Shown: piece by piece, positions 1 through 64,000 of the stretch
Position numbering within the stretch: the first letter of the stretch is position 1
Layout: each line of letters opens with the position of its first letter
Assembly (NCBI RefSeq): GCF_011065895.1
Contig: NZ_JAALCR010000005.1
Location: 248,001 to 312,000, forward strand
Reading direction: 5' to 3'
Length of the DNA: 64,000 nt
Origin: Paludisphaera rhizosphaerae
GTDB lineage: Bacteria > Planctomycetota > Planctomycetia > Isosphaerales > Isosphaeraceae
Notes under the pieces: model-generated
What the model saw: the letters and a program-made list of their open reading frames with translations, nothing else
Databases searched by the model: none
What the model was told of the DNA's origin: nothing
Translations under genes and position numbers: made by a program

Positions 1-1
1 C

Positions 2-394
2 GTGGGAGTTCTGATCCTCCTCGGGATCGGCTTCACCCAGATGGCCCTGGCGGCCGCGCTGATGCACGACACGATCCTGGCCGCGAACCCGGTGACGGTG
101 ACCGTCGCGATCCGAAGGATCGGCTGGGGCTACCTGCTGCCGACGGTCGTCGCCAGCATCGTCATGGCGGGCATGGCCCTGGGGGTTTACGTGCTGATCT
201 ATCACGTCCCCCGGATGTGGATCGAGGCCGTCGCCCTGTGGTCGTTCTGGTTCCTCTCGCTCTACGGGGGGATGGTCGTCTTCCGCATGCTCGGACTGAC
301 GTACCACGCCTATGCGATGGACCTCTTCTGGTTCCGTCGTCGTCCAAAGTGGGCCACCGGCACCCGCGCCGGGCGGATCTACGCCAACTCCTGA
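2..394 (+). CDS. C-terminal part of a multi-pass membrane protein, start lies before the window
   Basis: The frame is open from the window edge, so the first GTG at position 2 is probably not the true start and the gene is partial. About 130 residues are visible with three hydrophobic stretches (roughly residues 1-20, 45-70 and 76-100), followed by a short charged, Arg-rich cytoplasmic tail that ends GRIYANS. No catalytic or binding motif is visible and I do not recognise the family. The next gene, ferritin, starts 177 bases downstream and is probably separate. Coding is supported by the hydrophobic pattern and by strong codon bias to G/C in third positions. Confidence 0.6.
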   Translation: MGVLILLGIGFTQMALAAALMHDTILAANPVTVTVAIRRIGWGYLLPTVVASIVMAGMALGVYVLIYHVPRMWIEAVALWSFWFLSLYGGMVVFRMLGLTYHAYAMDLFWFRRRPKWATGTRAGRIYANS

Positions 395-571
395 GACTTG
401 CGTCCGCGTCGCCGCGGTCCGACTCGCCTCGCCCGGATTGCGTGGATCGGATAGAATGCGCGGTCCGTAACGCTTTTTCGTGAGACGACCGATCGGCGAC
501 GGCGCCGGGCTCCTGCGCGCCCAGGCCATCGCCCAGGATCCCCGACGACGCCCGATGGAGGGGCCGTCCCC

Positions 572-1051
572 ATGCTCATCAGCCAGAAGATCGAAGCCGA
601 GTTCAACAACCAGATCGGGAACGAGCTGGGCAACTCGCATCAGTATCTCGCCATCGCCGCTTACTTCGAGAAGGAAGGGCTCTTCGGCCTGGCCAAGATC
701 TACGCCAAGCAGGCCGACGAGGAGCGCGAACACGCGATGAAGTTCGTGAAGTTCATCCTCGACGCCGGCGGCACCCCGCGATACCCGGCCATCCCCGAGC
801 CCCGCAACAGCTTCAGCTCGGCCATCGACGCCGCCCAGCTCGCCTACGACTCCGAGGTCCGAACCACCGACCAGATCTACGCGCTGGTGGAACTCGCCCT
901 GTCCGAGCGGAACCACATCGCCCACAACTTCCTCCAGTGGTTCGTCTCCGAACAGCTTGAGGAAGTCTCCAGCGCCGACACCCGCCTGAACGTCATCCGC
1001 CGCGCCGGCCCGAACGTTCTGATGGTCGAAGCGTACCTCGCCCACACCTGA
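572..1051 (+). CDS. Ferritin (non-haem, bacterial ferroxidase type)
   Basis: A 159-residue ferritin that would assemble into a cytoplasmic 24-mer, oxidise Fe(II) and store it as a ferric mineral. The four-helix pattern is clear, and ferroxidase ligands are present in the expected places: E18 in helix A, E51 and H54 in the EEREHAMKF segment of helix B, a Glu in YDSEVRTTDQIY, and the FLQWFVSEQLEEV motif of helix D that is diagnostic of FtnA-like ferritins. No haem-ligand Met typical of bacterioferritin was noted. GGAGG lies about 12 bases before the ATG. A strong hairpin follows the stop, so the gene is probably monocistronic. Length matches the family. Confidence 0.93.
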   Translation: MLISQKIEAEFNNQIGNELGNSHQYLAIAAYFEKEGLFGLAKIYAKQADEEREHAMKFVKFILDAGGTPRYPAIPEPRNSFSSAIDAAQLAYDSEVRTTDQIYALVELALSERNHIAHNFLQWFVSEQLEEVSSADTRLNVIRRAGPNVLMVEAYLAHT

Positions 1052-1063
1052 TGTCATCGCTCC

Positions 1064-1101
1064 CGCGGTTGGCTTCGTCCACGCGATCGAAGCCAACCGC
1101 G
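1064..1101 (+). terminator. Perfect 14-bp hairpin just after ferritin
   Basis: Arms at 1064-1077 and 1088-1101 are exact reverse complements (arm 1 reads cgcggttggcttcg) around a 10-base loop, starting 12 bases after the ferritin stop. No T-run follows, so it is not a classical intrinsic terminator; it may stabilise the 3' end of the ferritin mRNA or act as a non-canonical terminator. Confidence 0.45.
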
Positions 1102-1762
1102 AAATCGACCGAAGTTGTTCCGGCGACTGGCTTTCATAGCCTTCCGCAGCAGGCTTCGATCGGCGAGAAGCGTCGTTCTTGCTCATCCCCATCGCCCGCT
1201 CCTTCAACCCTAAGCCTCTCTCGCCTAAAGCGACGCCCTTCATCTAGAAAGATGTCCTCGCTGGGATTTCATCGAACAGGTTTTCCACTTTTTCTCATGC
1301 TCCGAAGTCACAGCCGGGGCGGAGACAGGGAACGAAGTCCGTCACCCTCACTCTGTGCTCGGTGAAGTGGCATGGGTTCCCGTCGGGGACGCCGGCGAGT
1401 CCCTTCATGGCGGTTCTTCCATCGTAGGTCGAGTTCTCCCCCCCCGGGTCGCGAACAGTCCCCAGACGAGGGCCGACCAGCGAGGACTAATGAGTCGTCG
1501 CCGGTCCGTGTCGACAATCGTCCGGGAGAGGCCGGATGCCGGCTGGTGGTCGTTCGGCTGACCAATCCGGCGGCTTCGTGGGGAAATCCGGGATTCACCT
1601 TCCAATTTCCGGCGGTCCGGTCCCTTCTAGGCGATGGGGCGACTTCCGACGCCCCTGCCGACCTGACAAAACTGGGCCCCGCGCCTCCCTCCCTTCCGCG
1701 CGGATCGCGCCCGGGGTTCGCGCCGACCGACGTCGCCCGGCGCCATTCGTCGAGGAGGTGAG
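1102..1762. other. Intergenic region with no recognised gene
   Basis: About 660 bases between ferritin and the sigma-factor cassette. Open frames here have composition unlike a protein (long Arg/Ser/Pro runs) and no recognisable domain. A less GC-rich patch at about 1220-1310 could hold a promoter. The last bases carry the GAGGAGG ribosome site of the next gene. I see no RNA gene. Confidence 0.4.
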
Positions 1763-2326
1763 ATGACGAACCGCGTCGCCACGTTGTTCGCGGAGGAGGT
1801 CGCGTCGAAGGGGGAGGCGTTTCTGAGCCTCTTCGTGAAAGCGCAGCCCCGGATCTTCGCCTACGTCCTGACGCTGTTGCCCCACCGGGCGGATGCCGAG
1901 GACGTGATGCAGGAGGCGAGCCTCTTTCTGTGGAACAACTTCGACGAGGCCGACCCACCGGACGACTTCGCCGCCTGGGGGTGCCGGGTGGCCTACTACA
2001 GGATCAAGGAGCATCGCCGGGCCGGCCAGCGCCGGGGCGTCGCCTTCAGCGACGATGTGCTTGAGCGGCTGGTCAGGACCATGACGGACGAGCGGGCAGC
2101 CCTCCTGGCGAACGAGCAGGGCGAGGCCCTCTCGCAGTGCATCGACAAGCTCCCCCGGCGCGATCGGGAGCTGCTCGCCGAGCGGTTTCGAGACCGCGCA
2201 ACGACCGCTTCGACCGCCGAGCAAGTCGGCCGCTCGGTCGACGCCGTGTACAAGGCGATGGCCCGGATCCGAAGGGCGCTTCACGAGTGCGTGGGGCGAA
2301 CCCTGGCCGCGGAGGGACGACGATGA
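1763..2326 (+). CDS. ECF-like sigma-70 factor (Rhodopirellula/Verrucomicrobium type)
   Basis: 187 residues with a sigma region 2 at about residues 25-90 ([19 protein letters not shown] is the classic helix 2.2-2.4 signature) and region 4 at about 125-180 ([16 protein letters not shown], then a helix-turn-helix ending [12 protein letters not shown]). It would direct RNA polymerase to a small regulon. A strong GAGGAGG site precedes the ATG by 5 bases. Its stop overlaps the start of the next gene (ATGA), the usual layout of a sigma factor with its anti-sigma partner. The likely regulated neighbours are the DUF1559 and lipoprotein genes that follow on the same strand. Confidence 0.9.
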
Positions 2327-2799
2327 GCCGCGAGACCCTAGACGAGTTGATTCCGCTGATCGACGCGCTCTGCGAGGGCGCGATCGACCCCGCCGGCATG
2401 GCCCGACTAGAGGGCCTTCTTCGGGACGACCCGGAGGCCGAGGGGTTCTACATCCAATACATGGCGATCCAGGCAAGGCTGATGCAAGAGTTCGCCGGGA
2501 TCGCCGTCACGGATGCCGACCCTCTCGCGGCGCCGGCTCCCTCGCCGCGTCCCGTGCGATCCCGCTGGCTCCTGGCGGCGACCTGCACCGCGGTCGCCTG
2601 CGGCGTCAGCCTGTCGATCGACGGCTTCGGCGACCATCGCCGGACCGCGTCCATGGAGGTGGGAATGCCCGCCGCGCCGCCGCCGCCGCCTGGTCCCCCT
2701 GCCGAGATGAATGGCGCGATCGTCCAACATCGCCGGGCCATGGCCGAGGAGTGGGGCGACGCCGCCCTGCCGTCTCCCGACAACCCCCGCTACGAATAA
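2323..2799 (+). CDS. Putative anti-sigma factor with one membrane segment and Pro-rich outer tail
   Basis: 158 residues beginning at the ATGA overlap with the upstream sigma gene, which argues for translational coupling. Residues 1-60 are acidic and helical ([14 protein letters not shown], then a segment like the N-terminus of FecR-type anti-sigma proteins), followed by a Pro-rich linker, one hydrophobic segment at about 80-97 and a short outer region with a run of prolines. No FecR sensor domain follows, so it is much shorter than typical FecR proteins. Its last 45 residues resemble those of the lipoprotein encoded at 3968-4177 (see findings). The anti-sigma role is inferred from position and topology, not from a full domain match. 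Confidence 0.65.
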
Positions 2800-2849
2800 C
2801 CGTCCTTCGATCCAACCGCATCCCATCCAGTCCCACTCGGAGCCATCCC

Positions 2850-3905
2850 ATGACGAAGCGTCGGGGTTTCACCTTGATCGAGCTGCTGGTGGTCATCGCG
2901 ATCATCGCGGTACTCATCGCCCTCTTGCTCCCCGCCGTCCAGGCCGCCCGCGAGGCCGCCCGCAGAGCCCAGTGCGTCAACAACCTTAAGCAGCTCGGCT
3001 TAGCGGTCCACAACTACATATCCGCTAACGAGGCGACCCCGTCCCAGTGCATGCCCTACCGAACGACGGCCCTGGACGACTGGGGCTTCAACTGGTACAC
3101 GGCCCTCCTGCCGCAACTTGAGCAGCAGGCGCTTTTCAGCTCGGTGAATTTCTCCATCAGCCCGTGGGACGCCGCCAACACCACGTCCGGCTACACCCAA
3201 CTGTCGGCCTGGATCTGCCCCTCGGAATCCAATCCGAGCCGCCGCTACGGTGCCTACTCGGTCGCCAACTATGTGGGAAATTACGGCGGTCCGGCAGCCG
3301 TCCGCGCCTATTCCGGGGTGATCCTGCCGACGGTCAACCTGATCACCGAGACCGGCCTGGGCTACCTGGCGAGCGTGCCGACGGTCCGCACGGCCTCGTT
3401 CACCGACGGGATGTCCAACACCGGCCTGTTCAGCGAGCGGCTGCTCGGGCCCCCGGACGGGACGACGCTTCAGGCCGGGACTGCCGACGCCAGGCGCGGG
3501 ATCTTCCAGCTTACGACCGGGGCCCTGGCGAACACCGGCGAGGCCGGCGCGCGGGCGTTCGTTGCTGAGTGCCGGGCGATGACCGGGACGGCCGTCGCGC
3601 CCAACGGCCAACTCCTGGGCCGGATGGCTTTCCCCGGCTACCCGGCGCACCTGGGCCTCTCCAGCTACGTCCACTACGCTCCGCCGAACAGCCCGTCGTG
3701 CAAGAACCCGGCCTCGTTGGAGCCGTCGTTCGTCCTCGTCGGCCCGATCAGCGCGGCCTCGGCCACCAGCAACCACCCGGGGGGGGTCGTCATGGCCATG
3801 GCCGACGGCTCGGCGCGGTTCGTCAAGGATACGGTCAACCTCCAGGCTTGGTGGGCTCTCGGCTCGCGAGACGGCGGCGAAGTCATCTCGTCCGACGCCT
3901 ATTGA
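2850..3905 (+). CDS. DUF1559 protein with prepilin-type N-terminus
   Basis: 351 residues. The N-terminus [20 protein letters not shown] is a type IV prepilin/pseudopilin methylation site and hydrophobic helix, followed by [20 protein letters not shown], the hallmark start of the planctomycete DUF1559 family. The C-terminus has the H[16 protein letters not shown] block and ends GEVISSDAY. These proteins are exported and probably assemble into or decorate pseudopilus-like envelope structures; the true function is unknown. It sits 50 bases after the anti-sigma-like gene and 62 before a lipoprotein gene, all one strand. The start was chosen because only from here does the prepilin peptide have the usual short basic leader. 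Confidence 0.92.
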
Positions 3906-3967
3906 TGACACCCGGCCGACGGGCCGGGGCCGGCCGAGACCACCCAGGAAGGAACGAGATCGAACAC

Positions 3968-4177
3968 ATGAACATGAGAACCGGCTTTCTGATCGTCCTG
4001 CTCTGCGCATCGGCGGCCGGCTGCGGCAACGGCCTGGTGGAGGGGATGCCGGTCGACGCGCCCCCGGCCCCAGGGCCGCCCGAAGACCTGACCGGCCCCA
4101 TGTCCGAGCATCGTAAGAGCATGGCGAGGAACAGCCGCCGCGGAGCCCAGCCTCGCGGCGGCGCTCGGCCGCAATGA
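3968..4177 (+). CDS. Small putative lipoprotein sharing its tail with the anti-sigma-like protein
   Basis: 69 residues. A hydrophobic signal (FLIVLLCASAAGC) ends in a lipobox-like ASAAGC, predicting cleavage before the Cys and lipid anchoring. The mature part is short, Pro-rich, then basic (NSRRGAQPRGGARP). Residues 27-57 align without gaps with the end of the 2323-2799 product, sharing GMP, PP-x-PGPP, G and HR-xx-MA. An AAGGAA site lies 13 bases upstream, a little far. It closes the sigma/anti-sigma/DUF1559 cassette. Function unknown; it could be a processed signal or an assembly factor for the DUF1559 protein. Confidence 0.7.
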   Translation: MNMRTGFLIVLLCASAAGCGNGLVEGMPVDAPPAPGPPEDLTGPMSEHRKSMARNSRRGAQPRGGARPQ

Positions 4178-4211
4178 GAAGGCCGGCGTCGCTGCGGCGG
4201 ACCGGATCGGA

Positions 4212-4871
4212 TCAGAGGTCGAACGGACAGCCCGAATACTCTTCGTCGGGCGCCTGGGAGACGTCTAGCGGCTGCTCGGCCGTCCCCGAGAGTGCGGCGA
4301 GAGTCGCGCCCAGTTCGCGAAGCATGCCCGTGGAGTAGCCGGGCCAGTGCTTGACGATCCGCCCCTGCCGATCGATCACGACCACGTATGCTGAGTTCTC
4401 AACTCCGTAGTCGCGGACGATCTTGAGATCGGGGTCGGTCAACATGGGGTAGGCGATGCGAAGACGCTCCGCCCACCTCTGCGCCGGCCCTCCTTCGACG
4501 TCCACGACGCCCAGGAACTCGACGCCGGGATAGGCCTTGTCCAGTTGGTTGAAGAACGGCTGGGCGGCCTCGCTGCAGGGGCAGCCGGCCTTGATGAAAG
4601 TCAGGACGACGGGCCCGCGACGGAGCCGTTCGGCGAGTTCGACTCGATCGCCGTTCAGCGCGGATGCGACGAACGGCGGAGCCGGTCGACTCACCATCGC
4701 CCGGCTGGCGTCGGCCATCTCCTTTGTGACCAGGTGCTTGGGCGTGCTTTCCAGGATGACCAGTTCGCCGGGCGTCGGCCCGCCCGGGTCGCGATGGATT
4801 CGCGCCCAGGCGTAGAGTCCGCCGACGAAGAGGACGGCGGCGCAGAGCGCCGCAGTCGCAAGACGACTCAT
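4212..4871 (-). CDS. Membrane-anchored peroxiredoxin/TlpA-like thioredoxin-fold protein
   Basis: 219 residues. An N-terminal hydrophobic segment (about 5-24) anchors or exports the protein. The rest is an AhpC/TSA-type thioredoxin fold: VVLTFIKAGCPCSEAAQPFF places a CPC pair (C97, C99) where peroxiredoxins have the peroxidatic Cys, followed by a VEFLGVVDVEG strand and the AYVVVIDRQGRIVKHWPGY segment near the conserved fold end. It is probably an envelope thiol oxidoreductase or peroxidase. GAGGAGG lies just before the ATG, 10 bases after the DUF1559 gene upstream, so the two form an operon and the thiol enzyme may act on exported Cys-containing proteins. Confidence 0.82.
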   Translation of the reverse strand: MSRLATAALCAAVLFVGGLYAWARIHRDPGGPTPGELVILESTPKHLVTKEMADASRAMVSRPAPPFVASALNGDRVELAERLRRGPVVLTFIKAGCPCSEAAQPFFNQLDKAYPGVEFLGVVDVEGGPAQRWAERLRIAYPMLTDPDLKIVRDYGVENSAYVVVIDRQGRIVKHWPGYSTGMLRELGATLAALSGTAEQPLDVSQAPDEEYSGCPFDL

Positions 4872-4881
4872 TTCGGCCTCC

Positions 4882-5937
4882 TCAGAACGCGTCGGAGGAG
4901 ACGACCTCGCCGCCGTTGCGGGTCGCGATTCCGCGCCACGTCGGAAGGCTGATCGAGTCCTTGGCGAACTGGCAGTGGCCGTCGCAAAACAGAACGTTTA
5001 CGCCGCCCGAGTGGTTGCTGCGGGCGGCCTTCCACGCCGGGTTGTGCGGCGGGCTCGACTGCCAGCAGTCGTAGAGCTTGGAGTTCGGCGTAAGGTAGTG
5101 GTTGTAAAGGCTGGTCCGGTAGTCGCCGTCCCACCAGCCGAAGCCCTTGTCGAGCCGCCAGCCGCTCGGGGTGGAGCAACCGGCGTCCGAAAGCGGGGTC
5201 GATCCGATCGCGGCGGCCCGGCGCACGTCCGACGGCATGGGCGTCGCCCCAGTCTGGGTCGAGGCGCCTCCGGCCGCCGGGCCGATCAACTGCTCCGACG
5301 CGGCGGCCGTGTTGCTCGACCCGTCGGCGACCGAGGCCACCGACTGCGCCGGCCCCAGCACGAAGGCGCCGTTGGGAACGACGGTTAATCCCGCGTCGCC
5401 CGGATTCGCGCTGCCGGGCGATCCGTCCCCCGTGCAGAAGTGGTAATTGCTCGGCCCCGAGGTCAGCCCGCCGGCCAGCGGCGAGGGGGGCGTGGCGGGA
5501 TCGCTCGGGCAGAGGAAGAAGCTCACCTTCGCCGACATGACCGTGAGATTCGTCGGGAACGGCGTCCAGGGGGCGGTGCCGAGGACGGTCGACGGGCCGG
5601 CCGCGATAGGCCAGTTCATGTTGAGCGCGTTGTAGACGCTCGTCTGCTCCAGGTACGGCGAAAGCTGGGCGAGAACCGACCAGCGGTAATGCAAGGCGGG
5701 CACCCCGGGGTAGACCTGGTTGTTTTGCGGATAGAGGAACCCCACCGGGAAGCAGTTGACCGCCGAATGGTAGTTGTGCAGCGAGATCCCGATTTGCTTC
5801 AGGTTGTTGGTGCACTGCATCCGCCGAGCCGCCTCGCGAGCGGCCTGGACGGCGGGGAGCAAGAGGGCGATGAGTACCGCGATGATCGCAATGACCACCA
5901 GCAGCTCGATCAGCGTGAAGGCTCGTTGACGTCGCAT
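4882..5937 (-). CDS. DUF1559 protein with prepilin-type N-terminus
   Basis: 351 residues. It starts [20 protein letters not shown] and continues [20 protein letters not shown]. It ends with the HSGGVNVLFCDGHCQFAKDS block and GGEVVSSDAF. It has Cys residues in PSDPA/YDCWQSS/FCDGHCQF regions that could form disulfides, which fits its operon with the CPC thioredoxin-fold protein 10 bases downstream. It converges with the DUF1559 cassette on the plus strand at 2850-4177. It is a paralogue rather than a tandem copy, since the middle parts differ. No strong ribosome site precedes the ATG; the start is fixed by the prepilin leader. Confidence 0.92.
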   Translation of the reverse strand: MRRQRAFTLIELLVVIAIIAVLIALLLPAVQAAREAARRMQCTNNLKQIGISLHNYHSAVNCFPVGFLYPQNNQVYPGVPALHYRWSVLAQLSPYLEQTSVYNALNMNWPIAAGPSTVLGTAPWTPFPTNLTVMSAKVSFFLCPSDPATPPSPLAGGLTSGPSNYHFCTGDGSPGSANPGDAGLTVVPNGAFVLGPAQSVASVADGSSNTAAASEQLIGPAAGGASTQTGATPMPSDVRRAAAIGSTPLSDAGCSTPSGWRLDKGFGWWDGDYRTSLYNHYLTPNSKLYDCWQSSPPHNPAWKAARSNHSGGVNVLFCDGHCQFAKDSISLPTWRGIATRNGGEVVSSDAF

Positions 5938-6233
5938 GAGAATAAGATGTTCCGAATTCGAGGATGCCTGAGGCGCAGGCCGGCCCGAGTCGGCGTCGAC
6001 CGTTACGCGTTCATATCACGGATGTAGCTCGATCCATCGCTCCGCGCAGGCTGATCCCGTTCAACGTAAGTTGCACAAGACTTCGGCGAGAACCGAGATC
6101 CTCGTTTCTCCACGGATCGGAGAAGGGAGAGGAGCTCGCCCTACCGGGTCGAATCGCGGCAAACTCATGCCGGACGGAACGGCCGACTGGAGCGACGGCT
6201 GGTGAAGCGTCGCGATGGAGGCCCGAGCCGAGC
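5938..6233. other. Intergenic region, nothing recognised
   Basis: About 296 bases upstream of the minus-strand DUF1559 gene and downstream of the Cys-rich secreted protein gene. It should hold the promoter for 4882-5937, but no convincing sigma-70 hexamer pair or hairpin with a T-run was seen. Confidence 0.3.
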
Positions 6234-6716
6234 TCAGGCCGAGGCATCCCCGCGCGGGGGTCTTTCGAGGCGAGAGGCGAGAGGTGAAGGGAGCGTTGAA
6301 GCCGGTGGAGGAAGGAGTCGGCGGCCGCTGTGAGGCCGTCGCAGATCCATCCGCTCGACGAGCGCCGCCGACTTGGCCGTCGGGCCCGTCGGAATGGCCG
6401 TTGGAGCGACGGGATCGCCGCAGGGGACGTCGCCCATGCAGGGCCCGGAACTCTCCTCCTCCGCGGCCTTCGGAACTGGCGTGGAGGCGTCGGAAGAGAG
6501 TGGCGGCTTCGCCTTCTTCGGACCGCAGCAGCAGGATGCACCTCGGCAATGATTGCCGCAACGGCAGTTCAGAGCATGTTCGTCGGCGGCTTCCCCGCTC
6601 AGGCTGACGGCCGGAGCCGATCCCCACGAGACCGCAGGGCCGACCGCGACCAGCGCCAGGATCGCGACGATCCGACGGAGCAAGGTCGGGCAGGTTGGCA
6701 GCGCTCGCCTGGTCAT
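6234..6716 (-). CDS. Hypothetical secreted Cys-rich protein
   Basis: 160 residues. A basic leader and hydrophobic core (RRIVAILALVAVGPAVSWGSA) look like a signal peptide. The mature part has a dense cysteine cluster at about residues 50-65, NCRCGNHCRGASCCCGPKK, and two further Cys in GPCMGDVPCGDP. The rest is Pro/Ser/Arg-rich and low in complexity. This arrangement suggests metal binding (Cu, Zn or Fe-S) or heavy disulfide bonding outside the cytoplasm. I do not recognise the family. The ribosome site is weak and the neighbours give no functional hint, so coding is likely but not certain. Confidence 0.6.
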   Translation of the reverse strand: MTRRALPTCPTLLRRIVAILALVAVGPAVSWGSAPAVSLSGEAADEHALNCRCGNHCRGASCCCGPKKAKPPLSSDASTPVPKAAEEESSGPCMGDVPCGDPVAPTAIPTGPTAKSAALVERMDLRRPHSGRRLLPPPASTLPSPLASRLERPPRGDASA

Positions 6717-6822
6717 GGGACCTGAGGGAGGAGGGCGTGGGGTCAGGTGGACGCCATATCCTCAGCCACCGACTCGGGGGATGTCAAGAAGGCTCTTGCA
6801 GCCAACCGGCGCGGACAATGTC

Positions 6823-7905
6823 TCACGGAACGACGCGGCGGATGCGATGATTCTCCGTATCGCCGATGACGAAGGAGCGGCCGTCGGGGGTGAAAGCAAC
6901 GCCGTGAGGGCGCGCCAGACCGGCGGCGACGGCCGGGCCGCCGTCGCCTTCAGGACCCTTCTTGCCGTGGCCGGCGACAGTCGTCACCGTGTGGGTCTTT
7001 CCGTCGATGCGTCGGATCGTGTGGTTCTCGGTGTCGACGATCAGGAGGTCGCCGTTGGGACCGGCGTCGAGTTCCTTGGGACCGTCGAAGACCGCGTCAC
7101 GCGCTGGGCCGCCGTCCCCCTTGTAACCCTTCGTCCCGCCGGCGAGCGTTGAGACGGTCCCGTCCGGGGCGACCTTGCGCAGGGAGTGGCCGTTGCGTTC
7201 CAGAATCAGGACCGCGCCGTCGTCGAGCGCCTCGATCGCGCGGGGCCCAAAGAACGAGGCCGAAGCGACCGGCCCGCCGTCCCCTGCATGACGCCCCTTG
7301 CCGTCGCCGGCGAACGTCGCGATCTTCCCCGTCGCCAGGTCGACCACCCGCACGCGATGGCCCGAAACGTCGGCGATGAACAGCCGGCCGCGACCGTCGA
7401 GCGACACGTCGTTCGGCTCGACGATCCCCGCCGCCGTCGCCGGCCCGCCGTCGCCCGAGGTCGTCTTGTCGCCGTTGCCCGCGACCGTCGTGATGACCCC
7501 CGTTCGCCCGTCGACCCGTCGCACGCGACGGTTTAGCCGATCGGCGAAATACAGGGTCCCGTCGCCGTCGATCGCCATCCCGTAGGGCTCGTCCAGCTTC
7601 GCCGCCGTCGCCGGCCCGCCGTCTCCCGCGAATCCTTTCGAGCCGTCGCCGACAACCGTCGTGATGACGCCGCTCTTCGCGTCCACCCGCCGGATGCGCT
7701 GGTTTCCCGTGTCCGACAGATAGAGGTTTCCGTCCCGGTCGTAAACCACGTCGAACGGCTGGTTCAGCCGGGCCTTCGCCGCCGGCCCGCCGTCGCCCGA
7801 GAACCCCGCCTCGCCCGTGCCGACGATCGCATCGATCCGGGACTTCGTTTCATCCCCCGGCCCCGCCAACACCACGGCCGCCGCCAGCATCGCGAAGAAG
7901 CTCAT
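6823..7905 (-). CDS. Exported six-repeat NHL beta-propeller protein
   Basis: 360 residues from this start. A signal peptide (MSFFAMLAAAVVLAGPG) is followed by six NHL-type repeats, each with GDGGPA near the start and ending in a form of D-x-x-N-x-R-x-RRVD, then ITTVAGxG. Six repeats fit a single closed six-bladed propeller with nothing else attached. Such proteins bind ligands or act as lyase/hydrolase scaffolds; no catalytic residues are obvious. An ATG at 7914 is directly abutted by GGAGGG, too close to work, while the ATG at 7905 has the same GGAGGG 9 bases upstream, so I chose 7905. Confidence 0.85.
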   Translation of the reverse strand: MSFFAMLAAAVVLAGPGDETKSRIDAIVGTGEAGFSGDGGPAAKARLNQPFDVVYDRDGNLYLSDTGNQRIRRVDAKSGVITTVVGDGSKGFAGDGGPATAAKLDEPYGMAIDGDGTLYFADRLNRRVRRVDGRTGVITTVAGNGDKTTSGDGGPATAAGIVEPNDVSLDGRGRLFIADVSGHRVRVVDLATGKIATFAGDGKGRHAGDGGPVASASFFGPRAIEALDDGAVLILERNGHSLRKVAPDGTVSTLAGGTKGYKGDGGPARDAVFDGPKELDAGPNGDLLIVDTENHTIRRIDGKTHTVTTVAGHGKKGPEGDGGPAVAAGLARPHGVAFTPDGRSFVIGDTENHRIRRVVP

Positions 7906-7982
7906 GAGTCGCATCCCTCCTAATTGCCGGTCATGGTAGCACGACCGTCGGCCCTCATCGCGGATTCCATCCGTTTCGCACA

Positions 7983-8015
7983 AGAAATGATTTCCGCGAT
8001 TTCTGAAATTATGAT
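7983..8015 (+). promoter_or_regulatory. Possible promoter/operator before the FAD enzyme gene
   Basis: An unusually AT-rich patch between divergent genes. It holds an inverted repeat, agaaat at 7983-7988 and atttct at 7999-8004, and a -10-like TATGAT at 8010-8015, about 49 bases before the ATG at 8064. No good -35 is visible. Weak evidence. Confidence 0.25.
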
Positions 8016-8063
8016 ACAGTCCGTCGAAACCAGATAATCAGGTCGATCGACGGAGGCTCGGCC

Positions 8064-9632
8064 ATGTACGACGTAGCCGTGGTTGGAGGGGGCCTGGCGG
8101 GAATGGCGACGGCGGCGAGGCTCCAGGCGCGGGGGCTCTCGACGGTGGTTCTGGAGGGCCACGGCCAGCCGGGCGGCTGTGCGGGGTTCTACCGGCGTGC
8201 GGGGTTCTCGTTCGACGTCGGGGCGACGACTCTGGTGGATTTCGGCCCGGGGGGCCTGGGCGGCGAACTGCTGGCCGATTTGGGGGTCGATCCCGAGATC
8301 GAGATGCTCCCGGGGTATGTCGCGTGGTTGCCGGATCGTCGGGTGACGTTGCATCGGGACGCCTCGGCGTGGGCCGTGGAGCGGATGCGGGCCTTCGGCG
8401 ACACCCCGGCGCATCGAGCCTTCTGGGGGCTGATCGACCGGCTGGCCGAGGTCTTCTGGCGGGCGAGCCGCAACGGCGTCAAACTGCCGTTCCAGAACCC
8501 GGCCGACGTGTTCCGGGCCGTCCGAACCATCGGCCTGAGGGATCTGTTTCTGGCTCGCCATCTGAACCGGACGATGGCCGACGCCCTCCGATCGGCCGGT
8601 CTACGGAAGGACAAGCCACTCGCGGGGATGCTCGGAATGCTCGTCGAAGACACCGTCCACAGCACGCTCGAGGACGCCCCGCTGATCAACGCGGCGCTCG
8701 GGGTGACGATGCGAGGGGCCGGCATTGGCCGAGCTCGGGGTGGGATGCGGGGATTCTGGCGGCGGCTGACGGCGCGCTACCGCGAGTTGGGGGGCGAGAT
8801 TCGCGTCGGCCGAGCGGTGGAGCGGGTCGACGGCCGCGAGGGATCGTTCCACATCCAGACGCGTCGCGACCACCTGACGGCGGCCCGCGTGGTGATGGCC
8901 GTCCCGCCGCCGATCGCCGCGAAGATCGGACCTCCCGAGTTGAACGAGGCGCTCAAGCCTCACCTGCGCCGCAACGCCGATGCGATGGGCGGCGCCATGG
9001 TCGTCTTCCTGGGCGTGCCCGAGCGCGAGGTCGACGGCCAGACCTTCACCCACCACCAGCTCATGCAGGACTACGACCAGCCGCTCGGGAATGGTAACAA
9101 CATGTTCATGTCGGTATCAAGTCCCGGCGACGTCGAGAGCGCCCCGGCCGGCTTCCGGGCCGTGATGATCTCCACGCACTGCGAGTTGTCGCCGTGGGAG
9201 GGGCTCTCACCCGAGGACTACGCCGCCCGCAAGCGCGAGGCCGGCGACCGACTGTTGACCCTCGCCCGACGGGTCTTCCCGAACCTGGGCCAGTCAGCGG
9301 TGGTTTACGAGGTGGGCACACCCCGGACCTACGCACGGTTCACGGGTCGTCCCCGAGGGGCCGTGGGCGGATCAAAGCTGACCCCCTCGATCGCCAACCA
9401 GAACGCGATCCCCCACGACGTCGGCGTTCCCGGAATCCGGCTCGTCGGCGACGGCGTCTGGCCGGGCCTGGGGACCGTCGCATGCTGCCTCGGGGCGAAA
9501 ATCGTCGCGGAGCAATTGCTCCAAAGCAAAGGCTGGGACTCCCGCCGCGCGATGCGTCGAGGATTGCAGAACGAACGCCAGGAACGGGGAAGGCTCGGTG
9601 GCACAATGGCGGGAACGACGACCGGAGGCTGA
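8064..9632 (+). CDS. FAD-dependent oxidoreductase of the phytoene desaturase (Crt) superfamily
   Basis: 522 residues. The N-terminus YDVAVVGGGLAGMATAARL is a Rossmann dinucleotide-binding motif, followed by VVLEGHGQPGGCAGFYRRAG, where phytoene desaturases have E-x-x-x-x-x-GG-x-x-x-T. The C-terminus GIRLVGDGVWPGLGTVACCLGAKIVAE matches the second FAD-contacting motif of this superfamily. Substrate is likely a carotenoid or another isoprenoid/lipid, but no other carotenoid gene is nearby, so specificity is open. A CGGAGG site lies 8-12 bases before the ATG. The gene is divergent from the NHL gene and convergent with the MFS gene. The last 35 residues are basic and look like a non-conserved extension. 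Confidence 0.82.
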   Translation: MYDVAVVGGGLAGMATAARLQARGLSTVVLEGHGQPGGCAGFYRRAGFSFDVGATTLVDFGPGGLGGELLADLGVDPEIEMLPGYVAWLPDRRVTLHRDASAWAVERMRAFGDTPAHRAFWGLIDRLAEVFWRASRNGVKLPFQNPADVFRAVRTIGLRDLFLARHLNRTMADALRSAGLRKDKPLAGMLGMLVEDTVHSTLEDAPLINAALGVTMRGAGIGRARGGMRGFWRRLTARYRELGGEIRVGRAVERVDGREGSFHIQTRRDHLTAARVVMAVPPPIAAKIGPPELNEALKPHLRRNADAMGGAMVVFLGVPEREVDGQTFTHHQLMQDYDQPLGNGNNMFMSVSSPGDVESAPAGFRAVMISTHCELSPWEGLSPEDYAARKREAGDRLLTLARRVFPNLGQSAVVYEVGTPRTYARFTGRPRGAVGGSKLTPSIANQNAIPHDVGVPGIRLVGDGVWPGLGTVACCLGAKIVAEQLLQSKGWDSRRAMRRGLQNERQERGRLGGTMAGTTTGG

Positions 9633-9743
9633 TCCACCGGCACCGAGGGCGGTTTTCATGGCGACGGCGACGAGGACGGACGCCTACGGCGCGGCGGCGG
9701 AAGGCGAGACGCGGATCCGAACGGCGGGCGTGTCGTAGGACTT

Positions 9744-11213
9744 CTACGCGCTGTTCGTCGAGGCTTCCTCGGCCGACAACGGCCGGGCGACCGATTCCAG
9801 CGAAGCCCCCTCGGCCTTCACGCCGAAAACGAGAACGACGCCCACCGTCGCGATCAGGAGGACGGCCGCGAAAAGGTCGCCGTAGAAGAGGTTCGTCCGC
9901 GACCGGCTGTCGATCAGCGAGCCGAACAGCCAGGGGGCCAGCGTCCCCCCGACGAGCGTGCCGGTGGCGAAGAACAAGGCGATCACCATGCCGCGCAGCT
10001 CGATGGGGAAGATCTCGCTTACCGTCAGATAGGCCGAACTGGCGGCCGAAGACGCGAAGAAGAAGACCAGCGCCCAGAGCGCCGTCTGTGTGCCCGGCGT
10101 CAGAACGTCGATCCAGAACAGCCATCCAGTGAGAGCCAGCAGCACGGCGGCGATCGTATACGTCCCAGCGATCATGGGCTTGCGACCCACGGTGTCGAAG
10201 AACCGGCCCAGGGTCACCGGCCCGAGGAAGTTGCTGAACGCGAACGGGAGCAAGTAAAGCCCCACGCGGTCACGCTCCACGCCGAAGAAATTGGCGAGCA
10301 CCAACGGCATCGTGAAGAAGACGCCGTTGTACAGGAACGCCTGCGAGACGATCAGCGCCAGGCCCAGCGCCGTCCGACCGGGGTAGGTCCTCAGCATCAC
10401 CCCCGCCAGCTCGCCGAAGCCGATCGGCCCCCGGGGCTTGATCGCCATCTCCTCGTCGACCTCTGGCAACTGACCGACTTTCGGGTCGGCCTCGATCTCC
10501 TTCTCCAACTCGTCGACGACGCGTTCGGCTTCCTCGGGCTCGCCGTGCGTGAGCAACCACCGGGGGCTCTCCGGAACATGCTGACGGAGGAAGATCACGA
10601 CCAACCCGAGTGCCGCCCCCAGGCCGAAACCCAACCGCCAGCCCACGTTGACGTCCAAAAGCCGACGGTCCAGCAGGACGATGCTGGCCAGCGAGCCGGC
10701 TGCCGCGCCCAACCAGAACGTTCCGTTTACCGCCAGGTCCGTCCATCCCCGCACCCGCGCCGGGATCAACTCGTCGATGGCCGAGTTGATCGCCGAATAC
10801 TCGCCGCCGATCGCCGCGCCGGTCAGGAACCGGAATATCGCGAAGCTCCAGAAATCCCATGAGAAGGCCGTTGCACAGGCCGCTGCCAGGTACAGGCCCA
10901 GCGTCACGGTGAACAGTTTCTTCCGCCCCAGACGATCGGTCAGCCAGCCGAAGACCAGAGCCCCGGAAACCGCCCCCGTCAGGTAAGCCGTCCCCAATAG
11001 GCCGATCTGCGAGCCCGTGAAGTGGAGCGTCCCCGGATCCTCCAGCACAGCGCCGAAGGAGCCGATCAACGTCACCTCAAGTCCGTCGATGATCCACGTC
11101 ACCCCCAGCGCCGCGATCACCAACCAGTGCCAACGGCTCCAGGGGAGACGGTCCATCCGGGCGGGGACCTGAGTCCGAAATGATTCCGACGTGGTCGGCG
11201 AGACAGTCGTCAT
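9744..11213 (-). CDS. MFS transporter (sugar/metabolite-proton symporter type)
   Basis: 489 residues with about 12 membrane helices. Signature motifs are visible: FGWLTDRLGRKKLF between helices 2 and 3 (GRK/R motif), ESPRWLLTHGE at the end of helix 6, which is typical of sugar-porter and metabolite:H+ symporter families, and GRFFDTVGRKPMI between helices 8 and 9. The central loop is acidic and Glu-rich (about residues 215-255). Substrate unknown; the family takes up sugars, organic acids or aromatic acids. AGAGG lies 9 bases before the ATG. It is convergent with the FAD enzyme gene and divergent from the 11405 gene, and appears monocistronic. Confidence 0.87.
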   Translation of the reverse strand: MTTVSPTTSESFRTQVPARMDRLPWSRWHWLVIAALGVTWIIDGLEVTLIGSFGAVLEDPGTLHFTGSQIGLLGTAYLTGAVSGALVFGWLTDRLGRKKLFTVTLGLYLAAACATAFSWDFWSFAIFRFLTGAAIGGEYSAINSAIDELIPARVRGWTDLAVNGTFWLGAAAGSLASIVLLDRRLLDVNVGWRLGFGLGAALGLVVIFLRQHVPESPRWLLTHGEPEEAERVVDELEKEIEADPKVGQLPEVDEEMAIKPRGPIGFGELAGVMLRTYPGRTALGLALIVSQAFLYNGVFFTMPLVLANFFGVERDRVGLYLLPFAFSNFLGPVTLGRFFDTVGRKPMIAGTYTIAAVLLALTGWLFWIDVLTPGTQTALWALVFFFASSAASSAYLTVSEIFPIELRGMVIALFFATGTLVGGTLAPWLFGSLIDSRSRTNLFYGDLFAAVLLIATVGVVLVFGVKAEGASLESVARPLSAEEASTNSA

Positions 11214-11404
11214 ACGGCCGAACCTCTTACGTACTTAGAAGAAGGAAGCCCTTCCGTTCCCCCCCTGCCTTCGCACGCCTCATGCCGATGTGGTCCTGCC
11301 GCGACAGGCTGAGACCGGCCGACTTGCGAAAATAGGGTGGATAGGAAAGAATGGAAGGCAATCCGAGAGTGACGTCGCGAGGCAGGCATCGGGGAGGCGG
11401 CAGC

Positions 11405-14400
11405 ATGGCGCGGGGATTCGGCGGACGGCGGCGTGGAAGATCGGCGGGGATGCGCCTGGCGTTCGAGCACCTGGAGGCTCGAAGGCTGCTGAACGCGTCG
11501 ATCGACATCGCGGCCGACGGCTCGCTGGTCTACAAGACCGACCCGGCGGCCGCTCAGACGCTGGTGGTCTCCCGCACGGGGAACGTCTACACCTTCGCGG
11601 TGGGGACGGCCGAGAACCCGATCGACGTGACGAGCAACGCCGCGAGTCTGCCGACGACCGGCTCGGGCACGACCACCGTGACGGTGACCGGCCCGGCGCG
11701 TCTGCAATTCGACGCCGTATCCGACAGCCAGACGATCCGTGTGCAGAGCACGGGGGTCGCCACCCAGATCGTTCTCACGGGTGATTCGGAAAAGGTGATC
11801 CTGGGCGACGACGTGTCGGCCGCCACGGGTGGGGTCCGGGCGCTGCAGGGGCCGATCACGGTCTCGGCCGCGACGGGCTCCGAGCTGAACAGCCTGCTGG
11901 TCGACGACGGGCCGGCCGTCTATGCCGCGGGCGTCAAACCGACCTACGCCGTGTCGGCGACGACGATCACGTCGACCAACGCGACGGTCGCGGCCGACTT
12001 CAAGGGAATCACGTATTCGGGCGTCTCGACCCTGACCGTCAAGGGGACGTCCGACACGACCTCTCCGAGCCCCCTCTACCTCATCAAGGGAACGGCGGGA
12101 GGCGTCGTCACGACGATCGACGGATCGGTCGGCCCGGCGCACCGGGACTTCTCGATCATCGGCACCGCCTCCGCGACGGGGAGCAAGCTGGCGATCAAAT
12201 CGGCCGGCGACGCGAGCGTCTCGGTCGCCTCGATCGACGCCCCCGTGACGTATCAGGGGGGCGCCTCGTCGACGATCTACCTGGAGAGCGTCCGGGGGAC
12301 GAACTACGGCATCGACTCCGACTTCGTGGTGTTGGGTTCGTCCGGGGCGGCCAACATCAAGGTCGCCAACTTCTGGAACCACACGAGCTCGCTCAGCGGG
12401 ACGCCGAACTGGTTCCTCACGAGGGCCTCAGGCGCTGGATATGCGGCCCTGCGCGATCAGGACAACCCGGCCGTCGGCGGGCTGTTCTTCCAGCCGGGGT
12501 CGGTCCACAGCCTGGGGATCAACGCGTCCGGAAATCAGGGCGCGTCGCTGATGGTCGATTACAGCACCGGCGACCCGCTCCCCTACGGGCCCGCGACCGG
12601 AACCGCCGGCGAGCCGAACGTCGGCCTGACCTACGTCGGCGCGACGGGCATCCACCCAGGCTCGAAGTACGCGCTGGCCTTCGTCGGCTCGCCCCCCTCG
12701 GGAGCCTTCTCGACTGAGGCGGTCACGGCGTTGCCGTTGTACCGGGGGACCATCGCGCTGACCGAGGCGTCGGGAGGCCTTCGGAACATCGCCTACCAGT
12801 TGACCGCCACCGCTCCGCTGATCGACGACGCGACGACGGCGACCTCGTACCGCTGGTTCTACGACATCATGGCCGGAGCCGTGGACGGTCAGCGGACGCT
12901 CCCCGACGGCACGGTCGTCTCGGCGAAGGTTGATTCCACCCTGACGATCAGCGCCGGCGTCTCGATCACAGAAGGCCAGGCGTTGGCTCTGTCCGAAGCA
13001 AACGCCGCGGCTTATCTGGCGAGCTACCTGGTATCCGCGAAGTCGTCCGTCCGGATCTTGCGGGGATGGTCGCTGGGCTCGGTGACGACGGTCCTCAATT
13101 ACGTCTCGAACGTCGACAAGGTGACGCAGGACAAGCTGCCGGTGGACGGCCTCCAGAAGCTGTCGATCGAGGACGCGTCCCCGGCCTCGCTGCCGACGGC
13201 CGACGTCATCCGGATCCAGTCGACGCCCATCGACATCTCGGTCTTCGGAGTTCAGAACGACGCGTCCGACTCGATGGTCCTCTACCTCGCGGGAACGGCC
13301 GATGCGATCTCGGTCGGCCTCGACGGAGGCTCCGGCTCAAACCCCAACGACGGCGAGCCGTACGAGGACAAGCTGTTTATCGCCGCCGGCGGCCTGGACC
13401 TCTCGGCGTCGAACTTCGTTCCGCTGGGGACCGGGTCTTTCCAGATCCCCGCACTCCCGGGACTCTCGACGACCATCGCGGTGCGGAACTACGAGGACGT
13501 GCAGGTCTATAACTCCTCGGCCCTGACCTTCACGCTCCAGCCGAAGACGATCACGACCACGGCCCGGTCCCCCCTGGTGAACGTCGTCGCCGGGATCCTG
13601 ACCACCACGATCGACGGCTTCTCGCCCGAGGGCCTGGCGGCGACGATCGTCTGGGGCGACGGGACTTACTCCGACGGGACCATCCAGGCCATCTCGGGCA
13701 ATCCCTCGGCCTACGAGATCGTGGGGACGCACACCTACACCAACGCGGGCGTCTACACGCCGAAGATCTACGTGAGCGGGGCTGGCACCACTGAGACCAC
13801 CATCGCCGGCGTGCCGATCACATTCCAGGTCGACGGCTCGTCCGGAACCACCGCGACGGCCCCGGCTCTCTACGGCCGGCTGGCGGCTTCCAGCGACTCG
13901 GGCGTGTCTGATTCCGACGGGATTACCAACGTCGTCCTGCCGACCTTCCAGGGCGTCAGCGGCATCGCCGGCGCCTGGATCGACGTTTACGCGATCACCG
14001 CCGGCGCGGGCGGGACGATCGTCCGGCTGGGCTCGGTCGCGTCCGACGCCGCCGGCGCATGGACCATCACCTCGACGGTCCCCCTGGCCGACGGCACGTA
14101 CACGATCCAGGCGGTCTCCACGAGCACGTCGACCTGGGCCAACGGGTCTTACACCTTCACCACTCCGCTGGTCATCGACACCGTCGGCCCCCGGATCTGG
14201 TCCCTCACCGCCGCGCCGCTCTCCTCACGGATCTCGATCGGCGTCCGCGACTTCGGCGGCCAGGCCGACGCCGGCACGGGCGTGGATCTGGCCCGCGCCC
14301 GCGACGCGGCCTCCTACACCTTCGCCACCTCGAACGGGGCCGCCCGGCCGATCGCCTCGATCATCGTCTCCCCTGGTTCGACGAACGGCGTGCAAACGGT

Positions 14401-14617
14401 GAGCCTGACCTTCGGCTCGCGGATCGTCGACGGCGCGTACCTGCTGACGGTCCTCTCGTCGGCCGGACGGACCTTCGGCATCCAAGACATCGCCGGCAAC
14501 CCGCTCGACGGCTCGTTCTCCGGTACGTTCCCCTCCGGCGGCTCGAACACCGGCGCCGACTTCCGCGCCCGCCTCACCTTCGCCGGCAGCAGGCTGTCGA
14601 CGATCCGAAAGGCGTGA
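11405..14617 (+). CDS. Large exported planctomycete surface protein, LE-x-R-x-LL N-terminus, PKD-like and Ig-like domains
   Basis: 1070 residues. The N-terminus (basic, then RLAFEHLEARRLLNA) is the planctomycete LEPR-xLL-type leader found on giant exported proteins. Residues about 50-680 are Thr/Ser/Gly-rich beta repeats without a recognised domain. At about 725-810 a PKD-like domain is visible (ATIVWGDGTYSDGTI, then GTHTYTNAGVYTPKIYV), and at about 840-930 a bacterial Ig-like domain (ADGTYTIQAVSTS, PLVIDTVGPRI). It is probably a cell-surface or secreted adhesion/matrix protein. A frame-compatible ATG exists at 11351, but GGAGG at 11393-11397 sits 7 bases before the ATG at 11405, so the later start is preferred. 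It converges with the operon ending at 14624. Confidence 0.83.
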   Translation: MARGFGGRRRGRSAGMRLAFEHLEARRLLNASIDIAADGSLVYKTDPAAAQTLVVSRTGNVYTFAVGTAENPIDVTSNAASLPTTGSGTTTVTVTGPARLQFDAVSDSQTIRVQSTGVATQIVLTGDSEKVILGDDVSAATGGVRALQGPITVSAATGSELNSLLVDDGPAVYAAGVKPTYAVSATTITSTNATVAADFKGITYSGVSTLTVKGTSDTTSPSPLYLIKGTAGGVVTTIDGSVGPAHRDFSIIGTASATGSKLAIKSAGDASVSVASIDAPVTYQGGASSTIYLESVRGTNYGIDSDFVVLGSSGAANIKVANFWNHTSSLSGTPNWFLTRASGAGYAALRDQDNPAVGGLFFQPGSVHSLGINASGNQGASLMVDYSTGDPLPYGPATGTAGEPNVGLTYVGATGIHPGSKYALAFVGSPPSGAFSTEAVTALPLYRGTIALTEASGGLRNIAYQLTATAPLIDDATTATSYRWFYDIMAGAVDGQRTLPDGTVVSAKVDSTLTISAGVSITEGQALALSEANAAAYLASYLVSAKSSVRILRGWSLGSVTTVLNYVSNVDKVTQDKLPVDGLQKLSIEDASPASLPTADVIRIQSTPIDISVFGVQNDASDSMVLYLAGTADAISVGLDGGSGSNPNDGEPYEDKLFIAAGGLDLSASNFVPLGTGSFQIPALPGLSTTIAVRNYEDVQVYNSSALTFTLQPKTITTTARSPLVNVVAGILTTTIDGFSPEGLAATIVWGDGTYSDGTIQAISGNPSAYEIVGTHTYTNAGVYTPKIYVSGAGTTETTIAGVPITFQVDGSSGTTATAPALYGRLAASSDSGVSDSDGITNVVLPTFQGVSGIAGAWIDVYAITAGAGGTIVRLGSVASDAAGAWTITSTVPLADGTYTIQAVSTSTSTWANGSYTFTTPLVIDTVGPRIWSLTAAPLSSRISIGVRDFGGQADAGTGVDLARARDAASYTFATSNGAARPIASIIVSPGSTNGVQTVSLTFGSRIVDGAYLLTVLSSAGRTFGIQDIAGNPLDGSFSGTFPSGGSNTGADFRARLTFAGSRLSTIRKA

Positions 14618-14623
14618 GCCGAG

Positions 14624-15193
14624 TCAGGAGAGGAACCACTGGAACGTTCGCGTCGCGTCGTTCATATAGATCCCCACGAGGAGGATCCAGGCGGCGATCC
14701 CGCTGAGGATCAAGACGGCGGCGCGTCCCGTCGCCTGGTCCTGTTTCATGACCCAGTCGCCGATGCACATGACCGTCATTGACGGACCGGCGCATACGGC
14801 GACGCCCAACCCTTGCAGCCCGAAGCGCGCGGCGGCGTAGGCCGCCCCGATCGGCCCCCCGACGTTTCTGGGATGAACGCCGGGCGGCATCCCCCCTCTG
14901 ATCCAGATCACGAACCACAAGAAATACACCAGCGTGAGGGCGATGAGGGGATAGAGAACGACGACCCACCCGTAAGACGCCAGCCAACCCGCGCCCTTCG
15001 CACGCCGAACGACGAACGCGATGGGCGTCGTCACGCCGAAGAAGAACGCCACAACCGACACATGCTGCGGCGGCGTGATCGCCAGGACGCCCGCGACCGC
15101 TGCAACGGCCAGCATCAACGAACTCAGCCGAAAGCCCCCACGGCTACTGGGTGCGTTCGGTGTTGCCGTTGATGAGGAATCGTCCTCCGTCAT
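14624..15193 (-). CDS. Hypothetical multi-pass membrane protein
   Basis: 189 residues with about five hydrophobic helices (around residues 22-60, 70-100, 130-150, 160-182) after a short polar, Ser/Thr-rich N-terminus. The ATG overlaps the stop of the glycosyltransferase gene upstream (ATGA at 15193-15190), so translation is coupled. The position, last in an operon with a sugar nucleotidyltransferase and a glycosyltransferase, suggests a role in moving or modifying a glycan at the membrane, but no motif proves it. I do not recognise the family. Confidence 0.72.
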   Translation of the reverse strand: MTEDDSSSTATPNAPSSRGGFRLSSLMLAVAAVAGVLAITPPQHVSVVAFFFGVTTPIAFVVRRAKGAGWLASYGWVVVLYPLIALTLVYFLWFVIWIRGGMPPGVHPRNVGGPIGAAYAAARFGLQGLGVAVCAGPSMTVMCIGDWVMKQDQATGRAAVLILSGIAAWILLVGIYMNDATRTFQWFLS

Positions 15194-16332
15194 CCCGCTC
15201 GTCCCTTCGCTGGGCGGCAGAGCTTCGCCAGATGCGCGGCGACTTGCGCAGCTCCATCCGGCGCGTACGGCGGCTTGAGGCGGCCCAGGGCGAAGGCGCA
15301 GTCGAGGGCCGGGCCGATCCGCATGGCGGCGAAGTCGCGCGAGGCGACAGGGACGCCGCCTCCCCAGGATCTCGCGGCGCGGTCGAGGGCCCGGTATTCG
15401 GCAAAGCCGACGCGCGGCGGATACAGGATCGGCCGACCGTGGGCCATGGCCTCGCTCATCGTCCCATAACCGGCCTTGGCGACCACCGCGTCCGTCGAGG
15501 CGATCAGGTCGCCTCCCGACCACTCCGAGGCCGAGACCAGGTGCAGGTTCGGCAGGGCTCCCGCCGGCGCGGCGTGATAGCCGACGAAGTGGACGCCGCG
15601 ACTCGCGAACGACGCCAGTCGGCCCCAGTCCAGGTCGTCCTGGCCGTATCGACCGACGTAGAAATAAACAAGTTTCTCCGTTTTCCCAAGCCCCAGCAGG
15701 CCGCGCAGCTCCTTGGTGCGATCGCGGCCCGGGTTGGCGACCAGGCCGACGTCCGTCTGGTTGGGGAGCCACCCCATCTTGAGGGCGGGCTCCGCGCGGA
15801 AGACCCCTGCGGCCTGGCGATAGGCCGCCTTCAGATCGGCGACGAGGCGTTTCGCCTCCGGGCTGGCGTCCTGGGCGTAAGGCTTGTAGATGTCGTACCA
15901 GGTGAAATTGGCCAGCAGCCAGCCCGGAACTCCCGCGCGACGGGCCGAGACCAGCGGCAGCGGCGGAGCGTCGGAGAGCACGGCGGCGGCGTCGACGCGA
16001 CGGAGGTATTCGGCGTCGTCGTCGACCCGAGGAAGCGACTCGCGATAAACGGCGATCGCCCGTTCGAGGGTCGCCGCCGCGTCGGTCGAGCCGCTGCCGC
16101 CCATCGGGTTGACCGCGCCGGAGTCGGAGACGTGGGCGTCCAGATCGGCTGGGCGAAGCAGACGCTCTCGCCAGTTTGGGAACAGGTCGGGCGAGCACCG
16201 GATGATGATGGGGATCTCGGCCGGCACCTTGTTGAGCACGGCCACGGTTCGGTTCATGTGGCCGAAGCCGTGGCTCGTCACGTGGACTACCAGCACGCCC
16301 GGTTTCGCACTCGTTCCCGCCCGCTTCGCCAT
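15190..16332 (-). CDS. GT-B fold glycosyltransferase, related to the N-terminal domain of L-arabinokinase-type proteins
   Basis: 380 residues. The N-terminus reads VLVVHVTSHGFGHMNRTVAVLN; the HxxHGFGHxxR pattern is the acceptor-side loop seen in MurG/UGT-like enzymes and in the glycosyltransferase-like domain of L-arabinokinase proteins. The C-terminal half has VYFYVGRYGQDDLDW, LVSASEWSGGDLIASTDAVVAKAGYGTMSEAMAHG (nucleotide-sugar binding signature) and RPILYPPRVGFAEY. It probably transfers a sugar from a UDP-sugar in the cytoplasm. It follows the GlmU-like gene by 95 bases and overlaps the next gene by 4. The kinase domain of arabinokinase is absent. Confidence 0.78.
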   Translation of the reverse strand: MAKRAGTSAKPGVLVVHVTSHGFGHMNRTVAVLNKVPAEIPIIIRCSPDLFPNWRERLLRPADLDAHVSDSGAVNPMGGSGSTDAAATLERAIAVYRESLPRVDDDAEYLRRVDAAAVLSDAPPLPLVSARRAGVPGWLLANFTWYDIYKPYAQDASPEAKRLVADLKAAYRQAAGVFRAEPALKMGWLPNQTDVGLVANPGRDRTKELRGLLGLGKTEKLVYFYVGRYGQDDLDWGRLASFASRGVHFVGYHAAPAGALPNLHLVSASEWSGGDLIASTDAVVAKAGYGTMSEAMAHGRPILYPPRVGFAEYRALDRAARSWGGGVPVASRDFAAMRIGPALDCAFALGRLKPPYAPDGAAQVAAHLAKLCRPAKGRAG

Positions 16333-16427
16333 CGTCGGCCTCCTCCTCGTCCTCGTGGAGGGGCTACGTTACCGCACCTCGCGACGGCCGGGCAAGCGGA
16401 CCGCCCCGAGGTGCGTCGGCTCGTCGA

Positions 16428-17741
16428 TCACCGCCGGGCGGCTTGAAGGACCGGCCAGGCGTCGCGGCGAGGCTGCGAGGAGCGTTGAAAGGCGCGTTCG
16501 CGCTCGAGGCGGGTTTGTTCAAAGAGGGTCCGATAGAGCCGCTCGTCGACCTCGTCGAAGACCTTGCCGCGACGGCCGGCGACGATCCTCGCGGTGGCGA
16601 AAAGCTGGTCGAGAGCAAAGCCCGGCTCAACGCGGCCGTACAACACGGCCGTGAACGACGGGACGTGCTTGGGCAGCAACAGCCCTGCCGGCAGGACGTT
16701 GCACATCACGCCGACCGAAGTGCCCGTGTTGAGCATGGAGCCCATGCCGGTGCGGGTATGGTCGCCGACGAAGCAGCCGACCTTCGCCTGGCCGGTGGCG
16801 ATCGGGTCGCCCTGAAGCGGGACGAAGACCTCGCCATAGTCGTTGCGGAGGTCGCTGTTGGAGGTGATCGCCCCCAGGTTGACCCACTCGCCGACGTAGG
16901 CGTGGCCGAGGAACCCCTCGTGGTACTTGTTCGAATAGCCGTGAACGATCGACGCCTCGACCTCGCCGCCGATCCGGCAGTTGGGGCCGATCGTCACCGC
17001 CCCCCGGACGTTGGCTCGGAAAAGCTGGCTCTCCGCGCCGATGACGCAGGGGCCTTCGACCCTCGTGAACGGCTGGATCCAGGCCCCCGCTCCGACGGTG
17101 ATCGGGCCGTTGGTGACGTCGAAGACGACGTAAGGGTCGATGCGGGCCGTTTCATGCAGCCGAAGCCGGTCCGAAGGGCCGACCAGGGCCAGGGTCGCCA
17201 GTTGACGGTTGCTGACGGCCGGCTTCCCCTCGCGGGCGAAATCGCGCTCGAGGTGCCGGCCGTTGGCCGTGACGAGGTCCCAAGGCCGGTCGATCCACTC
17301 GCCGCCGATCTCGTCGCCCGAGTGCCGGGCCAGGAGGCCGTCGAACCAGTCGTCGACGTTGTTCCATTCCAGGCCCAGGACGTCGTCGGGCCCAACCCAG
17401 GCGCAGGCCGGGCGGCCGTCGCAAAGGCCGACCCACGGACCGCCAGAGGGAGGCTCAAAGCCCTCGGGCGGAACCCATCGGCCGCGGGCGACCACCACCG
17501 GCCCGCGCGCCAGCCAGTCGCGATCGTTGACCACGACGTGCGGATCGCGTCGCCGCTGGACTTCCGCCAGGTGGTTGCGAATCAGGGCCCCACGCCTCTG
17601 GGGGCCGTTCCCGACGCCGAACGCCCGGGCGATCTTCTCGCCCAGCGTCGAGGCCCCGAGCAACAGGTCGTAAACCGGCCGGGTGAGCGTAAGGGGCTCC
17701 AGTCCAGCCGCCGCGAGATCCTCGACCAGGCAAAGACGCAT
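16428..17741 (-). CDS. Putative sugar-1-phosphate nucleotidyltransferase/acetyltransferase, GlmU-like alternative family
   Basis: 437 residues. The N-terminal domain opens LCLVEDLAAAGLEPLTLTRPVYDLLLG and reads like a degenerate nucleotidyltransferase; the C-terminal half (about 200-380) is a left-handed beta-helix of hexapeptides (ITVGAGAWIQPFTRVEGPCVIG, NVRGAVTIGPNCRIGGEVE, VNLGAITSNSDLRNDYG). This matches the family annotated as alternative bacterial GlmU (UDP-GlcNAc diphosphorylase / GlcN-1-P acetyltransferase). It would supply an activated amino-sugar to the downstream glycosyltransferase. The ATG at 17741 is preferred over 17789 because only there does the conserved MRLCLVEDL begin and a GGGGGAG site sit 5 bases upstream. 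Confidence 0.8.
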   Translation of the reverse strand: MRLCLVEDLAAAGLEPLTLTRPVYDLLLGASTLGEKIARAFGVGNGPQRRGALIRNHLAEVQRRRDPHVVVNDRDWLARGPVVVARGRWVPPEGFEPPSGGPWVGLCDGRPACAWVGPDDVLGLEWNNVDDWFDGLLARHSGDEIGGEWIDRPWDLVTANGRHLERDFAREGKPAVSNRQLATLALVGPSDRLRLHETARIDPYVVFDVTNGPITVGAGAWIQPFTRVEGPCVIGAESQLFRANVRGAVTIGPNCRIGGEVEASIVHGYSNKYHEGFLGHAYVGEWVNLGAITSNSDLRNDYGEVFVPLQGDPIATGQAKVGCFVGDHTRTGMGSMLNTGTSVGVMCNVLPAGLLLPKHVPSFTAVLYGRVEPGFALDQLFATARIVAGRRGKVFDEVDERLYRTLFEQTRLERERAFQRSSQPRRDAWPVLQAARR

Positions 17742-17943
17742 CGTGGCTCCCCCAATCCGTTGCGGTCTCCGTGCGCTCGCTCGATCCATCGCGATTCCGA
17801 GACGCGCAGGGCGGGTCCCGGAGATTCGCGCCGGATTCTAGCTCGATGTCCCAAATCGGGCCAGACGAGGTTCCGAGTCGAATACGGCGCTGTTCCTTGC
17901 GGTATTTTAGGGGCGCTCGTCGAGAATCCAGCCTCGCCGCTTT

Positions 17944-18519
17944 CTATCGCGGACTCGTCCGGTAGTGGGCCCGACCGGTTTTCCGCGCATAGACCACACG
18001 ATAGCCCCCGCCGTTGTCCTGCCTGTACTCGGCCTGCCAGCCGTCGTGAACACGAACCTCAGCCTTGCTTAGCCAGTCCTGGTAGGCCTCCTGGAGCTGA
18101 TCCTGGACATTGGCCGGAGCCCGCGCGAGAGCGACGGCCGGGTTGTGCGACGTTAACCCGAACGCCGTTGGGACAGTGATCGCGTGCTCGATCGGTTTGA
18201 GGTCCCAGCCGCGCTTTCTGGCCCAGGCGAGGAAGGCCGGCTCCGGAATGCGGAACTCGGCCTCGGTGAGTCCGTAGCTCCTGGAATACGTGACGTCGGT
18301 CGCCTCTTCAGGCAGCCAGGACACACTCGCGACATGCTCGCCAGTCTCGTGTTCGGTCAGCGTGATATAGCAAGCCACGCCCACAACGACCGCGAACGCC
18401 AACAACACCGATCGGACCGCGAAACGCATCTTGCCACGGGCCCTCCTGCCGGTGGACCCAGTCTTCTCTCCCTGGGAGCGAACCTTCGGAGCCGGCAGGA
18501 GGGACGCGTCGTCCGTCAT
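17944..18519 (-). CDS. Hypothetical single-pass membrane protein coupled to protoglobin
   Basis: 191 residues. A polar, Lys/Arg-rich cytoplasmic N-terminus of about 30 residues precedes one membrane helix (VRSVLLAFAVVVGVACYITL) and an outer domain of about 135 residues with mixed alpha/beta character (TYSRSYGLTEAEFRIPEPAFLAWA; YRQDNGGGYRVVYARKTGRAHY). The ATG overlaps the protoglobin stop (ATGA). The family is not recognised. The coupling suggests a joint role, for example as membrane partner of a gas-binding globin. An upstream ATG at 18570 lies inside the protoglobin gene and is less likely. Confidence 0.72.
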   Translation of the reverse strand: MTDDASLLPAPKVRSQGEKTGSTGRRARGKMRFAVRSVLLAFAVVVGVACYITLTEHETGEHVASVSWLPEEATDVTYSRSYGLTEAEFRIPEPAFLAWARKRGWDLKPIEHAITVPTAFGLTSHNPAVALARAPANVQDQLQEAYQDWLSKAEVRVHDGWQAEYRQDNGGGYRVVYARKTGRAHYRTSPR

Positions 18520-19109
18520 CGCTGTTCCAACTTCAGGTAATGCCGGGAAACAAGGTCGTTCTGGAGCCAAAACACCCTGGAGTAAGCCCGAATGAGGGCG
18601 TGCTCGCGAGCGGGGTCGAGTTCCAGGCCGTGGATCAGCGTGAACATCACGTCGGCCAGTTGGCCCATGAAGGCGTTCATCTGGACGAGCGGGATGTCGA
18701 GCCGGGCGCGGTGGGTTTCAGCCTTGTGGATGCGGCCCATGGCGTCCATGTACTGGATCATGGCAGCGTCGTAGGGCTGGGTCATGAGCCGAACGAAGTA
18801 GCGGCCGAGCGAGTGCTTGCGAGTCTTGACCATCGCGTGATTGGGCGTCAATTCATTGAGCCGACGATCCAGCGAGGCCCCGAAATCCGCCTTCCCCTGC
18901 TGCCGCGGCAGGAAGTGCCGCCAGGTGGCGTCATGGCGGTGGAAAGCGTCATAGAGCGCATCGACGATCTTCGGGACCAGCGGAAGCGTTAGCGACGACG
19001 CCTCGTGGATCGCGCGTTCGTCCTCCTCGCCGAAGCCGATGTACTCGGCGACGTAACGGAACCGGTATTCGACGTCCTCTTCGAGACGTCGCTCGTCGAT
19101 GTGCTGCAC
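18516..19109 (-). CDS. Stand-alone protoglobin domain protein
   Basis: 197 residues, all helical, matching the protoglobin family: EYRFRYVAEYIGFGEEDERA at the N-terminus, the GRYFVRLM segment, MGRIHKAETHR with H128 as the probable proximal haem ligand, and the LDIPLVQMNAFMGQL continuation. It should bind haem and diatomic gases such as O2, CO or NO. There is no methyl-accepting, GGDEF or kinase output domain, so it must act as a small sensor or reductase on its own. The start codon is GTG at 19109 with AGAGG/GGAAGG upstream. Divergent from the S41 protease gene; coupled to the next membrane protein gene. Confidence 0.83.
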   Translation of the reverse strand: MQHIDERRLEEDVEYRFRYVAEYIGFGEEDERAIHEASSLTLPLVPKIVDALYDAFHRHDATWRHFLPRQQGKADFGASLDRRLNELTPNHAMVKTRKHSLGRYFVRLMTQPYDAAMIQYMDAMGRIHKAETHRARLDIPLVQMNAFMGQLADVMFTLIHGLELDPAREHALIRAYSRVFWLQNDLVSRHYLKLEQR

Positions 19110-19289
19110 GACCTTCCACCTCTCGACATCGAAGCCAGGGAACGCCCCAGTTTACTCGACCCCGACGAGGCCCGTCGATTTCGGCGCATTCGAGAAGTCC
19201 ACGCCGAACTTGCCCGACGGTCGCCGCACGAGCAAACTCGAACCCAAGGCCCGACTCGATCGACACCAGATCTTGAAAGGCGACTTCCC

Positions 19290-20471
19290 ATGGCGCGCGG
19301 ATGGAAGGCGGTTCGAAACCTTGCTCTGATCGTGATTGCCGAAGCCCTGTTGCCGGCCGCGGTTCTCGCCGACGACTGGTCCGAACACGGTCGCCAAATC
19401 GTGGCGGCGGTCGGCCGCGACTTCTACGATGCGAACCGGGCCCGCGCCTGGGTCGCACGCCACGAACATTACGCCGACCAACTGCACGACCGTGACGCCT
19501 TCACCGAGGCGACCCGCCGCGTCCTGAAGGATCTACAGGCCTCGCACACGGCTTACTTCACGAAGGACGACCCGGAGTATTACGGCCTCGCGTGCATCTT
19601 CCAGATCAAACCAGAAGGCGAACCGCCGATGATCGATTCGATCGGCGTGGACGTCGCGCCGGGCGGCTTCGTCCGCAAGGTCTTCGCGGCGAGCCCCGCG
19701 GAATTCGCGGGACTCCGACGCGGGGACGAGATCGTCTCCGCCGACGGCGAGCCTTTCAGGCCGGTCGTCTCATTCCGCGGCAAGGCGGGCCGCGGCGTTG
19801 TTCTGGAAGTTCGCAGCCGCGAGGGCGAGCCGCCGAGGCGGGTCGTCGTCACTCCGGGCCGAACCGAACCGCAACGCGAGTGGCTCGCCGACCAGCGGCA
19901 CGGGGCCAAGGTGATCGAACGGAAAGGCCGCAAGATCGCCTACATGCCGATGTTCTCCGCCGCCGGCGAGGAACCGCAATCGGCGGTCCGCGATGCGATT
20001 CTCGGGAAGTTCGCCGAGGCCGACGCCCTTGTGCTGGATTTCCGCGGCGGCTGGGGCGGTGCGGACCCGGGCTTCGTCTCGCTCTTCGACCGATCGCCGC
20101 CGGTACTCGAGACCGTCGCGAGCAACGGCGTCCGCTCACGGTACGCTCCCCACTGGCGCAAACCGCTGGTTCTGCTCATCAACGGCGGCTCGCGGAGCGG
20201 CAAGGAGATCGTCGCTTTCGCCGTCCGCAAACACCGCCTGGGGACGCTCGTCGGCGAGCGGACGGCCGGCGCGGTCCTGGCCGGCCAGGCCCTCCCCGTG
20301 GGCGACGGACTCCTCTATCTCGCCGGCTGCGACGTCCTCGTCGATGGCGAGCGACTGGAAGGCGTCGGGGTGCCGGTGGACGTCGAGGTCGCCGACCGCC
20401 TCCGCTACGCCGAGGGCGCCGACCCGCAACTCGACGCCGCCCTCGACGAGGCGGCGACCGCCACGCGTTGA
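19290..20471 (+). CDS. Exported S41-family serine protease with PDZ domain
   Basis: 393 residues. Signal peptide (VRNLALIVIAEALLPAAVLA), a helical N-terminal domain to about 105, a PDZ domain at about 115-190 (VRKVFAASPAEFAGLRRGDEIVSADGEPF) and an S41 catalytic domain from about 205 (ADALVLDFRGGWGGADPG, LLINGGSRSGKEIVAF with S303 as likely nucleophile, and LVGERTAGAV). The SGKE/ERTAG form resembles the tricorn/IRBP-like branch rather than CtpA, and the usual CtpA Lys is not evident. It probably trims exported proteins in the envelope. AAAGG is 10 bases before the ATG. It precedes the GH5 gene by 85 bases on the same strand. Confidence 0.84.
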   Translation: MARGWKAVRNLALIVIAEALLPAAVLADDWSEHGRQIVAAVGRDFYDANRARAWVARHEHYADQLHDRDAFTEATRRVLKDLQASHTAYFTKDDPEYYGLACIFQIKPEGEPPMIDSIGVDVAPGGFVRKVFAASPAEFAGLRRGDEIVSADGEPFRPVVSFRGKAGRGVVLEVRSREGEPPRRVVVTPGRTEPQREWLADQRHGAKVIERKGRKIAYMPMFSAAGEEPQSAVRDAILGKFAEADALVLDFRGGWGGADPGFVSLFDRSPPVLETVASNGVRSRYAPHWRKPLVLLINGGSRSGKEIVAFAVRKHRLGTLVGERTAGAVLAGQALPVGDGLLYLAGCDVLVDGERLEGVGVPVDVEVADRLRYAEGADPQLDAALDEAATATR

Positions 20472-20556
20472 GGCGGGACCTCCCCCTGGTTTCCGCGATC
20501 GGCACGGAGCAAGCTTGAAGAAGGATTCCCGCGCCGATCGACCGGAGGAACGATCC

Positions 20557-22131
20557 ATGCGACGAACCGCACTTGCCGCATTCCTGATCGTCGCACTCGC
20601 CGCGCGTGCCGAGGAGGCTCGGCCGCTGCTCCCTGGCGGCGATTTCGAAGGCCGTGAATCCTGGGGTCGCCCCAAAGGCGCGACCTATGAGGCCGAAGGA
20701 CACAACCACTTCCTCCGGCTGCACGTCCCCAAGTCGGGCGATACCGTGCTCGTCCATCGAACCGTGACGCTCCCCGAGGACGTCGAGGCGCTTCGCCTCC
20801 GCTACAAGGTCCGCTTCGAGAAGATCGAGCGTGGCAAGCAGGCCTGGTTCGACGGCCGGATCATGATGAACTTCAAGGACGCGTCAGGCCGCAAGCTGGA
20901 GCCCTCGCCGTCGCCCCCGAACTTCGTCGGAACCTCCAAGCACTGGGACGAACGCACGCAGGTCTTCCGGGTTCCGAAAGGAGCGAAATCGCTCGAACTT
21001 ATGTTCACGCTCTTCCAGGCCAAGGCCGGCCGGCTCGATTTCGACGACGTGACGCTGGACGCCGTACCCGCCTCAGACCTGCACACGCCGCCTCCCCCGA
21101 CTCCCGCCGCGAGGATCGCCGCGCCGGCCCCGGACAGGCTCCCCCCTGCTCTGCATGTCGAGGGCAAGCGGCTGGTCGACGCCAACGGTCGCGAGGCATG
21201 GCTCCAGGGGGTCGCGATCCCCAGCCTGGAGTGGTCGGCCGGCGGCGAGCACATCCTGGAGTCGATCGCCGTTGCCACCCGCGACTGGAAGGCGAACTGC
21301 ATCCGGCTCCCCGTCCGCGAGACCTTCTGGGCCGGCAACGACTTCCGCCAGGCCGGCGGACCCGAGGCCTATCGCCAGCTCATCGACGACGCCGTCAACT
21401 CCTGCGCGGGCGCCGGTGCGTACATCGTCATCGACCTCCACGACTACCGAGCGCCCGAAGCGAAGCACGCCGCCTTCTGGCGCGAGGTCGCCGCGAAGTA
21501 CAAGAACCACCCCGCCGTCCTCTTCGACCTGTTCAACGAGCCCCACGACGTCTCATGGGACGTCTGGCGGAATGGCGGGACCGTGACCGACCGCAAGAAA
21601 GAGGGGGACGGCGTCGCCGCCGAGAACGCCGACAAGCTGGTCTCGTTCCAGTCGATCGGCATGCAGGGTCTCCTCGACGCCGTCCGCGAAACCGGTGCGA
21701 GGAACGTCGTGATCGCCGGCGGCCTGGACTGGGGTTACGACCTCTCCGGCGTTCTGGAGAATTACGCGCTGAAGGACTCATCCGGCGACGGCGTCATGTA
21801 CTCCAGCCACGTCTACCCATGGAAGCGCGATTGGAAGCGGAAGTTCCTCGACGCGGCCGAGAAGCATCCCATCTTCCTCGGCGAGGTCGGCGCCGACGTC
21901 AAGAAGATGGAGTTCATTCCCGTCGCCGCCCAGGAAGACCCGGCGACGTGGGCCCCGGACATGCTCGCCGCGATCCAGGGGCATCGCCTCCACTGGACCG
22001 CCTGGGCGTTCCACCCCGGCGCCACCCCGCGCGTGATCCTCGACTGGAATTACACGCCAACCCCCTTCTGGGGCGCCCTGGTCAAGCGGGCTCTGGCCGG
22101 TGAACGGTTCCCAACGGGGAAGCCACGATGA
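20557..22131 (+). CDS. Exported GH5-type glycoside hydrolase with N-terminal carbohydrate-binding-like module
   Basis: 524 residues. A short signal (MRRTALAAFLIVALAARA) precedes a beta-sandwich module at about 22-175 (LLPGGDFEGRESWG ... LDFDDVTLDAVP) resembling CBM4/9-type folds, a Pro-rich linker, and a GH5 barrel from about 200. The catalytic pair is visible: acid/base E328 in FDLFNEPHD and nucleophile E443 in PIFLGEVGADV; VIDLHDY and SSHVYPW are also typical. The likely substrate is a beta-glucan or mannan outside the cell. GGAGGAA lies 6 bases before the ATG. It converges with a GT39 gene 21 bases away. Confidence 0.9.
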   Translation: MRRTALAAFLIVALAARAEEARPLLPGGDFEGRESWGRPKGATYEAEGHNHFLRLHVPKSGDTVLVHRTVTLPEDVEALRLRYKVRFEKIERGKQAWFDGRIMMNFKDASGRKLEPSPSPPNFVGTSKHWDERTQVFRVPKGAKSLELMFTLFQAKAGRLDFDDVTLDAVPASDLHTPPPPTPAARIAAPAPDRLPPALHVEGKRLVDANGREAWLQGVAIPSLEWSAGGEHILESIAVATRDWKANCIRLPVRETFWAGNDFRQAGGPEAYRQLIDDAVNSCAGAGAYIVIDLHDYRAPEAKHAAFWREVAAKYKNHPAVLFDLFNEPHDVSWDVWRNGGTVTDRKKEGDGVAAENADKLVSFQSIGMQGLLDAVRETGARNVVIAGGLDWGYDLSGVLENYALKDSSGDGVMYSSHVYPWKRDWKRKFLDAAEKHPIFLGEVGADVKKMEFIPVAAQEDPATWAPDMLAAIQGHRLHWTAWAFHPGATPRVILDWNYTPTPFWGALVKRALAGERFPTGKPR

Positions 22132-22152
22132 ATCGCGAGTCGGAATCGGACC

Positions 22153-23856
22153 TCAGCGGATCAAGGCCCCCGACTCGGGCCGTGCGATCGCGGGAGTCGG
22201 CTCGCCGAGCAACCGGACGGTGGAGAGGTGAAGCGTCTCGTTGCGGAGCTTCTCGATGTTGAGCCCCTCGACCGTCTCGTGGATCTCGACCTCGAAGGTT
22301 GAGTCCTTGCGGAGCATCTCCAACTCGCCGGCCGTGAGAGGCATCAGCAACGCGCCGGCACGGCCGGTGTGGTCGAGGAACTCGCCTCGGCTCCGGATGA
22401 TCGGCGCGGGGTGGCCCAGCGCATAGACGGTGCCCGGAGGTCGGAATGTACACAGAGCCGGCTTCGCGCCGGTGACGTCTTCCAGGGCGGCGAGGCGACG
22501 CCCCACCACCGACGACGACCGGAACGGTTCGGCCGCCGGCAGGCACCAGCCGGCCAGCACCAGCTCCATCGCGGCGGTGAATGCGACCGTGCCCAGAATC
22601 GCACGAGAAAGCCGACCCGCGGCCGACTCGTGAAGCACGAACCAGCCCCCCGCCGCCGCCAACACGCCCGCGGTCAGTGCCGGCGCCCGCATCGGGCCGG
22701 GAAGCACCATGACGGCTCCGATCGCCAGGCCCATCGCGATCACCGCCGCGCTGACGGCGATCGTCCGGCGGGCGAATCGGAAGAGTTTGACGAACGGCAA
22801 CTCGGTCGGTGATTCGAGCACCCGGACGAGCAGCCAGGCGACCAGCACGGCCAGCGCCGGGACGGCCGGCAGATAGTAGTGGATCAGCTTCGTCCGGACG
22901 CACTCCAGCAGGATCAGGGGGCCGATCGCCCAGCCGATCAGGAACCCGGCCGCCGCCGTTTCCCGGCGTCGCGACCAGGCCGAGGCGACCGCCGCCGGGA
23001 TCAGGGCCGCCCAGGGGAGGAGCGTGGCCATTCCGACCACGACGTAATACCCCGGGAACCCGCCGTGCTCCTCGATCCCCTGCGTGGCCCGCTGGACGAT
23101 GTGGTAGCCGACGGCCACGTTGAAGTATTCGCCCGCCGACCGGATCAGGATCGCCACGTTCCACGGGACGACGATCGCCAGGAACAACGGCAGCCCCCAT
23201 CGCCATTGCAGCCGGCGATGGTACAGGAACGGGCTCGGCCCGCCGCAGAGCCAGCCAAAGCCGACCGACGCAACCAGCAACACCGGCGCGGCCGGCGACT
23301 TGGTCAGCACCGCCAGTCCCATCATGGTCCAGAACGTCGCCGCCGCCCCGCGCGAGGGTCGAGCCCAAAGCTCCCAGAGGGCGATCTGGCAGCCGATGTA
23401 GAAGAAGGCGAGCGTGGCGTCGGTGGTGCTGAGCTTCGATTCGGCCATCATCAGCGGCATCGTCGCCAGAACGAGACCGGCGAGCCTCCCCGTCCGCTCC
23501 CCCAACACGCGACGAGACCATCCCCACGTCAGCAAGACGGTCCCCACGCCCATCACGGCCGAGACCAGCCGCACGCCGAACGGGCCGTCGCCCCCCAACG
23601 CCGTGCCTGCGAGCATGAGCCAGTAGATCAGGATCGGCTTGTGGTAGCGAGGCTCAGCGTTGAACGTGGGATGGATCCAGTCGCCGCTCTCGCGCATCTC
23701 ACGAGTCGCGCCGGCGTATCGGGGCTCGTCGCGGTCCCACAAGCTCGTCCGGCCGTTGCCGACGAGGTTGAGCGTCAGCGCCAGCAGGCCGATCAGCAAA
23801 GCCTCCCGGACGACCGATCGGCGAGGGCCGTCGATGGCGGGCGATACGGACGACAC
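22153..23856 (-). CDS. GT39/ArnT-like integral membrane glycosyltransferase
   Basis: 567 residues, about 10-12 membrane helices. The first outer loop has SLWDRDEPRYAGATREMRES and FNAEPRYHKPILIYWLM, which is the acidic DE motif and lipid-sugar binding loop of the ArnT/PMT superfamily. It would transfer a sugar from a polyprenyl-phosphate donor to lipid, glycan or protein on the outer face of the membrane. A longer frame begins ATG at 23964, but GGAGG at 23868-23864 lies 7 bases before a GTG at 23856, and the extra 36 residues are low-complexity, so the GTG is the preferred start. The C-terminal third is a soluble outer domain. Confidence 0.83.
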   Translation of the reverse strand: MSSVSPAIDGPRRSVVREALLIGLLALTLNLVGNGRTSLWDRDEPRYAGATREMRESGDWIHPTFNAEPRYHKPILIYWLMLAGTALGGDGPFGVRLVSAVMGVGTVLLTWGWSRRVLGERTGRLAGLVLATMPLMMAESKLSTTDATLAFFYIGCQIALWELWARPSRGAAATFWTMMGLAVLTKSPAAPVLLVASVGFGWLCGGPSPFLYHRRLQWRWGLPLFLAIVVPWNVAILIRSAGEYFNVAVGYHIVQRATQGIEEHGGFPGYYVVVGMATLLPWAALIPAAVASAWSRRRETAAAGFLIGWAIGPLILLECVRTKLIHYYLPAVPALAVLVAWLLVRVLESPTELPFVKLFRFARRTIAVSAAVIAMGLAIGAVMVLPGPMRAPALTAGVLAAAGGWFVLHESAAGRLSRAILGTVAFTAAMELVLAGWCLPAAEPFRSSSVVGRRLAALEDVTGAKPALCTFRPPGTVYALGHPAPIIRSRGEFLDHTGRAGALLMPLTAGELEMLRKDSTFEVEIHETVEGLNIEKLRNETLHLSTVRLLGEPTPAIARPESGALIR

Positions 23857-23981
23857 GGGCGATCCTCCATGAGCTGCCGTCGCCGCGGCCGTTCCCTCGG
23901 CCCGGCGTGTCCGGCTGACATCACAGCCGAATCCCCCAATTCCGGCAACGCCAGAGGGGAACAAATGTCAATGAAAAATCC

Positions 23982-25085
23982 TTAACCGCCCACGACTTCC
24001 GTCGCGGGCGCATCGGGGGTCCAGGCCGGTTGCGGGGCGGGCTTCGGCGTGCGGCGGGGGGCGGGACGGCTGGTCCAGAAGACGCCCGCGAGCGTCAGGG
24101 CCCCGCCGACGAGGAGTGCCGGCGAGAGCACCTCATGGAAGAGCCAGACGCCCCAGACGACCGTCAGGACGGGGGCGACGTTGCTGAACGCGGCGACCTG
24201 GCTGGCGTCCAGCCGGCGCAGGGCGAGGTTCTGGAGGGCCAGATTGACGGGTGTGATTCCGAAAGCCAGGACAGCCAGGCAGATCCAGGCGGACATCGAC
24301 GCATCGCGAACTTGCGGAGCCCAACTCGGAGCCGTCAGCGCGGCGACCGGGAGTTGCAACAGGCAGCCGACCAGAAACGCCCCGGCGAGCGTCGGCAGGG
24401 CCCCGTGGCGCATGACCAGCGGCCGGCTGAGGGCGACGTAGGCCCCCCACGAGAGGACCGCGCCGACCAGCAGGATGTCGGCGATCATCACGTTGCGCGT
24501 CTGCGCTGGGGATGTGGCGGCGTCGGCGCCCAGGATGTTCCCCAGGCCGATCACCAGCACGCCGGCGATGCTGATGAGGATCGCCCCCAGCCGGCTGAGG
24601 TCGAGCGGCTCATGCCCCAGGATCCAGGCGAGCGTCCAGACGATCAGCGGCACCGTGGCGTAAAACAGGCCGACGTGCGCGTTGGTCCCCAGCTTGGCGG
24701 CGGTGAGGAAGAAGAACTGGTTCAGCGGCACGCAGCAGGCGGCGACGACCGCCAGCCGCCGCCAGTCCTCGCGGATCAGCCGACGGATCGAGCCGGCGCC
24801 GACGAACGGCAGCAGGCAGAGCGTCGCCGATCCGAACCGCAGGAGCGGCACCAGCCCGATCGGAAGCTGCCGCACCGCCACCTGCGCGAGCGGCGAGGTC
24901 GTCGAGCCCAGCACAACCATGGTCGCCAGCAGGAGATAGGCCCGAGGGTCGGGCGTTCTGGCGACGTGTGGGATCGTCGCTTCGGGAGCCTCGCGGCGTT
25001 CGTCGTCCTCCGTGGGGGGTTGTTCCACCTGGGACTCCGTCCCGCTGATCCCCTGCTCCACCCGCGAGGCTGGCGTGCTCATCAC
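23982..25085 (-). CDS. EamA-family (DMT) transporter
   Basis: 367 residues with ten membrane helices in two EamA repeats (first at about 50-185, second at about 200-340). Typical pieces are LLRFGSATLCLLPFV, NQFFFLTAAKLGTNAHVGLFYATVPLIVW and, in repeat two, LALRRLDASQVAAFSNVAPVLTVVWGV. Members export amino acids, nucleosides or other small metabolites. The N-terminus is a long polar tail of about 45 residues, so a later start is possible. Adjacent ATGs at 25085 and 25082 are both usable. It lies 125 bases upstream of the GT39 gene on the same strand but its role there is unclear. Confidence 0.85.
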   Translation of the reverse strand: MMSTPASRVEQGISGTESQVEQPPTEDDERREAPEATIPHVARTPDPRAYLLLATMVVLGSTTSPLAQVAVRQLPIGLVPLLRFGSATLCLLPFVGAGSIRRLIREDWRRLAVVAACCVPLNQFFFLTAAKLGTNAHVGLFYATVPLIVWTLAWILGHEPLDLSRLGAILISIAGVLVIGLGNILGADAATSPAQTRNVMIADILLVGAVLSWGAYVALSRPLVMRHGALPTLAGAFLVGCLLQLPVAALTAPSWAPQVRDASMSAWICLAVLAFGITPVNLALQNLALRRLDASQVAAFSNVAPVLTVVWGVWLFHEVLSPALLVGGALTLAGVFWTSRPAPRRTPKPAPQPAWTPDAPATEVVGG

Positions 25086-25281
25086 TCCTCGACTTCTCGA
25101 ATTCGCCCGACCCGTGCATCGACCGGAGCCCGCCGCGAGCGCGACGGCCTCACCGGTATTCCCCTATCGTAGACGTTCCGGCAAGCCCCATCGAGACCAT
25201 TCACCGCGCCATGCCGATCAGACGCAGGGCGACCGTCCGAGGTTCGACGGAGTGCCGGAATCGGGTCGGCCGATCGTCGGC

Positions 25282-26430
25282 TTACCTGGCGGGCAGGACG
25301 GGCGGAGTGGGAGATGGGCGGGCGGGACGACTGGCGTCGACGCGAAGAACGTCGCCGGCGACTTCGCGCCAGTCGTAGAACTTGAAATTGGTGCGGCCGT
25401 CGGCCGGTTTGCCGTCCTGGATCACCAGAAGGCCGGCGGGGAATCGCGAGGAGGTCGGCGCGTGAGTCACATCCAGGCCGTCGGTCTCCCCCACGTCGGG
25501 AAGTCCTCCGGCGGCCGGGTCGATCGTCGCGACGAAGGCGTTGTCGCCATCGCGCTCGAAGACCGGGAACGTGTCGCTCCCCTGGCTCGATGCGATCAGA
25601 TATCCCTTCGAGCCGGAAGCAAAATAGATCGTCAGCCCCTCAACGTCGTCCTTCAGGCCGTGCTCGCCGACCCTGGCGACGGAGACGCGGTCGGAGCCGG
25701 CGTCGGGCTCGGCGCCGTACCGCCAGATTCCGACGTCCTCCTCGCCGACGTACAGCCGGCCGAGGTCGGAATCGGCGACGCACCCTTCCACCTGCGAGCC
25801 GACTTCGATGGAGCGGACGAGAGAGCCATGGACCGAACCGCCGTGGATTTCCAGTCGATACTGCTCCACCCGTCCCGTCTTGCTGGTGACGAAGGCGTAG
25901 GCCGCTCCGTCTCGGGGGCTTCGGTAAACGCACGAACCGTAGGGCTCGCCGCCGTCGATGACCGAGAAGGCGGGGACGCCGCCGAACTCGGTCAGCGAGC
26001 GCGTTTGGGGATTGATCCTCCAGAACGAGAGGCCGCGACGCCCCTCGGCCCGGGTTCCCGCGACGGCCAGGTCGATCGGGCCGTCCGGTGTCGGGACGCC
26101 GTAGAGGACGTCCACATTGTTCGGCTCGGAGCCGTCGGAAACGATCTGAAGCCGTCGACCATCCAGGTCGAAGACGTTCAGCCCTCCTTTTTTGTCGGTC
26201 CCCAGCACCAGGCTTCGCGCCGGGTCATCGGGGTGGATCCAGATCGCCGGATCGTCGGCCGCGTCGCCGTCGTGGGGGACGGGTTCGGACTGGACGGCGG
26301 CCGAGGGAGTCAGAACGGGTTGGGAGCCGTCGCCAGCAGTCGAGGCGGCGGCCCCCATGGCCAGGATGATCGCCAGGCTCGGATCGAGCGCGTAGCGCCG
26401 AGTCGAGGCCGAGCGGTGGCGGGCGGTCAT
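25282..26430 (-). CDS. Exported beta-propeller phytase (3-phytase)
   Basis: 382 residues. An N-terminal hydrophobic stretch (LAIILAMGAAASTAG) probably exports it. Hallmarks of beta-propeller phytases follow: DDPAIWIHPDDP at 59-70, GTDKKGGLNVFDLDG at about 77-91, NNVDVLYG, GCVADSDLGRLYVGEEDVGIW and LKDDVEGLTIYF; these acidic loops bind the Ca2+ ions and phosphate. It would release phosphate from inositol hexakisphosphate outside the cytoplasm. The ATG at 26430 has GAGGA 8 bases upstream and lies 23 bases after the DUF1559 gene, so the two are co-transcribed. Upstream in-frame sequence belongs to the DUF1559 gene region and is not part of the protein. Confidence 0.9.
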   Translation of the reverse strand: MTARHRSASTRRYALDPSLAIILAMGAAASTAGDGSQPVLTPSAAVQSEPVPHDGDAADDPAIWIHPDDPARSLVLGTDKKGGLNVFDLDGRRLQIVSDGSEPNNVDVLYGVPTPDGPIDLAVAGTRAEGRRGLSFWRINPQTRSLTEFGGVPAFSVIDGGEPYGSCVYRSPRDGAAYAFVTSKTGRVEQYRLEIHGGSVHGSLVRSIEVGSQVEGCVADSDLGRLYVGEEDVGIWRYGAEPDAGSDRVSVARVGEHGLKDDVEGLTIYFASGSKGYLIASSQGSDTFPVFERDGDNAFVATIDPAAGGLPDVGETDGLDVTHAPTSSRFPAGLLVIQDGKPADGRTNFKFYDWREVAGDVLRVDASRPARPSPTPPVLPAR

Positions 26431-26453
26431 GGTTGAAGTCCTCGGGAAAGGCG

Positions 26454-27464
26454 TCAGAAAGCGTCCGAGGAGATCACCTCGCCGCCGGCGATCGACCCGA
26501 GAGCCCGCCAGACGTCGCCGTTGATGGTGCTCTTGGCGAACCGGACGGAACCATCGCCGAACAGGGCGTTGACGCCGCCTGAGTGATAGCTGCGAGACGT
26601 GATCGCGGCGTAGGTCGGGCCGCCGTTGTTCTCGTCGTTCGTGTCGTAGTCGATGTCGACGCTCGGCGTACCGACCAGCACGCGAGTGTTGGGCGCCATC
26701 GCCGTGGTGAAGCCGTCGTAGCAGGCCGAGCCGATCGACCATTTCACATGGCCGACGTCCGTCTTGCAGCCGTTCGTGTAGTTGGCGGCGACGAACGCGG
26801 GCGAGTTGGCCACCGAGGGATAGCTGGTCGCGCTGATCCCCGAGGGCGTGGTGCAAGACTTGTACAGCGGCTGATTCGCCTTCACCTCGGCCGACAGCAG
26901 GGTGTTGCTCAGGCCGTCGGAGAAGGCGGACAGGTTCCGGCTCCGATTGACGCTGAAGGCGCTCCGGTTGTCGACCGCCCCGCCGCCGCCGAAAACGTAC
27001 CAATCGCCGACCGACCAGCCGTAGTTCGAGACGCCGAACGGCTTGGTCGCATCGGGCGGATTCGTGTTCGTCTCGCTGGGGCAGAGCAGGAACTTGACCT
27101 GCGAGTAGCTCACGGTCGTATTCGCCCCGTCGCTGTACTTCAAGGTGAAGTTCATCGCGGCGTACATCGGACCGGCTTCCATGAACGGAGCCAGGCGGGC
27201 GCTGACGCCCCATGAGGTGTAAGACGTCGGCTGGTTGTTGCCGACGATGACCATCGTCTGCTGCGGAGGCAGCGCCCCGTTGGCGCTCTCATAGTTCATC
27301 ACCGCCAGGCCGAGCTGCTTCAGGTTGTTGACGCAGTGGATCCGCCGGGCGGCCTCACGAGCGGCCTGCACCGCCGGCAGCAGCAGGGCGATCAGCACGG
27401 CGATGATCGCAATCACCACCAACAGTTCAATCAGCGTAAATCCGCGGGACCGGGAGGACGCCAT
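26454..27464 (-). CDS. DUF1559 protein with prepilin-type N-terminus
   Basis: 336 residues. [20 protein letters not shown] and [20 protein letters not shown] at the N-terminus, [20 protein letters not shown] and [10 protein letters not shown] at the C-terminus. It is the third DUF1559 paralogue in the window and, like the other two, is the leader of a small transcription unit; here the partner is a beta-propeller phytase 23 bases downstream. The central region is Asn/Thr-rich and differs from the other copies, which is consistent with the family's variable outer domain. Confidence 0.92.
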
Positions 27465-27641
27465 GGGTGGAGGCTCGGGTAGAAGGATGATCGACGCACA
27501 AGGAGCGACATCCTACGACCCCGCCGTGAACCACGGGCAAAGCCTTCATGAAGTTCGCAAGGAGACAGGATTGGAAGCCGCTCTGACTCCTGGAGAAACG
27601 ATCCGCTAGAATGGACCGATCGCCGACACGAGGGCCAAGCC

Positions 27642-28430
27642 ATGCCGTCGCCGTTTCCGGGAATGGACCCCTACCTGGAGCATCCCTCGGTTTTCCCGGG
27701 GCTGCACAACCGCCTGATCGCCCTGCTGGGCGAGGCTCTCCAGGCCGCGCTCCCGCCTCCGTATTTCGCCGAGATCGGCGAGCGGGTCTGGGTCGAGGTC
27801 TCGGGCCGGTTCATCGAGCCGGACGCGAGCATCCTCCAATCTCCGTCGCAGGAACGCGGCGGAGTCGCCGCGTTGCCGACCCGGAGCGTTCCGGTCGTCG
27901 TCACCGTCCCTCATGACGAACGCCGGGAGCCCTTCCTGGAAATCCGAACGACGGGCGACTCGGGCGAACAGCTGATCACTGCGGTGGAGATCCTGAGCCC
28001 CAGCAACAAGACGGCGGGAGAGCGAGGGCGGGACCTTTACCTCCGCAAGCAGCAAGAGGTGCTCGCCAGCCGCGTCCACCTCGTCGAGATCGACCTGCTC
28101 CACGGCGGCCTGCACACGACGGCCGTCGATGCGAAGCGCCTTCACCAGGCGGTCGGCCGTTGCGATTATCACGTCTCGGTCCATCGATCGGACCGATTCG
28201 AGGACTTCTTCATCTACCCCATCCAACTCCGTGACTCTCTGCCGGAGGTCGCCTTCCCCCTCCTCGCCGGCGATCCCGACGTGCCGATCGACCTTCAAGC
28301 GATCTTCGACCGCGCCTACGACGTCGGCCCGTACCGCCGCCGAATTCGTTACCGGGACGCCTCTCCCGTCCCACCGCTGGCTCCCGAACTCCACGCCTGG
28401 GCGGAGGCGTTGCTGCCCGAGGAGCCGTGA
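27642..28430 (+). CDS. DUF4058 family protein
   Basis: 262 residues. The start MPSPFPGMDPYLEHPSVFPG is the family signature, with LIALLGEALQAALPPPYFAEIGERVWVE following and VEILSPSNKTAGERGRDLYLRKQQEVLAS in the middle, which places D/E and K residues in a pattern like a restriction-endonuclease or Cas4-like fold. The function of DUF4058 is not known; it is common and often multi-copy in planctomycetes and cyanobacteria. No signal peptide, so cytoplasmic. It stands alone, divergent from the DUF1559/phytase operon and convergent with the sigma/SLBB fusion. Confidence 0.9.
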   Translation: MPSPFPGMDPYLEHPSVFPGLHNRLIALLGEALQAALPPPYFAEIGERVWVEVSGRFIEPDASILQSPSQERGGVAALPTRSVPVVVTVPHDERREPFLEIRTTGDSGEQLITAVEILSPSNKTAGERGRDLYLRKQQEVLASRVHLVEIDLLHGGLHTTAVDAKRLHQAVGRCDYHVSVHRSDRFEDFFIYPIQLRDSLPEVAFPLLAGDPDVPIDLQAIFDRAYDVGPYRRRIRYRDASPVPPLAPELHAWAEALLPEEP

Positions 28431-28488
28431 AATCGTCACGCGGCATGGCAGGTCACGGTCGATTCCGTGGGATCGCCACGCGCGGGCG

Positions 28489-30126
28489 TCATTCAAGCTT
28501 CTTCATCAGAGCGTCCAGGCGTTCCTCGATGCGGTTGAGTTGGTCCTGGATTTCAAAGGCCGTCGGCTCGCGACGAGGTTGTTCCCGCTTCGGCTGAGGA
28601 GGGGATGGAGCCGCGACGACTCCGGCCGGTCGACTCGGATTCGCCGGCTTCAATTTGTTGACGATCACGCGATCACCGTGGCGGATCGGGACGTTGACGG
28701 CGTTCTCTTCCCCCTTGAGCAGGCCCTCGACGTCCACAACCTCCGTTTGAGCCTGGCCGGGCCGAGGTTTGTCGTGAACGACAAGTACGCGACGCCCGTC
28801 GGCCTCGGAGTTCAAACCTCCGGCATAGAGGACGGCGTCGAGGATTTTGTCCCCTCCCGTCCACGGAAACTTGCCCGGCTGGGCGACTTCGCCCAGGACG
28901 TAGTAGGGCTTGCTGTTGTAGGCCGTGACGTCGACGAAAACTCGGTCGCTGTCTTTCGGATCGATGGGGTCGAGCTTGCCGGTCTCGGGATTCATCGCGA
29001 CGAGTCCCAGGATCTCGTCGTTTAGGTATTTCTTCAGATGGAGGACGATCTTCTCCTTCACCTGTGGGATGGTCAGGTCGGCGACCTCGACTTCTCCATA
29101 GAACCCCAGGCTGATTCGACCGTCGGGACGGACCAGTCGCTCCCCCGAAATCGGCCGGCCTTCCAGGGCGTCGAGGACCTCGACGAGCAGCAGGTCGGGC
29201 GGATCAACGATGTAATCCGTTCGGACCGACGCGGGAGGCCGCTTCGGATCGTCGAGGTCCTTGGCCTTCGCCTTCACGGACGAGCGGTCTTCCTGGGTGG
29301 CGGCCGCCCTGACCAGGCCGATCGAGGCGACGATCGCCAGGATCGCGACGAGGCTCGTGGAAACCAACTTCGACATCAGCATGCTCCTCATCAATCGATG
29401 GGCCAGTTCCATTGCATAGGCTCCGACGACCCCCTCCGCCGACCTTCCCGCGACGGTCTCGGCCGCTCCCCTGGCGGCGGCGAGAGCCAGCGAGGCGGGA
29501 ACAGACGGCGACGGGGTCTCAACCCCCTCAGGCGCAAGTCCTCGGCGGGCGAGCCTTCGCCGTAAGAGATCCCGGGCCCGGGCCGACCGGCTCCGCACCG
29601 TGCCGATCGGGCATCCCAGGCGAGCCGCGGCTTGCTCCTGCGTCAGCCCCTCCCAGAAGCAGAGGACGATGATCTCGCGGTAGCGAGCCGGCAGGCGCCC
29701 GACCTCCTCTTGCACCGCCAGGGTGTGGCCGACCTCGGATAGCTCCTCGCCCACCACCGCGAGGCGAACCGCGGAACGCTCGCGACTGCGGCGTCGGGCT
29801 GCATCGGCGCGGGCCCGCGCCGAGACGCGTCGCGCCACGCCGTACAGCCAGCCGCCGATCGATTCGAAGCGAGTTGCCTCGCGGAGCCGATGGGCCAGGA
29901 CCAGGAACGTGGCCTGAAAGGCGTCGTCGGCGTCGTGGATGTTCCCCAACTCCCCCCGACAAACCCGCAGGACCATCGGCCCATGCCGCTCCACGATGAT
30001 CCGGAAGAACGTCTCGGCCTCGTCGTCCGCCGCTCGCGCAACGCGCCGGAGCACCTCGCCGTCCGTCAACCCGATCGCCGTCCCCGACTGGAAAAGCGTC
30101 GACAGTTCCCTCGCCGCTTCCGCCAT
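28489..30126 (-). CDS. Membrane-tethered ECF sigma factor fused to a polysaccharide-export (Wza-like) and SLBB domain
   Basis: 545 residues in one frame. Residues 25-110 are sigma region 2 (HDADDAFQATFLVLAHRL; GGWLYGVARRVS), 140-192 are region 4 (LPARYREIIVLCFWEGLTQEQAA, then CPIGTVRSRSARARDLL). An Ala-rich linker leads to one membrane helix at about 253-275 (SKLVSTSLVAILAIVASIGL). The outer part has a polysaccharide biosynthesis/export domain at about 303-405 (YIVDPPDLLLVEV; RPDGRISLGFYGEVEVADLT) and an SLBB-like segment at about 408-490 (PYYVLGEVAQPGKFPW), ending in a short coiled coil. ATG 30126 is chosen over 30246 because GGAGGG lies 6 bases upstream and family members begin here. It probably senses or couples to envelope polysaccharide. 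Confidence 0.88.
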   Translation of the reverse strand: MAEAARELSTLFQSGTAIGLTDGEVLRRVARAADDEAETFFRIIVERHGPMVLRVCRGELGNIHDADDAFQATFLVLAHRLREATRFESIGGWLYGVARRVSARARADAARRRSRERSAVRLAVVGEELSEVGHTLAVQEEVGRLPARYREIIVLCFWEGLTQEQAAARLGCPIGTVRSRSARARDLLRRRLARRGLAPEGVETPSPSVPASLALAAARGAAETVAGRSAEGVVGAYAMELAHRLMRSMLMSKLVSTSLVAILAIVASIGLVRAAATQEDRSSVKAKAKDLDDPKRPPASVRTDYIVDPPDLLLVEVLDALEGRPISGERLVRPDGRISLGFYGEVEVADLTIPQVKEKIVLHLKKYLNDEILGLVAMNPETGKLDPIDPKDSDRVFVDVTAYNSKPYYVLGEVAQPGKFPWTGGDKILDAVLYAGGLNSEADGRRVLVVHDKPRPGQAQTEVVDVEGLLKGEENAVNVPIRHGDRVIVNKLKPANPSRPAGVVAAPSPPQPKREQPRREPTAFEIQDQLNRIEERLDALMKKLE

Positions 30127-30263
30127 GCGCGCCCTCCGGTTCCCTGGCCCAGACAAGCCCTTGAACTCTCCACATAGTGCCGCGAGGGACCGCGAGCTAT
30201 CCATGAGTTCGAGGAATTTGCGATAAACTTTGGAAGTCCGGTCCACTGCACGGAGCGCCAGGC

Positions 30264-30701
30264 ATGTTCCGCGATTCCATTGAAATCACCGCCGAACCCG
30301 AGCTTCTCTTCGCGCTGACGCAGGATTACACGCGGCGGCTCTCGTGGGATCCGTTCCTCAGGGAAGCGCGATTGGTGGGCGACGCGGAGAGCCCCGCCGT
30401 CGGCGTGCGAGCCTGGTGCGTGGCGCGGAACGGGCTGGGGATGGAGACGCGCTACGTCTCGTTCAATCCGCCGTCGACCTGCGCGGTGGAGATGACCCGA
30501 GGCCCCTGGTTCTTCCAGTCGTTCGCCGGGTCGTGGCGATTCGCGAGCCTCGGTCCGGGAAAGACCCGCGTCGACTTTTCCTACAGCCTGATCGGCCGGC
30601 CTCGGCTGCTGTCCGGCCTGCTTCGGGCGGTCTTTGGGGTGGAGTCGCGCCGTCGGCTGCGGGCCCTCAAACGGGCGGCTGAGCGAATCGGGGCTGCTTG
30701 A
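30264..30701 (+). CDS. SRPBCC-fold protein (polyketide cyclase/dehydrase-like)
   Basis: 145 residues. The start FRDSIEITAEPELLFALTQDYTRRLSWDPFL is the usual first strand and helix of the START/SRPBCC helix-grip fold, and the end LIGRPRLLSGLLRAVFGVESRRRLRALKRAAE is the long C-terminal helix. These proteins bind hydrophobic small ligands or lipids; specificity cannot be read from the sequence. It is divergent from the sigma/SLBB fusion, with start codons 137 bases apart, so shared regulation is possible. Confidence 0.75.
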   Translation: MFRDSIEITAEPELLFALTQDYTRRLSWDPFLREARLVGDAESPAVGVRAWCVARNGLGMETRYVSFNPPSTCAVEMTRGPWFFQSFAGSWRFASLGPGKTRVDFSYSLIGRPRLLSGLLRAVFGVESRRRLRALKRAAERIGAA

Positions 30702-30816
30702 CCAGTTCGAGCGGCTCCCCATAGGATGACCTCGTCAGGGGAGCGCCGCGTCCCAGGACGGTGGCGTTCGCCGTCGCGAGGATTGCGCGTTCCCAACTCA
30801 CGACGAACGGCATCGC

Positions 30817-31875
30817 ATGGAAGGGCATCCTCTCTCCCGCGCCGAGTACGTGCAGCGGGTTTTGATCGCGACTGTGGTCGTCGCCGGGGTTGCGGCGGCC
30901 GCGATGGTCTTCGTGCAGGCGGCGTCGGTCTTCCTGCTGGCCTTCGCCGCGGTCCTGCTCGCGATCCTGCTTCGGACGGCCGCCGATGCGCTGGGGCGTC
31001 GCACCGGGCTGGGGCCGAAATGGGCGTTCGCCATCCTGCTGGTCGTCCTGGCGTTGGCAGTCGCCGGGGCTGTCTACTTCGTCGGTTCCACGGCCGCCGA
31101 CCAGCTTTCGAAGCTGAGCGAGGAACTGCCGAAGTCGATCGACCGCGTCCGTGAGTTTCTTCGTCAGTCGACCTGGGGACGCGAGATCCTCCGGTGGCTG
31201 CCCGCCGCCCAGGACGCAATGACCGGCGAGCCGAGCGGGGCGGCCTCGCAGGTCGCGCGGTTCTTCGCCACCTCGTTCGGCGCGGCCGGCGACGCGGTGG
31301 TTCTGATCTTCGTGACGCTCTATCTGGCCGGCTCGCCGCGGACGTACGTCGACGGCCTGATGCAACTCGTCCCGCCCGCCGGACGCCCCCGCGCCCGCGA
31401 AGTCCTGACCGCCGTCGGCGAGCGGCTGAAAGGCTGGATGCTCGGCCAGATGGTGGCGATGGCGACGGTCGGGGTCATCTCAGGGATCGGCCTGAAGTTG
31501 ATCGGCGTGCCGCAGTTCCTGGTCCTGGGTCTTGTGGCCGGTCTGCTGACGGCCATCCCTTACATCGGGCCGATCGTCGGAGCGGTCGTCGGCGTGCTGG
31601 CCGCATTGACGCAGGGGACGTCAACCGCCCTCTGGGCGATCCTGGTCTTCACCGTGGCCGAATCGCTGGAAGGCTACGTGGTCACGCCGCTGATCCAGCA
31701 AAAGCTCGCCGAACTCCCGCCCGTCCTGACCCTCCTCGCGATCGCCCTGGCCGGCGTCCTCTTCGGCGTCGTCGGCCTGATCGTCGCCGCGCCGCTGGCG
31801 GTTGCGATCAAGACGCTCGTCGAGGAGCTGTACATCAAGGACGCCCTCGGCGACCGAGAAGGCGAGACGACCTGA
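30817..31875 (+). CDS. AI-2E family transporter (permease)
   Basis: 352 residues, about eight membrane helices. An N-terminal pair (VVVAGVAAAAMVFVQAASVFLLAFAAVLLAILLR) is followed by a soluble helical region (about 85-150), and a C-terminal bundle with GVISGIGLKLIGVPQFLVLGLVAGLLTAIPYIGPIVGAVVGVL, the most conserved signature of the family. Some members export autoinducer-2, others exchange Na+ for H+. Function here is unassigned. The SGNH hydrolase gene follows after 22 bases and is probably co-transcribed. Confidence 0.9.
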   Translation: MEGHPLSRAEYVQRVLIATVVVAGVAAAAMVFVQAASVFLLAFAAVLLAILLRTAADALGRRTGLGPKWAFAILLVVLALAVAGAVYFVGSTAADQLSKLSEELPKSIDRVREFLRQSTWGREILRWLPAAQDAMTGEPSGAASQVARFFATSFGAAGDAVVLIFVTLYLAGSPRTYVDGLMQLVPPAGRPRAREVLTAVGERLKGWMLGQMVAMATVGVISGIGLKLIGVPQFLVLGLVAGLLTAIPYIGPIVGAVVGVLAALTQGTSTALWAILVFTVAESLEGYVVTPLIQQKLAELPPVLTLLAIALAGVLFGVVGLIVAAPLAVAIKTLVEELYIKDALGDREGETT

Positions 31876-31897
31876 ACCCTGTCTGGAGTTCCGGGCG

Positions 31898-32779
31898 ATG
31901 CCGTCGGCCTGGCTCATTCATCACGTCGCCAGCGGCCAGGCGTTCTTCACAGGCGCGGCGTGCCTGATCGCCGCGGCGTGGCTTTCGACGCGCGCGAAGA
32001 GAACGCCGCTGCGAGCGACGAGAAACGCGCTGGTAGGATCCGGAACGATCCTGGTTGTCGCGTCAGCGACGCCTCTGCCGGTCTGGACATACGTCATCCT
32101 CTTCGTTTGGACGGCGTCCTGGGCGGTCGGTGAGTGGCACGTCGGCAAGCTCTCGGCGCGAACCGTGGGGGCGCTGAGGCTCGGGGTCGCTGCGGTTTGG
32201 CTCGCGGCGGTGATGCTGGAAGCGACGTATCACGTTATCCCCGCCCTGCCCCGGCTCGATCGGCCGATGCTCGGCGTTGTGGGGGATTCGCTCACGGCTG
32301 GTACGGGCGACGCCCACGTCGTCGGCTGGCCCACAATCCTGGGCCGCGAGCACGGCATCGACGTGCGTACCCACGCCAGAGCGGGCGCGGGGGTCGCCGA
32401 GGCGATCGGATTGGCGAGGGAGATTACCCCGGCGGAAAACCTCGTCCTGCTTGAGATCGGTGGCAACGACATGCTCGGCGGAACGCCTGTCGCGCGTTTC
32501 GAAGAGGGCCTCGATAGACTGCTTGCAGAAGTCGTCCGCCCGGGGAGAGTGGTCGTCATGATGGAACTCCCCCTGCCGCCGACGTTCAACGCCTTCGGCC
32601 GATCGCAGCGCCGGCTGGCTCGGCGTTACGGGGTCCATCTGATCCCAAAGCGGGTCCTGCTTGGCGTCCTGCTTCGCCAGGGGACGACGTCCGACTCGGT
32701 CCACCTGACCGAAGCCGGCGCGAATGCCATGGCGGACGCCGTCTGGCGAATGCTAGGTCCGGCGTTCACGAGCGACTGA
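31898..32779 (+). CDS. Membrane-anchored SGNH/GDSL hydrolase
   Basis: 293 residues. Three to four membrane helices occupy about residues 10-110. The SGNH domain follows: block I GVVGDSLTAGTGD with nucleophile S131, block III EIGGNDMLGG with the oxyanion Asn, and block V TSDSVHLTEAGA with the catalytic Asp and His. It is likely an esterase or deacetylase at the membrane face, for example removing acetyl groups from glycans or lipids. The GGAG site is 9-12 bases before the ATG and the gene lies 22 bases after the AI-2E permease gene. Fusing an SGNH domain to several helices is less common than a plain signal peptide. Confidence 0.82.
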   Translation: MPSAWLIHHVASGQAFFTGAACLIAAAWLSTRAKRTPLRATRNALVGSGTILVVASATPLPVWTYVILFVWTASWAVGEWHVGKLSARTVGALRLGVAAVWLAAVMLEATYHVIPALPRLDRPMLGVVGDSLTAGTGDAHVVGWPTILGREHGIDVRTHARAGAGVAEAIGLAREITPAENLVLLEIGGNDMLGGTPVARFEEGLDRLLAEVVRPGRVVVMMELPLPPTFNAFGRSQRRLARRYGVHLIPKRVLLGVLLRQGTTSDSVHLTEAGANAMADAVWRMLGPAFTSD

Positions 32780-33087
32780 TCGGCGCCGGCGTACTCCCTT
32801 TCGGAGGCCCTTGGGGAGGGCTACGATGTGGCTTTCCCGACCGTCACGGATTTTGGGGAAGCCATCCGAACGGCCTTCCCCCCTCGCGGGGGAAGGTGGC
32901 CCGAAGGGCCGGATGAGGGGGGATCGGCGTTGGGTTCAGAACGATCGTCGGATGCGAGTCCGACGGCGGTCCTCCCCCGCATCTGACCGTTCCGTGGGCT
33001 GCCTCCTCTGAATCGGTGACCGTCCGCGGTTTTCCGCGGCCTGGCGCAGAGTGCGCCGGGCCGTCCGGTCCTCGGAGGAACACCAAC
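32780..33087. other. Intergenic region carrying one copy of the two-hairpin repeat
   Basis: About 308 bases between the SGNH gene and the sialate esterase gene. It carries one two-hairpin element (32874-32922) and then the GGAGGAA ribosome site of the next gene at 33074-33080. No other gene is evident. Confidence 0.5.
32874..32922 (+). repeat. Two-hairpin intergenic repeat, copy 1
   Basis: Hairpin 1 has arms ccttccccc and gggggaagg; hairpin 2 has arms ggccc and gggcc around gaa; it ends with the constant ggatgagggg. The same layout recurs at 35933-35982 and, inverted, at 36008-36057, with stem changes that keep pairing. It is probably a REP-like mobile or regulatory element. Confidence 0.75.
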
Positions 33088-35493
33088 ATGCCGACCTCTC
33101 CTTCCATCATGGCCCGATCTCGCCGCCTCGCTTCGGGCCTGCTCAGCCTGGCCGCGGCGATCGGGTTCGCGACGAACGGTCACGCCCAGTTCGGCGGGAT
33201 GCCGGTCCAGGCCGCTCGCGAAGTCCCGGCCGGAGGTCTCGTCTCCTCGGCTCGGGCCGACGGGCTCATCAAGTCTCCGGCCCCGTTTCAGGTCTTCCAG
33301 CGCAACGCGAACGGTACGGCCGACGTCCCGCTCGTCCTGGACGACTCACTCAAGGACGCCAAGAACGTCCGGGTGGCGCTCACAGGAGCCGCAGGAATAC
33401 TGTCGCCGCCGTATGTCGACGGTAAGCTCGTCGGCGTGCCGACGGGCGGGCCGTATACGCTCAACGTGACTTACAATCCACCTGGCTCTCCCGCCGCCGC
33501 GATGATCCCCCTCGGGCCGATCTACGTCGGCGATCTGTGGGTCCTGGCCGGCCAGTCGAACATGGAAGGCGTCGGCGACCTGCTTGACGTCACGCCCCCC
33601 GATTCGCGGGTGGCCGCTCTGGGGATGGACGGCAAGTGGGTTCAGGCCGTCGAACCGCTCCACTGGCTGGTCGATTCGCCCGACCCGGTCCACTCCGGCG
33701 ACCCCGCCACCCGCGCCGAACGCTCGGCCAAGGACCACAAGACGCGTACCAAGGGGGCCGGTTTGGGTCTCCCCTTCGCCGTTGAGATGGTGAAGGCCAC
33801 GGGCGTCCCCGTCGGCCTGGTGACGGCGGCCCACGGCGGCACGAGCATGGCCCAGTGGAACCCCGCCAAGAAGGATGAAGGGAGCAAGAGCCTTTACGGC
33901 TCGATGATGCGGCAGATCCAACTTGCCGGCGGCCGCGTGAAGGGCGTGCTCTGGTACCAGGGCGAGAGCGACCAGACCCCCGAGGCCTCGCTGATCTTCG
34001 AACGCACCTTCGCCGACTTCATCGGAGCCGTCCGCGCCGATCTCGGCCAGGCCGACCTGCCGTTCTACTTCGTCCAGATCGGCCGGTTCACCATCCACGG
34101 CGATTCCACCGGCTGGAATCGCGTGCAAGAGGCCCAGCGGGTGCTGCCGGACCGCCTCTCGAACACGGCCGTGGTCTCGGTGATCGACCTGGAACTGGAC
34201 GACCCGATCCACGTCGGCGCCCAGGGCCTGAAGCGCGCCGGCGCGAGGCTGGCGAAGATCGCCCAGCGTCAGCAGTTCGGCCTGATCGGCGCGTCGACGC
34301 CGACCTTCGATCGCGTCGCCCTCGGCCCGAACAACACGCTGGAGGTGAAGTTCCGGGGCGTGAACCGCCTCGACGCCGGCGGGCCGAACAGCTTCAACGT
34401 ACCGGGGACGCTGGGGGTCATGACCGTCGGCGGCCTCAGGCCCGGCTCGCTTGCCATTCCCGACGCCGGCGGCCTCAAGCCCGCCACGCACATCGCCGGC
34501 TTCTCGGTCCGCAAAGCCGACGGGTCCGCGATCCCGCTGATCTACGAGGCCCGCGTCGGCGTCAGCCGCGACTCGGTCGTGCTCAAGACCTTCGGCGCGA
34601 TCCCGCCGGGCTCGTTCCTCTGGTACGGCTACGGCTACGACCCTTACTGCAACCTGACCGACTCCGCCGACATGGCCGTCCCCGTCTTCGGCCCCGTCCC
34701 GCTCGACCCGATCCTGCCGGCCCCGGCCGTCGCCGCCGCCGCGCCGAAGCCCGAGGAGAAGAAGGCCGAGGAGCCCAAGGCCGCCGCCCCGAAGAAGCCC
34801 CGCGCCCTGATCATCACCGGCGACGAGGTGGGCGCGCACGACTGGAAGAAGACCCATGAGGCCCTGCAGAAGATACTGTCCGAAGGCGGCAAGCTCGACG
34901 TCGACGTGACCACGACGCCGAGCAAGGACCTGACCGACGAGAACCTCAAGAAGTACGACGTGCTGGTCCTGAACTACCGCAACACCCCGCAGGGCTCGCC
35001 GGAGAGCCAGTGGTCCGACGCCAACAAGGCGGCCTTCCTCAAGGCCGTGCACGACGACGGCAAGGGGCTGGTCTCGTATCACTTCGCCTCGAGCGCCTTC
35101 ACCAACCCCAACTGGGAGGAATACGAGAAGGCCCTCGGCGGCTGGCGGAAACAGGGCTTCCACGGCCCGGCGCACGCCTTCACCGTGAAGAAGACCGACG
35201 CCAAGCACCCGATCTCCGACGGCCTCCCCGCCGAGTTCGACCACGCCATCGACGAGCTCTACCAGAACTCCAAGCTCCCCGAGGGCGCCGTTGTGCTGGC
35301 CACCGCCTTCTCCGACCCGGCCAAGCCCAAGGGAACCGGCAAGGACGAGGCCGTGATCTGGGTCAATGAATACGGCAAGGGCCGCGTCTTCTCGTGCGTG
35401 CTCGGCCACGACGTCAACGCCCTGACCGACTCCAACGTCCCCGCCTGGATCCGCCGCGGCACCATCTGGGCGGCCACCGGCAAGGCGGAGTGA
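33088..35493 (+). CDS. Exported sialate O-acetylesterase-like SGNH protein fused to a ThuA domain
   Basis: 801 residues. A signal peptide (LASGLLSLAAAIGFATNGHA) is followed by an SGNH/SASA esterase domain: IYVGDLWVLAGQSNMEG with S157 as nucleophile, GLVTAAHGGTSMAQW, and GVLWYQGESDQTP, all typical of the sialate O-acetylesterase family. A charged linker rich in Ala, Pro, Lys and Glu (about 545-570) joins it to a ThuA domain at about 570-800 (ALIITGDEVGAHDWKKT; VLVLNYRNTP; GKGLVSYHFAS; GKGRVFSCVLGHD). ThuA proteins have a class I amidotransferase-like fold and occur in sugar catabolic loci. GGAGGAA lies 7 bases before the ATG at 33088; an earlier in-frame ATG at 33016 lacks one. Confidence 0.88.
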   Translation: MPTSPSIMARSRRLASGLLSLAAAIGFATNGHAQFGGMPVQAAREVPAGGLVSSARADGLIKSPAPFQVFQRNANGTADVPLVLDDSLKDAKNVRVALTGAAGILSPPYVDGKLVGVPTGGPYTLNVTYNPPGSPAAAMIPLGPIYVGDLWVLAGQSNMEGVGDLLDVTPPDSRVAALGMDGKWVQAVEPLHWLVDSPDPVHSGDPATRAERSAKDHKTRTKGAGLGLPFAVEMVKATGVPVGLVTAAHGGTSMAQWNPAKKDEGSKSLYGSMMRQIQLAGGRVKGVLWYQGESDQTPEASLIFERTFADFIGAVRADLGQADLPFYFVQIGRFTIHGDSTGWNRVQEAQRVLPDRLSNTAVVSVIDLELDDPIHVGAQGLKRAGARLAKIAQRQQFGLIGASTPTFDRVALGPNNTLEVKFRGVNRLDAGGPNSFNVPGTLGVMTVGGLRPGSLAIPDAGGLKPATHIAGFSVRKADGSAIPLIYEARVGVSRDSVVLKTFGAIPPGSFLWYGYGYDPYCNLTDSADMAVPVFGPVPLDPILPAPAVAAAAPKPEEKKAEEPKAAAPKKPRALIITGDEVGAHDWKKTHEALQKILSEGGKLDVDVTTTPSKDLTDENLKKYDVLVLNYRNTPQGSPESQWSDANKAAFLKAVHDDGKGLVSYHFASSAFTNPNWEEYEKALGGWRKQGFHGPAHAFTVKKTDAKHPISDGLPAEFDHAIDELYQNSKLPEGAVVLATAFSDPAKPKGTGKDEAVIWVNEYGKGRVFSCVLGHDVNALTDSNVPAWIRRGTIWAATGKAE

Positions 35494-35526
35494 GCGCGAC
35501 GGTTTAGCACCGACTTCGAAAAGCCC

Positions 35527-35562
35527 ACGGCCGACGCCCTCCCCACGGTGGACGTCGGCCGT
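35527..35562. terminator. Bidirectional hairpin between convergent genes
   Basis: Arms at 35527-35536 (acggccgacg) and 35553-35562 are exact reverse complements with a 16-base loop. On the plus strand it is followed by TTTCC; on the minus strand by a cttttc stretch. It sits between the esterase/ThuA gene and the small membrane protein gene, so it may stop both. Confidence 0.5.
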
Positions 35563-35597
35563 TTCCATTCCTCCCGCCATCGCATCTCGCCGACTCG

Positions 35598-35789
35598 TCA
35601 GCCCAGGGACCGAATCACGCCTGCCTTCCGCAACTCGTCCCAGATCACCCCGACATGGCCGACGATCGCGGCCGCTACCATCGCCGCGACGTCCACGTCC
35701 GTGAACGTGGTCCGCCTCGTCAGCAGGACCAGCAGCAGGCAGACGCCGACGAGCAACACGACGCCGATCAAAGCCTTGATGCGAGACAT
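35598..35789 (-). CDS. Small hypothetical membrane protein
   Basis: 63 residues: a basic start (MSRIKALIG), one strong membrane helix (VVLLVGVCLLLVLL), then RRTTFTDVDVAAMVAAAIVGHVGVIWDELRKAG, which may contain a second, weaker helix. No recognised family. The pattern is protein-like rather than random, but the short length and unclear ribosome site leave doubt. Confidence 0.5.
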   Translation of the reverse strand: MSRIKALIGVVLLVGVCLLLVLLTRRTTFTDVDVAAMVAAAIVGHVGVIWDELRKAGVIRSLG

Positions 35790-35932
35790 GGCCCACCCCC
35801 CTCACGCCGATCGTCCGGGGCCGGCCTTCGGTCCCGCATGGGGGGTTATCAAGGTTTCTCGAAGGGGCGGACGTGGGGTGTGGAGATTACAGCGGCTTTC
35901 TCCGGAACTGCGGACGATTGTTGGTCAGACCT

Positions 35933-35982
35933 CCCTTCTCCCCTGGTGGGAGAAGGTGGCCCGAAGGGCCGGATGAGGGGGA
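35933..35982 (+). repeat. Two-hairpin intergenic repeat, copy 2
   Basis: Hairpin 1 arms are cttctccc and gggagaag; hairpin 2 arms are ggccc and gggcc around gaa; then ggatgagggg. It is oriented like copy 1 at 32874 and faces copy 3. Confidence 0.8.
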
Positions 35983-36007
35983 TCCCAACGGCCGGCGTCG
36001 GTCGCGC

Positions 36008-36057
36008 CCCCCCTCATCCGCCGCTGCGCGGCACCTTCTCCCACCAGGGGAGAAGGG
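36008..36057 (-). repeat. Two-hairpin intergenic repeat, copy 3 (inverted)
   Basis: The reverse complement of copy 2 in hairpin 1 and flanks, but hairpin 2 reads gccgc-gca-gcggc on the minus strand instead of ggccc-gaa-gggcc: both arms changed together so pairing is kept. Confidence 0.8.
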
Positions 36058-36256
36058 ACGCCGTCGCCGGTTCCTTTGTATGCCATCCCAGAGTAAACCG
36101 CTGTATCCAGGCATCCAAAGAGCGCGAGGGGGCTCGCCGCAGCGCGACCTCGTTGCATTCCCCCTTCCCCTGGGTCAATCTATCCGGAGGTATAGACAGC
36201 CCGTACGGCCGAGGCGGACAGAGTCACGCAACGGCGTGCATCGAAGGATCAGATCC

Positions 36257-37522
36257 ATGAAGACCTCATCGGCGCTCGTCGTCGCTCTACTCGCGATTGT
36301 TCCCCAGTCCTCGGCCGGCGAACCGCCCAGGGAGCGGCGGCTGTCGCGAGAGGAATACCGCGACAAGATGAAGGGCGGCTGGATCGGCCAGATGGCCGGC
36401 GTGGGGATCGGCGGGCCGACCGAGTTCCGCTGGCAGGGGGCGATGGTGCCGGCGAACAAGGTGCCGGCCTGGAAGCCCGAGACGATCAACCAGTTCGACC
36501 AGGACGACATCTACGTGGAGATGACCTTCCTGCGGACGCTCCAGAAGTACGGGCTCGACGCCACGACCCGCCAGGCGGGGATCGACTTCGCCAACAGCAA
36601 GTATCCGCTCTGGCACGCCAACAAGGCCGCCCGCGACCGACTCCGCGAAGGGATCGCCCCGCCCGACAGCGGCCACCCCGCGTTCAACGATCACGCCGAC
36701 GACATCGACTACCAGATCGAGGCCGACTTCTCCGGCCTCATCGCCCCTGGCCTCCCCAACACGGTCATCCGCCTGGGCGACACGTTCGGCCGGCTCATGA
36801 ACTACGGCGACGGCCTCTACGGCGGCGACTTCGTCGGCGCGATGTACTCCGAGGCGTTCTTCGAGAGCGACCCTGAAAAGATCGTCCGCGCCGGCCTCGC
36901 CGCCATGCCGGAGAAGAGCCAGTACCACGAGTGCATCTCCGACGTCCTCAAGTGGTATCACGAGACCCCCGACGACTGGCAGGCCGCCTGGCGGAAGATC
37001 GAGGACAAGTACCAGAAGAACCTCGCCTACCGCCGCTTTTCGTGCAGCAAGAACGAGAAGGAGCCGTACAAGTTCAACATCGACGCCAAGATCAACGGCG
37101 CGTACATCGCGATGGGCCTGCTCTACGGCAAGGGCGACCCCGAACAAACCATCGTGATCTCCACCCGCTGCGGGCAGGACTCCGACTGCAACCCCTCGAA
37201 CGCCGCCGGCGTCCTGTTCGCCAGCATCGGCGCCGCGAAGCTCCCCGCCAAGTACACAAGCGCCCTCGACCAGAAGACGAAATTCAACTCCACCGACTAC
37301 GCCTTCCCCGACATCCTGGCCGTCTGCGACGCCCTCGCAACGCAGGCCGTGACGAAGGCCGGCGGCCGAATCGAACGCTCGGCCGACGGCGCCGAGACCT
37401 TCGTCATCCCCGTCGAGACGCCCCGCCCCCGGCCGCTCGAATCGTGCTGGGAGCCCGGCCCGAAAGCCGACTCACGGCTCACCGCCGAGGAGCGGTCGCT
37501 CATCACGGAGAAGAACAAATGA
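36257..37522 (+). CDS. Exported ADP-ribosylglycohydrolase-fold protein
   Basis: 421 residues. A signal peptide (MKTSSALVVALLAIVPQSSAG) precedes an ADP-ribosylglycohydrolase (DraG/ARH-like, PF03747) domain: EEYRDKMKGGWIGQMAGVGIGG at the start, then DQDDIYVEMTFL and HADDIDYQIEADF in the positions of the metal-binding Asp residues, and CGQDSDCNPSNAAGVLFASIGA near the end, equivalent to the GxDxDT motif with DSDC instead. An exported member cannot act on cytoplasmic ADP-ribosylated proteins; context suggests an extracellular glycosidic bond. It overlaps the next gene by 4 bases and heads a four-gene run. Confidence 0.85.
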   Translation: MKTSSALVVALLAIVPQSSAGEPPRERRLSREEYRDKMKGGWIGQMAGVGIGGPTEFRWQGAMVPANKVPAWKPETINQFDQDDIYVEMTFLRTLQKYGLDATTRQAGIDFANSKYPLWHANKAARDRLREGIAPPDSGHPAFNDHADDIDYQIEADFSGLIAPGLPNTVIRLGDTFGRLMNYGDGLYGGDFVGAMYSEAFFESDPEKIVRAGLAAMPEKSQYHECISDVLKWYHETPDDWQAAWRKIEDKYQKNLAYRRFSCSKNEKEPYKFNIDAKINGAYIAMGLLYGKGDPEQTIVISTRCGQDSDCNPSNAAGVLFASIGAAKLPAKYTSALDQKTKFNSTDYAFPDILAVCDALATQAVTKAGGRIERSADGAETFVIPVETPRPRPLESCWEPGPKADSRLTAEERSLITEKNK

Positions 37523-38130
37523 CGGTTCGATCATGCCTCACCGTCCTCGCCGCCCTGGTCGCTCTCGCCGCCCCCACCCGCGGCGAGGAGCCGAAGAAAA
37601 TCGACCTGCGGACGAAGGCCGGCGTCGAATCGGTCAAGGGCGAATGGCGCTGGCATGACGTGACGCTCGTCCCCGTCACGGGCAAGAACCCGGACGGCTC
37701 CCCCAACAAGACCTACAACTACGAACCCCGCGCGATGGCCGCGGACTACGACGACTCGAAATGGGAGGTCATCGCCCCCGAGACCCTCAAGGACCGTCGA
37801 TCCACGGGCCAGATCTGCTTCTGCTGGTACCGGATCAAGGTCACTCTCCCCCCCGGGGTCGAGGGGAAATCCGTCTTCTTCCAGACCGTCGTCGACGACT
37901 ACGGCGAGGTCTGGGTGGACGGCCAACTTCCGTACAAGGTCGGTCAGGCGGGGGGGAACGTCGCATCGGGATTCAACTATCCGAACCGCGTCGAGCTGGC
38001 CGACCCTGCGCCGGGCAAGACCTACTCGTTGGCCGTCTTCGGCATCAACGGCCCCATCTCCGTCACGCCCGGCAACTGGATCTTCCTGGGGCCGACGTTC
38101 CTGGAGATCGTCGACAAGGACAAGAAATGA
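37519..38130 (+). CDS. Exported galactose-binding-like domain protein
   Basis: 203 residues, ATGA overlap with the upstream gene. A signal peptide (TVLAALVALAAPTRG) is followed by a beta-sandwich resembling the N-terminal sugar-binding domain of GH2 enzymes: YDDSKWEVIAPETLKDRRSTG, CFCWYRIKVTLPPGVEGKSV, FFQTVVDDYGEVWVDGQL. No catalytic barrel is attached, so it is a stand-alone carbohydrate-binding-like module. It may help the coupled glycohydrolase-fold protein bind substrate. Confidence 0.75.
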   Translation: MTVRSCLTVLAALVALAAPTRGEEPKKIDLRTKAGVESVKGEWRWHDVTLVPVTGKNPDGSPNKTYNYEPRAMAADYDDSKWEVIAPETLKDRRSTGQICFCWYRIKVTLPPGVEGKSVFFQTVVDDYGEVWVDGQLPYKVGQAGGNVASGFNYPNRVELADPAPGKTYSLAVFGINGPISVTPGNWIFLGPTFLEIVDKDKK

Positions 38131-38137
38131 GGGGCCG

Positions 38138-39460
38138 TTGACGGAGTTGCAAACCACGGCCGAGCCGACGCTCGTCGCCGAGCCCGGCCGGGTGGAGTCG
38201 GTCGACGTCCTCCGCGGATTGACGATCCTGCTGATGGTCTTCGTCAACGATCTGGGGAAAGCCGCCCCCTCGTGGCTGCACCACATCGAGCCGTCGTCGG
38301 CCGACGGGATGACGGTCGCCGACCTGGTCTTCCCCTGGTTCCTGTTCATCGTCGGCGTGTCGATCCCGCTGGCGTTCGAGCGGGCCTTCGCGCGCGGGGC
38401 GACGGTCGCCGGCGAGGTCGGCCACGTCCTGGCGCGGACGGCCGGCCTGCTCATCATGGGCGTGATCGCCAACAACGCCGGCCGGGACAAGACGCTCGGC
38501 TCGCCGACCTGGGAACTCGCGGCGTTCATCGCCATGATCCTCGCCTGGTCGGCCCCCCCGACGAAGCCGGGGACGAAGCGGACGACGTTCCTCATCCTGA
38601 AGGCGCTGGGGGTCGTCGCCTTGATCGGCCTGCTGGCGGTCTATCGTCGCGATCCCGTGAACACGTCGCTCCCCTTTTACGGGACGATTGAAGGCTGGCG
38701 ATGGCTCCGAACGAGCTGGTGGGGCATCCTGGGGCTGATCGGCTGGGCCTACCTGACGGTCGCCCTCCTGACGCTGGCGCTCGGGCGGCGTCGCGAGTGG
38801 CTCATGGGGGCGATGGGGGTCCTGATCTTGCTCCACCTGGCGATGGAGCGCGGCGGGCTGTTCGGAAGGGTTGAGAGCAAGGCGTGGCTGGAGCCCGTCC
38901 GACCGATGATCGCCTGGCTGCAGCAAATCGTTGAGGTGATCGGCTCCTACGTGAATCTCGGCGAAGCGACGGGTTCCTTGGCGGCGATCACAATGGCCGG
39001 CTGCCTGCTGGGGACGATCCTGCGCCGGGAATCGGATGTATCGACGCCCCGCGATCGGGCCTCGTGGGTCGGCGTCTTCGCAGTTGGACTATTCGTCGCG
39101 GGGCTGGTCACGGACACGTTCGAGGGGATCAACAAGAACGCCGCGACGCCGACGTGGTGCCTCTGGACGGCGGCTCTCGCGGCGCTGCTGTGGCTGGCGC
39201 TTTACTTCGTCGTCGACGTCCACGGCTGGCGAGGCTGGACGATCCTCGTCCGCCCCGCCGGGGCCAACCCGCTCATTGCGTACTTCCTGCACCCGATCGT
39301 CGTCGAGGGCGTCTCGGCCGCCGGCCTGTGGGGGACCGTGCTCGCTTACAAGAACTCGCCGAACGCCTGGATCGTCGTCGGAGGATCGCTGGCGATGGCC
39401 TTGTTCGTCTGCGGCCTGACCGGGGCGATCGCTCGCCTGGGCCTGCGGGTTCGGCTCTGA
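38138..39460 (+). CDS. HGSNAT-like membrane acyltransferase (DUF5009 / heparan-alpha-glucosaminide N-acetyltransferase family)
   Basis: 440 residues, about ten membrane helices. The start RVESVDVLRGLTILLMVFVNDLG and the VADLVFPWFLFIVGVSIPLAFERA segment are hallmarks of the family related to human HGSNAT, which moves acetyl groups from cytoplasmic acetyl-CoA across the membrane to a glucosamine. The C-terminus has RPAGANPLIAYFLHPIV. Start is TTG at 38138, 7 bases after the previous stop, with GAGGGG just upstream. Position in the operon with exported sugar-active proteins suggests it acetylates a glycan being taken apart or built. Confidence 0.83.
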   Translation: MTELQTTAEPTLVAEPGRVESVDVLRGLTILLMVFVNDLGKAAPSWLHHIEPSSADGMTVADLVFPWFLFIVGVSIPLAFERAFARGATVAGEVGHVLARTAGLLIMGVIANNAGRDKTLGSPTWELAAFIAMILAWSAPPTKPGTKRTTFLILKALGVVALIGLLAVYRRDPVNTSLPFYGTIEGWRWLRTSWWGILGLIGWAYLTVALLTLALGRRREWLMGAMGVLILLHLAMERGGLFGRVESKAWLEPVRPMIAWLQQIVEVIGSYVNLGEATGSLAAITMAGCLLGTILRRESDVSTPRDRASWVGVFAVGLFVAGLVTDTFEGINKNAATPTWCLWTAALAALLWLALYFVVDVHGWRGWTILVRPAGANPLIAYFLHPIVVEGVSAAGLWGTVLAYKNSPNAWIVVGGSLAMALFVCGLTGAIARLGLRVRL

Positions 39461-39514
39461 AAACCAGCAGCCTGTTTTCATACGACCCAAGGTGACTTGC
39501 TTCCGGAGGACGCC

Positions 39515-41350
39515 ATGAGAGGGCTCGTCCTGCTGATCCTGGCGATGACGTCCGTGGGACTGGCGCAGGCCCAGCAAGGGCCGACGCGATCCGGAGTCCT
39601 CGTCTACGGCGCGACACCGGCCGGAATCGCCGCCGCGCTCGCGGCCGCCGATGACGGCGAGAACGTCCTCCTGATCGAGCCCTCGGCGCGGATCGGTGGC
39701 TTGGCCGCCTCGGGGCTCTCGCACACGGACCTCCGTACGTTCGAGGGTCTCTCCGGCGCGTTCCTCGATTACTCGCGACGAGTTCAGGCATACTACGCCG
39801 CGAAGTACGGCGCCGACTCGCCGCAGGTCCGCGATTCCCTTCACGGCGTCTTCGCCGAGCCGAGCGTCGCGCTGGCCGTTTTCCGGGAGATGCTCGCCGA
39901 AAGGAAGACGGCGACCGTCGCAACCGGCGCGCGCCTGACGAGCGTCGCCACGACGTCCGCTCAAGGCCGCCCCCACGTAACCTCGGCGACGTTCGTGAAA
40001 CCGGATGGGACGGCGTGGACCGTCGCGGCCGACGTCTTCATCGACGCCACCTACGAGGGCGACCTCCTGGCCGCGGCCGGGGTTCCGTACCGGGTCGGTC
40101 GCGAAGGCCGCGCGGAGTTCGGCGAGTCGCTCGCGCCGGAACAACCCGACGGGGAGCTTCAAGCGTACAACTTCCGCCTGATCATGACGCGCGACCCGCG
40201 AATCCGCGTCGCCCCGCCGCGACCGGCCGGCTACCGTCGCGAGGATTACCAGCCGGTCCTGGAGATGCTCAAGGCGGGCCGCTTCCGATCGATCTTCGGC
40301 TATCCCGACGGTTGCATCTTCAAGGCCCACGTCCCCCCCCTGCCGAACGCCAAGTACGACATCAACGACGTCTCGAAGGGGCTGATCCGGCTGTCGCTGC
40401 CGGGACGGAACCTTGGCTGGCCCGAAGGAGGTCCCGCCGAGCGCGAGCGGATCGCCGCCGACCATATGAACGACACCCTCGGCCTGCTCTACTTCCTGCA
40501 AAACGACGAGGAGGTCCCCGCGCAGTATCGCGAGGAAGCCGCCTCGTGGGGGCTGTGTCGAGACGAATTCGAGGAGACCGGCGGCCTTCCCCCGCAGCTC
40601 TACGTCCGCGAGGCGAGGAGGATGGAAGGGGCCTTCACGTTCACGCAGAAGGACGCCGAGTCGCTCCCCGACGAGAACCGCGCCGTGCTCCACGCCGATT
40701 CGATCGCCGTCGGCGACTACGGCAACAATTGCCACGGCACGAACCACGAGGGCCCTCGGTTCGGCGGTCGTCACACGGGCGAGTTTTACAAAGTCCCGAA
40801 GCCCTACCAGATCCCTTACGGGGTCCTCACGCCGAAACAGGTGGACAACCTGCTCGCGCCGGGGGCGGCGAGTTCATCGCACGTCGGCTTCTGCGCCCTT
40901 CGGCTGGAGCCGATCTGGATGTCGCTGGGCCAGGCGGCGGGGCACGCCGCGCACCTCGCTCGCGTCGAGGCACGCCCCGTCCAGAGCGTGCCCATCGTCC
41001 GGCTTCAGGAGAGTCTCCATCGAGCGGGCTCGGCCACGATCTACGTCTCCGACGTTCCTCCCGGAAGCCCCGACTTCGAGATCGTCCAGACGATCGGCAC
41101 GGCCGGGGGCTTGCACGGCCTCGCCCCGACTTCGCCGCCGGGGCCCCACAAGAAGCGGAAGGACAGCCCGTATCTGGAGGCCTTCCCGAACCACGCCGCG
41201 AGCCTGGACGCCCCGCTCGACGCCCCTCTGGCCGCGCGCTGGCGGAAGCTCGCCGAGGGGCTCGGCCTGCGGGTCGACGGCCTCCCGGAGGCCGACGGCC
41301 GCACCACCCGCGGCGACTGGCTGCGAGCCGCCGCTCGACCCTCTCGATGA
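39515..41350 (+). CDS. Exported FAD-dependent oxidoreductase (FAD_oxidored / xanthan-lyase-associated family)
   Basis: 611 residues. A signal peptide (GLVLLILAMTSVGLAQAQ) precedes GVLVYGATPAGIAAALAAADDGENVLLIEPSARIGGLAASGL, a Rossmann FAD-binding motif in the GxTPxG form of the FAD_oxidored family. ADVFIDATYEGDLLAAAGVPYRVGREGRAEFGES is the second conserved block, and NCHGTNHEGPRF follows. These proteins are frequent in bacteroidete and planctomycete polysaccharide loci; substrate unknown, probably a sugar or polyol. CCGGAGGA lies about 5 bases before the ATG. It follows the HGSNAT-like gene by 54 bases and likely ends the operon, converging with ribBA. Confidence 0.84.
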   Translation: MRGLVLLILAMTSVGLAQAQQGPTRSGVLVYGATPAGIAAALAAADDGENVLLIEPSARIGGLAASGLSHTDLRTFEGLSGAFLDYSRRVQAYYAAKYGADSPQVRDSLHGVFAEPSVALAVFREMLAERKTATVATGARLTSVATTSAQGRPHVTSATFVKPDGTAWTVAADVFIDATYEGDLLAAAGVPYRVGREGRAEFGESLAPEQPDGELQAYNFRLIMTRDPRIRVAPPRPAGYRREDYQPVLEMLKAGRFRSIFGYPDGCIFKAHVPPLPNAKYDINDVSKGLIRLSLPGRNLGWPEGGPAERERIAADHMNDTLGLLYFLQNDEEVPAQYREEAASWGLCRDEFEETGGLPPQLYVREARRMEGAFTFTQKDAESLPDENRAVLHADSIAVGDYGNNCHGTNHEGPRFGGRHTGEFYKVPKPYQIPYGVLTPKQVDNLLAPGAASSSHVGFCALRLEPIWMSLGQAAGHAAHLARVEARPVQSVPIVRLQESLHRAGSATIYVSDVPPGSPDFEIVQTIGTAGGLHGLAPTSPPGPHKKRKDSPYLEAFPNHAASLDAPLDAPLAARWRKLAEGLGLRVDGLPEADGRTTRGDWLRAAARPSR

Positions 41351-41374
41351 GCTTCCGGTTCGTGTGAGTGTGAA

Positions 41375-42667
41375 TCAGGCGCCGACGACGCCGTTGCTGG
41401 TCTGGGCGGCCGGGCTCTCGGCGGTCGTGCACGAGCCTCCCTCGCCGGCGCAGCAGGGACGCGGCGGCAGCAGATGGCCCATCTTGTCGCGCTTGGCGTC
41501 CATGTAACTCTGACGCTCTTCATGGGGAGGCGCGATGATGGGGACCTGCGCCACGACCTTCAGGTCGTAGCCGTAGTAGATGAAGGCGTCGGTCTTCTTG
41601 GGGTTGTTGGTCAACAGGCGGATCTTGGTCAGGCCCAGATCCTTGAGGATCTGGAGGCCCGGGCCGTAGTCGCGCATGTCCGCGCGGTGGCCCAACGCCA
41701 GGTTGGCCTGGACGGTGTCCATCCCCTTGTCCTGGAGGTTGTACGCCCGGATCTTCTCGATCAGGCCGATGCCCCGCCCTTCCTGCGGCAGGTAGATGAG
41801 CGCGCCGACGCCCTCGGCGGCGATCATCTCCAGGGCCATGTGAAGTTGGTCGCCGCAATCGCAGCGGAGCGAATCGAGCAGGTCGCCGGTGAAGCAGGAC
41901 GAGTGGAGCCGGACGAGCGGGGCCTCGACCGATTGCAGGTCCCCCATGACGAAGGCGACCGGTTCGTTGCCCGGCTCGTGCTGGACGCGATACCCGAGGA
42001 TCCGGCCGTGGCCGTACTTCGAGGGCAGGTCCGCCTCGGCGATGCGGTTGACCAGCTTCTCGCGGGTCCGGCGGTAGCGGATCAGGGCCTCGATCGAGAT
42101 GATCGGCAGGTCGTGCTCGCGGGCGACGGCCTGCAGCCGGGCGCCACGGGCCATGCCGACGCCGTCGGTGATTTCGCAGATGACGCCGGCGGGGGTCAGC
42201 CCGGCGAGCTTCATCAGATCGACGGCCGCCTCGGTGTGGCCGGCGCGACGGAGCACGCCCCCCTCCTTGGCGATGAGCGGAAACAGGTGGCCGGGGCGAA
42301 GGAGATCGCCGGGCTTGGTCGCCGGGTCGAGGATCGCCGCGACCGTCAACGCCCGCTCGCTGGCGCTGATGCCGGTGCGGCAGGAGACGTGGTCGACGGG
42401 GACCGTGTAGGGCGTCTCGTGGGTCGACGTGTTGTTTTTGACCATCGGATCGAGCCGGAGCCGGTCGGCGACCTCGGGCATGATCGGCATGCAGACCTGG
42501 CCGCGACCGTGGGTGATCATGAACTCGATCACCTCGGGAGTGGCCCGCTCGGCGGCGACGACGAAGTCCCCCTCGTCCTCGCGGTCCTCGTCGTCCACGA
42601 CGATGATCACCCGCCCCGCCTTGAGCGCCTCGATCGCGTCCTCGACCTTGGAATACTCGTACCCCAT
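41375..42667 (-). CDS. ribBA: Bifunctional riboflavin biosynthesis protein RibBA
   Basis: 430 residues. The N-terminal domain (1-205) is 3,4-dihydroxy-2-butanone-4-phosphate synthase: VIIVVDDEDREDEGDFVVAAE, NTSTHETPYTVPVD, GHLFPLIAKEGGVLRRAGHTEAAVD. The C-terminal domain (206-400) is GTP cyclohydrolase II with zinc ligands C258, C269 and C271 in LHSSCFTGDLLDSLRCDCG and the LPQEGRGIGLIEKIRAYNLQD loop. Both domains appear intact. The last 30 residues are an extra Cys-containing tail (PPRPCCAGEGGSCTTAE). An earlier in-frame ATG at 42700 would add a low-complexity leader; MGYEYSKVEDAIEAL matches where family members begin. Confidence 0.95.
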   Translation of the reverse strand: MGYEYSKVEDAIEALKAGRVIIVVDDEDREDEGDFVVAAERATPEVIEFMITHGRGQVCMPIMPEVADRLRLDPMVKNNTSTHETPYTVPVDHVSCRTGISASERALTVAAILDPATKPGDLLRPGHLFPLIAKEGGVLRRAGHTEAAVDLMKLAGLTPAGVICEITDGVGMARGARLQAVAREHDLPIISIEALIRYRRTREKLVNRIAEADLPSKYGHGRILGYRVQHEPGNEPVAFVMGDLQSVEAPLVRLHSSCFTGDLLDSLRCDCGDQLHMALEMIAAEGVGALIYLPQEGRGIGLIEKIRAYNLQDKGMDTVQANLALGHRADMRDYGPGLQILKDLGLTKIRLLTNNPKKTDAFIYYGYDLKVVAQVPIIAPPHEERQSYMDAKRDKMGHLLPPRPCCAGEGGSCTTAESPAAQTSNGVVGA

Positions 42668-42847
42668 CGTCCCCATCCATCCATTTCCCGGCCCGCCCAT
42701 CGTCGGGAACCTCCCGAGCGCGCCGAACCTCGCTCCATTCTACGCCGGAAGGCCAGGGGAAATCAGGATGACTCCCAAGCGACCCGGTCGAGCCCGTCCC
42801 TTCGCGCCTCGCTTTCGGCGTGAGGCGATCGTCCTTCCGCCCCCCCC

Positions 42848-43453
42848 TCATCGAATGAAAAGGCCCTGATCGTCCCAGCTTCGAAGCGTGGTCGGGATCT
42901 TGGAACCGTTGCGATAGGACGAGATCGCCTCAGCGATTCTGGTGACGGGAAGCCGGAAACTTAATTCGGTGAAGTAGATGGTTTCAGGTTCGCCATAATC
43001 CGTCGTCCCGGAAATCTCCAGGACACGGCCGGAGGAGGTTCCGTGGAGGGTTGAATCGCCGAGGCGCATCCAGGGGATACGGACGACGCGAGATCGGAAT
43101 CCTTGCCCAGACAAAAGGAGCCAGACGATTCGAAGAAAGCCCGGTATGAGGGGAATCTTGTCGAGCCAGGACTCGCCGATCACCAGCGCCTCGATTCCCT
43201 CACGACAGATCCGAAGCAACGGGCGGCGTCTCACCCGTAGGCTGTAAACACCGTGGGCGAAGAGGACGGCGCATACTCCCCCCATGCCCAGGGTGATTAA
43301 ACCGTCCTTCACGTCCACGCCCTTGTTAGGACGATGTGTGATCATCAATGCGATCAGCACGACGAAGTTCAAAGTCAATAAACCACCAACGACTGCCTCC
43401 ACACGACATATCCACATTTTCGCCCGAAATTCGACGGGATCGGCAGGCCTCAT
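42848..43453 (-). CDS. Hypothetical membrane protein with PH-like soluble domain
   Basis: 201 residues. Two membrane helices (about 18-40 and 48-68) are followed by LLRICREGIEALVIGES and a beta-rich domain (VRIPWMRLGDSTLHGTSSGRVLEISGTTDYGEPETIYFTE) that looks like a bacterial PH-domain. Base composition is slightly less GC-rich than its neighbours. No functional partner is evident. Family not recognised with confidence. Confidence 0.72.
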   Translation of the reverse strand: MRPADPVEFRAKMWICRVEAVVGGLLTLNFVVLIALMITHRPNKGVDVKDGLITLGMGGVCAVLFAHGVYSLRVRRRPLLRICREGIEALVIGESWLDKIPLIPGFLRIVWLLLSGQGFRSRVVRIPWMRLGDSTLHGTSSGRVLEISGTTDYGEPETIYFTELSFRLPVTRIAEAISSYRNGSKIPTTLRSWDDQGLFIR

Positions 43454-43513
43454 CTACGAGTGGCTCCAACGGATGACGCGGCGGGTGGTGAGTCTCGTCG
43501 CCTCGAGTGCGGC

Positions 43514-44809
43514 TCAGCGGGCCGGTTTGACGTCCATCGGCACGCGCATCAGGTAGACGCGGACGGCGTCCTCCCAGGCGAAGTGGATCTCGCCGGCTTC
43601 CTCGTCGATGTAGCCGTCCGGGTAGTTGAGGTTGGACGACGGATCGGCGACGAGGTCGACCTTGGTCTCCCAGGTCTTCATATCGTCGCGGCTGATCCAG
43701 AGGGAGAGCGGGCTGCGACGGCCTCCCCCCTTGCCATCCGTGCCGACGGGGTTGTTGAGCAGGAAGATGCGGCCATCGCGGGCGCGGAGGGGGCGGCACT
43801 TGGAGGACGGGTTGGGGATGTCGGATCTTCGGATCGGCGACCACGACTCGCCGCCGTCCGCCGAGTCGCTCCGCCAGAGCCAGCCGTCCTTCCCCTCGCG
43901 GACGAGCATGGCGACGGACCCGTCCGACAGGGGGACGACCTTGGGCTCGTAGAAGTGGCGAGGGTCGTCGTTGTGGAGGTAGCCGCGGAGTCGGAAGCTC
44001 TGGCCGCCGTCGTCCGAGAGCATCGCGCCGACGCAGTAGCGATGCTGGCGCGTCGCCCAGGCGTTCGCCGCCTTGTAGATCAACTGGCTGTCCGAACCGT
44101 GCGGCAGGACCACCTGCGGCGGCGTCCGCGAGCCGACGCGGGGCTCGTCGGGAGGACGGCCGGCGGAGGGCTCACACCACTCGTCGCCGATCTGTTCGGC
44201 CCAGCTCACGGGGATCACCCAGCGGCCGCTCGCCAGGACGATCCCCTGATTGACCCAGACGTTGTGGATGCCGCCGGGGATCGAGTGCGGCCCCTGCCAC
44301 GTCCGGCCGGCGTCGCGGCTGACAGCGCGGAAGCTCTGGATCTGGGTCAGCCAGGTCCCCAGCGAATAGGTCTGGAGGAACGCGTGGACCTCGCCGTCGC
44401 GGGGGACGAACAGCTCGGTCGTGAACAACCCGCGATGGGCGTGGCGGAAAAGGACCTCCGGGGCCGACCACGTCGCGCCGGAGTCGTCGCTGCGGGCGAT
44501 CATCGTGAAGTTGCCGTCGACTGGCTCGGAGAAGCCGCCGGTCGTCCAGGTGCAGATCAATCGCCCCGGCGCGACGCGGCGGAGGATTGCCTCGCGAGTC
44601 CACTGCTTGATGCCGCTGGCCGCCCAGGGATAGCCGCCCGGCCCGGGCCACAATTCGACCTGCTTGACGCCCGGGTGGACCCATCGATTGGGGTTGGGAG
44701 GAGGCGGCGCCTGGGCGTTCGCCTGACCCGCGACCGCCGCCCCCGCCGCGGCCAGGCCCGCAATCACCTCACGCCGGCCGACCGACAACCTCTCGCCGTT
44801 CGCTCGCAT
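43514..44809 (-). CDS. Tat-exported sialidase/BNR-repeat family protein
   Basis: 431 residues. A twin-arginine leader (VGRREVIAGLAAAGAAVAGQANAQA) is followed by a six-bladed sialidase-type propeller with at least five Asp-box repeats: SDDSGATWSAPE, SRDAGRTWQGP, SDDGGQSFRLRG, SADGGESWSPIR and SRDDMKTWETK. The GRLICTWTTGGFSEP segment is in the place of the first blade. Family members hydrolyse terminal sialic acid or related glycosidic bonds; the Arg triad cannot be assigned by eye. AGAGGA precedes the ATG. It is divergent from the Ldh-type gene and close to the exported glycan operon. Confidence 0.82.
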   Translation of the reverse strand: MRANGERLSVGRREVIAGLAAAGAAVAGQANAQAPPPPNPNRWVHPGVKQVELWPGPGGYPWAASGIKQWTREAILRRVAPGRLICTWTTGGFSEPVDGNFTMIARSDDSGATWSAPEVLFRHAHRGLFTTELFVPRDGEVHAFLQTYSLGTWLTQIQSFRAVSRDAGRTWQGPHSIPGGIHNVWVNQGIVLASGRWVIPVSWAEQIGDEWCEPSAGRPPDEPRVGSRTPPQVVLPHGSDSQLIYKAANAWATRQHRYCVGAMLSDDGGQSFRLRGYLHNDDPRHFYEPKVVPLSDGSVAMLVREGKDGWLWRSDSADGGESWSPIRRSDIPNPSSKCRPLRARDGRIFLLNNPVGTDGKGGGRRSPLSLWISRDDMKTWETKVDLVADPSSNLNYPDGYIDEEAGEIHFAWEDAVRVYLMRVPMDVKPAR

Positions 44810-44946
44810 GGCTTCCTCTCGAACCGGCCCGTTTTGCTCGACGCGAACCCTCAGGCGCCGGCCCGAGTATACCGGGGCTCGACGCCGCCGGCAGGCATTC
44901 CCTATGCTCGATGTCCCGGGTTCGACGACCCGGAGGCATCGGAGTG

Positions 44947-45963
44947 ATGATGGACGATCGCGAGCGGCTCACACTGGACGAGGTTCACGAACTGGTCGCG
45001 TCGGTCCTGACGCGACACGGCCTGGCGCCGGCCCACGTGGAGGCGTGCGCCGACGTGATGACGGCCGGCGAGCGCGACGGCGGCGGGTCGCACGGGATCT
45101 TCCGACTGTTGATGTGCATGAACTCGATCCGGGCGGGGAAGGTCTCGCTGGACGCGGAACCCGTGGTGGAAGACGCCGCGCAAGGGATCGTCCGCGTCGA
45201 CGCCGGCGGCGCGTTCGCGCCGCTGGCCTTCCGTCGCGGGCTGCCGGCGCTCGTCCAGAAGGCCCGCGAGGTCGGCCTGGCGGCGATGGCCGTCAACGAC
45301 TGCTGCCACTTCGCGGCGCTCTTCCCGGAGGTCGAAGCGATCGCCCGCGAGGGTCTCGTCGGGTTCGCGTTCACGCCCAGCCACGCGTGGGTCGCGCCGG
45401 CGGGGGGCTCGCGGCCGTTGCTGGGGACGAACCCGATCGCCTTCGGCTGGCCGAGGCCCGCCGGCGACCCCTTCGTCTTCGACTTCGCCACCAGCGCCTC
45501 GGCTCGCGGCGAGCTTGAACTGCACCGCCGCGAGGACCGCCCGACGCCGCCGGGATGGGGCGTCGACGCATCGGGAACGCCCACCACCGACGCCGCCGAG
45601 ATCCTCGAAGGCGCCATGCTCCCCTTCGGCGGCCACAAGGGCTCGGCCCTCTCCCTGATGGTCGAATTGATCGCTGGCCCGCTCATCGGCGACCTGACCA
45701 GCGTCGACTCGATCGCCTACGACGCCGGCGCGAAAGGCGCCCCGCTCGGCGGCGAACTGCTCCTGGCGATCGACCCCTCCCGGATGCTCGGCGACGGTGC
45801 CCCGAAGCATCTCGCCCGCGCCGAGGCGATCTTCGAAGGCGTCGTCTCCCAGGGCGCCCGCCTCCCCTCGCTCCGCCGCTACGAGGCCCGACGAAAGAGC
45901 GAAGCCGAGGGCGTCCTGATCCCCCGCAAACTGCTGGACGAGGTCCGGGCGATGTTGGTTTGA
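44947..45963 (+). CDS. Ldh2/malate-lactate dehydrogenase-family NAD(P)-dependent oxidoreductase
   Basis: 338 residues. LTLDEVHELVASVLTRHGLAPAHVEACADVMTAGERDGGGSHGIFRL is the family N-terminus, LLGTNPIAFGWPR and FDFATSASARGELELHRR are core blocks, and LPFGGHKGSALSLMVELIAGPL is the nicotinamide-binding segment. The catalytic His is in VNDCCHFAALFPE, where many members have NSNHFG, so the Gly is replaced. Substrates in the family are malate, lactate, ureidoglycolate or sugar acids such as 2,3-diketogulonate. Two ATGs (44947, 44950) follow a GGAGG site. Possibly handles an acid sugar from the nearby glycan locus. Confidence 0.87.
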   Translation: MMDDRERLTLDEVHELVASVLTRHGLAPAHVEACADVMTAGERDGGGSHGIFRLLMCMNSIRAGKVSLDAEPVVEDAAQGIVRVDAGGAFAPLAFRRGLPALVQKAREVGLAAMAVNDCCHFAALFPEVEAIAREGLVGFAFTPSHAWVAPAGGSRPLLGTNPIAFGWPRPAGDPFVFDFATSASARGELELHRREDRPTPPGWGVDASGTPTTDAAEILEGAMLPFGGHKGSALSLMVELIAGPLIGDLTSVDSIAYDAGAKGAPLGGELLLAIDPSRMLGDGAPKHLARAEAIFEGVVSQGARLPSLRRYEARRKSEAEGVLIPRKLLDEVRAMLV

Positions 45964-45976
45964 GCGTCGCGGGAGG

Positions 45977-46546
45977 TCACCGCAACGATGTGGCGACGAG
46001 GTCCGCCAGCTTGCGATCCAGGTCGGCGGCGACAGCATCGACCTGGGGATCGCCGAGGCGGCCGAAGAGGCTCGACGGCAGGTCGTATTCCACGCAGGTC
46101 CCTCCCCCTTCGGGCTCGTAGACCAGCACGCGAAGGGGCGCATACAGCGCTGCGCCGACGTCGTGGCGGGTCATCTCGACGGCGAACAGCGGATTGCCGA
46201 CGACGTACTGCACGACCTTGCGCCTCGGGCCAACAAGCCCCAGCAGCGTGCCGTGGTCCTGCTTCGCGAAGATCATGAATCCGCTCGGCCCGGCCATCTT
46301 CTCGATCGCCGCCCGGACCTCCGCCGGGGCCGCGCCCTGGGCCAACGTCGCGGCCGGCACCGGGTCATGCCGACCCAGACGCGCCTCGAACGCCGCCGTC
46401 GCCTCCGCAAACGGCCGGGCCGACGTCTCGCGGATGTGCTCCACCGTGAACCGTGAACGCCCCTTCTCGCCCATTGCTCCCGCTCCCGCCGCCAAGCAGG
46501 CAGCCGACAGCAAAACCGCCGCTCCCAAAGCCCTCGCAACACGCAT
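45977..46546 (-). CDS. Exported DUF302 protein
   Basis: 189 residues. A signal peptide (RALGAAVLLSAACLAAGAGA) is followed by one DUF302 domain of about 140 residues: FMIFAKQDHGTLLGLVG, KVVQYVVGNPLFAVEMTRHD, AALYAPLRVLVYEPEGGGTCVEYDLPSSLFG. DUF302 proteins are small alpha/beta sandwiches of unknown function, often exported and found near redox or sulfur genes. GGGGAGG lies 6 bases before the ATG, and a short palindrome lies about 30 bases upstream. It converges with the Ldh2-type gene. Confidence 0.85.
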   Translation of the reverse strand: MRVARALGAAVLLSAACLAAGAGAMGEKGRSRFTVEHIRETSARPFAEATAAFEARLGRHDPVPAATLAQGAAPAEVRAAIEKMAGPSGFMIFAKQDHGTLLGLVGPRRKVVQYVVGNPLFAVEMTRHDVGAALYAPLRVLVYEPEGGGTCVEYDLPSSLFGRLGDPQVDAVAADLDRKLADLVATSLR

Positions 46547-46573
46547 CGGTATCCTCCCCTTTTGATGAACAAC

Positions 46574-46589
46574 GGAGCCTCCAGGCTCC
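46574..46589. repeat. Short palindrome upstream of the DUF302 gene
   Basis: Arms ggagcct and aggctcc separated by two bases, 28 bases upstream of the minus-strand start at 46546. It could be an operator, an mRNA hairpin in the leader or a small dispersed repeat. Confidence 0.4.
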
Positions 46590-46686
46590 GGCTTATCTCA
46601 CCACAAGTCGCATATACAACTTAGGGGTGACGCAATGAAAATCAAGGGGGGCCGGTCGAGAAGCGAGTGTGGACCGATGGCCTGTC

Positions 46687-46705
46687 CCTTCCCTCTCGGG
46701 GAAGG
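46687..46705 (+). terminator. Hairpin with T-run, possible terminator or decayed repeat
   Basis: Arms ccttccc and gggaagg around tctcg, followed on the plus strand by ccttttg. It resembles hairpin 1 of the two-hairpin repeat without hairpin 2. No plus-strand gene is known upstream, so its role is unclear. Confidence 0.3.
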
Positions 46706-46722
46706 CCTTTTGTCGCCCTACG

Positions 46723-47928
46723 TCATCCTGACATCCAACGCTCAGCCTTGCGGCGGGCGAGGCGTTCCAGTTCCTGCCAATCCTCGGCGGTCATGTGCCT
46801 GGCGGTTACATGACGTTCACGCGTCGGCCCGTTTACCGAGAACGGATTACCGACGACCTCACGCAGCAACGGAACCGGCATGAAGATGCGGTAACGCTCG
46901 ACGCCTTCGGGAGGGCAGCCCGGATAGAACAGGGACTGCTCGACGAAATACGCCGCTTTCTGCAACAGGCCGTAAGGAGATAGGTCGTCGCCGGGGCGAG
47001 GCGAAGCGATCATCGCGCCGAGTTCCTGGGGCGAGAGTCGTGAGACCTTCTCGCACCAACGCGCGACCTCTTCAGTTTCCTTACCGAAGTCGATGTGAAA
47101 GGCCGCTCCCTCGGCGATGTACTGGGCATTCCCGAGATTTATGTCGTCCGCGTTTCCTTCCAGTTCCCAGGCTCCGACCTCAAGGGTCATCAGGCTCTCC
47201 CAATAAGGAAGCAGAAGCTCGATACGGCGACAGCAGGCGAGCAGATAACGCCGGATGAGCCGATTCAGGTTGTCCTGCGAGCCCTTCCAATCCTGGCGAT
47301 ACCAGCGAAGCATCAGGCCGACGTCGTCGGATCGCAGCCATTCGTCCTCGGTCATGTGGACGATCGGCCGCCTGTGATCGCGATAGCCCCAGCAATCGTA
47401 GTAAGCCCAGCGCGAATCGGTTGTCTCTTCGATCACGACGCCGGCCGCGCGGGTGTCTCCCAAAGCTCGGAAAGCGGGCCAATCCTCGCAGCGAGCGAGG
47501 AAGGCCACGGGGTCAACGTCCGCAGTGAACAATACCGGGGGGCTTTCCACTTCGTTCTCGTCGTGAGCGACCTGGGACTCGACGCCGAGATCGCCATAAT
47601 GGAAGCAACGCTCGAGGTGGTTGATCCCATACGGGTCGGGGAATTCTTCGATCTCGTTCTTCGCTCCTACCTGGAAGAGGAGAGAGAAGTCGCCTCCAAT
47701 CAGGTCGGGGTTGCGTTCGACAACCGAGAACACGAAGCCTTCCATCGACGGGCCGTAACGGCTCACGTCTTCCCAACACGCACTCAAGAAAAGGTCCTCG
47801 CTCGCCGGGTCATCTTCCATAAACCGGAGCAGCAACCGCAGGCCGTCGCGTGGCGTCAATTCAGCCAGCGGGACGCCCGCCCTGGCGACCTTGGCCCTGA
47901 AACGTCGGATGAGATTCGAGAGTTTCAC
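46723..47928 (-). CDS. Hypothetical cytoplasmic protein
   Basis: About 401 residues from the GTG at 47928. No membrane helix or signal is visible. The sequence is acidic and Trp-rich (DLFLSACWEDVSRYG, CEDWPAFRALGD, RWAYYDCWGYRDH, WLRSDDVGLMLRWYRQDW), with a basic C-terminus (ARHMTAEDWQELERLARRKAERW). I do not recognise the family. The open frame reaches a TTG at 47991, but no ribosome site favours either start; the conserved-looking protein begins VKLSNLIRRFRAKVARAG. It occupies the place where a toxin would be expected after the ParD-like gene but does not resemble ParE. Lower GC than neighbours suggests recent acquisition. Confidence 0.65.
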   Translation of the reverse strand: MKLSNLIRRFRAKVARAGVPLAELTPRDGLRLLLRFMEDDPASEDLFLSACWEDVSRYGPSMEGFVFSVVERNPDLIGGDFSLLFQVGAKNEIEEFPDPYGINHLERCFHYGDLGVESQVAHDENEVESPPVLFTADVDPVAFLARCEDWPAFRALGDTRAAGVVIEETTDSRWAYYDCWGYRDHRRPIVHMTEDEWLRSDDVGLMLRWYRQDWKGSQDNLNRLIRRYLLACCRRIELLLPYWESLMTLEVGAWELEGNADDINLGNAQYIAEGAAFHIDFGKETEEVARWCEKVSRLSPQELGAMIASPRPGDDLSPYGLLQKAAYFVEQSLFYPGCPPEGVERYRIFMPVPLLREVVGNPFSVNGPTRERHVTARHMTAEDWQELERLARRKAERWMSG

Positions 47929-47998
47929 GGCTGGGGAATTCTTCCAGATCTCAGGTAGGCCGTCGCTTGAGCTTCGATTTCGGCAATTCAAGTGGGGT

Positions 47999-48271
47999 TT
48001 ACCGCCGGTGGAGACTCTGCGTCACCGACCCGGCGACGTTCCCAGACCTGGCGTTCCAACCCATCCCAGTCCGCGGGGTCATCTCCGTCGCGGGTCCGCT
48101 CTCCATCCCCTCGCGCAGCTTGGCTTCCAGCTCCTGCTTCGCCGTGCGCTTCTGGGCTTCACGAATGAGGGCCTGGACATACTCCGCGGCCGACGCGTGG
48201 CCTCCGAGCGCCGCCTGCGCCTCGATGAAGGCCATCATCTCGTCGGGAAGCGAGAGATTCATCGTCGTCAT
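47999..48271 (-). CDS. ParD-family antitoxin with frameshifted C-terminus, no toxin gene
   Basis: 90 residues as read. The N-terminus MTTMNLSLPDEMMAFIEAQA and the GHASAAEYVQALIREAQKR segment are a ParD ribbon-helix-helix DNA-binding domain, followed by a helix up to GMESGPATEMTP. Family members then continue DW-D/E-x-(I/L)-xRxVxER. Here the annotated frame reads RTGMGWNARSG, but the +1-shifted frame reads DWDGLERQVWERRRVG and stops at 47988, so a single base appears to have been lost at about 48070. The shifted part is the toxin-binding arm. No ParE-like frame follows. An orphan, probably decaying, antitoxin that may still bind DNA. Confidence 0.8.
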   Translation of the reverse strand: MTTMNLSLPDEMMAFIEAQAALGGHASAAEYVQALIREAQKRTAKQELEAKLREGMESGPATEMTPRTGMGWNARSGNVAGSVTQSLHRR

Positions 48272-48421
48272 GGGTCGGACTTCCCCCCGGATAGGACCGC
48301 CTCATTGTAGCAAGGGTTAAAATCCTAGGCAGTCGGCGGCGACTGACGCGATCGGCTCCGGGGTTCGTCCTCGGCCCACCCCTCGTCCATATCGCCAATT
48401 TCAAGGGCGGCGGAGCGTCGC

Positions 48422-50092
48422 CTAGCGTGGGTCGCTCGGGGAGGGTACGGCTTTTCTCGCCTCATTGACGCGACGTAGGCCGTCGAGGAATTCCTTGACC
48501 TGACGCTGGACCTCGGCCGTCTGCCGCACAGTGACCATGAGAGGTCGGTTCGGGTCGACCTCGTGGCCGCCTTCCGGCGATGACTTGACGACGTGCGCGA
48601 AGTAGGGGCGCAATGTGCCACGTCCGCCTTGCGTGACCCAGCTCTGCGACTCGACCTTCGCAGCGATCAATTCCAGGAGAGGCCAGGCCGGGTCCGGGAT
48701 CGCATCTTGATCTTCGACCGGACCGGGAGCGATCCCGAGCAACTCGCCGATCTCATAGCTTCGGTTGACGAGTTCCGTCGCGGGGACGATCGGGCTCACA
48801 GGAGGCTGGGGGTTCGCAGCCAAGCGGGACGGGGGAGCCCCATCGACTGACGAGACGAATCCGGGTGGGCTCGGCATGGTCGGCGTCGGCGGTGCGGGCG
48901 GAAGCAACGCCGGCGGGGCGTCGAGGCGAGCCGCCTGGAGCCGCCTCAACCCCGTTAAGAGCCTACCGATGCGGTCGTGCGTCGACCGGTCCTGGCGGAT
49001 GAGCATGCTGAGGTTCAGGGGAAGCGGCTTGATTTGCGGGCCTGCTTGACCGCCCTGTTCCCAGGTCTCTGGCGCGATCGTCCGCGTGATCAGTCCGGCC
49101 AGTGCGATGAAATCGGCGTCCGTGATCGCGCGGCCGTCCGGGATGCTGCCGTCGGCGCCGAGGATGTCCCCGACGTAGTAGGTCCTGAGCAGGTAATCCC
49201 CGTCGCCGGTCCTGGGCGCGATCGGAGTCGGGGCCGTGGGCTTCGCGGTCGGCTGCCCGGGCTGGCCCTGGGCGAAACCGGCCACGCCCACCCCCGCCGC
49301 GGCGACCATCAACAGGACCGCGGCGCTCGTCTTGATCTTGGTCATCAACAGGCCTCCTTGGACTTCACGGGTCAACAAAGCGACGGCCGCGGGGACGGCC
49401 GTCGCGCCTCCGGCACAGGCGAAGGCCTTCGGGATCGGGGCGACGGCGGACGCCTCCTCGGCCGCCAGGGCGAGCCAGGCGGCCGTCGAGAGCGTGACGC
49501 CCCGTCGCCGCAAGCGATCCGCCAGCAGGCTGCGGGCCCGAGAGTGGCGGCCGGAGAGGGTGCCGATCGGACAGCCCAGCCGGTCCGCCGCCTCGCGGTG
49601 CGAGCAACCTTCGAGGTCGCACAGGACGATCGGCATGCGGTACTTCTCCGGCAGGCGGATCAGTTCGCGGTCGAGCGTCTCGACGAGCATGCCGCGCGGG
49701 TCGGTGGGCGTCGTCCAGGGCTCGTGGGCGTCCCCCTGCACTTCGCGCAGCCTGCGACGGGCTCGGATCGCCCGCGCCTTCAAGGCGGTCCGGCAGGCGA
49801 CGCCGTAAAGCCAGGCGACGAGCCGGTCGCCGGGGCGGACGACATCGGCCCGGCGGGCGAGGACCAGGAACGTCGCCTGGAAGGCGTCGTCCGCGTCGTG
49901 GTGGTCGCGCAGGATCCGACGGCAGACGCGCCAGACCATCGGCCCGTGACGCCCGACGAGCACCTCGAAGGCGGCCGGCTCGCTGGTCGCGACGAACCGA
50001 TCGAGCAGAACATCGTCCGGGAGCGACCCGATCGCCCCCGCCTGGATCAGCGTGCGAAGTCCGTCTACGGTCCCTTTCACCGATTCACCCAT
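48422..50092 (-). CDS. Membrane-tethered ECF sigma factor with duplicated extracytoplasmic domain
   Basis: 556 residues. Sigma region 2 at about 25-110 (HDADDAFQATFLVLARRAD; WLYGVACRTALKARAIRARRR) and region 4 at about 140-195 (LPEKYRMPIVLCDLEGCSHREAADRLGCPIGTL). An Ala-rich linker leads to one membrane helix at about 252-273 (TKIKTSAAVLLMVAAAGVGVAG). The outer part has two copies of one domain, about 300-390 and 445-546, each with Y-x-(V/I)-G-(D/E)-(I/L)-LG, an I-x-x-x-(I/V)-x-x-x-(S/T)W-x-x-GG block, and a terminal ...QVKEFLDGLRR-like helix. This resembles secretin/STN-type domains common in planctomycetes. Start 50092 is chosen by comparison with the paralogue at 28489-30126. Confidence 0.85.
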   Translation of the reverse strand: MGESVKGTVDGLRTLIQAGAIGSLPDDVLLDRFVATSEPAAFEVLVGRHGPMVWRVCRRILRDHHDADDAFQATFLVLARRADVVRPGDRLVAWLYGVACRTALKARAIRARRRLREVQGDAHEPWTTPTDPRGMLVETLDRELIRLPEKYRMPIVLCDLEGCSHREAADRLGCPIGTLSGRHSRARSLLADRLRRRGVTLSTAAWLALAAEEASAVAPIPKAFACAGGATAVPAAVALLTREVQGGLLMTKIKTSAAVLLMVAAAGVGVAGFAQGQPGQPTAKPTAPTPIAPRTGDGDYLLRTYYVGDILGADGSIPDGRAITDADFIALAGLITRTIAPETWEQGGQAGPQIKPLPLNLSMLIRQDRSTHDRIGRLLTGLRRLQAARLDAPPALLPPAPPTPTMPSPPGFVSSVDGAPPSRLAANPQPPVSPIVPATELVNRSYEIGELLGIAPGPVEDQDAIPDPAWPLLELIAAKVESQSWVTQGGRGTLRPYFAHVVKSSPEGGHEVDPNRPLMVTVRQTAEVQRQVKEFLDGLRRVNEARKAVPSPSDPR

Positions 50093-50751
50093 CCCTGAAA
50101 CGTGGCTCGATCTCCCGACCACAACCCAGGATTACCCGATGGGGATGCATCTCATACGTTTTTTTCCGAGACGGAACCGGAGAAGCAGATCTCCCCGCAG
50201 CGTGAGTCCCTCGGCGTTTCGTTCGAGTTGAACCGAGGGAGGCCGACCGCAGACGCGGGAAGCTGGGCATTCACCCTTGGCCCTCCATTCATTTCAATCA
50301 CCAGACTCGTCGAATTCAGCTGCCTCGACGCGACTGAGGGTCGAGATTCTCGATCACCATCGTGGTTTTGGAACCCTAGTCGCGATAGAGGACGCGATCA
50401 AAGAACGGCCGGCGGCGACGCCAGGCCTGGATCTTGTGAGGCTCCCGTAGGCGATCACGTTGGGGACGGACGCGACGAGCGTCTCGACGAAAATCGCCGA
50501 ACGAAGCCACGGCCCGACTCAACGCAACCATCACGAAAACAACGATTTACACGGCCGCCACGACGTCGCTCGCCCCGGCGATCGAACCCATTTCGGACCC
50601 GAGGGCGTCGAGTCGCGGTGGGTAGTCGACGGTGTGGCGTGCGGCTCATTGACAATTCGGTGGGATCGAAACGACGGGCTTGCCGGACGTGTCCTCGCTC
50701 AACAACACCATCACTCGCCGGGTGCCGTTTCGGGATCGAGGGTTGAAGTCG

Positions 50752-50780
50752 GGTGCCATTGCCACGCTTGCGTGACCATG
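50752..50780 (+). repeat. 29-base repeat, copy 1
   Basis: Begins ggtgccattgccacgc and contains the hairpin core ccacgc-tt-gcgtg. It matches copy 2 at 27 of 29 positions, in opposite orientation, 36 bases apart. Confidence 0.8.
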
Positions 50781-50816
50781 AGGTGGGCGACGGTCGCACA
50801 GTTGCCCACGCCGGTT

Positions 50817-50845
50817 CATGGCCACGCAAGCGTGGCCATGGCACC
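50817..50845 (-). repeat. 29-base repeat, copy 2 (inverted)
   Basis: On the plus strand it contains tggccacgc-aa-gcgtggcca, a perfect 9-bp hairpin with a two-base centre. Copy 1 has two mismatches to it. The pair could also fold together into a long stem. Confidence 0.8.
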
Positions 50846-50998
50846 CAGATCCGCTTCCTTCGGTGGTGTGGTATTGTGTGCGGAGCGTCGTAAAGGCGCG
50901 CGATCGAAGCCAACGCCTGATCGGATCAAACACCCAGTCTTCACAAGACTTGCGTCGACACCGCATCGCACGAACGAAGCCGAATCGAAGCCGACGGC

Positions 50999-51844
50999 TC
51001 ACATGCGGGCCAGGTGGGCCGTCAGGCTGCGGAAGCGGGCTTCGACCTCGGCGGGGTGGATGTCGGGGGCGGCGAGGGCGCGATCGACGGCGGCCGACCA
51101 CTGGTCGAGTTCGGGCTTGACCAGTTCATACACGTCGAAGCATTCGGGCTCGGGCTGAGAGGCGAGGAGGGAGAACTCGCGGCGGACGTGGCCGCGCATG
51201 TCGCGGAGGTATTCCTTGAATCGACGCTCGACGGAAAGGTGGTCCGTACCGCCGGCCTCCTCGTCGGCGTAGCAGCCGCAGGCCCCGGTGAAGCAGCGCA
51301 GCTCGGTCTCGACGAACTGGAGCAGGTGCAAGGCCACGGCCCGGCGGCCGACCTCGGGGGTCCATTCGCCGTCGAAGCCCAGGCGGACCTCGCTGCGGAG
51401 GAAGGCGATCTGCTGGCGGAGTTTGTCGTCCTCGGACTTCAGGGCGTGGAGGTAATAGTCCTCGCCCACCGACTCATCGCGCGACGCGGCCATCTTCCGG
51501 CCGTGAGCGTCCAGCATGGCCACGACCGCGTTCAGCCGGGCCGAGAGGAACTGCTCGCGTCCCTCGCGACGGATCCACTCGCGGTTCTCCTCGGCCTCCT
51601 CGCGCTGGAGGTGCACCGTGTAGGCGACCCCGACCAGGGCCACTCCCGTGAAGAGGGCGTTGACCAGACCGAAGGTGTCGCCGAATTGCCCCAGCCGCTC
51701 GGTCCAGTTGACGGGGACGCCCTCCTCGTCGAGCGCCGCCGAGAGCCGGAAGGCCACGAACGCCGCCGCCAGGCAGACGACCCACGCCCCCACCACCAGC
51801 CCCGCCGCACTCCAGACCGCCCTCGCCTCGGATCGTCTCTCCAT
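50999..51844 (-). CDS. Hypothetical membrane protein with two N-terminal helices and a helical cytoplasmic domain
   Basis: 281 residues. Two membrane helices (WSAAGLVVGAWVVCLAAAFVAF and GLVNALFTGVALVGVAYTVHL), separated by RLGQFGDTFG, precede a long helical, Glu/Arg-rich region (QREEAEENREWIRREGREQF) and an all-helical domain with Cys-containing RCFTGACGCYADEEAGG. The GDTFG-(L/A)-VNALF-x-G pattern, two helices then a coiled coil starting QREE, is shared with proteins often annotated as putative phage abortive infection or uncharacterised membrane proteins. Function unknown. It lies in the accessory-looking stretch beside the inverted repeats. Confidence 0.68.
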   Translation of the reverse strand: MERRSEARAVWSAAGLVVGAWVVCLAAAFVAFRLSAALDEEGVPVNWTERLGQFGDTFGLVNALFTGVALVGVAYTVHLQREEAEENREWIRREGREQFLSARLNAVVAMLDAHGRKMAASRDESVGEDYYLHALKSEDDKLRQQIAFLRSEVRLGFDGEWTPEVGRRAVALHLLQFVETELRCFTGACGCYADEEAGGTDHLSVERRFKEYLRDMRGHVRREFSLLASQPEPECFDVYELVKPELDQWSAAVDRALAAPDIHPAEVEARFRSLTAHLARM

Positions 51845-51941
51845 CGGTCGACCGCCCTCGGTCCGCGGGGGCTCGCCGGCCGCTCGCCGCGATCCGCCCT
51901 GCTCCATCATGCCAGCCCGCGAGGCCCCCGTCGACGCCCGC

Positions 51942-53474
51942 TCAATCGGGCTCGACGACCTCAAAGACCCGGACGAGACTCCCCCCGAGTTCGGCGTGGA
52001 AGACCTCGCGAACCCGTTGCGGCCGCTCGTGGACGTACCGCTCCAGCGGCGAGGCGACTGCGCGGGCGTAGCGATCGGAATCGACCAGCAAGTAGACGAT
52101 CCCATAGCGACGGATCGCCTCGGCGACGGCGTCCGGCGCAGCGTCGGTCGAGCCCGGCCGCTCGGACGTCTCCACCTCCACGGCCTTCCGACTCGTCAGC
52201 AGGTAAACCTCGCCGGGGTGGCGGGTCAGGACCGGACCGATCCGGTCGGCGCGGTCGAGGAGCCAGTCGCAGGCCGCGTTGAACGCCGGCGTGCGGCTCG
52301 CCTCGATCCGTCGGTCGGCCGTCGCCGCCGCATAGGCCGAGTACGGCAACGCGGCCAGCAGCAAAAGCCTCGACGACCACCTTCGGCCGAATCGCGACCT
52401 CAACCCCAGCAATCGCCCCGCCCGCGACAGACCCTCAACGGCCCCAACCAGAAGCGCGGGGATCAACGGAATCAGGAACCGCCCGGCCTCGGTGTAAGGC
52501 CAGGCGATCAGCAGGGCCAGCGTCCCCAGCCCGATCAGTCCTGCCAACCGCCGCCGTGGGTCTTTCAACGTGGCGAACAACCCGACCAGCACCACGGCCG
52601 TCGCCGCGAACGACCAGACGACCGCCGCGCCTCGGAGCCTCGGCGTACCGCCGAAGACCGTGACGACCTCCACGACCGGCGCCGTCAGGGCGTCGGGGAT
52701 CCGCCCGATGTAGAAGAGGAGTTGATCCGGCACCGTCGCCGCAATCCCATGCCCCGCACGGAACAGGAGACCCGCCTGCGTCCTTCCGGCTCCCTCAAGA
52801 CCAACCATCGCCGACCAGACGACCCAGGGAACGAACAGGACCGCCAATGCAAGACTCGCCGCCATCAGAGTCCGCCAACGGCCCCGCGCGTACATCTCCA
52901 GAAACACCGCCGCCGCCAGGACCAGGCCGACCTGGCGCGTCAGCGTCGCCGCACCCAGCGCCGAACCGATCAAGACACCACGGCGTGCTTCTCTCGCACC
53001 GGGTTTCGCTGCGGCCAGCCAGACGCCCGTCCAGCCGAGCAGCGCATACAACGGTTCGGACTGGAAGCCCGACCCCGCGCGGGCCCAGGCCCAGTTGGCG
53101 GCCAACGCCAGCCCCAGGGCGAACGAGGCGGGCCGGGCGTACATCGTTCGGAACCACCGCCAGGCCGCGAGGGTCGCACCGACGGTACAAGCGATCGACG
53201 CCAGATGCACGACGCGGTCGGCCGGCCCGGCGGCCTTGCAGAGGAGGGCCAGGAAGACCGGATAGCCTGGCGGAAAGTGGGCGTGCCGGGGCTCGTCGGG
53301 ATGATCGATCGCCCGGTATCCCGCCCCTTCCAGCAGCGATTCCGCCAGCACGGCGTATCCCGCACCGTCGTATCGCGGGGGGCCGTCGAGGTCGGCCTGC
53401 GCGAGCGCAGCGGCCCCCGCAGCCAGGGCGATCAGCAGCCCATCAATCCCCCTTCGCGTCAATCGCCCCTCCAT
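51942..53474 (-). CDS. GT39/ArnT-like integral membrane glycosyltransferase
   Basis: 510 residues, about 11 membrane helices. The first outer loop reads PPRYDGAGYAVLAESLLEGAGYRAIDHPDEPRHAHFPPGYPVFLALLCK, which is the family arrangement of an acidic D-x-x-x-Y motif followed by the HFPPGYPVF loop typical of GT39/GT83-like proteins using polyprenyl-phosphate sugars. A small soluble domain is at the C-terminus. GGAGGG lies 7 bases before the ATG at 53474; the longer open frame upstream overlaps the opposite-strand lipoprotein gene and is not used. Divergent from that lipoprotein gene. Confidence 0.82.
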   Translation of the reverse strand: MEGRLTRRGIDGLLIALAAGAAALAQADLDGPPRYDGAGYAVLAESLLEGAGYRAIDHPDEPRHAHFPPGYPVFLALLCKAAGPADRVVHLASIACTVGATLAAWRWFRTMYARPASFALGLALAANWAWARAGSGFQSEPLYALLGWTGVWLAAAKPGAREARRGVLIGSALGAATLTRQVGLVLAAAVFLEMYARGRWRTLMAASLALAVLFVPWVVWSAMVGLEGAGRTQAGLLFRAGHGIAATVPDQLLFYIGRIPDALTAPVVEVVTVFGGTPRLRGAAVVWSFAATAVVLVGLFATLKDPRRRLAGLIGLGTLALLIAWPYTEAGRFLIPLIPALLVGAVEGLSRAGRLLGLRSRFGRRWSSRLLLLAALPYSAYAAATADRRIEASRTPAFNAACDWLLDRADRIGPVLTRHPGEVYLLTSRKAVEVETSERPGSTDAAPDAVAEAIRRYGIVYLLVDSDRYARAVASPLERYVHERPQRVREVFHAELGGSLVRVFEVVEPD

Positions 53475-53672
53475 CAACCGACCCTCCCCGGCAAATCCCC
53501 CACCGATTGGAGCAGGATGGACGCCGAACGGACAAGGGAGAGAGGTCACCAAGGCTCGCGAATCCCGTCGATTCGCCTTGACCATCCGGCTCGTTCCATC
53601 ACAATGCCGCCGCGTCGGGGCGCCTTCCTCGGCCGCGGGCGTGATCATACCGAGCCATGGAAGGATCGGAAG

Positions 53673-54959
53673 GTGGGCGACCCGAGATCGAAACCCATCC
53701 CGCGTCTGATGACCGTCGTCGCTGGACTCTGCTGCGCGCTGACCGGTGGGGCATGCTCGTTCGGCCCCCAGACCCTGGAACGCTCGCACGGGCGTTATAA
53801 CGAGGCAATCCGGCGCGTCGACGAGGAGCAGTTGCTCCGCAACCTCGTCCACATCCGCTACAACGAAACCCCGCTCAACCTCAACGTCTCGTCGATCGCG
53901 GCCCAGTACGAGTTGAGCGGCACGGCCGAGGCCAAGCCGTTCTTCATCTCGCCGAACCCGAGCAACAGCAACGTCATCTTCCGGACCTTCACCTCGATCC
54001 TCCCCGACCTGAGCCTCAGCGGCGCCAATCGGCCGACGCTCACACTCATTCCGGCGGACAACAGCGAGGCGGTCAAGCAGTACCTCACGCCGATCGCGCC
54101 CGAGACCCTGATTCTTCTCGAGCAGACGAGTTGGCCGGCGGCCACCGTCCTGCGGCTCTGGGTCGAGCGAGTCAACGGCGTCCCCAACGCGGCCACGGCC
54201 AGCGGCCCGCAGCGGGACTTTCCTCCCGACTTCGTCCGGTTCCGTCGGGCGACCGAATTGCTGCAGCAGGTCCAGGACCTGGGCCTCGCGGTCGTTGTTC
54301 CCGTGGAACAGATGGTCCCGATCGGCGGTCCGCTGCCGGCATCGGCCATTACCGCGGATTCCCCCGTCGAAGCCGCCAAGAACGGGATGGAGTTCCGCCC
54401 CAACGGCGACGAGACCGCCTGGTCGCTCGTCCGCAAGGAAAAGCGCCTGGTGCTGGAGGTGAACCCCGTCGCGCTGGATCATCCTCTGCTGGACGAGCTT
54501 GCTGGACTGCTGAATCTCCGGCCGGGACTTCGACGCTACGAGATCGTCGTCGCGACCGGCATGGCCCCAGACCCGGCGAAGGCGCCCATCCCTCCTTCAG
54601 ACGCCCTTCAGGTGAATCTGCGCTCAACAGCACAGGTGAACTACTACCTGTCCAACGGAGTCGAGGTCCCTTGCGAGCACCTGGAAGCCGGCCTGGCGAA
54701 GGCCCCAACCAACCCCGACGGCAGTCCGTTCGACACCCGCGCCGTCACCGAGGGACTCTTCACAGTCCACTCGGCTCGCGGCCATAAGCCTCCCCCGAAC
54801 GCGTTCATCTCGGTGAAGTATCGCGACCATTGGTACTACATCGACGACCGCGACCAGGAGAGCAAGACGACCTTCGCGCTGGTCCTGGCCCTGAGCCGCC
54901 TTGATTTCGGAAGACAGCCGCCCGGAGCGCCGTTCCTCACGCTGCCGGTCGGCCGCTGA
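53673..54959 (+). CDS. Hypothetical exported lipoprotein
   Basis: About 428 residues from a GTG at 53673; an ATG at 53709 is a shorter alternative. A hydrophobic signal ends in a lipobox (VVAGLCCALTGGAC), followed by ERSHGRYNEAIRRVDEEQLLRNLVHIRYNETPLNLNVSSIAAQYE, a conserved-looking helical segment, then an alpha/beta region (LTLIPADNSEAVKQYLTPI; ETAWSLVRKEKRLVLEVNP; DRDQESKTTFALVLALSRL). The RYNE-x-L/I-xxLV-x-IRY block is recognisable from other uncharacterised outer-membrane lipoproteins, but no function is known. The gene converges with the HAD phosphatase gene 7 bases away. Confidence 0.72.
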   Translation: MGDPRSKPIPRLMTVVAGLCCALTGGACSFGPQTLERSHGRYNEAIRRVDEEQLLRNLVHIRYNETPLNLNVSSIAAQYELSGTAEAKPFFISPNPSNSNVIFRTFTSILPDLSLSGANRPTLTLIPADNSEAVKQYLTPIAPETLILLEQTSWPAATVLRLWVERVNGVPNAATASGPQRDFPPDFVRFRRATELLQQVQDLGLAVVVPVEQMVPIGGPLPASAITADSPVEAAKNGMEFRPNGDETAWSLVRKEKRLVLEVNPVALDHPLLDELAGLLNLRPGLRRYEIVVATGMAPDPAKAPIPPSDALQVNLRSTAQVNYYLSNGVEVPCEHLEAGLAKAPTNPDGSPFDTRAVTEGLFTVHSARGHKPPPNAFISVKYRDHWYYIDDRDQESKTTFALVLALSRLDFGRQPPGAPFLTLPVGR

Positions 54960-54966
54960 GCTGGCG

Positions 54967-55953
54967 TCACTTGGGCTGCGGGAAAACGACCTTCCAGTCG
55001 GCCTTCATGTCGACGACGACCCAGCCGGCGGCGGGCGCAAGGTCCAGGGCCTTGTCGAGCCGGCCGATGGGCGACTCGCGATCGTAGGCGAATTCGCGGT
55101 CGGCGTCGGTGTGGTGGACGATCAGGCCGAAGCGAAGGCCAGAGCCGGCCGTGGTCCACTGGAGCATCTGGAGGTCGCCGTCCGAGTTGCCGAACGCCGC
55201 GACCGGCCGGCGGCCGATGATCTTGTTGATGTTCACGGGCTTTCCCGGACCGTCGTCCACGAAGTCGATCGCCGGGAGCTTCACGAGCACGGGCTTGCCG
55301 TCGCGAATCTCGAACTCGGTCTTGCCGGAACTGCCGATCACCTGCTCCGGAGGGATGCCGTAAGCCTCCTCCGCCCAAACCCGCATGAACTCGACGCCGC
55401 CGCCGGAAACGATGTACGTCTTGAAGCCGTTCGCCCGCAGGTAGGCGAGCAACTCCCGCATCGGCTGGTAGGTCAATTCGTTGTACGGGCGGCCGAGGGT
55501 CGGATGCCTGGCCGCCGCGATCCAGTCCTTGACCACGGTCTGGAACTCCTCGGTCGTGAGTCCCGAATGGCTCTTGTTCACCACGTCGACGAGCGCCTTC
55601 TCCCCGCCCGCCAGCGCCGCCTTGAGGTCGCCTTCGAGAATCCCCTTGAACGGCTGGGTCTCCTTCCATTCGGGATGATTCGCCGCCAGGGCCTTGATGC
55701 GGTCGACGGCGAAGGCGGCCTGGACGTAGACGGGCTTCTCAGACCAAAGCGTGCCGTCGTTGTCGAAGACGGCGATCCGATCGGCCGGCGGAATGAACTC
55801 CGGTCCTCCCTGTTTGGTCGCTCGCTCAACGAACTCCAAGATCGCCCGCTTCGCCGAACCTTCGTTCCACGAGGGAAGCGGCTCGGCGCTAAGAACCGGT
55901 GAAGCGACGGCGAACGTCGCGACTGCGACGAAGAGCTGAAGGGTGTTGCGCAT
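54967..55953 (-). CDS. Exported HAD-superfamily phosphatase
   Basis: 328 residues. A signal peptide (LQLFVAVATFAVASPVLSAE) precedes a HAD fold: motif I IAVFDNDGTLWSEKP with nucleophile D64 and D66, motif II YIVSGGGVEF, motif III Lys probably in the FEIRDGKPVLVK region, and motif IV AAFGNSDGDLQML with the two Asp. The arrangement is closest to exported phosphoserine-phosphatase-like enzymes. It would hydrolyse a phosphate ester in the periplasm. An intrinsic terminator of the upstream sigma gene lies between, so the gene should have its own promoter within 55954-56090. Confidence 0.86.
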   Translation of the reverse strand: MRNTLQLFVAVATFAVASPVLSAEPLPSWNEGSAKRAILEFVERATKQGGPEFIPPADRIAVFDNDGTLWSEKPVYVQAAFAVDRIKALAANHPEWKETQPFKGILEGDLKAALAGGEKALVDVVNKSHSGLTTEEFQTVVKDWIAAARHPTLGRPYNELTYQPMRELLAYLRANGFKTYIVSGGGVEFMRVWAEEAYGIPPEQVIGSSGKTEFEIRDGKPVLVKLPAIDFVDDGPGKPVNINKIIGRRPVAAFGNSDGDLQMLQWTTAGSGLRFGLIVHHTDADREFAYDRESPIGRLDKALDLAPAAGWVVVDMKADWKVVFPQPK

Positions 55954-56097
55954 GGGAGAACAACCTGTTTCAGCAGGTGAGAGGTCTTGGATGTTCCGGC
56001 GACGCCGAGTAGGGGGAGTCGACGCGACCGATTATGCCCAATCGGCGACCCAAGCCCCAGTCTCTCGCAACGAAAGTCGAAAATCCCCGCCCCGCGC

Positions 56098-56124
56098 AAG
56101 AAAAGGCCCCGGCGAAACCGGGGC
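56098..56124 (-). terminator. Intrinsic terminator of the sigma-70 gene
   Basis: On the minus strand, a perfect 7-bp stem gccccgg / ccggggc with a 5-base loop is followed by CTTTTCTT. It starts 39 bases after the sigma gene stop at 56163. This is the best classical terminator in the window. Confidence 0.8.
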
Positions 56125-56162
56125 TGATGCGTCGTCGAGGGCTGCTGCAATCGGGGATCGCC

Positions 56163-57050
56163 TCAGCATGCGGCGGCGACGGCCACCGCCGCAGTCCGGC
56201 GGGATCGACGGGTGGGAGCCGGCGCGGGCTGAGAACCGTCGAGCTTGCGGACGGCCCGCAGCTCCAGCTTCCGGACCCACTCGCGGGTGATGCCCAGGCG
56301 TTCGCCGATCTCCTTGAGAGTCAGGATCGGAGCGCCGCCGAGGCCGTAGCGGTGGCGGAGGACGAACCGCTCGCGGTCGTCGAGGACCTCCATCCGGCGA
56401 GCCAGATCAGCGCGGTCGTCGTGAAGTTCCATCTCGGAGCCCGGCTCGTCGGTGGGGTCGACGGAATGGTCGGGGGTCCAGTAGTCGTCCTCTTCGGCCG
56501 CCGCGCTCTCCAGCTTCACCTGGTTGGCCCGCCGGGCCTTGGCGACCAGCGACCGCTGCATCGACGACAGCTCCAGGTGGTCGGCGATCTCCTCAAACCC
56601 GGGGGCTCGGCCGAGGTCGCGGGTCAAGGCCCGCTCGGCGCGGCGCCACTTCGTCAGCAGCCCGACCATGTGGGCGGGGAGGCGGATCGTCGTCGCCGTG
56701 TTGATCAAGGAGTGACGGATGGCCTGCTTGATCCAGTAGCCGGCGTAGGTGCTGAACCGCGTGCCGAACCGAGGATCGAACTCCTTGGCGGCGCGGATCA
56801 GACCCAGATTCCCCTCGCCGATCAGGTCGTCGAGCGACATGCCCCGGCCCTGGTAGTCGCGGGCGATCCGGACCACCAGCCGCAGGTTGGCCGAAATCAT
56901 CCGAGCCCGAGCCGCCTCGTCGCCCAGAGCGATCGCCCCGGCCAACCGCCGCTCGTCGTCGGCCGTGAGGAGGGAGACTTCGTTGATGTCGTGAAAATAG
57001 GTCTGCAAGTCGTGCGAAACGCCGCAGTCCTTCGCCTCGATGCGAGACAT
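56163..57050 (-). CDS. Group-2 RpoD-like sigma-70 factor
   Basis: 295 residues. It has regions 1.2 to 4.2 but no region 1.1: DLQTYFHDINEVSLLTADDERRLA (1.2), RMISANLRLVVRIARDYQGRGMSLDDLIGEGNLGLIRA (2.1-2.2), FDPRFGTRFSTYAGYWIKQAIRHSL (2.3-2.4), TIRLPAHMVGLLTKWRRAE (3.0), and DDRERFVLRHRYGLGG ... TLKEIGERLGITREWVRKLE (4). This is the layout of non-essential SigB/RpoS-like relatives of the housekeeping factor. GGGAG lies 8 bases before the ATG at 57050. The final 20 residues are a basic/Ala tail. An intrinsic terminator follows. Divergent from the ECF sigma/kinase pair. Confidence 0.92.
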   Translation of the reverse strand: MSRIEAKDCGVSHDLQTYFHDINEVSLLTADDERRLAGAIALGDEAARARMISANLRLVVRIARDYQGRGMSLDDLIGEGNLGLIRAAKEFDPRFGTRFSTYAGYWIKQAIRHSLINTATTIRLPAHMVGLLTKWRRAERALTRDLGRAPGFEEIADHLELSSMQRSLVAKARRANQVKLESAAAEEDDYWTPDHSVDPTDEPGSEMELHDDRADLARRMEVLDDRERFVLRHRYGLGGAPILTLKEIGERLGITREWVRKLELRAVRKLDGSQPAPAPTRRSRRTAAVAVAAAC

Positions 57051-57678
57051 GGCTTTCTCCCGGCCCTGGTCGCCGTTTCGATTGGGGAATGTCGTCGGGT
57101 TGCAGATCCGTTCGAGCCGCCGGCGGACGCTCCGAGGAGAGGAGGATGGTGATGAGGGAGGGCTTCGGCAGCCGCCCTCAGCCGCGTCATGCGTCCATCG
57201 CTTCCAACCCTGGAAGGAGCAACGAACTGCCAGTTGCACAGGGACGATGGAAGCGGACATGGATTCGAAGGATTTTTTTAAAGCAACGCCGGCTCGGCGA
57301 TATAAGCCGGCCCTCCTCATCCATGAATCATTGAGATTTGCTGTCCCAACCGGGCGAAACCAACGTACAAACCGTTTGAAAGGGAACCTTGAAACCCAGA
57401 GCGAGCCCACCGGGCGACCCCCACAACCTCCGCGACCGCCATAACCGCCCAACATTTTGAAGCAGCGACTGGAAAAAGGCGGCATCAGGTTGTTTAATTA
57501 ACCATTGTGAAATGGATAAGCCTCCATGCGCTCATCAACCGGATCGGTTGATGAGACCCTCGCGTGGAGAAGGCGCACGAGGTCGCCCGACTCCCTTCGG
57601 TTCCCGTTCGACGGCGGTTCCTGGACGGGGCCCGGCGCAGACGCCCGGCCCGAGCATTCCACGGCAGGGGGCGGACCG
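57051..57678. other. Divergent regulatory region between two sigma-factor genes
   Basis: About 628 bases, locally AT-rich at 57270-57310 and 57470-57530, with no convincing gene. It includes a TATAAG at 57301-57306 and a perfect palindrome at 57531-57555. It probably contains the promoters of both the group-2 sigma gene (minus) and the ECF sigma/kinase operon (plus). Confidence 0.5.
57531..57555. promoter_or_regulatory. Perfect 25-base palindrome with 11-bp arms
   Basis: Arms ctcatcaaccg (57531-57541) and cggttgatgag (57545-57555) around a 3-base centre, 124 bases upstream of the ECF sigma start. It may be an operator or, if transcribed, a leader hairpin. No T-run follows, so it is not a classical terminator. 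Confidence 0.55.
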
Positions 57679-58359
57679 ATGAATGACCCGATGGAAACGG
57701 GAGCAAATCCCGGATCGGTCGAAAACAGCGAGGTCGGCGACGAGCAACTCTCGAGCGACGTTCTCGAGAATCTCTCGCGCGACGTTCCTGAACTGGTCGC
57801 GCGCGCCCGAGCGGGAGATCCGGAAGCGGTCCGGACGTTCGTCGGTCGCTATGAGCCCGAGGTGCGGAAAATGGTTCGCGGCCGGCTCCCGCGCAGGCTT
57901 CGCAACCAGTTCGACTCGATGGACTTCGTCCAGGCGGTCTGGAAAGCCTTTCTCGTCGATAAGAAGGAAGATCCGGAGGAGTTCGAGAACTCGCGACACT
58001 TGCGGAAGTTCCTGGCCGGCGTGGCGCGGAACAAGGTGTTCGAACAGGATCGACGCCTGACCCGAACGGCGAAGTACGAACTGGCCCGCGAGGAACCTCT
58101 CTACGTCCGCCGCGGCGACCGCGAGCTGGAACGCGAGCTGCCCGCCGCCGACCCCTCCCCCAGCGCCGCCGCCCAGGCCAGCGATCGGCTCGCCTTCCTG
58201 ACCGCCGGCCGACCGGCCCGCGAGGTGGAGATGCTCACCCTCCGCCACGAAGGGCTCACCATCGACGAGATCGCCGCCAGGCTCGGCGTCAACGAGCGAA
58301 CCGTGCGACGGACCATCGAGGCGGCGCGGGAACGAATGGAGGCGCACGGATGGGCGTGA
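57679..58359 (+). CDS. ECF sigma factor paired with a kinase
   Basis: 226 residues from the ATG at 57679. An acidic N-terminal tail of about 35 residues is followed by region 2 (VRTFVGRYEPEVRKMVRGRLP; QFDSMDFVQAVWKAFL; NSRHLRKFLAGVARNKVFEQDRR) and region 4 (TAGRPAREVEMLTLRHEGLTIDEIAARLGVNERTVRRTIEAARERM). The form of region 2 (DSMDFVQ-x-VW) is typical of planctomycete ECF factors controlled by Ser/Thr kinases. Its last 10 bases overlap the kinase gene, implying coupled translation and joint action. Confidence 0.88.
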   Translation: MNDPMETGANPGSVENSEVGDEQLSSDVLENLSRDVPELVARARAGDPEAVRTFVGRYEPEVRKMVRGRLPRRLRNQFDSMDFVQAVWKAFLVDKKEDPEEFENSRHLRKFLAGVARNKVFEQDRRLTRTAKYELAREEPLYVRRGDRELERELPAADPSPSAAAQASDRLAFLTAGRPAREVEMLTLRHEGLTIDEIAARLGVNERTVRRTIEAARERMEAHGWA

Positions 58360-61300
58360 CCTCGTTCCCCTCGTCATCGACGATCGACCTGTCGGGCGGA
58401 GACGACTCACGCGCGTTCTCGTCGGCGCTGGCCGACCTGGCCGACCGTTGGCGACGAGGCGAACCGGCGGCCGCCGAAAGCTACCTTCACCACGGCGCGG
58501 GATGGTCGGCCGACCGCGCCGTCGAGTTGATCTATCGCGAGTACCGCCTGGCCAAGTCGGCCGGCCTGGCGCCGTCGAAGTCGGAATACCTGGCTCGCTT
58601 CCCCGAGCACCGTCGCGAGTTGCAACGGCTGCTGGACGTCGACGACGCATGCCCGGACTCGCTGCTGGAGCGGTTCGACGCGACCGACCTCAGCGACGAT
58701 CCCCTGCCCCGCGCCGGCGACGCCATCGGCCCTTACGTGCTGGAGCGTGAGTTGGGTCGAGGGGGCTTCGCCCGGGTCTTCCTCGCCCGCCAAGCCGACC
58801 TGGAAGACCGCCCGGTCGTCGTCAAGATCACGACCCGGCCGACCCGCGAGCCCTGGCTGCTGGCCCGCGCCCGGCACCCGCACATCGTGGAGATCCTCAC
58901 CCACGCCGAGGTCGACGACGGCGAGCTTCAGCTCATCGCCATGCCGTTCCTGGGAGGGGCGGCGTTGTCGACGCTGCTGGAGCATCGGCGGTCGCAGCCG
59001 GCGGAAGGCCGGCGCGAATCGTCGCGGCGGTTCCTCACGGATCTCGACGCCGTCTCGGCGCCCGAGCATCGCCGGGCCGGCTCAGCGTCCCCCTCGCGGG
59101 CCTTGCTGCGGGGAATGAGCGACGCCGAGGCGTTCGCCTGGACCGCCGCCCGACTGGCCGAAGCGCTCGACCACGCTCACCGTCAGGGGGTGGCCCACGG
59201 CGACGTCAAGCCGTCGAACATCCTGATCGCGGCCGACGGCACGCCGATGTTGCTGGACTTCAACCTGGCGCAGGACTGGTCGCGCGACGACGCCCTCGAC
59301 GCCGGCGGCACCGCGGCCTACATGGCCCCGGAACGGCTTCGCGCCCTGGCGGGCATCGCCGAGCCGTCGCCTTCGCGCGTGGACGACGAACAAGCGCATC
59401 GAGCCGACGTCTATTCGCTGGGGATGGTCCTGCTGGAGGCCCTGACGGGATGGTCGCCGGCTCGCGAGATGGACGCCGATCGGCGTCTCGGACGCTCCGC
59501 CTTCGCCGCCGCCGCCGAGGCTCGCTCCCGGTCCGACCGACTCGTCCGCGCGGCCGAGGCGCAGGCCGCACGGCCGCTGCCGGCCGGCCTTCGCTCCATC
59601 CTGGTCCACTGCCTCGAGGCTGATCCCCGGGAACGGCACACGCGCGGTTTGGAGTTGGCCGAAGACCTGGACCGCTGGCGGACCGACCGCCCCCTGGCCT
59701 TCGCGCCGGAGCCCTCCGGACTGCACGCGTCGCTGCGATGGGCCCGCCGGCGACGACGGCCGCTCGCGGCCGCGGCCGCGGCTCTGGGAGTCGCCGCGCT
59801 GGCGCTGGGGATCGCCGCCAGAGCCGACCGAACGGCAGAAGCCCGGCTCGGCGGACACGCCTACGAGAAGTACACGGAGTTCGTCGACGATCCGGCCTCT
59901 CCGGTCCTGCCGACTCAACGACCTGACGAGACCTATCTCCGCCGCCGCAATCCGAACGAGACGGTCACCAACGCCCTCCGCATCCTTCGCGAGTACAGCA
60001 TCCCGACCGACCCCGACTGGCGGTCGCGCGACGACTTCCGGCTTCTCGCCGAAGACGATCGCGAGGACCTGGAGCTGCTGCTGCTGGAGCACGCCCTACG
60101 CTACGGCCGCGTCCTGGCTCAACGTCCAGACTCCCCCAAGGACTGGCGTCGCGCCCGCGAAATCCTCGACCACGCCTGCGGCACGACCTGGCCTCGTGAG
60201 TTGACGACCCTGCGCGACAAGCTTACCCGCCAGCTCGGCGACGCCGGATCAGCGGCGGCCGCCCTGCCAGGGCCGACCGAACTCCCTCCGGCGTGGGTCG
60301 ACGCTTATCTCCGCGGGATCGCCGCCGAAATCGGGGACGGAGACCAGGGCCCCGGCACCGACTCGGGGGCGCGCCGGGCTGCCGACTTCTACGCCGAACT
60401 CTTAAGATCCCGCCCCAACTCGTTCTGGGGGCACCACCGCGCGGCGGTGGTCGCCTCGGTGGTCGACCGATGGGCGGACGCCGCCGACCATGTCGAGGCC
60501 TGTCTCCGCCGCCGTCCAGACAACGCCGTCCTCCGTTGCCTGCTCGCCACCTGCCTCATGAATTTCGACCGCGACGACGAGGCCGTCGCTCAGGCCGACC
60601 AGGCCATCGAAGCGGCGCCCGATCGCGCCGAGTTCGTCCAGGTCCGCGCCTTCGCACGCACTGCGGGCTCAGACCTTGACGCCCTGAAGCGCGACCTCGC
60701 ACGCTACGAGACGCTGCTGGGCGCGGTCCCCTCCCGACTCCATCAGGAAGCAGGCGTCGGCGACAACCTTCCGCTCGCGCCGAAGCCCCGGCGGCGGGCG
60801 GTCGATAAGGAAGAGGCAGACGGCGTCCCCAACGGCGAGATCAAATCCCGCTCCGTCCTCGCAGCCTGGATCCGCGAGTACGGCCAGCCGAAGGGCGGGG
60901 ATTCCAGGATCAAAGAGGTCGAACACGATTCCGAGCGCGTCGAGTTGGCGGCCCGGGAGGTCGAGAAGATCCTGGAGCTCGATCCCACCAATCTCCAGGC
61001 CCATATCGATTCCCTCTGCCTGGATGTCTTCCGTCGACGCTATCCGGAAGCCGTGGCCGAGGCCGAGTGGATCATGCACGATCCTCGACTGCCCGAATTC
61101 GCCCGCACCTCACGCGATGGGCTGGTGTCGCTGCAATACTCCAGCGTCTTGCTCGCCAACGCCAAGGAGATCCGCTCGGCGTTGCGATTGGCCGCCAAAA
61201 CCGTGGAGTTGAGCATCGCGGTTCAGTCTCATCATCAAGGCCGCGCCTTCTACTACCTGTCGCTGGTCGAGGCCCGCGCCGCGTTTTACAACCGCAAGTG

Positions 61301-61475
61301 GTTCCCCAGGGCCGCCGAGCATCTCGATCAGGCCGTCCAGGCCAATCCGCTCTTCGAAGACTGGTTCCAGCAAGACCAGCTCTTCGACACGACCCGCATT
61401 CAAATCCAGGCGCTGCGGGACGCCCGGTCCCGCGGTGTGCGGGCCCGTATTTTCTCGCCGTTCGTCAGCCTGTGA
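58350..61475 (+). CDS. Membrane-anchored Ser/Thr kinase-like protein with atypical catalytic motifs and TPR-like outer domain
   Basis: 1041 residues, overlapping the sigma gene by 10 bases. Residues 1-120 are the helical planctomycete pre-kinase region. The kinase domain runs about 126-450: glycine loop ELGRGGFARVF (134-144), Lys in RPVVVKITT (K159), catalytic loop AHGDVKPSNIL with HGD instead of HRD (283-285), and DFN (303-305) replacing DFG. Only about 16 residues separate K159 from HPHIV, so helix C looks shortened. The activation segment (GGTAAYMAPERL) is intact. A membrane helix at about 471-489 is followed by about 540 outer residues of TPR-like helices (RPNSFWGHHRAAVVASVVDRWADAADHVEACLRRRPDN). 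It may phosphorylate the sigma or act as a pseudokinase scaffold. Confidence 0.87.
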   Translation: MGVTSFPSSSTIDLSGGDDSRAFSSALADLADRWRRGEPAAAESYLHHGAGWSADRAVELIYREYRLAKSAGLAPSKSEYLARFPEHRRELQRLLDVDDACPDSLLERFDATDLSDDPLPRAGDAIGPYVLERELGRGGFARVFLARQADLEDRPVVVKITTRPTREPWLLARARHPHIVEILTHAEVDDGELQLIAMPFLGGAALSTLLEHRRSQPAEGRRESSRRFLTDLDAVSAPEHRRAGSASPSRALLRGMSDAEAFAWTAARLAEALDHAHRQGVAHGDVKPSNILIAADGTPMLLDFNLAQDWSRDDALDAGGTAAYMAPERLRALAGIAEPSPSRVDDEQAHRADVYSLGMVLLEALTGWSPAREMDADRRLGRSAFAAAAEARSRSDRLVRAAEAQAARPLPAGLRSILVHCLEADPRERHTRGLELAEDLDRWRTDRPLAFAPEPSGLHASLRWARRRRRPLAAAAAALGVAALALGIAARADRTAEARLGGHAYEKYTEFVDDPASPVLPTQRPDETYLRRRNPNETVTNALRILREYSIPTDPDWRSRDDFRLLAEDDREDLELLLLEHALRYGRVLAQRPDSPKDWRRAREILDHACGTTWPRELTTLRDKLTRQLGDAGSAAAALPGPTELPPAWVDAYLRGIAAEIGDGDQGPGTDSGARRAADFYAELLRSRPNSFWGHHRAAVVASVVDRWADAADHVEACLRRRPDNAVLRCLLATCLMNFDRDDEAVAQADQAIEAAPDRAEFVQVRAFARTAGSDLDALKRDLARYETLLGAVPSRLHQEAGVGDNLPLAPKPRRRAVDKEEADGVPNGEIKSRSVLAAWIREYGQPKGGDSRIKEVEHDSERVELAAREVEKILELDPTNLQAHIDSLCLDVFRRRYPEAVAEAEWIMHDPRLPEFARTSRDGLVSLQYSSVLLANAKEIRSALRLAAKTVELSIAVQSHHQGRAFYYLSLVEARAAFYNRKWFPRAAEHLDQAVQANPLFEDWFQQDQLFDTTRIQIQALRDARSRGVRARIFSPFVSL

Positions 61476-61482
61476 CCCGCTC

Positions 61483-62178
61483 TCAAGCAGGCGGATCCTG
61501 ACGTCGGGCCGCCGATTTCCAGGCGGCGACTCCGCACGAGGAGCACCCCGCGCCGTGGGGTTTCGTCGCGCAGGAGCCTGAGCCGGAGGCGGTTGCAGGG
61601 CCGTCGGCCCTGGTCTTCGCCGCGGCCTTCGAACAGCCGCCGGAGCCGCAATCGCAGTCGCCGCAGCGTCCGGAGGAGGCGGAAGCGGTCGGCTCGGCGA
61701 CGACCGGTTCGTCCCCCACGGGCTCGACGTGGACGTCGAAGTCGCACGAGACGCGGAACCGAGCCCGGATCGGAGCCGGGTCCAGTTCATCCAGCGGCAG
61801 GACGATCAGCACCGTGGAGAAGTCCAGCAGCGGCTCGACGTCCACCAGTTCCAGCGGCCAGCCCTCGTGCTCGACGATCCCCCGGCAGAGATCAAACCGA
61901 GACTCGCGCAGGGCGTCGGCCTCGCGGGCGCGGGTGAGGTCGTCGTCTCCGGCTCGGCGGAGGACTCGAAAGGGGCCGACTGAGTCCTCACCCGCTCGAC
62001 CGCGAGGGGCCTCGACGACGAGCATCTCGCCCAGTTCCAGCCCGCGAACGGTGCGGACAACCACCGCGTCACCCCGCGAGGGAGCGTCCGGGCCGTCCTC
62101 GCCCGCGAACCAGGCCACGCGGCCGGAGAGGCCGTAGCGAACCAGGCATTCGACTCCTTCGCTCGCCGCCATCGCCAT
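61483..62178 (-). CDS. PSP1-like domain protein with Cys-rich C-terminus
   Basis: 231 residues (an ATG at 62172 is a near-equal start). Residues 10-150 match a PSP1 domain: RGDAVVVRTVRGLELGEMLV, RVLRRAGDDDLTRAREADALRES, WPLELVDVEPLLDFSTVLIVLPLDELDP. The tail has two Cys clusters, SSGRCGDCDCGSGGCSKAA (about 168-186) and GSCATKPHGAGCSSCGVAAW (about 203-222), nine Cys in all. In Bacillus the PSP1 protein RicT/YaaT sits in an iron-sulfur-binding complex, so metal or cluster binding is plausible here. Divergent from a P1B metal ATPase, with a good sigma-70 promoter facing this gene. It converges with the kinase gene. Confidence 0.78.
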   Translation of the reverse strand: MAMAASEGVECLVRYGLSGRVAWFAGEDGPDAPSRGDAVVVRTVRGLELGEMLVVEAPRGRAGEDSVGPFRVLRRAGDDDLTRAREADALRESRFDLCRGIVEHEGWPLELVDVEPLLDFSTVLIVLPLDELDPAPIRARFRVSCDFDVHVEPVGDEPVVAEPTASASSGRCGDCDCGSGGCSKAAAKTRADGPATASGSGSCATKPHGAGCSSCGVAAWKSAARRQDPPA

Positions 62179-62217
62179 CCCTTCCCCAACCCCGACTGTT
62201 CCCCTGGACGCTCGCGG

Positions 62218-62246
62218 ATTATACCTTTAAACATGGGCCGTGTCGC
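62218..62246 (-). promoter_or_regulatory. Sigma-70-type promoter for the PSP1 gene
   Basis: On the minus strand GCGACA (62246-62241), 17 bases, then TATAAT (62223-62218), a perfect -10 with a 4/6 -35 at optimal spacing. The start codon at 62178 is about 33 bases downstream of the expected transcription start. The AT patch also overlaps the leader of the divergent ATPase gene. Confidence 0.6.
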
Positions 62247-62307
62247 CGCTTCCAATCGGATCGAGGCAGGACGCGACGGTCCCGGGGCTTTGGACGGGGA
62301 ATGGTCG

Positions 62308-64000
62308 ATGAGTCGATCGCGGTGCACGTTCCACGTCCGAGGTCTGGATTGCGAGCATGAGGTCGAGCAGATCCACGCCGCTCTCAAGGGGACGCCGGGG
62401 ATTGAGGGCCTGGGCTTCGACCTGATCAACGGCCTGATGACCGTCGAATACGACGACGAAGTGATCGAGCCCAAGCGGCTGGCCGCCCGGCTCACCGAGC
62501 GCAGCGGGCTGGCGACATCCGTCGTCGGCGAGCCCGAGTCGGAGGCCCGCGAGTCGTGGTGGAGCGCTCACGGGCTCATGGCCGCGACCGTCGCGGCGGG
62601 CGTCGCGCTGGGCGTCGCGATGCTGCTCCACTACCTCGGAACGCGGCTCGGCCTCCCCGAGTCGACGGCCGCCACGGCGTCGCGGTTCTTCTGCGCCCTG
62701 GCGATCGCCGCCGGCGGCCTTTGGCTGTTCCCCCGCGCCTGGCGGACGCTCCGGAGCGGCCGGCTCGACATCGACGTCCTGATGACGCTGGCGATCCTCG
62801 GCGCCGCCGCCCTGGGCGAGTGGGACGAAGCCGCGACGGTCGCCTTCCTCTTCGGCGTCTCCGAATCGCTGGAGGCACTCAGCGTCGCCCGCGCCCGCCG
62901 GGCCGTCCGCCGGCTGCTGGAGATCGCCCCGCCGACCGCCGAGCGGATCGTCGACGGCCGATCGGAGACCGTTCCCGTCGACGCCCTGGTGAAGGGGGAC
63001 CGGGTCCTCGTCCGGGCCGGCGATCAGATCCCGATCGACGGCGCGATCGTCAAGGGACGCACGGGCGTCGACCAGAAGGCGATCACCGGCGAGTCCACGC
63101 CCGTCGACCGCGGCCCCGGCGACCCCGTCTACGCCGGCACCATCAACGGCGAGGGGACGATCGAACTCGAAGCTTCCGGGTCGATCGGCGAAGCCCTGAT
63201 CTCCAAGATCGCCGATCAGGTCCGCGCGGCGCAGGCGGGCCGGGCGCCGGTGGAGAGGCGGATCTCGCAGTTCGCCCGCTGGTACACGCCGATGGTCGTG
63301 GTGATCGCCCTGCTCACCGTCATGATCCCGACGGTTTACGTCTGGGCGACGGGCGACCCCGTGTGGACGACGTTCCTGGCATGGGTCGCCAAAGCGCTCG
63401 TCGTCCTGGTGATCTCGTGCCCCTGCGCGTTGGTGATCGCGACCCCCGTCGCGGTCGTCAGCGGGCTGGCCTCGGCGGCTCGTCGGGGAGTGCTCATCAA
63501 GGGGGGTGAGTTCCTGGAGGCCGTCGGCCGGCTGCAGGCCATCGCGTTCGACAAGACCGGGACGCTGACGCTCGGTCGGCCGGACGTCGTCGAAGTCGTC
63601 GCCTCAGGTCCCGCCGGCGAGGAAGACGTCCTGCGCGTGGCCGCCGCCCTGGGCGACAAGGGGGGGCACGTGCTGGGCAAGGCGATCGCCCGCCATGCCC
63701 GCGACCTTCGGATCGACGTCCCCCACGCCGACGATTACACGGCGATCCCCGGCAAGGGGGCCCAGGGCCGCATCGACGCCGTCCAGTACCACCTGGGGAG
63801 CCACCGCTACATCGACGAGGCCGGCCTCTGCCAGCCCGACTTCCACGCCCAGTTGGACGGGGCCGAGGAGCACGCCGGGTCGGAAGTCGCCGTGACGGGC
63901 GAGGCCGGCCCGCTGGGCTGGATTCGCCTGGCGGATCGCCCGCGCCCCGAAGCCGCCGCGGTGGTCGCCGAGTTGCACGACCTGGGCCTGCGGACCGTCA
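62308..64000 (+). CDS. P1B-type heavy-metal-transporting ATPase, C-terminus beyond the window
   Basis: 564 residues are visible; the frame is open at the window end. The N-terminal ferredoxin-like metal-binding domain reads FHVRGLDCEHEVEQI with only one Cys (C15) instead of CxxC. Then come paired membrane helices, ALVKGDRVLVRAGDQIPIDG and KAITGESTPVDRG (actuator domain), the transmembrane SCPCALVIATPVAVVSGL metal site, and FDKTGTLTLGRPDVV with the phosphorylated Asp. The nucleotide-binding HP motif is altered: GGHVLGKAIARHA has His but Val in place of Pro. The CPC with this context suggests Zn/Cd/Co export rather than Cu, but the subtype needs the last two helices. ATG with GGGGA 8 bases upstream. 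Confidence 0.9.
   Translation, partial: MSRSRCTFHVRGLDCEHEVEQIHAALKGTPGIEGLGFDLINGLMTVEYDDEVIEPKRLAARLTERSGLATSVVGEPESEARESWWSAHGLMAATVAAGVALGVAMLLHYLGTRLGLPESTAATASRFFCALAIAAGGLWLFPRAWRTLRSGRLDIDVLMTLAILGAAALGEWDEAATVAFLFGVSESLEALSVARARRAVRRLLEIAPPTAERIVDGRSETVPVDALVKGDRVLVRAGDQIPIDGAIVKGRTGVDQKAITGESTPVDRGPGDPVYAGTINGEGTIELEASGSIGEALISKIADQVRAAQAGRAPVERRISQFARWYTPMVVVIALLTVMIPTVYVWATGDPVWTTFLAWVAKALVVLVISCPCALVIATPVAVVSGLASAARRGVLIKGGEFLEAVGRLQAIAFDKTGTLTLGRPDVVEVVASGPAGEEDVLRVAAALGDKGGHVLGKAIARHARDLRIDVPHADDYTAIPGKGAQGRIDAVQYHLGSHRYIDEAGLCQPDFHAQLDGAEEHAGSEVAVTGEAGPLGWIRLADRPRPEAAAVVAELHDLGLRTV

Follow-up and report, generated by a model that had tools for sequence, protein, structure and literature searches.

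In most cases, an ECF sigma factor depends on a second protein, a membrane anti-sigma factor. What is an ECF-type sigma factor doing in the same polypeptide as a membrane helix and a polysaccharide-export domain? A gene on the minus strand of a 64,000-nucleotide stretch of Paludisphaera rhizosphaerae DNA raises this question. We refer to the whole stretch as the window; the surrounding genome, from the genus Paludisphaera (Isosphaeraceae), comprises 8.05 Mb. A preliminary description, made from the letters alone, had proposed that the export domain is a sensor that ties transcription to the export of capsule or stalk polysaccharide.

An unbroken sigma-export fusion

A single frame of 545 codons runs on the minus strand from an ATG at 30126 to a stop at 28489, with no internal stops. 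Its product has ECF sigma regions 2 and 4 in the N-terminal part, which a linker connects to a single membrane helix; Poly_export and SLBB domains follow, then a Pro-rich spacer, and a coiled coil forms the C-terminus. This architecture is given alike by Pfam, by solved structures and by an AlphaFold2 model, and the one-frame reading of the preliminary description stands. The features are as follows:

30176..30202, minus: promoter-like element of two boxes, GGATAG-N15-GGCACT, conserved in orthologues and located some 50 bp ahead of the ATG
28489..30126, minus: whole gene, sigma-TM-OPX/SLBB-coiled coil, 545 aa (open frame and one-frame orthologues)
29794..29997, minus: sigma-70 region 2, residues 44-111 (Pfam PF04542 Sigma70_r2, 6.9e-9)
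29569..29718, minus: sigma-70 region 4, residues 137-186 (Pfam PF08281 Sigma70_r4_2, 1.6e-14)
29377..29541, minus: helical linker, residues 196-250 (model helices 211-225 and 236-274; motif known from paralogues)
29311..29367, minus: single transmembrane helix, residues 254-272 (Kyte-Doolittle mean 2.49; model helix 236-274)
29017..29226, minus: Poly_export domain, residues 301-370 (PF02563, 1.2e-10; Wza fold, Z 16.6)
28660..28905, minus: SLBB domain, residues 408-489 (PF22461 SLBB_2, 8.6e-9; also PF10531)
28495..28560, minus: C-terminal coiled-coil tail, residues 523-544, with the motif RL...E.(K/R)LD..(L/I)

A frameshift artefact or an assembly join of two genes is ruled out by full-length orthologues from other genomes, each in one frame with the same order of parts and at 44-61% identity. 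In five other Paludisphaera genomes the match spans both halves, at 55-61% identity. The open frame can be extended mechanically to a GTG at 30246, but the ATG at 30126 is the likely start, because the conserved element at 30176-30202 falls within that extension.

All of the Pfam matches in the protein (Sigma70_r2, Sigma70_r4_2, Poly_export and SLBB_2/SLBB) lie above the curated cut-offs. At the N-terminus, regions 2 and 4 are joined by a short linker and regions 1 and 3 are absent, which is the hallmark of ECF sigma factors; the NCBIfam family TIGR02937 (sigma70-ECF) scores 66.4 bits against a cut-off of 42.9. A sequence search of solved structures leads from the N-terminus to ECF sigma factors and from the C-terminus to Wza, and residues ~20-200 of the model match the fold of many ECF sigma factors (VIA-align). 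The model was computed from 24 sequences and has a mean pLDDT of 82, with low confidence at the N-terminus, in the linker between the sigma regions, at 275-300 and in the Pro-rich spacer near 497-517. Its pTM is low, at 0.40, so that it does not fix how the domains are placed relative to one another.

The extension is part of the same chain as the sigma factor, and no anti-sigma gene lies beside it; these two properties mark ECF sigma factors with a C-terminal regulatory extension. Pfam gave no match to an anti-sigma domain between the sigma and outer parts at E up to 10. In the model, a short helical linker sits where IutY/ECF243-like proteins have their anti-sigma domain, and the protein may contain a very short or divergent anti-sigma helix.

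The one hydrophobic helix lies where the preliminary description had placed it (residues 253-275). Three Lys/Arg are found in the 20 residues before it, and four Lys/Arg with five Asp/Glu in the 20 residues after it. This charge bias is not clear, so we assign the topology by analogy with these types of domain, which would place the sigma factor in the cytoplasm and the OPX part outside.

The ectodomain resembles an exporter without lipid anchor and C-terminal segment

Poly_export followed by SLBB is the hallmark of OPX proteins, and it is seen here by Pfam and by fold, in agreement with the preliminary assignment. Residues 297-492 of the model adopt the Wza fold, with Z 16.6 and rmsd 2.4 over 165 residues (VIA-align). 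The Wza structures matched are 7xff (Z 16.6) and 2j58 (Z 16.2), at 29-30% identity, and the class-3 OPX protein WzaB (9n9a) gives Z 14.0 with rmsd 7.2. NCBIfam TIGR03027 (XrtA/PEP-CTERM exopolysaccharide export) matches below its cut-off. Wza_C, the outer-membrane helix of class 1 OPX proteins, has no Pfam match in the protein, whose tail consists of the Pro-rich spacer and the coiled coil.

Stand-alone OPX proteins start with a lipobox (CGCQTV) and end in a conserved C-terminal segment (RDPIVRTTIFLDRLAAPFQTVINS...). Both features are absent from the fusions, in which spacer and coiled coil form the end. With the lipid anchor and the C-terminal segment absent, the fused domain can hardly be an outer-membrane channel subunit like the stand-alone protein. 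The two also differ in conservation, given here as mean identity across six Paludisphaera species. In the fusions, the sigma regions reach 72 and 79%, Poly_export 74%, with many invariant residues, and the SLBB half 49%, compared to 92% for the stand-alone OPX domain and 78% for its next 40 residues.

The same genome encodes about 20 sigma paralogues, most of which have a like linker and membrane helix followed by differing ectodomains. These are HlyD (two proteins), OEP/TolC-like, AhpC/TSA (two proteins), CarboxypepD_reg, DHOR (dihaem oxidoreductase) and DUF1559; several have no Pfam match. The linker motif, VP..L...T..A ... L..G.L..M...K, is recognisable in the paralogues. The motif of the coiled-coil tail is common to paralogues with other ectodomains, and the tail is also present on two non-sigma proteins of the genome, which argues that it belongs with the signalling protein and not with the exporter. 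One of these two proteins (L234, G000:C5:232103) has BlaR1/M56-like peptidase features, as read from its sequence. The window itself holds a second sigma protein of the family (48425-50122, minus strand; Sigma70_r2 and r4_2), which has a membrane helix and whose outer part is of no recognised type.

Overall, the loss of the lipobox and C-terminal segment, the interchangeable ectodomains, the faster drift of the SLBB half and the private upstream element described below support the view that the fused OPX domain descends from an exporter but serves as a sensor. On this point the earlier proposal of a sensor gains support.

Distribution and history of the fusion

The preliminary description had suggested looking for the fusion in other planctomycetes, and it is widespread in the family. 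We surveyed 45 Isosphaeraceae genomes from 21 genera; the members compared include Paludisphaera soli JC670, Aquisphaera insulae and Singulisphaera acidiphila DSM 18658. A sigma-TM-OPX fusion with the full OPX domain in one frame is present in 25 of these genomes and 11 of the genera, and a few further Isosphaeraceae genomes have the Poly_export half only, or a split one. Across 297 genomes of the class, full-length matches are restricted to Isosphaeraceae at a strict threshold (E 1e-48) that divergent fusions could escape. In family f3, sigma proteins of the same family carry other C-termini.

A tree of sigma sequences places 17 of the fusions in one clade (98/87). The spread over 25 of 45 genomes, with 17 members in a single sigma clade, indicates that the fusion is no accident. 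The remaining OPX fusions fall among other sigma paralogues, and the data reject a single clade that unites the sigma parts of every OPX fusion (AU p 0.0017). For the OPX parts, one clade of all fusions against the ordinary stand-alone proteins is not rejected (AU p 0.53). One reading of these trees is a regulatory OPX lineage that has been paired with more than one sigma factor; several independent captures of OPX by sigma factors are also possible.

Stand-alone OPX genes accompany the core fusion in 15 of 17 genomes, the remaining two being drafts that are 83 and 89% complete. They are also found in genomes that have no fusion, so the stand-alone protein is the more general and probably the older part. 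In genus g13, an OPX gene without sigma part lies directly 3' of the fusion, branches inside the fusion clade and has retained the coiled-coil tail. A fusion gene directly followed by an OPX gene with the same tail and a domain within the fusion clade is seen at four loci (L066, L068, L069 and L070), where the second gene may be a copy of the fusion minus its sigma part. Elsewhere, four OPX-like genes stand in tandem (L096, G008:C8, 4049-8979).

A two-box element precedes the gene

The element GGATAG-N15-GGCA[CT]T, with an exact 15-nt spacer, is found ahead of 16 of 17 core orthologues, at a distance of 28-79 bases from the assumed start. The 17th orthologue (L072) is one base off, with TGCACT as its second box. 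Conservation is 97% and 91% in the boxes, compared to 48-61% in the spacer and flanks. Over whole genomes, the exact element is found at a single place in each of six Paludisphaera genomes, every time before the sigma-OPX gene, while a reversed control pattern yields about 0.7 sites per genome across the family. Its position, its spacing and its restriction to one sigma clade fit an autoregulated promoter of ECF type, and suggest that this putative promoter is dedicated to the sigma factor's own gene. Alternatively, the two boxes may be the binding site of another regulator.

We found no second strict site beyond the sigma-OPX gene in the six Paludisphaera genomes. When up to two mismatches were allowed, 7 sites were found against 37 for the reversed control, and no regulon beyond the gene itself is visible. 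Likewise, neither the strict nor the relaxed element has conserved targets beyond the gene itself in its own genome, the six Paludisphaera genomes or the 45 Isosphaeraceae genomes. Two sets of candidates were discarded. A site before ispE in two Aquisphaera genomes is missing the leading T of the element and may reflect shared ancestry. Three near-matches at C4 140-153 kb, a region that contains an exosortase/Wzz polysaccharide locus, are within reading frames or not before a polysaccharide gene and were attributed to chance. That locus (L226, G000:C4:145336-151400) holds exosortase-like, Wzz-type and sugar-transferase-like genes, with no OPX gene among its predicted frames.

Similar pairs of boxes occur elsewhere in the sigma family. 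A second sigma gene with no OPX domain adjoins the fusion at L070 (G016:C1046, about 3800-5620) and bears GGATAG-N15-GGCATT. In genus g7, an OPX fusion on another sigma factor (L087 and L088) has its own conserved upstream pair, GGATTG...GTGCAGTA, and some sigma paralogues have upstream pairs resembling GGAACC-N16-.CA(C/T)TA; these pairs hint at one promoter per sigma factor. A general promoter pattern for the paralogues matches 7 of 34 upstream regions against 0.27 expected, a figure to be taken as a lead only, since the pattern was drawn after seeing the sequences.

Gene context and polysaccharide export

The neighbours of the fusion in the window encode EamA, phytase, DUF1559, DUF4058, polyketide-cyclase-like, AI-2E transporter, GDSL lipase and SASA/ThuA proteins. 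Neither an anti-sigma gene nor a polysaccharide gene is among them, the former as the preliminary description had noted. Conserved neighbours of the fusion are found within related genera only, and none is polysaccharide-related. The other two OPX (Poly_export) genes of the genome (C13 and C23) and its two Wzz-type genes (C4 and C60) all lie away from the fusion, and the stand-alone OPX genes are likewise outside polysaccharide loci. With no adjacent polysaccharide gene, OPX and Wzz genes elsewhere and no second strict site, the context lends no support to the proposed tie between transcription and capsule or stalk polysaccharide export, and the co-occurrence with capsule loci that this proposal led one to look for did not appear beside the fusion.

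The stand-alone OPX gene at C13 adjoins a tyrosine-phosphatase-like gene, an arrangement kept in several genera; at L101 (about 9346-11300), the stand-alone gene in this position encodes an OPX lipoprotein. In known systems the tyrosine phosphatase Wzb regulates Wzc (PMC9603273), so this neighbour is no more than suggestive.

A model for signalling across the membrane

We favor, at a probability of roughly 0.55, a one-protein transmembrane signalling sigma factor with a tethered ECF part, an OPX sensor outside and a private promoter of its own. The ECF-type sigma factor (regions 2 and 4) would be held on the cytoplasmic side of the inner membrane by its own helix, with the class-3-like OPX domain and coiled-coil tail outside as the sensor. 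Most likely, the ectodomain would pose as a subunit and in this way report on the condition of an OPX assembly or of its polymer. In response to the signal, the sigma factor would be freed or re-oriented, either because the tether changes or because regulated proteolysis cuts the chain close to the membrane. Finally, the sigma factor would drive its own gene from GGATAG-N15-GGCACT, and possibly a small set of others. We infer the topology, the signal, the release step, the targets and the role of the element as the sigma factor's own promoter; intramembrane proteolysis and the capsule link, both raised in the preliminary description, have the same standing. Genes for site-2 proteases (M50) are present in the genome, which is weak evidence for release because such proteases are near-universal.

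The release step is where the closest competitor departs from this model. The sigma factor might work, or become available, at the membrane without any proteolysis, its availability being altered by oligomerization of the OPX domain, much as the activators ToxR and CadC work while membrane-bound. OPX proteins with the Wza fold are ring-formers, and the conserved coiled-coil tail could also oligomerize. Additionally, no conserved cleavage motif is evident, and the membrane helix, at 43% identity, is the least conserved structured part up to the SLBB domain. However, sigma factors travel with core RNA polymerase, which is harder to do at the membrane than it is for a DNA-bound activator to act there, and the membrane-fused sigma factor that has been studied, IutY, is released by Prc and RseP (PMC8999054). 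We consider a permanently tethered activator possible but clearly less probable than the signalling sigma factor outlined above.

We find it unlikely that the ectodomain functions in export as an OPX subunit while the sigma factor does no more than feed back on its own synthesis. In favor of this reading, conservation of the Poly_export half equals that of the sigma half, the sole strict promoter-like site is the gene's own, the g13 fusion directly precedes a sigma-less OPX gene, and class-3 OPX proteins function without an outer-membrane helix (PMC9603273). Against such an exporter stand the drift of the SLBB half relative to the stand-alone domain (49% against 92%), the missing lipobox and C-terminal segment, the lack of an adjoining polysaccharide gene and the paralogues that bear non-exporter ectodomains at the same place. 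Least probable of all is that a sigma-TM cassette joins secreted proteins at random and that this ectodomain was never selected for sensing: the unrelated ectodomains of about 20 paralogues in one genome and the scattered sigma parts of the OPX fusions (AU p 0.0017) would fit such shuffling, but the core clade is conserved across genera, with Poly_export at 74% identity and many invariant residues, and the OPX parts could all belong to one lineage (AU p 0.53), which favors a module that has been retained.

The signalling model may extend to the paralogues. Several of their recognisable ectodomains are parts of envelope machines, and we tentatively raise the idea that Isosphaeraceae possess a whole class of one-protein envelope monitors. 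Each membrane-bound sigma factor would carry a decoy subunit of one machine or enzyme, sense by mixing with its subunits and fire its own private promoter. More speculatively than for the fusion itself, the decoys could then be a Wza-type exporter, an HlyD adaptor, a TolC-like duct, a pseudopilin-like DUF1559 and thiol or haem proteins.

Comparison with known systems

Membrane-anchored sigma factors with C-terminal sensors are already known. To our knowledge, the few fused ECF sigma factors that have been studied all carry an anti-sigma domain. Similar to the sigma-OPX protein, IutY of Pseudomonas putida (ECF243) combines an ECF sigma factor, a membrane helix and a periplasmic part in one chain (PMC8999054). 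In IutY, however, the extension is the anti-sigma factor of iron cell-surface signalling, whereas the sigma-OPX protein has no Pfam anti-sigma match and an OPX ectodomain. SCO4117 (ECF52, Actinobacteria) has a sigma factor, a C-terminal membrane helix and a Pro-rich, carbohydrate-binding outer part (PMC8999054). ECF52, like ECF48 and ECF53, shares with sigma-OPX the C-terminal membrane helix, but these actinobacterial groups have a zinc-finger anti-sigma-like part; in the sigma-OPX protein, Pfam matched neither a zinc-finger anti-sigma part nor a carbohydrate-binding module, and the outer part is of Wza type.

Among export proteins, the ectodomain is similar to class 3 OPX proteins (WzaX, WzaS and WzaB of Myxococcus), which have Poly_export and SLBB without an outer-membrane helix. 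Those proteins are secreted or lipoproteins and, where studied, are encoded with porin and polysaccharide genes (PMC9603273), whereas here the domain shares its chain with a sigma factor and a membrane helix. With Wza of E. coli (class 1 OPX), the protein shares the fold of residues 297-492 (7xff and 2j58, Z about 16), but it has no lipobox, a single SLBB match and no C-terminal outer-membrane helix.

In the literature searched, whose reach did not extend to the main ECF and planctomycete classification papers, we found no sigma factor with a Wza/OPX sensor. What is new is the two-box element before the gene and, as far as that literature goes, the Wza/OPX sensor on a sigma factor. The near-unique upstream element offers a ready reporter, with which the promoter code of a so far unstudied sigma class could be deciphered. 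Compared with the systems above, the sigma factor has a direct tether, and its sensor can be recognised as a component of a secretion machine; the identity of this component suggests what the signal may be, and the suggestion lends itself to testing.

Follow-up and report, generated by a model that had tools for sequence, protein, structure and literature searches.

The kinase encoded in the window (the whole 64,000-nucleotide stretch that was analysed) would by itself pass for a one-off degenerate enzyme, with HGD for HRD, DFN for DFG and a short helix C. We find instead that it belongs to a class-wide planctomycete lineage whose active-site changes are fixed and inherited together, and that it has an ECF sigma factor as partner. 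Sequence comparisons and structural models establish its architecture, the invariance of its catalytic residues, a long-lived pairing with the sigma factor and a kinase lineage defined by the truncated helix C, DFN or DFH, and an insertion after the hinge. The best reading of these data, which we hold with moderate confidence, is that of an active transmembrane Ser/Thr kinase that would phosphorylate its cognate ECF sigma factor, its outer TPR part serving as the presumed sensor.

Layout of the locus and of the kinase

Two ORFs make up the locus, both on the + strand, as are all features given below. The sigma gene (57679..58359, stop included; ATG at 57679, stop at 58359) encodes 226 aa with matches to Pfam Sigma70_ECF (PF07638, 5.4e-14) and Sigma70_r4_2 (PF08281, 1.3e-8), i.e. 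the ECF domain architecture of STPK-associated sigma factors. The gene for the Hanks-type Ser/Thr kinase (58350..61475; ATG at 58350, stop at 61475) encodes 1041 aa, with a match to Pkinase (PF00069, 3.1e-26) and full-length orthologues. The 3' end of the former and the 5' end of the latter have 10 nt in common (58350-58359), just as the first-pass annotation of this DNA had stated. A GGAG within the sigma gene (58338..58341) is the likely ribosome-binding site of the kinase gene; the start is supported by 23/30 orthologues with an adjacent sigma gene, in which GGAG precedes the kinase start that we chose by exactly 8 nt. In those 23 the GGAG-spaced start is an ATG at -10 (12 cases) or lies at -4 (11 cases), so that the overlap measures 10 nt in the window and 4 nt in many relatives.

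In the AlphaFold2 model a cytoplasmic N-terminal helical domain (aa 14-110; 58389..58679) precedes the kinase domain (58701..59717), which spans about aa 118-456; the part of the model that aligns to PknB is 118-454. A single membrane helix follows at about aa 470-490 (aa 472-490 by hydropathy, with the peak at 472, 59763..59819; model helix 469-504), and the Arg run in front of it places the kinase side inside. Outside lies a TPR superhelix (about aa 535-1027; 59952..61430), modelled as all-helical with a pLDDT of 87.6. TPR proteins prevail among its best PDB matches, and its helical-pair build is recognised by Pfam TPR_19 (3.7e-6) and, with Foldseek, by the consensus TPR 8chy (5.0e-7) and the OGT TPR (3.5e-6). 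Hydropathy, model and Foldseek thus uphold the membrane helix and TPR-like outer domain first read from the sequence. Among orthologues, the kinase part is better conserved (38-76% identity to the window) than the outer part (23-50%). The N-terminal helical domain is also carried by kinases of the same genome that have DFG, and we therefore rejected it as a specific compensation for the short helix C.

The closest solved fold among the best 50 matches listed is that of another bacterial Ser/Thr kinase, PknB of Mycobacterium tuberculosis, whose outer part consists of PASTA domains; PASTA is also named in a PDB title. The TPR/WD40 Ser/Thr kinases of Planctomycetota share the layout of a cytoplasmic kinase, a membrane-spanning part and a C-terminal TPR part mostly outside (PMC11032199); HRD and DFG have 0 occurrences in the main text of that paper, and such variants are not treated there under those names.

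Pairing with the sigma factor

Adjacency alone is weak evidence for a partnership, because sigma-like ORFs lie near many kinases of the same genome (19/70 stretches). The sigma gene adjoins the kinase gene in 30/34 testable orthologues, a conserved linkage to an STPK gene with four exceptions; it is located away from the kinase in 4 genomes of 2 genera. Among 45 family genomes, both orthologues occur in 36, the kinase only in 1, the sigma factor only in 0 and neither in 8, so that the two are jointly present or jointly absent in 44/45 genomes, including those in which the genes are unlinked. A sigma orthologue was here defined as a match at E<=1e-45 (found in 36/45 genomes). The kinases of G021 and G042 are contig-edge fragments that were counted by identity (56 and 53%) and not by motif; G034 was scored as 'neither' with a sigma match (1.2e-38) short of the line, and its divergent kinase (L110; HGD/DFH) falls in the HGD clade. 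The first-pass annotation had called the partnership fixed: adjacency and co-occurrence sustain a partnership, but with unlinked genes in 4 genomes the word is too strong.

STPK-linked ECFs as such are already known. ECF59, ECF61, ECF62 and ECF217 are planctomycete STPK-associated groups which, by their description (PMC8999054), resemble our pair in having an ECF next to a Ser/Thr kinase and an acidic region 2.2; the protein given there as an example for ECF61 comes from Planctomycetales bacterium 71-10, whose genome also holds our locus L067. In the part of that paper available, active-site variants of ECF-linked kinases are not described. Control of ECFs by kinases likewise has its precedents, in EcfP/PknT and these planctomycete examples (PMC8999054) and in EcfK/PknS (PMC13147305). 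In these ECF43 systems, too, the sigma factor and a Hanks-type kinase are encoded together, and PknS is transmembrane like the window kinase (PMC13147305).

The sigma factors themselves differ. Those of ECF43 have no DAED-type motif and gain the charge by Thr phosphorylation, whereas the window sigma has DSMD, with both Asp, as its region 2.2 core (D79-S80-M81-D82; 57913..57924). Across the 34 orthologous sigmas D79 is conserved in 33/34 (one Glu), S/T80 in 34/34 and D82 in 34/34; the motif is acidic at both ends in 34/34, and none of them shows the ECF43 hallmark of a replaced acidic DxxD with Thr. As the acidic core is kept, activation of the EcfP type by supplying a missing charge is unlikely, and we rejected an EcfP-like region 2.2 switch for this sigma factor. 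A phosphorylatable residue in region 2.2, which the earlier reading had asked for, does exist in S/T80, but it sits in an intact acidic core and paralogous sigmas in the alignment carry the same DSxD. S80, T128, T130, S160 and S162 are conserved Ser/Thr and candidate phosphorylation sites; the conservation of S80 and S160/S162 may be purely structural.

With region 2.2 intact the sigma factor may need no phosphorylation to bind RNA polymerase. This, the unlinked sigma genes of the 4 genomes and the 16/39 further loci of the kinase lineage without a sigma in the fetched stretch (searched with a model built from the window sigma and its paralogues, by which other sigmas may be missed) would suit an arrangement in which the kinase is active and the adjacent sigma is not its substrate, or not the main one: the sigma would transcribe the pair and a regulon, and the kinase would act on another protein. 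We consider this rather doubtful, given that both orthologues go together in 44/45 genomes, unlinked cases included, and that control of an ECF by a kinase is already well established (PMC8999054, PMC13147305).

An altered active site in a planctomycete kinase lineage

HGD (aa 283-285; 59196..59204) and DFN (aa 303-305; 59256..59264) stand in place of HRD and DFG as originally reported; both occur in 35/35 orthologues and are hence not due to chance. The glycine loop, the Lys and the catalytic Asp and Asn were rightly said to be kept. In fact, G136, G138, K159, E167, H283, D285, K287, N290, D303, F304 and E328 are each invariant in 82/82 sequences of alignment A1; these residues include the Hanks-type set of glycine loop, beta-3 Lys, helix-C Glu, HxD Asp, Asn and DFx Asp. 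The earlier count of 16 residues at helix C is correct (between beta-3 K159 and H176 of HPHIV), but the helix-C Glu had been missed: in the model a truncated helix C of two turns (aa 167-173; 58848..58868) begins at E167, conserved in 82/82, with a Lys-Glu spacing of 8 vs 19 in PknB. Also missed was a lineage-specific insertion of ~50 residues after the hinge (aa 205-257; 58962..59120), which measures 44-119 residues in 82/82 relatives vs about 5 in PknB.

The kinase domain is modelled (mean pLDDT 89.7) in the standard bilobal fold, with PknB at Z 27.8 and rmsd 2.3 over 255 aligned residues. PknB has HRD, DFG, the longer spacing and no post-hinge insertion; the window kinase differs in all four. 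Misassignment of the motifs was considered and rejected, as the alignment, the HMM match to PknB and the model concur.

Kinases with a short helix C and DFN or DFH are monophyletic (83/83) against 60 other kinases of the same genome (support 0.998), and HGD kinases form one clade nested within them (0.988). Judged from the sequences, HGD arose once, after the other changes, and has become fixed in the family orthologues. The lineage, as sampled by similarity to the window kinase, is spread across the planctomycete class and includes HRD, HLD, HMD, HCD and HGD forms, all with the short helix C. Non-planctomycete relatives (L068-L072) have DFG in 5/5. Among kinases without DFN/DFH, the Lys-Glu spacing could be parsed in 50/62: 44 lie at 16-23 and none at 8, and the six odd values (5, 10, 12, 32, 32, 43) were taken for pattern errors. 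The 70 stretches from the same genome yielded 67 kinases after removal of 1 duplicate and 2 that gave no motif; one PF00069 place was left out. The tree omits L014, L020, L177, L183 and L195; L045, with one in-frame TGA within the match, was excluded from alignments A1 and A2, and L050 lies at a contig end. In the accessible parts of open PMC papers, neither a description of a short-helix-C DFN/DFH lineage nor a tested kinase combining DFN with such a helix C turned up.

Since the window kinase keeps its catalytic residues and shares its oddities with the whole planctomycete lineage, it is probably functional and not dead. The first-pass annotation had suggested that the signal may pass by binding and not by strong phosphorylation; on such a view the kinase would be weak or dead and would hold or release the sigma in the manner of a membrane anti-sigma factor. 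HGD, DFN and the short helix C are real, and activation-loop Ser/Thr are scarcer in HGD kinases than in other kinases of the same genome (21/34 vs 51/58; Fisher p 0.008, uncorrected for relatedness), yet we judge binding unlikely: no catalytic residue varies among the 82 relatives, the modelled fold is standard, and 0/82 show the pseudokinase hallmark stated in PMC12599244 (loss of the beta-3 Lys, the HRD Asp or the DFG Asp). A pseudokinase as main reading was rejected on these invariant residues. Moreover, human Bub1 is an active kinase with HGD and a short Lys-Glu spacing (PMC3513839 Table 1; PMC4675524), and Haspin, with DYT, offers another precedent for an active kinase with an altered motif (PMC3513839 Table 1). 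That the window encodes an ordinary PknB-like kinase with motif changes devoid of regulatory meaning, for which PknB as best match by sequence (and by fold among the best 50 listed) and the DFG variants in active kinases (PMC3513839) could be quoted, is very improbable, as the changes are not scattered but define the two nested clades and are kept across the family.

Proposed control of the kinase and the Bub1 parallel

For the sigma-phosphorylating kinase that we favour, the outer TPR superhelix would most likely sense a ligand or partner; the cytoplasmic kinase domain would then phosphorylate either the sigma itself or a site whose modification releases the sigma, and the sigma regulon would be switched. 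The missing HRD Arg suggests that activation-loop phosphorylation may not be needed, in which case the domain would be controlled from elsewhere, e.g. by dimerisation through the TPR part. In the loop stretch before GT, Ser/Thr occur in 21/34 HGD, 29/33 HRD-DFN and 51/58 other kinases of the same genome; the Fisher values for these counts are 0.008 and 0.023. The direction would tentatively fit a non-RD kinase, given that the sequences are related and that we chose the stretch ourselves.

Bub1 shares with the window kinase HGD, a TPR in the same protein and a spacing of 9 (K821-E830) vs 8 (PMC3513839). Unlike it, Bub1 is eukaryotic and has DLG and an N-terminal TPR; we draw a parallel and imply no kinship. 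Bub1 is not among the best 50 fold matches listed for the window kinase, an absence that excludes nothing. As Bub1 itself requires phospho-S969 in its P+1 loop (PMC4675524), HGD does not guarantee phosphorylation-free activity.

The HRD/HLD/HMD/HCD/HGD set offers a natural test of the roles of helix C length, DFG Gly and HRD Arg in bacterial kinases, and of whether STPK-linked ECFs with an acidic region 2.2 are phosphorylation-controlled. Tentatively, and with less confidence than in an active sigma kinase, it is possible that the sigma-linked lineage has rebuilt the kinase switch so that it is largely independent of helix-C swing and loop phosphorylation and directly controlled by the TPR part, in convergence with Bub1. 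The elements of such a switch would be the two-turn helix C, the change of DFG Gly to Asn or His and the hinge insertion, joined in the window family by the loss of the HRD Arg. The lineage is often, not always, sigma-linked, and control largely independent of loop and helix-C swing would be as suggested for Bub1.

Kinase domain: catalytic residues and fold

The HGD and DFN motifs that the first-pass annotation had described in the kinase proved right, and the shortening of helix C is borne out by an AlphaFold2 model (pLDDT 89.7), which places beta-3 at 154-161 and confines helix C to residues 167-173; the helix-C glutamate had, however, been overlooked, since E167 is present, 8 residues past K159 and 9 ahead of H176. 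The best match of the model is PknB (Z 27.8, rmsd 2.3, 255 aligned, 32% identity), which in an alignment has 11 more residues between Lys and Glu. Given the modelled beta-3 and helix C and this match, the predicted fold is a standard one with a shortened helix C.

We aligned 82 kinases, i.e. the window kinase, its family orthologues and paralogues, and 39 further loci that a search of the whole class had brought up (3 of them from the same family as the window). Both loop glycines, K159, E167, H283, D285, K287, N290, D303, F304, G320, E328 and D353 are each present in 82/82, and Lys and Glu are separated by 7 residues in 81 kinases and by 8 in one. The middle residue of HxD varies (R 36, G 35, L 7, M 3, C 1), as does the residue after DF (N 74, H 7, G 1). 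With catalytic residues kept throughout and a standard fold, the earlier proposal of signalling by binding rather than phosphorylation is not supported and now seems the less likely reading. For the N-terminal helical domain (58389-58679) of the window kinase Pfam gave no match; the domain is also carried by DFG kinases of the same genome (loci L170, L007, L027, L021, L164, L011 and L019).

Pseudokinases, as defined in PMC12599244, have lost Lys or either Asp; the window kinase keeps all three. Table 1 of PMC3513839 gives Bub1 with HGD at 915-917 and Lys821-Glu830, without activation-loop phosphorylation, and Haspin with DYT instead of DFG. PMC4675524 describes Bub1 as an active kinase and phospho-S969 in its P+1 loop as crucial. 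Going by these sources, Bub1 and the window kinase are alike in HGD and in short Lys-Glu spacing, and the Bub1 and Haspin motifs argue by analogy that every single oddity is matched by one of like kind in an active kinase; for the combination with DFN, no such precedent was found in the literature searched.

A class-wide kinase lineage

DFN or DFH occurs in 5 of the 67 distinct kinases parsed from the genome containing the window (8.05 Mb), and a Lys-Glu spacing of 8 is found in precisely the same five. A tree built from 143 kinase domains recovers the short-helix-C kinases as monophyletic (83/83, support 0.998), with all 60 other kinases of this genome outside the clade. The HGD kinases nest within this clade (36/36, support 0.988), from which it follows that HGD is a single later change; it is retained in 35/35 orthologues. 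The insertion of ~50 residues between hinge and helix E (44-119 residues, in all 82 aligned kinases) is a further trait in common. Within the class Planctomycetia, to which Paludisphaera (family Isosphaeraceae) belongs, 116 of the 248 genomes sampled hold relatives of the window kinase at E<=1e-45, and the 39 further loci carry DFN (32), DFH (6) or DFG (1).

Two kinases of the window's own genome, L189 and L190, combine HGD with DFG and lie outside the clade; a third from this genome, L179, has DYN in place of DFG at a normal Lys-Glu spacing of 19. A sigma-like gene lies on the strand opposite to the kinase at 11 of the 39 further loci (L111, L120, L121, L126, L128, L132, L133, L140, L141, L143 and L145). 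At L045 (genome G038) the orthologous kinase match contains one in-frame TGA, which may reflect error or decay.

The sigma-kinase pair

The ORFs confirmed the pair as first described: the ECF sigma gene (57679-58359, forward strand) shares 10 bases with the kinase gene (58350-61475, forward strand). The sigma gene is immediately upstream of the kinase in 30/35 orthologues, one of the other five lying at a contig end; GGAG stands 8 nt ahead of the kinase start in 23 of the 30, which supports the inference that the two genes are translationally coupled. The four exceptions (genomes G014, G015, G037 and G038, from two genera) have the sigma orthologue (51-55% identity) elsewhere in the genome and still the PSP1 neighbour downstream of the kinase. 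In the window's own genome many kinases have a sigma-like ORF nearby (19/70 stretches), so adjacency alone would be weak evidence, and co-inheritance over time is the stronger. Among 45 genomes, 36 have both genes, 8 have neither and one has the kinase only, at a contig edge (Fisher 4e-8, shared ancestry not corrected for; counts backed by motif checks on the kinases). Adjacency and lasting co-inheritance together support the partnership proposed at first pass.

The acidic region 2.2 motif of the sigma factor (D79-S80-M81-D82) is kept; among 34 orthologues D79 is found in 33, with one Glu, and D82 in all. EcfP, in contrast, is without this motif, whereas ECF groups other than ECF43 retain it according to PMC8999054, as the window sigma does. 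The same source describes six ECF groups with proposed control by an adjacent STPK, four with planctomycete examples. For ECF61 the example is a protein of Planctomycetales bacterium 71-10, whose genome also holds our locus L067; it may or may not be the sigma at that locus. For EcfK, PMC13147305 reports phosphosites in the linker. The window sigma is an STPK-linked ECF, a known kind; its kinase is a member of a lineage that spans the class and has a remodelled switch.

The outer part, previously called TPR-like, is indeed a TPR superhelix in the AlphaFold2 model and its Foldseek matches; planctomycete kinases surveyed in PMC11032199 likewise carry TPR outside. The kinase is probably active and would act on the sigma, under control driven by a ligand or partner.

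Neighbouring genes

Divergent from the ECF sigma gene lies an RpoD-family sigma-70 gene (56163-57485, reverse strand), found in the same place at the genus loci L031-L035, L066 and L067 and also at L154, where the ECF gene has moved away. On the other side, a PSP1/RicT-like gene (61483-62178, reverse strand) converges on the kinase gene; its position next to the kinase is conserved even in the loci that have lost the sigma gene. A HAD-type hydrolase gene (Pfam HAD 3.9e-13) occupies 54967-55953 on the reverse strand.
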